Origin: Saprospiraceae bacterium
Lineage (GTDB): Bacteria; Bacteroidota; Bacteroidia; Chitinophagales; Saprospiraceae
NCBI GenBank assembly: GCA_029252685.1
Contig: JAQXAY010000160.1
Location: 1 to 32,208, forward strand
Length of the DNA: 32,208 nt
Reading direction: 5' to 3'
The notes beneath the pieces are model-generated. The model saw only the letters and a list, made by a program, of their open reading frames with translations, was not told the DNA's origin and ran no database searches. Below, one piece after another: positions 1-32,208 of this stretch. The position numbers and the translations under genes are program-made. The number at the start of each line of letters is the position of its first letter. Positions within the stretch are counted from its first letter, which is position 1.

Positions 1-107
1 AAATAAATTTATTTAAATTTTTTTTTGGAAAGAAAAAAATACTACCTTTGATTTGCAAGATAGATAATTACCTTAATATAGTGATTTACACATCTATTAA
101 TCTAATC

Positions 108-115
108 TATCTTTG
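108..115 (+). promoter_or_regulatory. Promoter-like TAnnTTTG box upstream of metG
   Basis: TATCTTTG matches the Bacteroidota -7 consensus TAnnTTTG exactly. No clear -33 TTG lies at the expected distance. If used, transcription would start near 120 and meet the terminator at 179-212, giving a transcript of only about 90 nt. A second, similar box (TACCTTTG) lies at 43-50. The whole of 1-285 holds no recognisable gene. Confidence 0.4.
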
Positions 116-178
116 AATAAGAAATACAGTATATTTTATATATGTAGATTGTTTTCATTTGGTTTTTTGGGGTTATTA

Positions 179-212
179 CAGGGTGCTACTTTAGTAGACG
201 CCCTGTTTTTTT
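179..212 (+). terminator. Rho-independent terminator ahead of metG
   Basis: CAGGGTG-CTAC pairs with GTAG-A-CGCCCTG around a TTTA loop, with one bulged A and one G-U pair, and is followed by seven T. It ends whatever is transcribed from the left, either a gene outside the window or a short RNA starting near 120, and insulates metG. Confidence 0.75.
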
Positions 213-254
213 ATTACGCTTTCCTATAAATACTTATCTAATATCTAGATTTTG

Positions 255-262
255 TATCTTCG
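255..262 (+). promoter_or_regulatory. metG: Candidate metG promoter -7 box
   Basis: TATCTTCG is a one-mismatch version of the Bacteroidota TAnnTTTG element. It sits between the upstream terminator and the metG start at 286, where the metG promoter has to be. No convincing -33 TTG is visible. Confidence 0.4.
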
Positions 263-285
263 GACATCATAAAAGAATTTTCTAA

Positions 286-2403
286 ATGGATAAGAATAAA
301 GTTCTCATTACCTCTGCACTTCCCTATGCAAATGGTGCCTTACACTTAGGGCATTTAGCTGGTGCCTATCTTCCAGGTGACATATATGCACGTTTTCAAA
401 GAAGTATGGGTAAAGAGGTTTTGTTTGTTTGTGGATCAGACGAGCATGGCGCAGCTATAACTATGCGTGCCAAAAAAGAAGGAAAAACACCAAATGATAT
501 AATTGACAAATACCATAATCTTAATAAGCAAACCTTTCTAGATTTGGGCATCTCATTTGACTTCTATCACAGAACAAGTGAGCAGATCCACCATGAAACA
601 GCACAGGATTTTTTCAAAACTCTCCTTGAAAAAGGAGATGAGTTTATTGAGAAAACTGGAGAACAATACTATGACGAATCGTACAATGCTTTTCTAGCAG
701 ATAGATATATCAAAGGAACCTGCCCGAAATGCCAATATGAAGAAGCCTATGGAGATCAATGTGAAAACTGTGGTTCCACACTTTCTCCAACAGAACTTAT
801 TGATCCCGTTTCAACATTAAGCGGAGACAAACCTGTTCTACGAGAAACTAGCCATTGGTATTTCCGTCTAGACAAACATGAAGACTGGCTGCGAACTTGG
901 ATAGACAAAGGTGAGTTAGACGGAAAAAAACATCACAACCCTAAATTGTGGAGAAACCACGTAACTGGACAATGCATGTCCTGGTTAGATGGTGGACTAC
1001 AACCCAGAGCAATCACAAGAGATCTAGACTGGGGAATAGCTGTGCCGCATGAAAACGGTGCAGGAAAGGTTCTATACGTTTGGTTTGATGCACCTATTGG
1101 ATATATATCTGCCACTAAGCAGTGGGCCAAGGAAAACAATAAAAACTGGGAAGATTACTGGAAAGCTGATGATGCTGAACTGGTGCACTTTATCGGAAAA
1201 GAGAATATTGTATTTCACTGTATCGTGTTTCCATCAATGTTAAAAGCCCATGGAGGTTATAACCTTCCTGTAAATGTTCCTGCAAATCAGTTTCTAAACT
1301 TTGAAGGCAAAAAGTTTTCAAAATCTAGAGGCTGGGGTATAGAACAACATGAATACTTGGAGACATTCAAAGACTTCCCTAACAAAGAAGATGCACTTCG
1401 ATATGCACTGTTAAGAAACATGCCTGAGAATAAAGATGCAGATTTCAAGTGGGATGACTTTGTAGATTATCACGATAAGGAATTAGCAGATAACTTAGGT
1501 AATTTCATGAATCGAGCAATAGTATTGACCAATAAATACTATGGAGGTGAAGTTCCAACACCAAGTTCCACGTCTAACGAGGTACTTGATAAAGCCAATG
1601 ACTTAGTTAAAAAAATCATTCTTGAACTCGAAAACTATAATTTCAAATTTGCCATTCAGGCCTTCATGGAATTATCCTCTCATGGTAATACCTATCTCCA
1701 AGATGTCTCACCATGGAAATTATTTAAAGCAGAACCTGACTCGCAAGTGATCAAGGATTGTATTTATAATTGCCTGCAGATTACGGCTCAGTTAGGAATC
1801 ATTAGTGAGCTCTTCATTCCTTTTACTTCAAAGAAGATTAGGACTATGCTCAAGCTTCAAAAAGAAGGACCCAATGCGTTACAACAATTACTTGAAAAAA
1901 TAGAGCAGAAAGAGGCAATCCTATACGCTGGTCATAAGATCGGTGAAGCTGAACTACTTTTTGCAAAGATCCACGATAGAAAGGATCATTCTAGATTGGA
2001 AATTATTGAAGCACAAAAAGAAAAACTCGAAGTAATAATGGAAGCTGAAAAAGAGACAGAGTATCCGGAAGCCAAACCAAGTATTTCTTTTGATGACTTC
2101 ACTAAGCTAGATATCCGAACAGCAAAAATAATTGAAGCTGAAAAGATAAAAAAAGCAAAAAAACTGCTCAAGCTAACTGTAGATTTAGGCTTTGAGAAAC
2201 GAACAGTTGTTTCAGGTATTGCTGAATACTACGAACCGGAACAAGTTATCGGAAAAGAAGTAGCTCTTTTGATAAATCTTGAGCCGAGAAAAATAAGAGG
2301 TGTAGAATCTCAAGGAATGATCCTTATGGCAGAAGATGCAAAGGGCACGCTGAGTTTTGTATCTCCAGACAAAGACTGGCCATCTGGTTTCAGTATTGCA
2401 TAA
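286..2403 (+). CDS. metG: Methionyl-tRNA synthetase with C-terminal tRNA-binding domain
   Basis: Cytoplasmic class I aminoacyl-tRNA synthetase that charges tRNA-Met and initiator tRNA with methionine. The HIGH signature is HLGH at residues 20-23 and the KMSKS loop is KFSKS at about 343-347. A zinc knuckle has Cys146, Cys149, Cys159 and Cys162. The anticodon-binding helical domain covers roughly 400-560. The last hundred or so residues form a Trbp111/EMAP-like OB-fold (SFDDFTKLDIR through GMILMAED), which binds tRNA and dimerises the enzyme. At 705 aa it has the usual length for the long bacterial form. The start at 286 is the first ATG and opens directly into the conserved ITSALPYANG segment. 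It is monocistronic, with a terminator on each side. Identity is certain on motif grounds. Confidence 0.97.
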   Translation: MDKNKVLITSALPYANGALHLGHLAGAYLPGDIYARFQRSMGKEVLFVCGSDEHGAAITMRAKKEGKTPNDIIDKYHNLNKQTFLDLGISFDFYHRTSEQIHHETAQDFFKTLLEKGDEFIEKTGEQYYDESYNAFLADRYIKGTCPKCQYEEAYGDQCENCGSTLSPTELIDPVSTLSGDKPVLRETSHWYFRLDKHEDWLRTWIDKGELDGKKHHNPKLWRNHVTGQCMSWLDGGLQPRAITRDLDWGIAVPHENGAGKVLYVWFDAPIGYISATKQWAKENNKNWEDYWKADDAELVHFIGKENIVFHCIVFPSMLKAHGGYNLPVNVPANQFLNFEGKKFSKSRGWGIEQHEYLETFKDFPNKEDALRYALLRNMPENKDADFKWDDFVDYHDKELADNLGNFMNRAIVLTNKYYGGEVPTPSSTSNEVLDKANDLVKKIILELENYNFKFAIQAFMELSSHGNTYLQDVSPWKLFKAEPDSQVIKDCIYNCLQITAQLGIISELFIPFTSKKIRTMLKLQKEGPNALQQLLEKIEQKEAILYAGHKIGEAELLFAKIHDRKDHSRLEIIEAQKEKLEVIMEAEKETEYPEAKPSISFDDFTKLDIRTAKIIEAEKIKKAKKLLKLTVDLGFEKRTVVSGIAEYYEPEQVIGKEVALLINLEPRKIRGVESQGMILMAEDAKGTLSFVSPDKDWPSGFSIA

Positions 2404-2436
2404 AAAAAAGCCATGGAAAAATTCCATGGCTTTTTT
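2404..2436. terminator. Bidirectional terminator between metG and convergent gene
   Basis: A perfect inverted repeat: GCCATGGAA (2410-2418), loop AAA, TTCCATGGC (2422-2430), flanked by A6 on the left and T6 on the right. It can stop transcription from metG (+) and from the gene ending at 2438 (-). It fills the whole gap between the two stop codons. Confidence 0.9.
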
Positions 2437-2437
2437 A

Positions 2438-3052
2438 TTAACGCATTTTTGGACGGCGACGTTTACCACCTCCTCCAGGTTGGCGCATTTGACTTTTATT
2501 TGCTCCCATAGCCTGTCCTCTAGATTGACTATACATCTTCATGTCACGCTCTACCTGACGTATCTGTTCTGCAAGAGATTCATCAGTAACATTGTATTTT
2601 TTAAGGTTTCGCAAGTGATTCTTCACTTGTGTCATATTATTACGCTGCGCAGAAATACTCAACATTTGCATTTCAAGCATAGCACGCTCATTATCTGATG
2701 GCATTTTGATTTCTTGAGCACCTTTCAGGTACTTTTCTGCACCTTGCTTATCCCCTCTTTGCTGTGCAATTGTCCCCTTCAACATATAGAAATATGCTCT
2801 ATTGGCAGAGAACAATAGCCTTGGAAAAAAAGTTAAATTAAGACGTGTTTCACATCCCTCAATATCTTGAACTTGCATGAATTCAGCTGCTGATTGAACA
2901 GTACCAAGTAAGAAATAACTTACAAGAGCAACTAAACCTATTAGGATAAATGGAAACCCATACCAAAAGCCCCATATAAAACTTAATGCTGTGCCTCCTA
3001 ATAATCCGACAACAATAGCGACGAATTTCAAGTAAATATTAATCTTAAACAT
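2438..3052 (-). CDS. Membrane protein with TPR-like region and basic tail
   Basis: A 204-aa protein of unknown function. Two hydrophobic helices at about residues 8-28 and 30-50 are separated by a short turn. A helical TPR-like region follows (about 60-165, with GTIAQQRGDKQGAEKYLKGA as the clearest repeat). The tail after about 180 is rich in Gly, Arg and Lys. It is homologous to the gene just upstream (3105-3626): both share the two-helix anchor, an F[FS]P.LLF segment and the KGT/AEKYL-type repeat, so the pair is a tandem duplication. It is last in the set that starts with the GlmU-like gene, and a strong terminator follows. The likely role is a membrane-anchored scaffold, which is inference only. 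Confidence 0.75.
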   Translation of the reverse strand: MFKINIYLKFVAIVVGLLGGTALSFIWGFWYGFPFILIGLVALVSYFLLGTVQSAAEFMQVQDIEGCETRLNLTFFPRLLFSANRAYFYMLKGTIAQQRGDKQGAEKYLKGAQEIKMPSDNERAMLEMQMLSISAQRNNMTQVKNHLRNLKKYNVTDESLAEQIRQVERDMKMYSQSRGQAMGANKSQMRQPGGGGKRRRPKMR

Positions 3053-3104
3053 GTTCTTTTTTTTATAAAAATAGTAAAGAAATCAGTAATTCTCCAAGTC
3101 TCAG

Positions 3105-3626
3105 CTATCTTGAATGAATTGCTTTTTCTAATTTTTCTAATTCACTTTTGACTCTCAAATCTTTAACAACAACAGATTGAGTGTATTTAAAGAATACTTT
3201 TGCCTTAGCCACTTGACCTTTACTCAAAAACAAGTAAGCAAGATTTATCCAAGCCATTACCTTATCTCTATCTCTCAATCCACCTGTTTCAGTACTCTGC
3301 TTTAAGTATTCTTCAGATAATATATAATCTCCGTTTTTAGAACAAAGAATTGATCTTGAAAGATAATAATAAGATCTGTGCATTTTAAACAAAAGCCCAG
3401 GTGAAAAGGTCGAATCTAATAGACGCTCAGCCTTATCGAATTTTCGCAGACCAAGATTCTTATATGCAGCAATCACTTCTCCAAAAAAGAAATGAGCAAC
3501 AAGAACAATCAATGAAGCTATAAAAAGGTAAGCAGACCCCTCCACTTCTCCTAGAGCAACCAGAATAATAGAAATGATTAATAGCAAGAACGCCATGACT
3601 ACTTTTGTAGACCTTAAATAATTCAT
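3105..3626 (-). CDS. Membrane protein with TPR-like region, paralogue of its neighbour
   Basis: A 173-aa protein. Two hydrophobic helices occupy about residues 9-27 and 30-48, followed by TPR-like helices (about 55-165) with repeats such as SKNGDYILSEEYLKQ and LSKGQVAKAKVFFKY. It aligns along its length with the 2438-3052 product but lacks that protein's Gly/Arg/Lys tail. Its ATG overlaps the TGA of the spermidine-synthase-like gene as ATGA (3623-3626), which indicates translational coupling. No function is recognised; TPR content suggests protein-protein interaction at the inner membrane. Confidence 0.75.
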   Translation of the reverse strand: MNYLRSTKVVMAFLLLIISIILVALGEVEGSAYLFIASLIVLVAHFFFGEVIAAYKNLGLRKFDKAERLLDSTFSPGLLFKMHRSYYYLSRSILCSKNGDYILSEEYLKQSTETGGLRDRDKVMAWINLAYLFLSKGQVAKAKVFFKYTQSVVVKDLRVKSELEKLEKAIHSR

Positions 3627-4303
3627 CTTATAAATTGACTACTGTTGATAAGGATGCGATTATTTCGTGTCGCAATATAGGTACATGTGGGGAATATTGG
3701 ACGCATGACTTGCTCAATATATAAATCCACACGATTTTTTTGTTCCGCAGTCATCGCCATATGATTAAACATAAGCATCCCTTGCTTATCTAATAGCCGA
3801 ACTATCTGTGTTAAAAATTCAGCCTCAAGAAAAGGCTCAGGTATTTTATCATCAACAAAAATGTCAATCACAATAAGATCAAAAACATCTGAGCATATTG
3901 ATACAAAAATTTCAGCATCTGCAGCAAAACATTGAATAGGAGCACTAAGTGTTGATAGTCTATACTTTTCTGCCAAATAGATTACTTCCTCATCAAGCTC
4001 TACAGCAGTATAGTGCGGCTTAAGATCGTATTTAGTCTCCAAGATATAAGGTATGCTGCCAAGCCCAAGTCCTAGAATCAAAGCAGATTTTGGCTTAAAA
4101 TCATCAAAGTTCGTTTGCTCAAATGCGGTTGTGAAATTATCATAAAGGTCATCAAAACTGTAGACAGCATTATCTGTACTCAGTTGATACCTACCATTGA
4201 CTAGACTGACATGCAAACTTGGATTCAGACTCCCCTCAACACTTTCTAAATGTTGTTCGACCAGATAACTAAGCCATCTCTTCCACCTGGGAATCTTAAT
4301 CAT
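3623..4303 (-). CDS. Spermidine synthase-like SAM-dependent methyltransferase-fold protein
   Basis: A 226-aa Rossmann-fold protein of the spermidine synthase-like group. Motif I is LILGLGLGSIPYIL (about 75-88) and the acidic strand-2 motif is AVELDEEVI (about 100-107). A later DLIVIDIF strand carries the Asp cluster typical of the family. It is shorter than a true SpeE (about 280-300 aa) and lacks a clear N-terminal beta domain, so polyamine synthesis is not established. It may be a methyltransferase or a catalytically divergent homologue. It overlaps the upstream GlmU-like gene by 8 bp and the downstream TPR gene by 4 bp, so it is the middle of a coupled operon. Confidence 0.75.
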   Translation of the reverse strand: MIKIPRWKRWLSYLVEQHLESVEGSLNPSLHVSLVNGRYQLSTDNAVYSFDDLYDNFTTAFEQTNFDDFKPKSALILGLGLGSIPYILETKYDLKPHYTAVELDEEVIYLAEKYRLSTLSAPIQCFAADAEIFVSICSDVFDLIVIDIFVDDKIPEPFLEAEFLTQIVRLLDKQGMLMFNHMAMTAEQKNRVDLYIEQVMRPIFPTCTYIATRNNRILINSSQFIR

Positions 4304-5525
4304 TTTCTTTGCTTAGTTCAGGTTTTTTGGGCTCCCAAGTTCTAAATTCAGCGTCGTCTTCGAATACTCTTGCAAGGATTGCTTTATCTCCATCATTAAG
4401 CATAATCCCTCTTCGCTCCATCACTACAGCAGCAGTTTCAAAGGCTTTGTTAAGTGTAAATGTCTTCATCCCAGATGCTCCTCCCCAAGAGAAAGATGGA
4501 ATGAAATTCCTTGGAAAGTTTGACCCAAACACATTCGCACCAATACCTATTACAGTACCTGTATTGAACATTGTATTGATACCACACTTAGAGTGATCGC
4601 CCATTATTAGCCCACAGAATTGCAGGTCAGTTGACTTAAATCTTCTATCCTCATAGGACCAAAGTTTCACTTTGGCATAGTTATTCTTCAAGTTGGAAAT
4701 ATTTGTGTCCGCCCCTATGTTACACCACTCTCCAACAACTGAGTTCCCAATGAAACCATCATGCCCTTTATTGGAGTAAGCTTGGAATACAGTATTACTA
4801 ACCTCACCTCCTACTTTACAATGAGGTCCAACAGTGGTTCCTGTATAGATCTTTGAACCCATTTTTATCGTTCCCGATTCGCAAAGTGCAAATGAACCAC
4901 GGATCATTGAACCTTCCATAATGGTAGCATTCTTACCGATATAAATCGGCCCATCTAAAGCATTTAGAATAGTACATTCTACAGAAGAACCTTCTTCTAA
5001 GAATACTGGATGAGATCCTAACACGGTATTTGTCGAGCTGATTGGTTCAGATTTTCGACCCTCTGTTAATAAAGCATAATCAAGCCCTATCTGTTCATGA
5101 TTCTTTGTAAAAATATCATGCGGACGCTCTAGTATATTTATTATACCTGAATACTCTATACCCATCAAGTCATTTACGTCATCCGTATCTACCAACTCTT
5201 CAAACTGGTGTTTATCAAGGCGTGCCGCAATAAGATTGTCACCGGTAATAAGTGCCTCACCAAAACTTAAAAGATCAATAGCAGTAATTAATTCTTCATC
5301 GGGAAGAATTGCACCATTAATCACAATATTATCTTCAGAAATTTGAATTGGATATTTATCACTAAGGTAATCTTGAGTAATAAATGCTGCATGGGTTTCT
5401 AATCTACGCTCCCATTTTTCCCTAATTGTAAGTATTCCAACACGTAATTCACATACGGGCTTAAGAAATGTAAGGGGCAACAAACCGTCCCTGGAGAGAC
5501 TATCAATGAGAATAATATTTTTCAT
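4296..5525 (-). CDS. Alternative Bacteroidota GlmU-like nucleotidyltransferase/acetyltransferase
   Basis: A 409-aa protein of the GlmU-like family peculiar to Bacteroidota (TIGR03991 type). The N-terminal part (about 1-180) is a divergent sugar-nucleotidyltransferase region beginning MKNIILIDSLSRDGLLPLTF. It lacks the classical L-x-G-G-x-G-T-R-M signature of ordinary GlmU. From about 175 to 370 it is a left-handed beta-helix of hexapeptide repeats (for example SSVECTILNALDGPIYIGKN and IGNSVVGEWCNIGADTNISN), the acyltransferase half. The expected role is UDP-GlcNAc formation for peptidoglycan and outer-membrane glycans, but the exact substrate is inferred from the family. It is the first gene of a four-gene minus-strand set and is separated from rpmE2 by a terminator. 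Confidence 0.85.
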   Translation of the reverse strand: MKNIILIDSLSRDGLLPLTFLKPVCELRVGILTIREKWERRLETHAAFITQDYLSDKYPIQISEDNIVINGAILPDEELITAIDLLSFGEALITGDNLIAARLDKHQFEELVDTDDVNDLMGIEYSGIINILERPHDIFTKNHEQIGLDYALLTEGRKSEPISSTNTVLGSHPVFLEEGSSVECTILNALDGPIYIGKNATIMEGSMIRGSFALCESGTIKMGSKIYTGTTVGPHCKVGGEVSNTVFQAYSNKGHDGFIGNSVVGEWCNIGADTNISNLKNNYAKVKLWSYEDRRFKSTDLQFCGLIMGDHSKCGINTMFNTGTVIGIGANVFGSNFPRNFIPSFSWGGASGMKTFTLNKAFETAAVVMERRGIMLNDGDKAILARVFEDDAEFRTWEPKKPELSKEND

Positions 5526-5573
5526 AAATCATTTCAGGTTAAGACAAGCTTCCAAGAAAGGAAACCAGACTCC

Positions 5574-5615
5574 AAAAAAAAAGTTCCAATGACCGATAAG
5601 GTTTTTGGAACTTTT
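5574..5615 (-). terminator. Terminator after rpmE2
   Basis: AAAAGTTCCAA (5579-5589) pairs with TTGGAACTTTT (5605-5615). On the minus strand the stem is followed by a run of T (A5574-5582 on the plus strand). It lies between rpmE2 and the GlmU-like gene. Confidence 0.8.
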
Positions 5616-5644
5616 AATAAAAAGAAAAAAGAGGAAAATGAATC

Positions 5645-5911
5645 CTAATCTTCTTTTTTGGTTGCAAATTTTGCAAATTTCTTGTTGAATTTATCAATAC
5701 GACCTGCCGTATCAACGAACTTCATCTTACCTGTAAAGAACGGGTGAGATGCGCTGGAAATTTCTAATTTTATTAAAGGATACTCATTTCCGTCTTCCCA
5801 TTCAACTGTATCCTTTGTATTCGCACATGATTTTGACATAAATGATATGTCATTTGAAAGATCTTTAAAGATCACTGTACGATATTCCTTTGGGTGTATG
5901 CCTTTTTTCAT
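5645..5911 (-). CDS. rpmE2: 50S ribosomal protein L31 type B
   Basis: An 88-aa ribosomal protein of the large subunit. The start MKKGIHPKEYRTVIFKD and the core SKSCANTKDT...SHPFFTGK.KFVDTAGR..KF match L31 type B. It has only one cysteine, so it is the zinc-independent form without the CxxC pair. It is transcribed alone, from the TATATTTG box at 5940-5947 to the terminator at 5574-5615. In some bacteria type B L31 replaces the zinc form under zinc limitation. No Zur-like operator can be confirmed by eye here. Confidence 0.97.
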   Translation of the reverse strand: MKKGIHPKEYRTVIFKDLSNDISFMSKSCANTKDTVEWEDGNEYPLIKLEISSASHPFFTGKMKFVDTAGRIDKFNKKFAKFATKKED

Positions 5912-5939
5912 CGCTATATTACTTTTCTGATTCGGACTG

Positions 5940-5947
5940 CAAATATA
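5940..5947 (-). promoter_or_regulatory. rpmE2: rpmE2 promoter -7 box
   Basis: On the minus strand this reads TATATTTG, an exact TAnnTTTG match, about 30 bp before the rpmE2 ATG. No clear -33 TTG is seen. Confidence 0.55.
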
Positions 5948-6058
5948 ATTAGTTTTCTCTTAATAAAAAACCTTTCTTGAAAAATTGTTTTAATGTTTTT
6001 GCATTTAGAACTTATTATTTTTCAGTATATTAATCGAGACTTAAAATTACGAAACAAT

Positions 6059-7675
6059 ATGCTAACTGGGGATTATATAATAATTGGTGGGGGAACGGCT
6101 GCATGCGTTCTTGCAAACAGACTTTCTAAGAATCCTGCCAATGAAATAATCCTGTTAGAAAGTGGAGGGAAACCGGATCATGCAAAACTATCAATCCCTG
6201 CATCCTTTTACCAAATGTTTAAGTCTAGATACGATTGGAATTTCCATACCGTTCCCCAAAAGCAAGTCAATAATAGAAAAATGTATCAGCCTAGAGGTAA
6301 GATGCTCGGCGGCTGTTCACAGCTCAATGCGATGATATATATTCGTGGCGCTGCAAAAGACTATGACGAATGGGCAGCAATGGGCAACCATTTATGGTCA
6401 TATAAAAAGGTTCTACCCTACTTCAAAAAGGGAAAAAACAATTTCTCAATAGACAGTCAATACCACACAAAAAGCGGCGAGCAAAATATCAGTAATCACA
6501 GAGTAATCGGACATCTCACCAATGAATTCATAGCCTCTGCGCAAGCAAATGGTTTCAAGCATAATCCTGACTTCAACGGTAAAGACCAAGCCGGAGTGGG
6601 AACCTATCAGTTATTTCAAAAAGGAGGAAAGCGAGAGAGTGTTTATGACTCCTTTCTAAAACCTATCCAAAAAAGAAAAAATCTACGGATAATCACTGGT
6701 GCAACTGTCAAAAAGATTTTATTCGAAGACAACAAAGCTGAGTTCGTTGAATATTATGAAAATGGGAAAAAAAAGAAAGCAAAAGCGAGGCGAGAAGTCA
6801 TATTGTGCGCTGGCACATTTGGAAGTCCTCAAATTCTTATGCGTTCTGGAATTGGAGATGTAAACGAACTTAAAGAACATGGAATAATTCCTAGAATGGC
6901 TATTAGCGAGGTTGGTAAAAACCTACAAGATCATTTAGCCTTTGGAATCAATGTAGAAACACATGAAAGACACAGTTATGATGGCAATGACAAACTTCCT
7001 AAACTCATAAAACCCTTACTCCAATATTTATTATTTAAACGAGGGCCACTCACATCTAACATTGCAGAAGGTGGTGCATTTTTTAAAACAGATAAAAGTC
7101 TTCCTGCTGCTGACTTCCAAATCCTGTTTGCACCTGCTACATTCATCAAACATGGCTTTTTAGACTTAGGTAATCATAAGGGATTTACAATGGGTGCTTG
7201 TCATTTACAACCTGAAAGCCGAGGTACCGTAAAATTGAAAAACAAATCGCTAAGGGCAGCACCACTAATTGACCCGAATTACATGAGTGCTGAAGGAGAT
7301 CGAGAAGCACTGGTAAAAGGTTATAAAGCTATTCAGAAAATACTCTATTCAAATCCATTGATCAAGTATATCAAAAAAGAAAAATTCCCTTCAAAAAAAC
7401 TAGAATCCTCTGATGAAATACTAGATTTTCTAAAAACCTACATACAAACACTTTATCATCCAGTTGGTACATGTAGGATGGGACTAGACCTTGAATCAGT
7501 AGTGGATCAGCGATTAAAAGTTAGAGGAGTTGTTGGACTGCGAGTTGTAGATGCCTCCGTGATGCCTAAGATTATAAGAGGAAACACGCAGGCCCCAGTA
7601 ATGATGATTGCAGAAAGGGCAGCTGAATTTATATTAAAAGACAGACTTACCCTTTCCACAAGGATGGTTTACTAG
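6059..7675 (+). CDS. GMC-family FAD-dependent oxidoreductase (choline/alcohol dehydrogenase-like)
   Basis: A flavoprotein that oxidises an alcohol group. The N-terminal FAD-binding motif is DYIIIGGGTAACVLANRLS. The GMC signature follows (GGCSQLNAMIYIRGAAKDYDEWA region), then the second signature GSPQILMRSGIGD. The catalytic pair is His467 (YHPVGTCRMG) and Asn509 (GNTQAP). The length of 538 aa is normal for choline dehydrogenase-like enzymes. I prefer the ATG at 6059, just before the FAD motif; an in-frame ATG at 5993 would add 22 residues with no family match. There is no signal peptide, so it is cytoplasmic. The substrate cannot be told: choline, polyethylene glycol or another aliphatic alcohol are all possible. 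Its end overlaps the convergent MFS gene by 4 bp. Confidence 0.9.
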   Translation: MLTGDYIIIGGGTAACVLANRLSKNPANEIILLESGGKPDHAKLSIPASFYQMFKSRYDWNFHTVPQKQVNNRKMYQPRGKMLGGCSQLNAMIYIRGAAKDYDEWAAMGNHLWSYKKVLPYFKKGKNNFSIDSQYHTKSGEQNISNHRVIGHLTNEFIASAQANGFKHNPDFNGKDQAGVGTYQLFQKGGKRESVYDSFLKPIQKRKNLRIITGATVKKILFEDNKAEFVEYYENGKKKKAKARREVILCAGTFGSPQILMRSGIGDVNELKEHGIIPRMAISEVGKNLQDHLAFGINVETHERHSYDGNDKLPKLIKPLLQYLLFKRGPLTSNIAEGGAFFKTDKSLPAADFQILFAPATFIKHGFLDLGNHKGFTMGACHLQPESRGTVKLKNKSLRAAPLIDPNYMSAEGDREALVKGYKAIQKILYSNPLIKYIKKEKFPSKKLESSDEILDFLKTYIQTLYHPVGTCRMGLDLESVVDQRLKVRGVVGLRVVDASVMPKIIRGNTQAPVMMIAERAAEFILKDRLTLSTRMVY

Positions 7676-8916
7676 ATGGATTCCGATTGCATCTCTACGA
7701 GTTTGATATTCTTCGATTTTTTCAAGGATAAATAACCAAGACCAGATAGGAGGCAAAGAAAAGCCAATAAATACCAGAGGGTTGTGAATCCAAACCTCTC
7801 AGCAACACCCATACCTATCGCAGGCGAAGCAATATGCGCCACTGAATAAACCATCGTAAACCAAGACATATATCTACCAGACCTTGCTTTTGGCGCCCAA
7901 TTAATAGCCCAGGTATTTGAAAATGGCATAAATAATATCTCTCCAAACGTTACAAAAAGAGTAGAGATCAAGAGGACTCCTATCCAGCCAATAAAGTTGA
8001 ATACCAAAAATGAAATACCTATCATGAACACCCCAATTGCTATTATATTCAAGGGTCTATATTTTTTTGCATTTGATAAATGAGCTACTAAAGGCATCTC
8101 ATAAATCACTATTATCAAACCGTTCAAACCCATCAACAAACCAACTTGATGTTCCTTGAGTGCCCATACTTCTTTGAGATAAACTGGGAACACAGAAAAT
8201 AAATGCATAAACACAATTGCTGTAACCAGTGTCCAAAATAAAAAGGCAAGGTAAGTCCTATCTTTAGATGGCCTTCTGTCATCTCCAATAACTGAAGCAA
8301 GATCGTCGTCCTTATCTTTAACTGGGACCTTTTTAGGGGATAAAATAAACAAGAAGAAAATAGCAGCAGCAATACAGGTTGTACCATCTACTATAAAAAG
8401 CCCCCCATACCCTACTCCTTGGGCAATCAAACCACCTATAAATGGACCAAAAGCAAATCCTAGGTTTATAGATAATCGCAGCAAAGAAATAGACATAAGC
8501 CTATTCTCTGGTTTACTGTAAGCACCTATGGCTACTTGAGCAGCAGGTCTAAAACTTTCACTGATAACACTTAAACAGAAAATCTGAATAGCTACCTCAT
8601 TGAACGTATCCGCCCATAGCAGACTATAAAAACCAAAGCCTGACAGAAAGAGCGATACAAACATGACTTTAAAATAACCTACACGATCACACAAATAACC
8701 GCCTAGCATACTTCCAGCTACAGAACCAAGACCAAACACACTCATCACTATACCTGCTTCGACCTTAGTAAAATAAAGTTCACTCGTCAAATAGATGGTA
8801 AGAAAAGGGATTACCATTGTACCCGCTCGGTTTATCAACATCACTAATGACAACAACCATACTGGCCGAGACAGACCTGAGAATGATTCTTTGTAAAGTA
8901 TAAGGGGAGATCTCAT
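7672..8916 (-). CDS. MFS transporter
   Basis: A 414-aa inner-membrane protein with about 12 hydrophobic segments and a charged central loop (about residues 195-220, KKVPVKDKDDDLASVIGDDR). The loop between helices 2 and 3 carries the family motif, here GGYLCDRVGYFKVM. It is a major facilitator superfamily permease of the drug/sugar/organic-acid efflux-like type. The substrate is unknown. It lies downstream of the E1 dehydrogenase on the same strand, but a hairpin separates them, so it may be a separate unit. It converges with the GMC oxidoreductase, and the two stop codons overlap. Confidence 0.88.
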   Translation of the reverse strand: MRSPLILYKESFSGLSRPVWLLSLVMLINRAGTMVIPFLTIYLTSELYFTKVEAGIVMSVFGLGSVAGSMLGGYLCDRVGYFKVMFVSLFLSGFGFYSLLWADTFNEVAIQIFCLSVISESFRPAAQVAIGAYSKPENRLMSISLLRLSINLGFAFGPFIGGLIAQGVGYGGLFIVDGTTCIAAAIFFLFILSPKKVPVKDKDDDLASVIGDDRRPSKDRTYLAFLFWTLVTAIVFMHLFSVFPVYLKEVWALKEHQVGLLMGLNGLIIVIYEMPLVAHLSNAKKYRPLNIIAIGVFMIGISFLVFNFIGWIGVLLISTLFVTFGEILFMPFSNTWAINWAPKARSGRYMSWFTMVYSVAHIASPAIGMGVAERFGFTTLWYLLAFLCLLSGLGYLSLKKSKNIKLVEMQSESI

Positions 8917-8940
8917 AAAAACTTGATTTATTAAAATGAT

Positions 8941-8972
8941 AAAGCCCGCTCCAGGGAAATGAGGCAGGCTTT
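8941..8972 (-). terminator. Terminator after the E1 dehydrogenase gene
   Basis: AAAGCC-CGCTC pairs with GAGGCAGGCTTT, with one bulge and one G-U pair. The minus-strand T tract after the stem is interrupted (TTTATCATTTT), so termination may be partial and could allow some read-through into the MFS gene. Confidence 0.55.
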
Positions 8973-8995
8973 ATAAATATTCTTTCTGTTGAATT

Positions 8996-11065
8996 TTAAT
9001 AGTCCAACAAATCTTTTAAAGCTTGGCTTACTTTTTCCGCTGAAGGAATCATTGTTTGTTCCAGCGTTGAATTTAAAGGAATTGCAGGCATGTTCTCCGA
9101 ACCTATCGTTTTAACCGGCGCATCCAACCATTCGAAACAGTTTTCCTGTATCCTTGCTGCAACAGTCTGAGCAAAAGAACAGTTCACTGACTCTTCGGTT
9201 AATACCAATATCTTCCCGTGCTTCTTCGAAAGCTCATAAATCTTGGCTTCATCAAGCGGGTAGATTGTTCTAAGATCTAATACTTCCACACAGCCCTCAA
9301 ATTGTTTAGCTGCATTTTGTGCCCAATGCACACCCATACCATAGGTTACCACTAAAACACTTTCACCATTTTCCACCTTCAATGCTTCTGCTTCAAGTGT
9401 AATATTTGCCTTCCCAAAAGGAATTACATACTCCTCATCTGGAAGCACAGTTCTTGCAGCTTCTGTACCTGGAACTTTTGACCAATACAAACCTTTATGT
9501 TCAAAAATAACAACAGGGTTTGGATCATAATATGCAGCCTTCATAAGACCTTTCAGATCAGCTCCATTGGAAGGATAAGCGATTTTCACTCCTCTTATAT
9601 TTGCAACAACAGACTCTACAGAGGAAGAATGATAAGGCCCACCAGATCCGTAAGCACCAATAGGTACTCTAAGGATACAACTTACAGGGAACTTACCATT
9701 TGACAAATAGCATGAACGAGCAACTTCTGTAAAGAGCTGATTCAAACCTGGCCATATATAATCTGCAAACTGAACTTCAACTATTGGCTTTAAACCAACT
9801 GCGGACATACCCACCGTTGATCCAATAATGAACGCTTCTTGTATTGGGGTATTAAAAACTCGATTATCTCCGAATTTTTGAGCCAGCGTTGCTGCTTCTC
9901 TAAATACACCACCTAAACGACCGCCTACATCTTGACCGTAAAGCAAACATTCTGGATGCTTGCGCATCAATTCTTCTACCGCTGAAAGTGCCGAATCCAC
10001 CATAACGGTAGCTTCTGAATTCTCAGGTGCACGAACACCACGCTCCTCTGTGATTGGAGTTGGCGCAAAATCATGCGTAAACAAATCTTCTGGACTTGGA
10101 TCTTCTTCTGCAAGTGCAGCATCGTAGTCTGCATTTATAGAAGCCCAGGCTTTAAGCTCCATCTTTTCTAAATCCTTCTCAGAAATACCACTTTCAAGTA
10201 AGGTATTTCTAAGGATTGGAAAAGGATCCCTTTCCATATGTTCTTCCAGATCGTCTCTATACCACTCTTTGCGAACACCCGATGTATGGTGATTCAACAA
10301 AGGTACTCGTGCATGTACTAGAAACGGTCTGCGTTCTTTTCTTACTTTAGTGATCACCTCGTTCAAGGTATTGTAGCAGGTAACAAAATCATTACCTTCA
10401 ATACTTCGAACCTCTATCCCTTTAAACCCTTCTGCATATTCAGCCGCATTTTGTGAGCGCGTTTCTTCCGCATTGGCAGAAATATCCCAACCATTATCTT
10501 GAACAAGAAATATAATAGGAAATTGTTTCAATGCAGCCATTTGCATCGCCTCTGCAACCTCTCCTTCCGTAACAGAAGCATCACCCAAAGAACAAACGAC
10601 AACTGGCGCACCTCCTTTATACTTAGGAGCCATTTTTTCTTTCTCCAAGTACTGTATACCCATAGCAACACCTGTTGTTGGAATTGCTTGCATACCAGTA
10701 GCTGACGATTGATGTGGCATCTTTGGCTTATCATCATCTTTTAAAGAAGGGTGAGAATAATACGTCCTACCTCCAGAAAATGGATCAGACTTCTTAGCCA
10801 TAAGCTGAAGCATGAGATCATAAGGTCTCATGCCCACAGAAAGCAACATAGCATCATCTCTGTAGTACGGCGAAACCCAATCCTGAGGCTTCAATTGCAT
10901 ACCTAATGCAATCTGAATGGCTTCATGACCTCTAGAAGTTGCATGCACATATTTAGATACTACTTTGAAGTTGTCCTCGTATTTCTCAGACAAACTCTTT
11001 GCAGTAAACATGTGGCTGTACGCTTCTTTTAAAGTCTTTTTGGTTAGGCTTTTACTCACGATCAT
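8996..11065 (-). CDS. Fused E1 alpha/beta 2-oxo acid dehydrogenase (branched-chain type)
   Basis: A 689-aa thiamine-diphosphate enzyme joining the E1 alpha and beta subunits in one chain. It decarboxylates a 2-oxo acid and passes the acyl group to lipoyl-E2. Residues 1 to about 330 are E1 alpha, with the ThDP/Mg motif GDASVTEGE starting at 161 and ending in DNGWDIS (Asn191). After a linker at about 320-350, E1 beta runs to the end (YGQDVGGRLGGVF, NTPIQEAFIIG, PYHSSSVE). This fused form is common in Bacteroidota and is usually annotated as 2-oxoisovalerate dehydrogenase. The substrate is inferred. No E2 or E3 gene adjoins it, so it must share those subunits with genes elsewhere. A TAnnTTTG box lies just upstream at 11086-11093. 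Confidence 0.92.
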   Translation of the reverse strand: MIVSKSLTKKTLKEAYSHMFTAKSLSEKYEDNFKVVSKYVHATSRGHEAIQIALGMQLKPQDWVSPYYRDDAMLLSVGMRPYDLMLQLMAKKSDPFSGGRTYYSHPSLKDDDKPKMPHQSSATGMQAIPTTGVAMGIQYLEKEKMAPKYKGGAPVVVCSLGDASVTEGEVAEAMQMAALKQFPIIFLVQDNGWDISANAEETRSQNAAEYAEGFKGIEVRSIEGNDFVTCYNTLNEVITKVRKERRPFLVHARVPLLNHHTSGVRKEWYRDDLEEHMERDPFPILRNTLLESGISEKDLEKMELKAWASINADYDAALAEEDPSPEDLFTHDFAPTPITEERGVRAPENSEATVMVDSALSAVEELMRKHPECLLYGQDVGGRLGGVFREAATLAQKFGDNRVFNTPIQEAFIIGSTVGMSAVGLKPIVEVQFADYIWPGLNQLFTEVARSCYLSNGKFPVSCILRVPIGAYGSGGPYHSSSVESVVANIRGVKIAYPSNGADLKGLMKAAYYDPNPVVIFEHKGLYWSKVPGTEAARTVLPDEEYVIPFGKANITLEAEALKVENGESVLVVTYGMGVHWAQNAAKQFEGCVEVLDLRTIYPLDEAKIYELSKKHGKILVLTEESVNCSFAQTVAARIQENCFEWLDAPVKTIGSENMPAIPLNSTLEQTMIPSAEKVSQALKDLLDY

Positions 11066-11085
11066 TTAATCACTATTTTATAACA

Positions 11086-11093
11086 CAAAAATA
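11086..11093 (-). promoter_or_regulatory. Promoter -7 box for the E1 dehydrogenase
   Basis: TATTTTTG on the minus strand fits TAnnTTTG and is about 20 bp before the E1 start codon. A TTG on the minus strand (CAA at 11118-11120) lies 24 bp upstream, slightly farther than usual. Confidence 0.45.
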
Positions 11094-11217
11094 TAATTAA
11101 AATTTATCATTAAAGGTCAATAGTTCTTTTTTTTGCTAATCTTTAATTATTCAGACCAAATCCTATTTAGGTCTTACTTGTTTACTATAAAACACATACT
11201 GAATAAAGTCTAAAAAA

Positions 11218-11931
11218 ATGAAGCAGCATTTAGTAATTGAGGGAATGACTTGCGAAGCCTGCAAAGCAAAAATCAAGTACCTCTTTGAGCAACATAAAAC
11301 CGTTGAACTAGCGCATGTAGATCTAGCCTCTGGTCAGGTAACTCTTGATGTAGAGCAAATATTAAATGAGACTGTATTCGAAAGTATATTATTGGGCCAT
11401 GACAAATACAGTATTCTCCAAGAAGTAAAGGACTTAGAAGTAGAATCATTTTGGATCACCTACAAGCCCCTATTATTGGTGGCTATCTTTGTAGCATTGG
11501 TATCAGCAACAGCAGTCCTAAACTCAAGCACACCGAGCTTCATGCTTTGGATGCGCTATTTTATGGCAGGCTTTTTTATTAGCTTTTCCTTCTTTAAATT
11601 TTTGGACCTTAAGGGCTTTGCAAATTCATTTTGCATGTATGATCCACTTGCGATGCGCGTTAAAGCCTATGGGAAAGTCTATCCCTTTATTGAATTAACA
11701 CTCGGACTGCTCTTCCTGATTGCGTTCAATCCAATAGTTACAAATCTAGCTACAATTTTAATCTTAGGAGTCAGTACGATTGGTGTTATCCAAAGTGTTG
11801 TGGATAAACGAAAAATTCAATGTGCCTGCATTGGAACAGTATTCAATCTTCCAATGTCTAAGGTGACGATTATAGAAAATTCAATCATGATCGGAATGGC
11901 AATAACGATGATAATTGTGAAAAGTATATAA
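11218..11931 (+). CDS. Heavy-metal-associated domain fused to MauE/DoxX-like membrane protein
   Basis: A 237-aa protein. Residues 1-70 form an HMA (copper-chaperone) fold with the metal-binding GMTCEAC motif (Cys12, Cys15). The rest has four hydrophobic segments (about 84-102, 112-128, 155-170, 175-195) and a C-terminal helix at about 222-236, as in MauE/DoxX-like redox-associated membrane proteins. A conserved CxC (Cys202, Cys204) in QCACIGTVFNLPMSKVT precedes the last helix. The expected location is the inner membrane with the HMA domain in the cytosol. The role is probably in metal or thiol handling, but this is inference. It stands alone with no metal-pumping ATPase or CsoR-like regulator beside it, and is divergent from the E1 gene. 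Confidence 0.85.
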   Translation: MKQHLVIEGMTCEACKAKIKYLFEQHKTVELAHVDLASGQVTLDVEQILNETVFESILLGHDKYSILQEVKDLEVESFWITYKPLLLVAIFVALVSATAVLNSSTPSFMLWMRYFMAGFFISFSFFKFLDLKGFANSFCMYDPLAMRVKAYGKVYPFIELTLGLLFLIAFNPIVTNLATILILGVSTIGVIQSVVDKRKIQCACIGTVFNLPMSKVTIIENSIMIGMAITMIIVKSI

Positions 11932-11961
11932 AAAACGGAGGCTCGATGGCCTCCATTTTTT
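11931..11961. terminator. Bidirectional terminator between the HMA/MauE gene and the paa operon
   Basis: GGAGGC (11937-11942) pairs with GCCTCC (11949-11954) around a six-base loop, with A5 on the left and T5 on the right. It closes both the plus-strand HMA/MauE gene and the minus-strand paa operon. Confidence 0.85.
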
Positions 11962-12733
11962 ATTTCGTTTGAAATTGCTTGATAAAGTTTTTGGTAAACT
12001 CAGAAAGAACCAGCTTTCCAGAGATACCCGCTCGTTCAGCAAGTAAGTCATCCCAGTGTTCTGTGCCTTGCCAGATCACTTTTTTCAGGTCTGACATTGC
12101 CTCAGGATTATAGCTTAATAGCTTTTTTAAGTATCCTTCCAGGTAAGCATCCATTTCTTCTACAGAGTCGAAAAGTTCGGTAAATAAACCCTTCTCTTTT
12201 GCCCACTCAGCTGTCTGCCATGTTGAAGCATCAATAGCCATCTGGCTCATAGCAGAAAGACCTACTTTGCGCTCCACCGCTGGCCCTACAACAAATGGTC
12301 CAATGCCTATTGCAAGCTCAGATAATTTCACGGAAGCAAACTTAGTTGCTACACAGAAGTCTGTCGCAGAAGCAACACCTACTCCACCACCTACAGCTTT
12401 ACCTTGTACACGACCTATGATTAACTTCGGACATTTGCGCATCGCATTGATCACATTGGCAAAGCCCATGAAGAATTTCTTACCCTCTTCAAGATTTGAA
12501 ATAGCAATCAACTCATCAAAAGAGGCCCCTGCACAGAAAGTACGGTCACCAGCACTCTTCAACAAGATCAACTTTACTTCATCCTTTGTTCCCAGCTCCG
12601 TAATCGTATTAGCAAGTTTGGCTAATATCTGTCCTGGAAGGGAATTGTGAGATGGATGAAAAAATGTCACTGTTGCCAGCCCATCCTCAATCAGGCAATC
12701 TACTGCCCCTTGTTCTCTTTTATCTGTACTCAT
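11960..12733 (-). CDS. Crotonase-family enoyl-CoA hydratase/isomerase of the paa operon
   Basis: A 257-aa crotonase-fold protein and the last gene of the paa operon; its ATG is 1 bp after the paaZ stop. The oxyanion-hole segment is TFCAGASFDEL (about 65-75) and the second is GKAVGGGVGVASATDFC (111-127). The residue matching the second catalytic Glu of rat crotonase (Glu164) is present as Glu139 in LSELAIGIGP. The position of the first (Glu144) is Gly119. A single acid at this position is seen in some isomerases such as PaaG. In context it should act on 2,3-dehydroadipyl-CoA (PaaF role) or on the epoxide/oxepin isomerisation (PaaG role). I cannot decide which. Confidence 0.85.
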   Translation of the reverse strand: MSTDKREQGAVDCLIEDGLATVTFFHPSHNSLPGQILAKLANTITELGTKDEVKLILLKSAGDRTFCAGASFDELIAISNLEEGKKFFMGFANVINAMRKCPKLIIGRVQGKAVGGGVGVASATDFCVATKFASVKLSELAIGIGPFVVGPAVERKVGLSAMSQMAIDASTWQTAEWAKEKGLFTELFDSVEEMDAYLEGYLKKLLSYNPEAMSDLKKVIWQGTEHWDDLLAERAGISGKLVLSEFTKNFIKQFQTK

Positions 12734-12734
12734 C

Positions 12735-14780
12735 TTAATTCGATTGATCTATTTTTTTAACCATAGTAAGTATAGTTGCTAAGGCTACCGTTTCACCAGT
12801 CTCGTCATAAACATCAACTAAGAACTTTACGATACCTTTTGCAATATCCTCCTCACTTTTCTTTTCTTGGTCTATTTTTTCTTTTACGGTAAAACGAACA
12901 CCAATTGTCATACCTGGATAAACAGGCTTAGTAAATCGAGCCTCATCAATTCCGTAGTTCAATAATACTGGTCCTTTCTTAGGATCTACAAAAAGACCTG
13001 CTGCCTTGGATAGAATGAAGTATCCGTGTGCAACACGCTGCTCAAAAATTGTCCCCTCCAAAGAGGTAGCATCCATGTGTGCGTAAAAATTATCTCCACT
13101 AACATTTGCGAAGTTTACGATATCTGATTCGGATACCGTATGCTTATGCGTAAATACTGTCTCGCCAATTTCCAACTCTTCAAAATGCTTTCGGAATACG
13201 TGCACATCTTTTTCTATATGCTCCGATCCATATTGGTAAACGCCAGAAACTGCAGTCAACATAGTTGGATGACCCTGAATAGCCGTACGTTGCAGATAGT
13301 GTTTCACACCACGCATACCACCCATTTCTTCACCACCTCCTGCACGACCAGGACCACCATGCGATAGTAAAGGCATTGGGGAACCATGACCTGTACTTTC
13401 AGCAGCACAAGCTTCATTGAGTATTAGAATACGTCCGTGATAAGGAGCTGCGGCAGCAACATACTCATTTGCTACTGCTTTATCATTAGTTACAATCGAG
13501 CTTACCAAAGATCCTTTTCCGAGACTTGCAATATGTGTTGCTTCCTCAAGGTTCTTGTATGGCATGATTGTAGATACTGGGCCAAAGGCCTCCACCTCAT
13601 GCGAACTCATATTCTCAAGTGGATTTGTATTTAGGAAGAGTGTAGGTGCAATAAATGCGCCCTTTTCTCTATCTGCTCCAACAACGTCAAAATTATCTTT
13701 TGCATAAATCACCTCATTATCTTGAGCCAACTTAGCGATCTGTTCTCTACAACGGTCTACCTGTAGCTTGGAAGCTAAAGTACCCATACGAACACCTTCG
13801 ACAGTGGGATCACCAATAGTTGTTTTATCTAATCGTGCACCAAGTGCTTTTTGCACCTCTTCTACTAAGTTTTCAGGCACCAATATCCTACGAATAGCAG
13901 TACATTTTTGACCTGTCTTCACAGTCATCTCTCTGTGTACTTCTTTTACGAAGAGATTAAATTCAGCAGTACCTGGAACAGCATCTGGTCCAAGAACAGC
14001 TGCGTTTAAAGAATCTGCCTCCATATTGAAAAGTACAGACTCGTTCAGAATTACTGGATGATTCTTAAGTTTTCTTCCTGTATGTGCAGAACCAGTGAAG
14101 GTAACTACATCCTGATGCGTCACATGATCTATAATACCAACACCAGAACCATTGACTAACTGAAGTGCTCCTTCTGGCAGAATACCTGAAGCGATCATAT
14201 CTTCAAAGAAAGCCTTTGTCAAAAACGAAGTTACTTCTGATGGTTTTACGATTGCTGGCATACCTGCTAAAAGGTTCACAGCGATCTTTTCCAACATACC
14301 CCAGATTGGGAAGTTGAAAGCATTGATATGTATAGCGACCCCTCTCTTAGGTACCATGATATGCTGTGCCTTGAAAGTTCCTTCTTTTGACAGATTTACC
14401 GTCTCACCATCTACAAAAAATGGTGCATTATTGAATTTCCTTCTAAGGGAAGCATAGGCAAAAAGAGTCCCAATACCTCCATCAATATCGATCCATGAGT
14501 CTACCTTGGTAGCCCCCGTCATGGATGAAATCGGATAATATTTTTTTCTAAGGCCATGCATATGCAAAGCCAATTTTTTCAACATCAATCCACGTTCTTG
14601 AAAGGTCATTTTACGCAGTGCAGCTCCGCCGCTATTAACTGCAAAAGTGCGCATAGCTGCATAATCCAGTCCTTCAGAACCGCAGGTTCCTATTTGTTCA
14701 CCGGTTACAGCATTGAACTGAGCAATTCCAGCTCCATCATGCGCCAACCATTGTCCCTGAATATAATTTGGTAAATTCAT
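12735..14780 (-). CDS. paaZ: PaaZ: oxepin-CoA hydrolase / 3-oxo-5,6-dehydrosuberyl-CoA semialdehyde dehydrogenase
   Basis: A bifunctional enzyme of aerobic phenylacetyl-CoA degradation. Its hydratase domain opens oxepin-CoA to a reactive aldehyde, and its NADP-linked aldehyde dehydrogenase oxidises that aldehyde to 3-oxo-5,6-dehydrosuberyl-CoA. The ALDH domain covers residues 1 to about 520 with Glu254 (FNMEAD) and the nucleophile Cys293 (TGQKCTAIRR). The MaoC-type hot-dog domain follows at about 535-681 with Asp563 and His568 in SGDNFYAHMD. All four residues match the known E. coli active-site residues, and the 681-aa length is the same. Both activities should therefore be intact. The gene starts 10 bp after the paaY stop. 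Confidence 0.96.
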   Translation of the reverse strand: MNLPNYIQGQWLAHDGAGIAQFNAVTGEQIGTCGSEGLDYAAMRTFAVNSGGAALRKMTFQERGLMLKKLALHMHGLRKKYYPISSMTGATKVDSWIDIDGGIGTLFAYASLRRKFNNAPFFVDGETVNLSKEGTFKAQHIMVPKRGVAIHINAFNFPIWGMLEKIAVNLLAGMPAIVKPSEVTSFLTKAFFEDMIASGILPEGALQLVNGSGVGIIDHVTHQDVVTFTGSAHTGRKLKNHPVILNESVLFNMEADSLNAAVLGPDAVPGTAEFNLFVKEVHREMTVKTGQKCTAIRRILVPENLVEEVQKALGARLDKTTIGDPTVEGVRMGTLASKLQVDRCREQIAKLAQDNEVIYAKDNFDVVGADREKGAFIAPTLFLNTNPLENMSSHEVEAFGPVSTIMPYKNLEEATHIASLGKGSLVSSIVTNDKAVANEYVAAAAPYHGRILILNEACAAESTGHGSPMPLLSHGGPGRAGGGEEMGGMRGVKHYLQRTAIQGHPTMLTAVSGVYQYGSEHIEKDVHVFRKHFEELEIGETVFTHKHTVSESDIVNFANVSGDNFYAHMDATSLEGTIFEQRVAHGYFILSKAAGLFVDPKKGPVLLNYGIDEARFTKPVYPGMTIGVRFTVKEKIDQEKKSEEDIAKGIVKFLVDVYDETGETVALATILTMVKKIDQSN

Positions 14781-14790
14781 TAACTGATGT

Positions 14791-15390
14791 TTATTTAGAT
14801 TTTTTGATCTTCTCCCAGGTTTTAAACAATTCTTCCTGTTTCGGACGATCCTTTGGAATTTCGCTCAAAGGTTCCACCGCTTTTAGTGTGTTGTGACATT
14901 CCGAGGGGAGTTGCTGATACAATTTTGTACCCATCGTTTTCCATTCGATCATCTCGTCACTCACTTCTTTTATAATCCTAGCTGGATTGCCAACCACAAG
15001 ACTTCTTGCAGGGATCTCCATCTTTGCTTTTACGAATGCTAAGGCACCAACGATACATTCATCACCAATCACAGCATCATCCATAATAACGGTGTTCATG
15101 CCAATCATGACGTTCTTACCGATTTGTGCACCGTGTATGATTGCCCCGTGGCCTATGTGCGCTCCTTCCTGTAATCGTAGTGAAGTACCAGGAAACATGT
15201 GAATAGTACAGTTCTCCTGCACATTACAGCCATCCTCAATGATAATCTCACCCCAGTCTCCACGAATAGCTGCTCCTGGACCAATATACACATCCTTGCC
15301 TATGATCACATTACCTGTAACCGCAGCCTGAGGATGAACAAATGAAGATGGATGAACCACCGGTATAAAGCCATTGAATTCGTAAATCAT
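14791..15390 (-). CDS. paaY: PaaY: gamma-carbonic-anhydrase-like hexapeptide protein
   Basis: A left-handed beta-helix protein (199 aa from the ATG at 15390) with hexapeptide repeats such as GNVIIGKDVYIGPGAAIRGD. The zinc ligands expected in gamma-class enzymes are His64, His81 and His86. PaaY proteins are reported as thioesterases that help remove toxic CoA intermediates of the phenylacetate pathway. An upstream in-frame ATG at 15441 would overlap the thiolase by 49 bp and add 17 residues with no family match, so I take 15390, which begins MIYEFNGFIPVVHPSSF, 2 bp after the thiolase stop. It sits between thiolase and paaZ. Confidence 0.93.
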   Translation of the reverse strand: MIYEFNGFIPVVHPSSFVHPQAAVTGNVIIGKDVYIGPGAAIRGDWGEIIIEDGCNVQENCTIHMFPGTSLRLQEGAHIGHGAIIHGAQIGKNVMIGMNTVIMDDAVIGDECIVGALAFVKAKMEIPARSLVVGNPARIIKEVSDEMIEWKTMGTKLYQQLPSECHNTLKAVEPLSEIPKDRPKQEELFKTWEKIKKSK

Positions 15391-15392
15391 AA

Positions 15393-16601
15393 TTAAGCTT
15401 TTTCTATAATCGTCGCATAACCTTGGCCTACTCCAATACACATGGCAACCAATGCATAGCGCGCATTTCTTTTTTCGAGTTCTAGGGCAGCAGAATACAG
15501 GATTCTTGTTCCTGTTACCCCAAGAGGATGACCGATTGCGATAGATCCTCCGTTAGGATTCACACGTGGATCATTATCTTTAAGACCCATCTCACGTGTA
15601 CAAGCAAGTGCTTGTGCAGCAAAGGCTTCATTTAGTTCAATAACCTCCATGTCATCCAGTGTAAGTCCTGCACGCTCTAGTGCTTTCTCACTAGCCTTTA
15701 CTGGACCTATACCCATGATTCGAGGTTCTACACCCACTACTGCTGAAGATACGATTCTTGCTTTCGGTTTCAAACCATACTTTTCAACTGCTTCTCCGGA
15801 AGCAATCAGCATAGCAGCAGCTCCGTCATTTAGTCCAGATGCATTTCCTGCTGTTACAGATCCTCCTTCTTTCTTAAAAGCAGCTCGTAGTTTGCCCAAT
15901 ATCTCTAAGCTCGTATTCGGCTTAATAAATTCATCTTGGTCAAAAACAATAGGATCTTTCTTCCGCTGTGGAATACTAACTGGAATAATTTCCTCTGCCA
16001 GACGTCCAGACTTCTGAGCTTCTGTGGCCTTCATCTGCGACCAATATGCAAACTGATCTTGATCAGCTCTTGAAATATTATACATCTCAACAAGGTTCTC
16101 TGCAGTCACACCCATTCCATCTGTGCCGTACATAGATTGCATTTTCTTGTTTACAAAACGCCAGCCAAAGCTAGAATCATGCATCTGTGCATCACGACCA
16201 AAAGGTTTGGAAACTTTTGAAATAACCCAAGGACCTCTGGTCATATTCTCAACACCGCCAGAGATAAACAAATCACCTTCTCCAGCTTTGATTGCTCTGT
16301 AAGCATGAATAGCAGCAGACATACCTGAAGAACAAAGTCTATTGACCGTCTCACCTGGAACTTGATATGGAAGACCGGCTAACAACAAAGCCATACGAGC
16401 TACATTCCTGTTATCTTCTCCTGCTTGATTTGCACAACCAAGGATCACATCGTCAATTTTTTCTTTAGGAAGATCTGGATAGCGCTCCATCAAACCCTTG
16501 ATCACATGAGCTGCCAGATCATCCGGTCGTACCGTTGATAAAGTACCTGTGAAATTACCTATAGGTGTTCTTAGACCATCTATTATATATGCTTCTTTCA
16601 T
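15393..16601 (-). CDS. paaJ: 3-oxoadipyl-CoA/3-oxo-5,6-dehydrosuberyl-CoA thiolase
   Basis: A degradative thiolase, 402 aa. It cleaves 3-oxo-5,6-dehydrosuberyl-CoA and 3-oxoadipyl-CoA to release acetyl-CoA and, in the last step, succinyl-CoA. Numbered from the chosen start: nucleophile Cys90 in RLCSSG, His358 in IAIGHPLG and the acid/base Cys388 in AMCIGVGQG. The MYGTDGMGVTAENL segment is typical of the PaaJ/PcaF subfamily. I prefer the ATG at 16601 because it overlaps the paaI TGA as ATGA, a translational-coupling signature. An in-frame ATG at 16610 adds three residues. PcaF is the alternative name, but the operon supports the phenylacetate role. Confidence 0.93.
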   Translation of the reverse strand: MKEAYIIDGLRTPIGNFTGTLSTVRPDDLAAHVIKGLMERYPDLPKEKIDDVILGCANQAGEDNRNVARMALLLAGLPYQVPGETVNRLCSSGMSAAIHAYRAIKAGEGDLFISGGVENMTRGPWVISKVSKPFGRDAQMHDSSFGWRFVNKKMQSMYGTDGMGVTAENLVEMYNISRADQDQFAYWSQMKATEAQKSGRLAEEIIPVSIPQRKKDPIVFDQDEFIKPNTSLEILGKLRAAFKKEGGSVTAGNASGLNDGAAAMLIASGEAVEKYGLKPKARIVSSAVVGVEPRIMGIGPVKASEKALERAGLTLDDMEVIELNEAFAAQALACTREMGLKDNDPRVNPNGGSIAIGHPLGVTGTRILYSAALELEKRNARYALVAMCIGVGQGYATIIEKA

Positions 16602-17020
16602 ACGTCCCATTCTTTGGATGAGCGATAGACTGTTCCTTTAAAACTGCCGATCAACTCTTCTTTTTGATTAAAAATATCAATTTGATAAAACCCGACCTTA
16701 TGCGTTGAATGTAGTTGTCTTGCTTTTGCAGTAATGATATCACCACTGTAAACACTTTTGAGATTGGAGATTGAAGCTTCGATTGAAACAGCGTGTCTCC
16801 CAAGACTATTACAGGCAAAGGCCAGTGCAGAATCAGCAAAGCTAAAGATAATGCCACCATGCGCTAACTTAAAGCCATTGGTCATTTCATCACGGATAGT
16901 CATACGAAGACTACACGCACCCTCTTCTACATGAATACGCTCTATGCCCATCCATTGACTAAAGGCATCGTTCTCGTACATTGCATCGACTATCTTAGCT
17001 GCATCTTGCTTTTCTGCCAT
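16598..17020 (-). CDS. paaI: PaaI: hot-dog fold phenylacetate-pathway thioesterase
   Basis: A 140-aa hot-dog thioesterase. The conserved NGFKLAHGGIIFSFADSA segment includes Asn48, His54, Gly55-Gly56 and the catalytic Asp63 of the PaaI family. In E. coli PaaI hydrolyses ring-hydroxylated phenylacetyl-CoAs and spares CoA when the pathway stalls. It starts 6 bp after paaH stops and its TGA overlaps the thiolase ATG. Confidence 0.92.
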   Translation of the reverse strand: MAEKQDAAKIVDAMYENDAFSQWMGIERIHVEEGACSLRMTIRDEMTNGFKLAHGGIIFSFADSALAFACNSLGRHAVSIEASISNLKSVYSGDIITAKARQLHSTHKVGFYQIDIFNQKEELIGSFKGTVYRSSKEWDV

Positions 17021-17026
17021 TGTAAT

Positions 17027-18190
17027 TTATTTATTAAAAAACGTTTGACCATTTCTAGCCATCCTTCTCAATAAAGGACAACAGCGGTAACGTTCTTCTC
17101 TATATTCATCATAAAGGGCATCAAGCTTGTCTACACAATTTTGTAAACCAAGTTCATTGGCCCATGCTAAAAGTCCTTTTGGATAATTCACCCCTTTGGT
17201 CATAGCAAGATCGATATCAGATTCATTCGCTACTTGCATAAACAGGGTATCTGCTGCAAGATTGATAAGCATAACTACCACTCGATCAGCTATCTGTTTG
17301 CCGAGGTCCATATCTTTATTCGCTAGAGGCATTTCTGCTCCCTCACTGTAGTCGTAGTATCCTCTCCCTGCCTTTCGGCCATAGTAGCCCGAATCGGCAA
17401 GCCTCTTTTGTGTAAAGGATGGCATAAACCTACCATCATAAAAGAAAGATGCATAAACCGTTTCTGTAACTTTATAATTGATATCATTACCGATATAATC
17501 CATAAGTGTGAATGGTCCCATTCTGAAACCTGCGATTTCTGTTAATGCCCAATCAATAGTAGCAAAATCAGCTATTCCCTCGTCATACATTCGAAGAGCC
17601 TCGCTGTAGAAAGGTCGAGCGATTCGATTTACTATAAAACCAGGTGTATCTTTTGCCAGCACTGTAATCTTTGACCAACTATTGATAGTTTCCCTTGCTA
17701 AGATCAAGTTTGAATCTGAAGTTTGAAGCGCAGGGATTATCTCTACAAGTTTCATAAGAGGTGCGGGATTAAAAAAGTGAATCCCCAAAAATCGATTTGC
17801 TTTCTCTAAGGCAGACCCGATTGCTGAAATAGAGAGAGACGAGGTATTTGAAGCGATTAAACAATCTGAAGAAACAATTTCTTCCAACCTCCTAAATACT
17901 GTCTTTTTTATATCTAAATCTTCAATGATTGCCTCTATGACAAGTCCACAAGATGCAAAGGCATCCATAGAAAGTTCATAAGAAATTCTTTCTTGTATAT
18001 CTGCTGCAGTTTGTTCATCAAGTCGACCTTTTTCGATGAGTCGATTCATAATCTTTTGCAGTTTAGATTTGGCACTATTAAGCGCCTCTGGGTTATTATC
18101 GACTAAAACTACATTGTGGCCTGCTGTAGCTGCGACCTGTGCAATTCCTGAGCCCATAGATCCTGAGCCGAGTACACCTACTTTTATCAT
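17027..18190 (-). CDS. paaH: PaaH: 3-hydroxyadipyl-CoA dehydrogenase
   Basis: An NAD-dependent 3-hydroxyacyl-CoA dehydrogenase, first gene of the operon. The Rossmann motif GSGSMGSGIA is at residues 8-17. The conserved SNTSSLSIS and GIHFFNPAPLMKLVEII segments follow, the latter carrying the catalytic His. The helical C-terminal domain contains VNRIARPFYSEALRMYDEG, and a second C-terminal domain fragment takes the protein to 387 aa. This is shorter than E. coli PaaH (about 475 aa). It oxidises 3-hydroxyadipyl-CoA to 3-oxoadipyl-CoA. The substrate is given by operon context. A good Bacteroidota promoter lies 42-70 bp upstream. Confidence 0.92.
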   Translation of the reverse strand: MIKVGVLGSGSMGSGIAQVAATAGHNVVLVDNNPEALNSAKSKLQKIMNRLIEKGRLDEQTAADIQERISYELSMDAFASCGLVIEAIIEDLDIKKTVFRRLEEIVSSDCLIASNTSSLSISAIGSALEKANRFLGIHFFNPAPLMKLVEIIPALQTSDSNLILARETINSWSKITVLAKDTPGFIVNRIARPFYSEALRMYDEGIADFATIDWALTEIAGFRMGPFTLMDYIGNDINYKVTETVYASFFYDGRFMPSFTQKRLADSGYYGRKAGRGYYDYSEGAEMPLANKDMDLGKQIADRVVVMLINLAADTLFMQVANESDIDLAMTKGVNYPKGLLAWANELGLQNCVDKLDALYDEYREERYRCCPLLRRMARNGQTFFNK

Positions 18191-18231
18191 AAAGCCTAAT
18201 TTGGTAGTTTATTTGGAAATAAATACGCACT

Positions 18232-18260
18232 CAAATTTAGGAAAAAAGACAGAATTTCAA
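18232..18260 (-). promoter_or_regulatory. Promoter of the paa operon
   Basis: On the minus strand TTG (18260-18258) is followed after 18 bp by TAAATTTG (18239-18232). This matches the Bacteroidota TTG-N19-TAnnTTTG arrangement closely. The start codon of paaH is 42 bp downstream. I see no clear PaaR-type inverted repeat next to it. Confidence 0.6.
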
Positions 18261-18287
18261 TGATTTGGACAAGCTTTGAATAAGATT

Positions 18288-18327
18288 AAAAAAAGAAAGG
18301 AGAAAATCTTACGATTTCCTCCTTCTT
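18288..18327 (-). terminator. Terminator of the secreted endonuclease gene
   Basis: AAGAAAGGAGAAAATC pairs with GATTTCCTCCTTCTT with one bulge and one G-U pair. On the minus strand a run of T (A18288-18294) follows. It lies between the endonuclease gene and the paa operon promoter. Confidence 0.75.
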
Positions 18328-18346
18328 AATCTTAATAATCTTAGAT

Positions 18347-20413
18347 CTATTTCCTGATAATTCTTTCTATATTCTGATTTCCAGATCCATCAGTGATTTT
18401 CAAAATATACATGCCTGCACTTAGGTTCGAAAGGTTTAATCTTGTATTATACTCAAAAGATTGAGTAATAACCACAGACCCCTGTGGATCGAATAATACT
18501 AATTCATTATCACCTCTTCCTATTGCAGTAATGTTTAGATCACCAGATGTTGGGTTAGGATATGATAAAGTTGTTGTAATTACCGACTCTTCAATTACTT
18601 CAGAAGGATACACCTCCAACTCAGGAAGCATTCTTCTGTTATTTACTAGCAAAATTGATCCTGCAGACGCACGACCACTAATACCTGTTGTACCTGTCAC
18701 CACTACTTCATCAATATAAATATGATCAGCATTTGCAGATGCATCACATTGAATTCTAATTTTAGATTGGGAAGTGTAAGAAAGGCCATAGTCATTTAAA
18801 CCCAAAGAAACATCGTAAAAAGTATTGTTTGAGAAATCTGTTCCTCTCGCAAAAGTTTCAATTGTGGTCCAAGTACTTCCATTGTCATCAGAATATTTTA
18901 AAAAGAAATCCTCTCCATTTTCCATGCTGTAAGCTCGGAATGTAAAATCAAGTGTAACTTCAGAATAAGTATCCAAATCCAGACTTGGAGAAGTCATAGA
19001 AGAAGCTACACCTGAGTTATCTCGAAGTCTTATTGAATACGATCCCTCCGATGATCTTGATCCACTATAACGATAACAATCACCCCCGCCGTCAGTCCAA
19101 TTATCCCAACCAGTCTCGAAGTATGATGCAAGCACCTCAGTAGTTGTGGTTCCACCACCGCCTGATCCAGCTGAAGTCCATTCAATATTATCAATAGTAA
19201 TCTGTCCAGCACTTGAGCTCGCCTGAACGAAAGATAGTGTAAAATCACCTGAAATATTTACAGGAATATCCCCAGATGAAGTAGCTACATTCTGAGTTCC
19301 TCCATTTACAGTTGCTAGGTAAACATCATTGACATATACATCCATATTAACAGGTGTGCTAAATGCTTGCATATAATCAAACTTGAGTGTTGATATACCG
19401 CCAGAGATTAGACCAGAATTTACTTCGGCATTAGGAGTTCTTCCTTTTCCTAAAGTTGGAGAGGAACCTGTTATCGATTTATCACCTCTGCAGCTTGCAT
19501 AATCCCAGGTAGAGCCATCTTGGCCTGTGAATGTACCAGATTGGTAGGAGCTACCTTCGGAAAAATTATTAAAATTCTCCACTATAAGCGGATCATTATC
19601 GCCACCAGTATTTCCACCAGTACATGTCCCTCCCCAAATATCGCAAACCCAGGAAGGATTATCAATAAAAGGATTTCTATTTCCCTGATACCCGAATACA
19701 ATTTCATTTCTATTTTGCTCAAATGCGTCAACAGGATCATCATTATGCCAGGTTAAAAGGGTTGATAACTTAGCATGTATTGGATCATTTGTATTATTAT
19801 CAGCAGGAATAAAGTCAACCAATTCAAGATCGACTTCACTAGCGCCTCCTTCATATCGTACAGCCATATAAAATAACATACGTGCTACATCTCCTTTTAC
19901 TTCAGGTCGTGGTTCCCAAATCCATTGAGAACTTGAGGTAAAACATCCAGTGGCTCCATCACCATCGATGTACTCAAAATCTGCCTCTTCAAACCACCTA
20001 TTGTTCCTTGCCGAATTTACTGATACGTCTACAGGTCTCAAATGGTGTGCATCTGTTCCAGCCCCTTGCGATGTTCCAAAATCTCCTCTGGATTTAGCCC
20101 AAACGTGCTCTCTTGACCATCCAGATCCACTATTGTATTCTTGATCAGCATTGACAGACCATCCGGAGTAAAACAAAATGACATTGCTTGGATTATTAGG
20201 GTCTCTATCTGACTCTTTAAGTATGTCCCAAACATCAGTATTGGAAGAAGTGTAAGGATAGGTATTGTGATCATCAATAACATTGTGAAGAGCAGATTTC
20301 AGTGCCGCTCCATTAAGCCCATCAGCAGTGCTGTAATACCCAGCAGGAATTTGCGTAAATAGTTGAAATACGCAAAGTGTTAGTGTAAAAGTTAGTGTTA
20401 GTCTACTAAACAT
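18347..20413 (-). CDS. Secreted endonuclease I with T9SS sorting domain
   Basis: A 688-aa extracellular nuclease. A signal peptide occupies about residues 1-20. The endonuclease I domain (about 35-255) has the His-Me finger: WSREHVWAKSRG with His103 as general base, then GTDAHHLRPVDVSVNSARNNRWF with His123/His124 and the Asn residues that hold Mg2+. It ends in the family's GNRNPFIDNP. A beta-sandwich domain of unknown type (275-413) and a MAM/jelly-roll-like domain (426-573), each after a Gly/Thr-rich linker, follow. The last 70 residues (617-688) are a type A Por sorting domain (SYPNPTSGDLNI, AGMYILKI, QNIERIIRK) for type IX secretion. The role is probably breakdown of extracellular DNA for nutrients. 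Confidence 0.93.
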   Translation of the reverse strand: MFSRLTLTFTLTLCVFQLFTQIPAGYYSTADGLNGAALKSALHNVIDDHNTYPYTSSNTDVWDILKESDRDPNNPSNVILFYSGWSVNADQEYNSGSGWSREHVWAKSRGDFGTSQGAGTDAHHLRPVDVSVNSARNNRWFEEADFEYIDGDGATGCFTSSSQWIWEPRPEVKGDVARMLFYMAVRYEGGASEVDLELVDFIPADNNTNDPIHAKLSTLLTWHNDDPVDAFEQNRNEIVFGYQGNRNPFIDNPSWVCDIWGGTCTGGNTGGDNDPLIVENFNNFSEGSSYQSGTFTGQDGSTWDYASCRGDKSITGSSPTLGKGRTPNAEVNSGLISGGISTLKFDYMQAFSTPVNMDVYVNDVYLATVNGGTQNVATSSGDIPVNISGDFTLSFVQASSSAGQITIDNIEWTSAGSGGGGTTTTEVLASYFETGWDNWTDGGGDCYRYSGSRSSEGSYSIRLRDNSGVASSMTSPSLDLDTYSEVTLDFTFRAYSMENGEDFFLKYSDDNGSTWTTIETFARGTDFSNNTFYDVSLGLNDYGLSYTSQSKIRIQCDASANADHIYIDEVVVTGTTGISGRASAGSILLVNNRRMLPELEVYPSEVIEESVITTTLSYPNPTSGDLNITAIGRGDNELVLFDPQGSVVITQSFEYNTRLNLSNLSAGMYILKITDGSGNQNIERIIRK

Positions 20414-20540
20414 TTCAAAGTGTTTATAATTATGTGATTAGGAGTAATTCTGATGAAAATAACCCATTCACAAATCACACTCAATATATTTATGTTAACT
20501 ATATATTAAATATACACCTACAGCTTGGCACCGACCAAAT

Positions 20541-20570
20541 AAAAAAGACCGACTTATGAGTCGGCCTTTT
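20541..20570 (-). terminator. Terminator after the DUF4197 lipoprotein gene
   Basis: GACCGACT and AGTCGGCC form a stem with one mismatch and a TATG loop, flanked by A6 on the left and T4 on the right. It ends minus-strand transcription from the DUF4197 gene. Confidence 0.75.
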
Positions 20571-20595
20571 AACTAAAACAATTAATATTTTTATC

Positions 20596-21321
20596 TTATT
20601 TATCCTGCTTCGCGAAAACCCGTTTTAGCAGATCTGTAGTCCTTGATGCAGTATTCTCACGAATATCAAGTTCCTTTAAACGTACCATTTCGAATAGACC
20701 TTCTAGTGCTTCAGAAGTCACATGGTCATCAAGATCTGGATTTGCTTTTTCGATAAAAGGAATTTTATTATACTTATCAACAGCAGAGGACCAATAAGTT
20801 CTTGCATTAAACTTGTCCAAAGACTCAACAATTACTGGGTTGAACTCTGCATATAGTTTTTGGGAAGTTGCCTTCTTAAGGTATTTGGTTGCTGCATCCT
20901 TGTCGCCCATCAAAATATCCCAGGCGTCGGCAAATGACATTTGAAGGATAGCCTCTTTGAATATTGGGGCAGCCTTCTTCGCAGCATCCTCCGCCCCTCT
21001 ATTTACTTTCTCAAGAATATTAGCTTCTAAACCGTTAAATCCAGGAACGTTGCGAAGTTTGTCAGCTACCTTTTGAGCTTCTTCAGGCAAAAGGATTTTG
21101 TAAGCACTCTTATAATATCCATCAGTAAGACTTAACTTTCTTGCTCCCTCTGTAACACCTACTTCAAGTGCTTGCTTAAGGCCATCCGCAACATTTTTAG
21201 TTGTTAGTTCATTGGTGGTTGTAGTAGCAAGAACAGAGTCCATTGCTTGCTGCAATGCAGCTGGATCACATGATGCAAAAGTTATTACGCAAAGGCAACC
21301 TAAAAAGAATCGTTTTATCAT
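20596..21321 (-). CDS. DUF4197-family lipoprotein
   Basis: A 241-aa predicted lipoprotein. The hydrophobic signal ends in the lipobox TFASC, with lipidation at Cys18. The body is helical and matches the DUF4197 family: LKQALEVGVTEGARKLS, DGYYKSAYKILLP, ADAWDILMGDKDAAT and ARTYWSSAVDKYNKIP are its recognisable segments. The function of this family is not known. It faces the periplasm, attached to the inner or outer membrane. The gene is isolated between the endonuclease and folB, with a clear terminator after it. Confidence 0.88.
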   Translation of the reverse strand: MIKRFFLGCLCVITFASCDPAALQQAMDSVLATTTTNELTTKNVADGLKQALEVGVTEGARKLSLTDGYYKSAYKILLPEEAQKVADKLRNVPGFNGLEANILEKVNRGAEDAAKKAAPIFKEAILQMSFADAWDILMGDKDAATKYLKKATSQKLYAEFNPVIVESLDKFNARTYWSSAVDKYNKIPFIEKANPDLDDHVTSEALEGLFEMVRLKELDIRENTASRTTDLLKRVFAKQDK

Positions 21322-21424
21322 TATAGTAAAATTTAGATGATTAGGATATAGTCTCCTAAAGATGAGTTCTTATTTCCAATAAAGGTTTTAGCAAAATCAT
21401 AAATAACCTTAAGTAAAACTTAAA

Positions 21425-21943
21425 TTATCCAGCATAAAATCGGATACAATCAGAGCATAGGCAACTGTTATTAAAATTCAATTTTAGATGCTCAAGCCGC
21501 CCCTGATCCATCACTCCAGCATCCATGCACCAACAGGTACGATCAGAATAACAGAGCATTGGCTTACTGCAACGACCACATTTCTTTTTATAATCTGCCT
21601 TGGTCTGTATCACCGCCTTAGCGACCTGACCACCCAATGGCGGATTGTGCTTAGTAACCCGAATATCGATTTCCCGCAAATGTGAATAGTGATTTTTTAT
21701 ACCTAAACCAATACGTTCGACTACTGTCTCTATCAATTTGGCTGGTTTATTCATTGCTGTTTTTACGATGGCATAAACCACCTCATAATTCACAGTTGAC
21801 TGAATATCATCACTTACAGCAGCTTTTAAGATATCTACCTCCATGTATATATCGACTGTATATTTACCTCCGAGGATATTTTCTTCCTCATAAACACCAT
21901 GATGAGCATGAAAAACCATGCCTTCTAATGAAAGTTTTGCCAT
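21425..21943 (-). CDS. folB: Dihydroneopterin aldolase fused to a cysteine-rich CWC domain
   Basis: Residues 1-118 are FolB, which converts 7,8-dihydroneopterin to 6-hydroxymethyl-dihydropterin and glycolaldehyde in folate synthesis. HHGVYEEENILGG contains the catalytic Glu21, Tyr53 lies in TVNYEVVY, and Lys98 in VTKHNPPLGG is the catalytic lysine. A typical FolB ends here at about 120 aa. This protein goes on for another 52 residues with eight cysteines (122, 125, 131, 137, 139, 161, 163, 166) in a CGRC...CWC...CLCSDC pattern, as in the cysteine-rich CWC family, and probably binds metal. The join is continuous in one frame with no sign of frameshift. It stands at the head of a divergent pair with the acyl-CoA dehydrogenase gene. 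Confidence 0.9.
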   Translation of the reverse strand: MAKLSLEGMVFHAHHGVYEEENILGGKYTVDIYMEVDILKAAVSDDIQSTVNYEVVYAIVKTAMNKPAKLIETVVERIGLGIKNHYSHLREIDIRVTKHNPPLGGQVAKAVIQTKADYKKKCGRCSKPMLCYSDRTCWCMDAGVMDQGRLEHLKLNFNNSCLCSDCIRFYAG

Positions 21944-22022
21944 CTATTGACTTTATTTGTGTTTAAAATGTAAACATTTAACAATGCATCACACTAAGAT
22001 TAGAAGATTTGATGAATATATG

Positions 22023-22030
22023 TATTTTTG
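22023..22030 (+). promoter_or_regulatory. Promoter -7 box of the acyl-CoA dehydrogenase
   Basis: TATTTTTG fits TAnnTTTG and lies about 50 bp before the start codon. A TTTG at 22008-22011 is only 11 bp away, too close to be the -33 element. Confidence 0.5.
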
Positions 22031-22081
22031 CATTTGAAAACCAAGCCTTAACTATTTTTTGAAAATCACTTTGTGAATACA

Positions 22082-23290
22082 ATGAATAAGACAACAACAA
22101 CCAAATCAGCGGCGAAAGTAGATCGTTATCAAGCACACGATTACTACTTGATGGATGAACTATTGAGTGAGGACCATATATTGGCCAGAGACGCTGTAAG
22201 AGACTGGGTTAAGCAGGAAGTTAGCCCTATTATTGAAGAACACTATGAGAAAGGCACATGTCCAAAGCATCTTTTCAAAGGATTGGCTGAGATTGGCGCA
22301 TACGGGCCTTCTCTACCAGAAAAATATGGCTGTGGTGGAATGGATGAGATCGCTTACGGTGTGATCATGCAGGAGCTAGAGCGTTGTGATTCAGGTTTGC
22401 GTTCAATGGCATCCGTACAGGGTTCCCTAGTAATGTACCCGATCTACAAGTTTGGTAGTGAAGAGCAAAGAATGAAGTATCTACCGAAACTTGCCTCTGG
22501 CGATTTCATCGGTTGCTTCGGTCTTACAGAGCCTGATCACGGATCCAATCCAAGCGGTATGATTACCAATATTAAAGATGATGGTGATGCATATATACTA
22601 AATGGAGCAAAAATGTGGATTACCAATTCACCAGTAGCTGACATTGCAGTAGTTTGGGCAAAAGATGAGGAAGGTGTTATCAGAGGCGTTATCGTAGAAA
22701 AAGATATGCCTGGTTTCTCAGCACCTGAGATACATGGAAAACTTTCTTTAAGAGCATCTATAACTGGTGAACTTGTATTCGAGGACGTGCGCGTACCGAA
22801 GGAAAATGTTCTTCCAGGAGTAAAAGGTCTTAAGGGTCCTTTAAGCTGTCTTTCTAAAGCTCGTTATGGTATTGCTTGGGGTGCAATCGGTGCAGCACTT
22901 GATTGTTACGATTCTGCATTAAGATACTCTAAAGAAAGAGAACAGTTCGGAAGACCAATTGGAGGCTTTCAGTTAACTCAAAAGAAATTGGCTGAGATGA
23001 TCACTGAGATCACAAAGGCACAAATGCTTACTTGGAGACTTGGATCACTTGCTAATGAAGGTAGAGCTACACCAGCTATGATTTCGATGGCTAAGCGTAA
23101 CAATGTGCACATGGCTCTTGAGATTGCTAGAGAAGCAAGACAGATACATGGTGGTATGGGTATAACAAATGAATACCCGATCATGAGACATATGATGAAT
23201 CTTGAAACTGTATTGACATACGAAGGAACACACGATATCCACTTACTAATAACAGGTATGGACGTCACTGGACTGAATGCATTCAAATAA
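22082..23290 (+). CDS. Glutaryl-CoA dehydrogenase-like acyl-CoA dehydrogenase
   Basis: A 402-aa FAD acyl-CoA dehydrogenase. The catalytic base is Glu381 in TYEGTHDIH. The CDSGLRSMASVQGSLVM segment, with its substrate-carboxylate Arg, is characteristic of glutaryl-CoA dehydrogenase (glutaryl-CoA to crotonyl-CoA and CO2, in lysine, tryptophan and aromatic breakdown). FAD-binding segments are CFGLTEPDHGSNP and the later REQFGRPIGGFQ and RQIHGGMGI. I choose the ATG at 22082; a GTG at 22073 in the same frame would add three residues. It is monocistronic with a strong terminator. It is near but not part of the paa operon. Confidence 0.93.
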   Translation: MNKTTTTKSAAKVDRYQAHDYYLMDELLSEDHILARDAVRDWVKQEVSPIIEEHYEKGTCPKHLFKGLAEIGAYGPSLPEKYGCGGMDEIAYGVIMQELERCDSGLRSMASVQGSLVMYPIYKFGSEEQRMKYLPKLASGDFIGCFGLTEPDHGSNPSGMITNIKDDGDAYILNGAKMWITNSPVADIAVVWAKDEEGVIRGVIVEKDMPGFSAPEIHGKLSLRASITGELVFEDVRVPKENVLPGVKGLKGPLSCLSKARYGIAWGAIGAALDCYDSALRYSKEREQFGRPIGGFQLTQKKLAEMITEITKAQMLTWRLGSLANEGRATPAMISMAKRNNVHMALEIAREARQIHGGMGITNEYPIMRHMMNLETVLTYEGTHDIHLLITGMDVTGLNAFK

Positions 23291-23306
23291 CAGTTAAAAT
23301 ATAACA

Positions 23307-23361
23307 AAGTCGCCTGAAACGAAACCTTTAGAAACTCTAGAGTTTTGATTTCAGGCGACTT
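23307..23361 (+). terminator. Terminator after the acyl-CoA dehydrogenase gene
   Basis: AAGTCGCCTGAAA (23307-23319) pairs perfectly with TTTCAGGCGACTT (23349-23361), 13 bp. The 29-base loop contains a second palindrome, AAACTCTAGAGTTT at 23333-23346. The T run after the stem is short (TATCTTTT). The rest of 23291-23488 shows no gene. Confidence 0.75.
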
Positions 23362-23488
23362 ATCTTTTATTGAGCGTTGAAAAATAAAAACTTAGGCACC
23401 TTTTAAGTCTATTTTTATTTAACTTATCAAATATACGATATATCTTAGTCGTTACATCTTAATCAATCAACCAGTCGAAAATCAAAAG

Positions 23489-24697
23489 ATGTTTAAATAT
23501 TTCTCAATAATTTCAAGTTTATTACTCCTTAGTTTTCTATGCTCTGGACAAGAACAACCTATAGAACTGATTAATCCATCTTTTGAGGATCTTCCAGGAG
23601 TAGAAAAAGTACCCTACGGTTGGAATGATTGTGGTTTTGCTGAGGAAACTCCTCCGGATATTCACCCAAGTTCAAATATTAATAAGTTATTTTTTGAAGT
23701 GGACAATAGACCTCAGAATGGAGCCTCTTACATAGGTATGGTTGTCCGAGATAATGAAACCTATGAAGGTATCAGTCAACGCCTAAGAAATCCAATGATA
23801 GCAGGCAATTGCTATAAATTCAGTATCTATTTATCTAAATCAAAAAACTACCTAAGCTTCAACAGAGAATTCACCATTAAGGAGCAATTTACAACGCCTA
23901 TTGTTCTACAAGTATATGGTGGCTCATCACTTTGCGATAAAAAGCAACTCTTAGCCCAAAGTAATATCATAACTAGTAATCGATGGATTCGCTATGATTT
24001 CAATTTCACACCGGAAACAAACTTAGATTACTTCATACTACAAGCTTTTTACAACACACCCGTCCTTTTTCCTTACAACGGTCATATCCTTATGGATAAT
24101 GCATCAGCCATAATACCTGTTCCATGTGAAGAAGAGGTATTAGAGATTGATATACTTGCAGCAGCAGATACTGAAATCGAGGAAATACCAGAGACACCAA
24201 ATACACCTAAAACTCCGGATGGACAGAATGTAAAAACTACTACAAAAGGAGGTTCAAGTCTTGAAAAGTCTAAAGATCGAGAAACAGAACTTATTGCGAA
24301 AAATAAGTCTATCATCAATAAAGAACTTGACATTAAAAGCATTGAAGTAGGTAAAAAAATAGAGCTCAAATCATTATACTTTAATGATGATTCATCGGTA
24401 ATAACTAATGAGTCTAACCCAGCACTTGAAGAGCTGTATAATTTCCTTAAAACAAATAATTCAATACGGATTGAAGTGGGAGGACATACAAATAATCTAC
24501 CTCCTGACACCTACTGCGATAAATTATCAGCATCAAGAGCAAGGTCAGTCTATAACTACCTAATCCGAAAAGGAATAAGCACGTATCGATTAAAGTATAA
24601 AGGGTATGGAAAAAGGCAACCTATAGCTTCCAATGACACCAATGAAGGCAGAAAGAAAAATCAACGCGTGGAGATAAAAATACTTTCCATTAACTAA
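23489..24697 (+). CDS. OmpA-family outer-membrane protein
   Basis: A 402-aa exported protein. A signal peptide covers about residues 1-20 (ending LCSGQ). Residues 25-215 form a beta-rich domain with a NPSFE opening (ELINPSFEDLPG) and a closing GHILMDNASA strand, similar in style to carbohydrate-binding jelly-roll modules. A Pro/Thr- and charge-rich linker (about 220-285) follows. The C-terminal OmpA domain (about 290-402) contains GHTNN at 332-336, LSASRARSVYNYLIRKGI and NEGRKKNQRVEIKI, and should bind peptidoglycan. It has no beta-barrel, so it is more likely a periplasmic tether. pabB starts 16 bp later, so the two may be co-transcribed. Confidence 0.85.
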   Translation: MFKYFSIISSLLLLSFLCSGQEQPIELINPSFEDLPGVEKVPYGWNDCGFAEETPPDIHPSSNINKLFFEVDNRPQNGASYIGMVVRDNETYEGISQRLRNPMIAGNCYKFSIYLSKSKNYLSFNREFTIKEQFTTPIVLQVYGGSSLCDKKQLLAQSNIITSNRWIRYDFNFTPETNLDYFILQAFYNTPVLFPYNGHILMDNASAIIPVPCEEEVLEIDILAAADTEIEEIPETPNTPKTPDGQNVKTTTKGGSSLEKSKDRETELIAKNKSIINKELDIKSIEVGKKIELKSLYFNDDSSVITNESNPALEELYNFLKTNNSIRIEVGGHTNNLPPDTYCDKLSASRARSVYNYLIRKGISTYRLKYKGYGKRQPIASNDTNEGRKKNQRVEIKILSIN

Positions 24698-24713
24698 TTC
24701 CTTTTTGCATACT

Positions 24714-26024
24714 ATGAAACCACTAAGGGAAATCCCAATAGCGGATATCTCAACTTTCAAAGCGAACCTTATTCGGTTCTTGGATCAACAGGATTACGCA
24801 TGTATGCTTGATTCCAACGATTATACCAAAGACAATTATGGTGAATATGATTGTATTGTTGCCTGGGGCAAGAAGGATCTATTCTATGCAAATGAGACAA
24901 AAGGTGCATTTAATCACTTAGAACATTTTCTTAAACAACAGGAAGGGTCATGGGTCTTTGGTTTTTTAAGTTATGACCTGAAAGATGACTTAGAAGATCT
25001 AAAAAGTAGTAATACGCACTGGTCAGATCTTCCTAAATCATATTTCTTTGTTCCAGAAAACATTGTTCTTTTTAAAGCAGACAAGCTGCTTGTTTCTGAC
25101 AACATTGATAAGCAAGATTTCCTAAAAAAAATCAATGGACTGCAAACTGCAGAAAAGCAAAAGAAGGATTACCCAAAACCAATTCTTAAGCCTGCAACCC
25201 AGCGAGATGAATACCTAAGAACCATCGATCGGATAAAGGAACATATCTTAGAAGGAGACATTTATGAGATGAATTACTGTGTTGAATTTACAGTAGAAGA
25301 ATTGCATAGGCCAGCTGCTGAGCTTTTCATAGATCTCAACAATCGAGCCAAAGCTCCTTTTAGTGGCTTTTTAAAGATAGAGGACAGGTTCATTTTGTCG
25401 GTTAGCCCCGAGCGTTACCTTAAAAAAGTTGGCAAAAAATTGATCTCACAACCGATCAAGGGCACTGCTCCAAGGTATCAGGACCAAAAACTTGATGAGA
25501 TATCCAAGGATCGACTGATTCATTCAAAAAAAGATCAGGCAGAAAATGTCATGATCGTTGATTTAGTGCGCAATGACCTAGCAAAGGTTTCTAAAACTGG
25601 AAGTATACATGTTGAAGAGCTTTTTGGCATCTACCCCTTCAATACAGTTTATCAGATGATATCTACAATTAGCGGTGAATTGAAGGATACCAGCAATGGT
25701 TTTGATGCTATAAAAGCGACTTTTCCAATGGGATCCATGACTGGTGCACCTAAGCATCGAAGTATGCAATTGATCGACAAATACGAAAACAGCAGACGTG
25801 GCGTATATTCTGGTGCTATAGGGTATTTCAAACCCAATGGGGACTTTGACTTTAATGTCGTAATTCGATCACTTTTACTGGATAGAAAACTCAAAAAAGC
25901 AAGCTTTTCTGTAGGCGGAGCTATAGTGTATGATTCTTCTCCAGAAGGCGAATATGAAGAGTGCCTCTTAAAGGCAAAAGCACTTCTAGAATCACTTGGA
26001 CTACCTACTCATTTTGATAGCTAA
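24714..26024 (+). CDS. pabB: Aminodeoxychorismate synthase component I
   Basis: A chorismate-using enzyme that makes 4-amino-4-deoxychorismate for p-aminobenzoate and folate. The decisive residue is Lys249 in QPIKGTAPR: PIKGT is the PabB form, while anthranilate synthase TrpE has Ala in place of this Lys. Other family motifs are PFSGFLKI, LSVSPERYL, VDLVRNDLAKV, VYQMISTI, FPMGSMTGAPK and GVYSGAIGYF. The 436-aa length from the ATG at 24714 fits; a TTG at 24705 would add three residues. No pabA or pabC adjoins. The end overlaps the convergent aroA by 20 bp. Confidence 0.94.
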   Translation: MKPLREIPIADISTFKANLIRFLDQQDYACMLDSNDYTKDNYGEYDCIVAWGKKDLFYANETKGAFNHLEHFLKQQEGSWVFGFLSYDLKDDLEDLKSSNTHWSDLPKSYFFVPENIVLFKADKLLVSDNIDKQDFLKKINGLQTAEKQKKDYPKPILKPATQRDEYLRTIDRIKEHILEGDIYEMNYCVEFTVEELHRPAAELFIDLNNRAKAPFSGFLKIEDRFILSVSPERYLKKVGKKLISQPIKGTAPRYQDQKLDEISKDRLIHSKKDQAENVMIVDLVRNDLAKVSKTGSIHVEELFGIYPFNTVYQMISTISGELKDTSNGFDAIKATFPMGSMTGAPKHRSMQLIDKYENSRRGVYSGAIGYFKPNGDFDFNVVIRSLLLDRKLKKASFSVGGAIVYDSSPEGEYEECLLKAKALLESLGLPTHFDS

Positions 26025-27252
26025 ACCCAAGTTGCCCCAAGATCTTCCAATAATCAGGAAAGGACTTACCAACAACATCAGGCTCAATAATATCTATTTC
26101 CATCTTTAATCCTAATAGTGCAAACGACATAGCCATCCTATGATCTTCATAAGTATCAATCACAGGATTCTCTTTTATTCCTGTTCCTATTGGCTTAAGA
26201 TGAAAATGAATATCATCATCTGACTCAAGCCCCCAATTTATCTTAGCTAACTCGACCTGCAAAGCTTTAATACGATCCGTTTCTTTGATCCGAAGACTTT
26301 CTAGACCTGTAAAATTTGCTTCTTGACCCATTAGAGCCAAAACAACGGCAAAGGTTTGAGCCGTGTCGGGAATCTCAGAAAAATTAATGGACCAAATTCC
26401 ATTTGGTTGATATCCTTTAGAACGAATACGAACACCAGTATCTTCTTGGATGCTATCAACACCAATCTCTCTGAACAGATCAGCTATCTTAGAATCCCCT
26501 TGAATAGAATCCAGCTGTAAGCCTTTTAAAAGTAAATTTGACTCGGCTGCAAGTGCTACTAAACCATAGAAATATGAGGCTCCTGACCAGTCAGCCTCTA
26601 CCTCTAAATCCATCCCAGTATACGTTCCATTTTGAATGCGAATCTCATTATCTTCAAAAGACGCATCAATTCCAAACTTACGCATCAAGGTAAGCGTCAT
26701 TTCTAAATATGGCCGTGAAGAAATCTTACCTTCCAATGTGATGGATAGTCCCCCATTAAGACAGGGCGCCAGCATAATAAGTGCACTTATAAACTGACTA
26801 CTAATAGAAGCATCGATAACAATCTTAGCATCACTGCTTAGTTCCCTACCTTTTATTTTCAATGGTGGATATCCTTCTTTCTCTAAATAATGAATATCTG
26901 CATCAATTGATCGAAGTGCATCTACTAGAGGACCTATAGGCCTTTGCTTCATTCGCTCAGAGCCTGTCAAAACAAATGTACCTTTCTGAATAGTAAGATA
27001 AGCTGTTAGAAAGCGAAAGCAAGTACCTGCAGGGCCAACATCAAGTACATAATCCTCTGCATCCCTTGATTTTTCTCTAAGTGAATTTAGAATAGCAGTC
27101 AAGGTTTGGGTATCCTCAGCATTGGAATTATTTTTAATCCCAAATGAAAAGTCAGCCAAAGCCTGAATGATGAGCAATCGATTTGCAATTGATTTAGAGC
27201 GTACTAAATCTACTTCACCAAGCAAAACCTTTCTATTACATACTATCTTCAT
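26005..27252 (-). CDS. aroA: 3-phosphoshikimate 1-carboxyvinyltransferase (EPSP synthase)
   Basis: Catalyses shikimate-3-phosphate + phosphoenolpyruvate to EPSP, the step before chorismate synthase. Recognisable elements are RSKSIANR with Lys20 and Arg25, AGTCFRFLTAY (75-85), RPIGPLVDALR, SSQFISALIM (151-160), IPDTAQT with catalytic Asp296, KETDRI with Glu324, and YEDHRMAMSFAL. It is 415 aa, slightly shorter than E. coli AroA (427). The usual NAGTAMRP loop is GPAGTCFRF here, so the position of E. coli Pro101 is Phe81, and the usual PG before SKS is VR. Essential catalytic residues are kept. It follows osmC by 9 bp on the same strand and converges with pabB. Confidence 0.94.
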   Translation of the reverse strand: MKIVCNRKVLLGEVDLVRSKSIANRLLIIQALADFSFGIKNNSNAEDTQTLTAILNSLREKSRDAEDYVLDVGPAGTCFRFLTAYLTIQKGTFVLTGSERMKQRPIGPLVDALRSIDADIHYLEKEGYPPLKIKGRELSSDAKIVIDASISSQFISALIMLAPCLNGGLSITLEGKISSRPYLEMTLTLMRKFGIDASFEDNEIRIQNGTYTGMDLEVEADWSGASYFYGLVALAAESNLLLKGLQLDSIQGDSKIADLFREIGVDSIQEDTGVRIRSKGYQPNGIWSINFSEIPDTAQTFAVVLALMGQEANFTGLESLRIKETDRIKALQVELAKINWGLESDDDIHFHLKPIGTGIKENPVIDTYEDHRMAMSFALLGLKMEIDIIEPDVVGKSFPDYWKILGQLGFSYQNE

Positions 27253-27261
27253 ACTGATTAA

Positions 27262-27666
27262 CTATGACCAAATGATTTCCATGGTTTCTTTTAGGTCTGC
27301 ACTCAGGCTACGACCAACTGGGCAATGGTGGGCTATCTTCTCAATTAATACCTTTTCTTTATCTGAATAGTTCTTTGCGGGCATATAAATTTTCATATTG
27401 ATTTCTGAGATCCTACGAGGATCAGATGCCATCACTTTTTCTACCTCTGCTTTTGCACCTGCGATGTCCACCCCCTTCTCATCTAGCTTAATACCTATTG
27501 TCGTAAGGATACACGCAGCCAATGAAGTAGCCACTAGATCTGTAGGTGAAAAAGTCTCCCCTTTCCCTTTGTTATCCACAGGAGCATCAGTAAAAATTGA
27601 GTTTCCCGAGCGCAAATGTTTACATTCTGTGCGCAAAGCGCCTTTATAGGTTACCTCTGAAGTCAT
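27262..27666 (-). CDS. OsmC/Ohr-family peroxiredoxin-like protein
   Basis: A 134-aa OsmC-type thiol peroxidase fold. The two redox cysteines expected in the family are Cys52 (SLAACILTTIG) and Cys115 (AHHCPVGRSL). It probably reduces organic hydroperoxides. It belongs to the broader OsmC group rather than the clear Ohr subgroup. It is upstream of aroA with a 9-bp gap, so it is probably the first gene of a two-gene unit. Confidence 0.9.
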   Translation of the reverse strand: MTSEVTYKGALRTECKHLRSGNSIFTDAPVDNKGKGETFSPTDLVATSLAACILTTIGIKLDEKGVDIAGAKAEVEKVMASDPRRISEINMKIYMPAKNYSDKEKVLIEKIAHHCPVGRSLSADLKETMEIIWS

Positions 27667-27759
27667 ATTATTTAGTTTATTTTATATTTTTAAGCCGAAG
27701 TATCTACTAAAGGTACATCATCCTTTTAAATCTAAATTCAAAAATACATCTAATTCTAT

Positions 27760-28497
27760 ATGTATAAGGATAAAAAAGTAGCTGTTGTCCTTCCAGCATA
27801 CAATGCTGAAAAGACTTTAAGACGAACAATTTCTGAGATCCCCTCTGAGCTTGTAGATCTGCTTATCCTTGGAGATGACAACAGTTTAGACAATACCGTT
27901 GAAATAGCAAGAGAATTAGGTATTGATGAAATACTAAGACATACGATCAACAAAGGATATGGAGCCAATCAAAAGACGCTTTATTCAAAATGTATAGAAT
28001 TGAAAGCAGATATAGTAATCATGGTACATCCAGATTATCAGTATACGCCTAAACTTATCCCCGCGATGGTAAATATCATAGGCGAGGGGCTTTATGATGT
28101 GGTGCTCGGATCAAGAATCTTGGGAAAAGGCGCTTTAGATGGAGGGATGCCACTCTATAAATATATAGCAAACCGCTTCCTTACCTTTACACAAAACATC
28201 TTGGTCAATCACAAACTATCCGAATACCATACGGGGTATCGAGCATTTAGTTTGGAAGTACTTAAGGGAATCAAGTTCATGGAAAACTCTGATGATTTTG
28301 TTTTTGACAACCAAATGTTGTCCCAAATCATCATGAAAGATTTTGGAATTGCTGAAATTACTTGCCCAACAAAATATTTTGAAGAAGCATCTTCAATAAA
28401 TTTTAGGCGGAGTATAAAATATGGAATTGGGGTTTTAAAAACTTCATTTATCCATTTGTTGCATCGGAAGAATATAGTCCGGAATAAACTGTATTAA
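27760..28497 (+). CDS. Family 2 glycosyltransferase, DPM/DPG synthase-like
   Basis: A 245-aa GT-A fold glycosyltransferase. VAVVLPAYNAEKTLRRTI opens the nucleotide-binding fold. DDNSLDNT (39-46) and the DxD-like HPDYQY (90-95) hold the sugar nucleotide and metal, and EYHTGYRAFS (about 158) is the acceptor-side motif of dolichyl/polyprenyl-phosphate sugar transferases. It has no C-terminal membrane helices, so it is a short DPM-type enzyme. The sugar and the lipid acceptor are unknown. It is a single gene on the plus strand with no other glycan genes beside it. Confidence 0.9.
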   Translation: MYKDKKVAVVLPAYNAEKTLRRTISEIPSELVDLLILGDDNSLDNTVEIARELGIDEILRHTINKGYGANQKTLYSKCIELKADIVIMVHPDYQYTPKLIPAMVNIIGEGLYDVVLGSRILGKGALDGGMPLYKYIANRFLTFTQNILVNHKLSEYHTGYRAFSLEVLKGIKFMENSDDFVFDNQMLSQIIMKDFGIAEITCPTKYFEEASSINFRRSIKYGIGVLKTSFIHLLHRKNIVRNKLY

Positions 28498-28498
28498 A

Positions 28499-28582
28499 TT
28501 AACGGGCATTGAGCTTTGTGATCATCTTTCTGCCAAATACCAATAGGGCAAGCAGCAGTGTATACGTTAGTGTTGCGGTCAT
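28499..28582 (-). CDS. Possible 27-residue membrane peptide
   Basis: A minus-strand ATG-TAA reading frame of 27 codons. The peptide starts with Met-Thr-Ala-Thr, has a hydrophobic stretch (LTYTLLLALLVFG) and ends with a basic tail (GRKMITKLNAR), the layout of small single-span membrane proteins. It fills an otherwise empty 157-bp gap and stops 1 bp from the convergent glycosyltransferase stop. No promoter, family match or ribosome-binding signal supports it, so chance is a real alternative. Confidence 0.3.
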   Translation of the reverse strand: MTATLTYTLLLALLVFGRKMITKLNAR

Positions 28583-28654
28583 AAACTAGTTTGATTTTTC
28601 TTTATAACGCAAGTATCTGAATAATATTTAACCTAGCCAATTTTTTAATATTTA

Positions 28655-29449
28655 ATGTCGAAAAAAATAAATGAGTACCTGAACCACCTGGTGGAAAAAT
28701 ATAATAACCCTGCATTTATTGCAGAGGATCCGATCTGCCTACCCCATAGATTCACCAAAAAACAAGACATTGAAATCATTGGATTTTGGGTATCTATTCT
28801 TGCTTGGGGACAAAGAAAGACTATCATAAAGAGTGGAGAACGCCTATTAGAATTGATGGATCATAGCCCCTATGATTTTGTGCTAAATCATGGTGACGCT
28901 GACTTGAAGCGATTTGAGCGCTTTGTTCATCGAACTTTTCAACCTACCGATGCACTTTACTTCTTGCACTTTTTCAAGAAGTACTATAGTGAAAATGAAT
29001 CCTTAGAAAACGCTTTTTCAGAATCTATTCGGTCAGAAGATATAACTGTTGAAAATGGACTAGTCTCTTTTGCTAAAACCTTTTTCGACGACCCCTATGC
29101 CCCTAAAAGGACAAGAAAACATATTGCCAGTCCAATTAGAAAATCGACTTGTAAACGAATCAATATGTTCTTGAGGTGGATGGTAAGAAATGATGGCAAA
29201 GGCGTTGACTTTGGACTTTGGAATACAATACGGACAGACCAACTCCTTATTCCTTATGATGTACATGTTGAACGCAATGCAAGAAAACTAGGACTGCTTA
29301 AAAGAAAACAAAGGGATTGGAAGGCTGTGATAGAATTGACAGATAATCTGAAAGCTTTTGATGCTCATGATCCTGTCAAATATGATTACGCCTTATTTGG
29401 CTTAGGTGTATTGCAAAAAGATGATCCTGATATTTTACTACTGCCTTAA
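28655..29449 (+). CDS. TIGR02757-family protein (DUF2400)
   Basis: A 264-aa cytoplasmic protein of the TIGR02757/DUF2400 family, found mainly in Bacteroidota and some other bacteria. Recognisable segments are FWVSILAWGQRKTIIKSGERLLELM, FLRWMVRNDGKGVDFGLW, IPYDVHVERNARKLGLL and the C-terminal PVKYDYALFGLG. The helix-rich sequence with a late D-PVKYD-ALFGLG motif is reminiscent of HhH-GPD DNA glycosylases, but no activity is known to me. No signal peptide. It ends 1 bp from the convergent DUF4783 gene. Confidence 0.9.
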   Translation: MSKKINEYLNHLVEKYNNPAFIAEDPICLPHRFTKKQDIEIIGFWVSILAWGQRKTIIKSGERLLELMDHSPYDFVLNHGDADLKRFERFVHRTFQPTDALYFLHFFKKYYSENESLENAFSESIRSEDITVENGLVSFAKTFFDDPYAPKRTRKHIASPIRKSTCKRINMFLRWMVRNDGKGVDFGLWNTIRTDQLLIPYDVHVERNARKLGLLKRKQRDWKAVIELTDNLKAFDAHDPVKYDYALFGLGVLQKDDPDILLLP

Positions 29450-29450
29450 A

Positions 29451-29831
29451 TTATGCACGTTCCAATGAAAACTGCTTGATTAGCATTTTACCATTTTTCT
29501 GCTCTAAAAGTATAGTAGAACGGAAACTTCCAGCATTCGTTTTAAGAATGCCTATGTAGTACTTCATGCTTCTAGAATTTGAAGATCCGTGATGTAATTT
29601 TTTAAAACTACTCGGCCTGTATTTCGTGAAGAACGAATCTAAAACTTTTACTGCCTTTTCTTTATCATACACATCATCCACACGACCGATGTTAATCTCT
29701 ACTTGACTGTCCATATAATAGGATAGTGTATTAACATCTCCTTGTCGAAGTGCGTCAGAAATATCTGCCAGATCATTCTGTACAAAGAAAAAAGAAGTAA
29801 AAAACACAGAACACAAAATTAAAGTTTTCAT
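29451..29831 (-). CDS. DUF4783-family exported protein
   Basis: A 126-aa exported protein with a hydrophobic signal peptide at about residues 1-18. The rest resembles DUF4783, an NTF2-like alpha+beta fold: DISDALRQGDVNTLSYYMDSQVEI, EKAVKVLDSFFTKYRP and a C-terminal strand set ending GKMLIKQFSLE. The function is unknown. It is the only gene on its strand here and is convergent with the TIGR02757 gene. Confidence 0.85.
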   Translation of the reverse strand: MKTLILCSVFFTSFFFVQNDLADISDALRQGDVNTLSYYMDSQVEINIGRVDDVYDKEKAVKVLDSFFTKYRPSSFKKLHHGSSNSRSMKYYIGILKTNAGSFRSTILLEQKNGKMLIKQFSLERA

Positions 29832-30051
29832 AATATTACTTTAATGCTATTTACAAAGCACCATAAACTAAGTTACAGTATTTTATTAATGTTCACAAGC
29901 TTAAGAATTGTTCACTAATCAATCTTTTTTAGTAAAAAATCCACTTAACTTTAACTACTAAACGTAAATCTGGCAAATATATTTCCTAAAAGAGGCTGGC
30001 CAAATCATTCCAAATTATAAATATTTCTTTTTAACCAGTGAATAAAAACAC

Positions 30052-31590
30052 ATGAATAAAGTTTTTGACAAGCTAGCTCTTATAATTTTAGATGGTTGGG
30101 GAATCGGACAAAAAGATCATACAGATGCAATTCATAAAGCAAAAACCCCATATTTCGACCAACTATTCAATACATACCCAACTGCTAGTCTGACAACATT
30201 TGGGGAAGAAGTGGGTCTCCCAGAAGGCCAGATGGGAAACTCAGAAGTAGGACATCTCAATATTGGAGCAGGAAGGATTGTGTACCAAGAACTTGCTCGA
30301 ATCAATAAAGCTATTCGAGATCAAGAGCTTGAGCAGAATAAAGCTTTGCAAGAATTAATGCATCTTGCAAAAACAGAAAATAAAAAGGTCCATCTTCTTG
30401 GACTAGTATCTGATGGTGGTGTTCACTCCCATATTGAACATCTAAAATCTTTGGTTAATATCTTTAACAAAAATGGTCTAGAACGAACTTACATCCATGC
30501 TTTCATGGACGGCAGAGATACTTCGCCGAAAGGAGGAAAAGGCTACCTAGAAGACGTTTTGAGCGCTATCAAAGACACACCGACAGAACTTGCTTCTGTT
30601 ATTGGTAGATATTTTGCCATGGATAGAGATAACCGCTGGGAACGCATTAAAAAGGCTTATGACCTTATGGTTCTTGGAAAAGGGGATGCAGTCAAGTCTA
30701 AAGAATTAATACAACATATAGCTGCTTTGTATGATAAAGACCAAACGGATGAGTTCATAGAACCCCTTGTACTTACCGATGAAAACCAGGAAGCAGTTGC
30801 AAAAATAGAATCTGGTGATATAGTGTTATTCTATAACTTCAGAACAGACAGACCTCGAGAAATCAGCATTGCCCTTAGTCAAAAGGACTTTCCAGACTAC
30901 GACATGGAAAAGCTAGATCTCAACTTCTATACAATGACAAAGTACAGCGATGATTTTAAGAATATGAATGTACTATTTGAGAAGAAGGATCTGCAAAAGA
31001 CCCTTGGAGAAATTGTATCAGCGGCAGGAAAATCACAGGTTCGAATTGCGGAAACAGAGAAATATCCGCATGTTACATTCTTCTTCAATGGAGGAATAGA
31101 AACTCCATTTGATTTGGAAGATCGCATACTTGTTCCTTCGCCTAAAGTTGCTACCTATGACTTACAACCCGAAATGAGCGCATACAAGATTACATCCGCT
31201 TTGATTGAACGGGTAAAAACTAATGCGCCTAACTTGATCGTACTAAACTATGCAAATACAGATATGGTTGGGCACACAGGGGATTTTGCTGCGGCTATGG
31301 AATCAGCGCAAGCGGTGGATAACTGCTTAAACGATCTTATCCCAGAACTACTGCAAAAAGATTACGGAATAATACTTATTGCAGATCATGGTAATTCTGA
31401 TTTTATGGTCAATCCTGATAATTCACCGAATACTGCCCATACTATGAACCCAGTTCCTATTGTATTTGTATCCAATGAAAAGAACGGGACAATAAGCACT
31501 GGGAAACTAGCAGATATAGCACCTACAATTCTTAATCTAATGGAAATAGAAATTCCTAAGGAAATGACAGGAGAAATAATTATAAAATAA
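30052..31590 (+). CDS. gpmI: 2,3-bisphosphoglycerate-independent phosphoglycerate mutase
   Basis: Glycolysis/gluconeogenesis enzyme that interconverts 3- and 2-phosphoglycerate with two metal ions. The phosphoserine nucleophile is Ser64 in GQMGNSEVGHLNIGAGR, and the first metal site starts with LIILDGWG (Asp14). HAFMDGRDTSPK, IGRYFAMDRDNRWER, FFNGG, NYANTDMVGHTG and IADHGNSD are further metal- and substrate-binding signatures. It is 512 aa, as usual. It overlaps the next gene by 1 bp, so the two are co-transcribed. The 220-bp region upstream of it holds no gene I can recognise. Confidence 0.97.
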   Translation: MNKVFDKLALIILDGWGIGQKDHTDAIHKAKTPYFDQLFNTYPTASLTTFGEEVGLPEGQMGNSEVGHLNIGAGRIVYQELARINKAIRDQELEQNKALQELMHLAKTENKKVHLLGLVSDGGVHSHIEHLKSLVNIFNKNGLERTYIHAFMDGRDTSPKGGKGYLEDVLSAIKDTPTELASVIGRYFAMDRDNRWERIKKAYDLMVLGKGDAVKSKELIQHIAALYDKDQTDEFIEPLVLTDENQEAVAKIESGDIVLFYNFRTDRPREISIALSQKDFPDYDMEKLDLNFYTMTKYSDDFKNMNVLFEKKDLQKTLGEIVSAAGKSQVRIAETEKYPHVTFFFNGGIETPFDLEDRILVPSPKVATYDLQPEMSAYKITSALIERVKTNAPNLIVLNYANTDMVGHTGDFAAAMESAQAVDNCLNDLIPELLQKDYGIILIADHGNSDFMVNPDNSPNTAHTMNPVPIVFVSNEKNGTISTGKLADIAPTILNLMEIEIPKEMTGEIIIK

Positions 31591-32141
31591 TGAAGAAGGT
31601 AATACTCATATTCTTAGGATTTAGTGCCCTCTCAGCATGTAATAAGACTTCAGGAGATCAATATATACTTGCAGAAGAATACTTTGACATTCCTACCTTT
31701 ATTAGTACAGGGCTTGAGCAGATCCAAGCTGAGGACATAAAAAAATCAAGTTTTAATGGAACAGACTCGGAGGTGCTGACAATTGGAAAAGCAAACATGT
31801 TAACATCTCTCAAGTTCTTAGAGCGTATTGACATTAATAAATCAGCTTGGCAAGGAAAATTTAAGATAGACACCCTCCGTCCTGAAGGAACTACTCTTAA
31901 TATCCTTTACACTTCAAATGATGAAAAGATAAACATCAAAGAAGTCCGCATTATAGATAAAGAAGGAGATGGAAAGATAGATGCATGCACCATAATCAAA
32001 AAAACAGATAGTCCATTGTCCAATTGGATGCAGACAATTAGCTTTGCACCTAAAGAAAAGAAACTGGAAATACTCAATGAGTTAGATAAAAGGCTCGGAA
32101 AGGAAAAAGAATCTTATATAAAATTGGCTTACGAATGGTAA
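31590..32141 (+). CDS. Small lipoprotein downstream of gpmI
   Basis: A 183-aa predicted lipoprotein with lipobox LSAC (Cys17). The mature part has beta-rich stretches in the middle (GTTLNILYTSN, NIKEVRIIDKEGDGKIDACTIIKK) and a helical C-terminus. No family is recognised. The start codon shares its A with the end of the gpmI TAA (TAATG). A terminator hairpin begins within the last codons, so this is the end of the operon. The function is unknown; co-transcription does not by itself tie it to glycolysis. Confidence 0.8.
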   Translation: MKKVILIFLGFSALSACNKTSGDQYILAEEYFDIPTFISTGLEQIQAEDIKKSSFNGTDSEVLTIGKANMLTSLKFLERIDINKSAWQGKFKIDTLRPEGTTLNILYTSNDEKINIKEVRIIDKEGDGKIDACTIIKKTDSPLSNWMQTISFAPKEKKLEILNELDKRLGKEKESYIKLAYEW

Positions 32142-32151
32142 GCCTTTTTTT
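32126..32151 (+). terminator. Terminator at the end of the gpmI operon
   Basis: GGCTTAC (32126-32132) pairs with GTAAGCC (32138-32144), loop GAATG, followed by seven T. The TAA stop of the lipoprotein gene lies inside the right arm. Confidence 0.9.
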
Positions 32152-32208
32152 ATGTCTACTAAGTATCTGTCAAGCTATAGTATATAAACGACAAAGGCCC
32201 AATCATTA

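Follow-up and report, generated by a model that had tools for sequence, protein, structure and literature searches.

Fusions between enzymes of folate synthesis are known, and FolB-FolK and FolB-FolK-FolP proteins occur in S. pneumoniae (2cg8), fungi, and Bifidobacterium. The roles of the active-site residues of FolB, or dihydroneopterin aldolase (DHNA; PF02152, TIGR00525), are established. They are also described in the structure paper on E. coli DHNA (PMC4176595), according to which DHNA is a homo-octamer, catalysis proceeds without metal, and the E. coli protein is disordered in the crystal over its last seven residues. For the Cys_rich_CWC domain (PF14375), which occurs alone or with DUF5522 (PF17653), the Pfam description was found in a single open-access paper, and there only as a gene name, and no literature was found for DUF5522. 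No description of a fusion between FolB and a cysteine-rich domain was found in the literature searched; such a fusion may be listed in subscription papers or domain-architecture databases.

The window analyzed here, a 32,208-nucleotide stretch from a Saprospiraceae bacterium, carries a gene on the minus strand (21425..21943) in which FolB and Cys_rich_CWC are joined, a new architecture made of known parts. As in the FolB-FolK and FolB-FolK-FolP proteins, FolB has a C-terminal partner domain, but here the partner is a small cysteine-rich module and not a folate enzyme. FolB-FolK also occurs in the family of the window, at L144:1808-2587 (genus code g64; HPPK match, 1.4e-23); a long branch sets this protein well apart from the remaining FolBs of the family, and that of L170 (g21) groups with it. 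The tail has the cysteine order of known CWC proteins (C-x2-C ... C ... CxC ... CxC-x2-C), and separate CWC and CWC-DUF5522 genes are present in the family as well; what differs is that the domain is found here behind an enzyme. The Trp in the middle of the CWC motif is invariant in 34 fused proteins, whereas in separate CWC proteins it is often another residue.

A complete FolB and an eight-cysteine tail in one frame

The open reading frame starts with ATG, ends with a stop codon at 21425-21427, and encodes 172 amino acids without interruption. Matches to PF02152 and TIGR00525 and an alignment with Staphylococcus aureus DHNA (1dhn) place the FolB domain at residues 1 to 116 (21596..21943, minus strand). 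The Pfam match covers residues 5 to 111 (21611-21931, minus strand) with 98.9 bits (cutoff, 31.8; E value, 3.3e-28), and that to NCBIfam folB reaches 96.5 bits (cutoff, 72.15). Residues E22, Y54, E74, and K100 of the S. aureus enzyme align with E21, Y53, E72, and K98 of the fusion protein, all four of which are invariant columns across 34 fused relatives, so that the original prediction of a complete FolB with its catalytic Glu and Lys was borne out. Matches to solved DHNAs stop at the end of the FolB domain. A model generated with AlphaFold, examined for the T-fold core of the enzyme, was of low confidence (pLDDT, 54); its top Foldseek matches were DHNAs (E value, 2e-4), with low TM-scores.

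A single FolB was found in the search of the source genome, this being the fusion gene, and no second, tail-less copy was identified there. As the genome also has one FolK and two FolE genes, the fusion protein is probably the housekeeping dihydroneopterin aldolase of folate synthesis in this cell. From its family membership and intact active site, the FolB part would supply 6-hydroxymethyl-7,8-dihydropterin for folate as the usual metal-independent octamer. The two GTP cyclohydrolase I genes (G000:C106, which is L194, and G000:C187, which is L195) stand against one copy each of FolB and FolK.

The remainder of the protein contains the Cys_rich_CWC domain at residues 122 to 167 (21443..21580, minus strand; genome match, 21443-21580). 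As predicted, exactly eight cysteines follow FolB without a break: C122, C125, C131, C137, C139, C161, C163, and C166. The score against PF14375 was 21.5 bits within the whole protein and 25.4 bits for the tail alone (cutoff, 24), with fused relatives reaching up to approximately 41 bits. All eight cysteines, including the CxC motif in the middle, are present and invariant in the 34 fused relatives, and the identity of the protein as a FolB-CWC fusion was thus confirmed by the Pfam and NCBIfam matches within the one 172-residue frame. A search of PDB sequences with the tail returned no CWC relative, and in AlphaFold runs with one sequence and with three sequences the tail was of low confidence.

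Purifying selection acts on the tail at a strength comparable with that on the enzyme. In close pairs with unsaturated synonymous sites, dN/dS of the tail was approximately 0.01 to 0.17, similar to that of the FolB part, and within the genus of the window pN was 0.07 to 0.09 for the tail and 0.09 to 0.14 for FolB, making the tail at least as conserved. The suggestion that the tail is only a cotranslated neighbor is therefore unlikely.

Distribution of the fusion

Two further genomes from the genus of the window carry the same fusion, with identities of 86 and 81%, and the tail recurs in frame across dozens of genera of the window's family (Saprospiraceae/Lewinella-like Bacteroidota), indicating that the fusion is more than a chance event. 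Across 298 genomes of the family, CWC matches were found in 112 and FolB matches in 281. At least 56 CWC matches lay in frame behind FolB among the matches listed, with 11 more confirmed from fetched loci. From the fetched loci of the family, 101 tailed FolB proteins were aligned, 75 of which have all eight cysteines; the tail was absent from 44 fetched genomes. No tailed FolB was present among the matches listed for either of two outside samples, approximately 210 genomes representing other families of the order and approximately 375 taken from elsewhere in the phylum, and the scores of the tailed proteins were far above the lowest among those matches. In the samples from the order and phylum, matches ended near the end of FolB or continued through stop codons. 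Among plasmid records, a partial match from Nocardia (29%) spanned most of the query, ending short of the CWC domain; the others listed were FolB only.

The source genome, a draft, consists of 297 contigs, and an assembly or sequencing error could in principle have joined two genes. This explanation, including a join by frameshift, was ruled out by the in-frame fusion found in independent congeneric genomes and in roughly a hundred relatives, and its probability is negligible. The alternative against which the fusion had been set, of separate folB and CWC genes with a stop codon between them, was likewise excluded, as no CWC gene adjoins folB in the relatives examined.

Other arrangements of FolB were also encountered in the family. 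In two genomes of genus g23 (L016:1129-2013 and L069:2168-3061), a tandem duplication has produced FolB-FolB-CWC in one frame of approximately 295 amino acids; in the related L123 (g22), two separate folB genes are adjacent, and only one is tailed. FolBs of genus g7 (L124, L131, L146, and L151) instead carry a long acidic tail of up to approximately 150 residues that is rich in Gly, Asp, and Glu, and in L124 no Pfam match was found past FolB.

Gene neighborhood and separate CWC genes

Downstream of the fusion gene, and on the same strand, is a DUF4197 lipoprotein-like gene (20596..21321, minus strand; PF13852, 2.2e-65), while a divergent acyl-CoA dehydrogenase gene lies upstream (22073..23290, plus strand; PF00441/PF02770/PF02771). 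Of 133 folB loci, 76 have a DUF4197 homolog as the downstream gene and many have a divergent acyl-CoA dehydrogenase homolog upstream, with both tailed and tail-less folB genes represented in each case. Given this common neighborhood, tailed and tail-less folB genes appear to be positional orthologs, with the tail having been acquired, or else lost, in situ; the FolB tree, being unrooted and built from a short protein, does not tell gains from losses. Farther away in the window, 11218-11931 (plus strand) encodes a fusion of a heavy-metal-associated (HMA) domain with a MauE-like membrane domain, and 11960-18190 (minus strand) is a run of phenylacetate-degradation-like genes, within which an aldehyde dehydrogenase-MaoC fusion is encoded (12735-14780).

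Approximately 50 of the family's CWC matches have no FolB in front of them. The separate CWC proteins that were read are either short and consist of CWC only or, as is usual, are joined to DUF5522. In the stretches examined, including those from tail-less relatives, no CWC gene was found next to folB.

Cysteine losses point to two metal sites

Cysteines are missing from 26 of the 101 aligned tails. The patterns of loss were CC.C..CC (n = 9), C.CCCC.. (n = 7), CC.C.CCC (n = 4), CC....CC (n = 2), and ..CCCC.. (n = 1), with a further three tails each lacking C3, C5, or C6 alone. Every loss falls within either {C1,C2,C7,C8} or {C3,C4,C5,C6}, none of the 101 tails has lost cysteines from both sets, and the most extreme forms retain exactly one full set of four. 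As the losses are confined to one set or the other, the simplest reading suggested by the alignment is that of two independent Cys4 metal sites nested in the order A-A-B-B-B-B-A-A. In the fusion protein, proposed site A would comprise the outer four cysteines (C122, C125, C163, and C166; 21446..21580, minus strand) and proposed site B the inner four, which include the CWC motif (C131, C137, C139, and C161; 21461..21553, minus strand). A Cys4 site in the cytoplasm would most likely bind zinc, and this is probably the metal at both sites.

Site A is broken in eight genomes, and its loss as a unit was observed in relatives from g4, g34, g121, and g59 that keep the inner four cysteines. Site B is broken in 18 genomes, and its whole or partial loss was observed in relatives from g22, g63, g79, g80, and g99 that keep the outer four. 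The FolB tree requires a minimum of four changes for site A and seven for site B, though a protein this short leaves it uncertain how many losses were independent; even when only the well-supported branches of the tree are considered, the commonest site A loss pattern must have arisen twice. Intact and broken forms coexist within genera g34 and g63. With cysteines lost at random in each event, the chance that all losses would fit one 4+4 split was 6e-5 with six events and 0.0014 with five, whereas with four events it was 0.04 and two splits fitted equally well; this test was post hoc, and it corrects for selection of the best split while leaving uncertainty in the tree out of account.

Possible roles of the tail

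Several functions can be imagined for eight cysteines behind a folate enzyme. As DHNA is metal independent and the E. coli enzyme has a disordered C terminus, every subunit could bear a freely hanging tail while catalysis went on undisturbed. Each CWC module would most likely hold two metal ions, probably zinc, to judge from the coordinated loss of cysteines, and an octamer of such subunits would present eight metal-stabilized modules, an arrangement that would suit docking, which the original prediction had also suggested, or assembly. We consider it somewhat more probable than the alternatives taken together that the protein is a FolB octamer with two-metal CWC tails whose role is structural and accessory to catalysis, either docking to a putative partner or stabilizing an assembly, and is not that of an essential sensor. 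Any function of the tail would be dispensable or lineage specific, as some lineages are tail-less.

With two proposed sites per subunit and the known octameric assembly of DHNA, up to 16 metal ions could be buffered as a store of zinc or iron with no direct tie to folate chemistry. In structural Cys4 sites, however, zinc is generally bound too tightly for buffering, an enzyme of a vitamin pathway would presumably not be abundant enough for this purpose, and relatives with a single site persist, all of which makes a store very unlikely. The tail may alternatively be the remnant of an interaction, frozen by fusion, that once linked FolB to the function of a CWC protein and is now decaying in several lineages. 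Stepwise loss of cysteines in several genera would fit such a history, as would the greater frequency of a separate CWC gene in genomes with a broken site B (7 of 18, compared with 8 of 75 with eight cysteines; Fisher P = 0.008, which ignores the kinship of the genomes, so that true support is weaker). Most genera, including that of the window, nevertheless keep all eight cysteines under strong purifying selection on the tail, and decay is an improbable account of it.

The original prediction had also raised the sensing of redox or metal state. On such a reading, the cysteines would respond to zinc level or redox state, switch FolB activity, and so tune folate synthesis. That a metabolic enzyme of the cytoplasm carries eight conserved cysteines is in keeping with this, and the tail starts shortly after the part of FolB that lines its active site (ranges from PMC4176595). 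The idea was weakened by the metal-free chemistry of DHNA (PMC4176595) and by the relatives that keep the tail with one site broken or lack it altogether, and the locus is not linked to any gene related to metals or redox, its neighbors being the DUF4197 and acyl-CoA dehydrogenase genes. Sensing is thus improbable as the purpose of the tail, and the survival of lineages in which one site or the other, or the whole tail, is missing makes it unlikely that the tail is an obligatory sensor of redox or metal state. A related proposal, in which the nested sites {1,2,7,8} and {3,4,5,6} of a two-metal module tie FolB to zinc status in this family, through regulation or through docking to a zinc-dependent partner such as FolE, is quite unlikely.

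A structural role in docking or assembly is therefore the reading that we favor from these comparisons, for a domain that is almost unstudied. The natural relatives that retain one set of four cysteines are ready-made variants with which the metal sites of CWC, and their purpose, may be addressed, and the tail sits on an enzyme that lends itself to easy measurement of activity, octamer, and structure.
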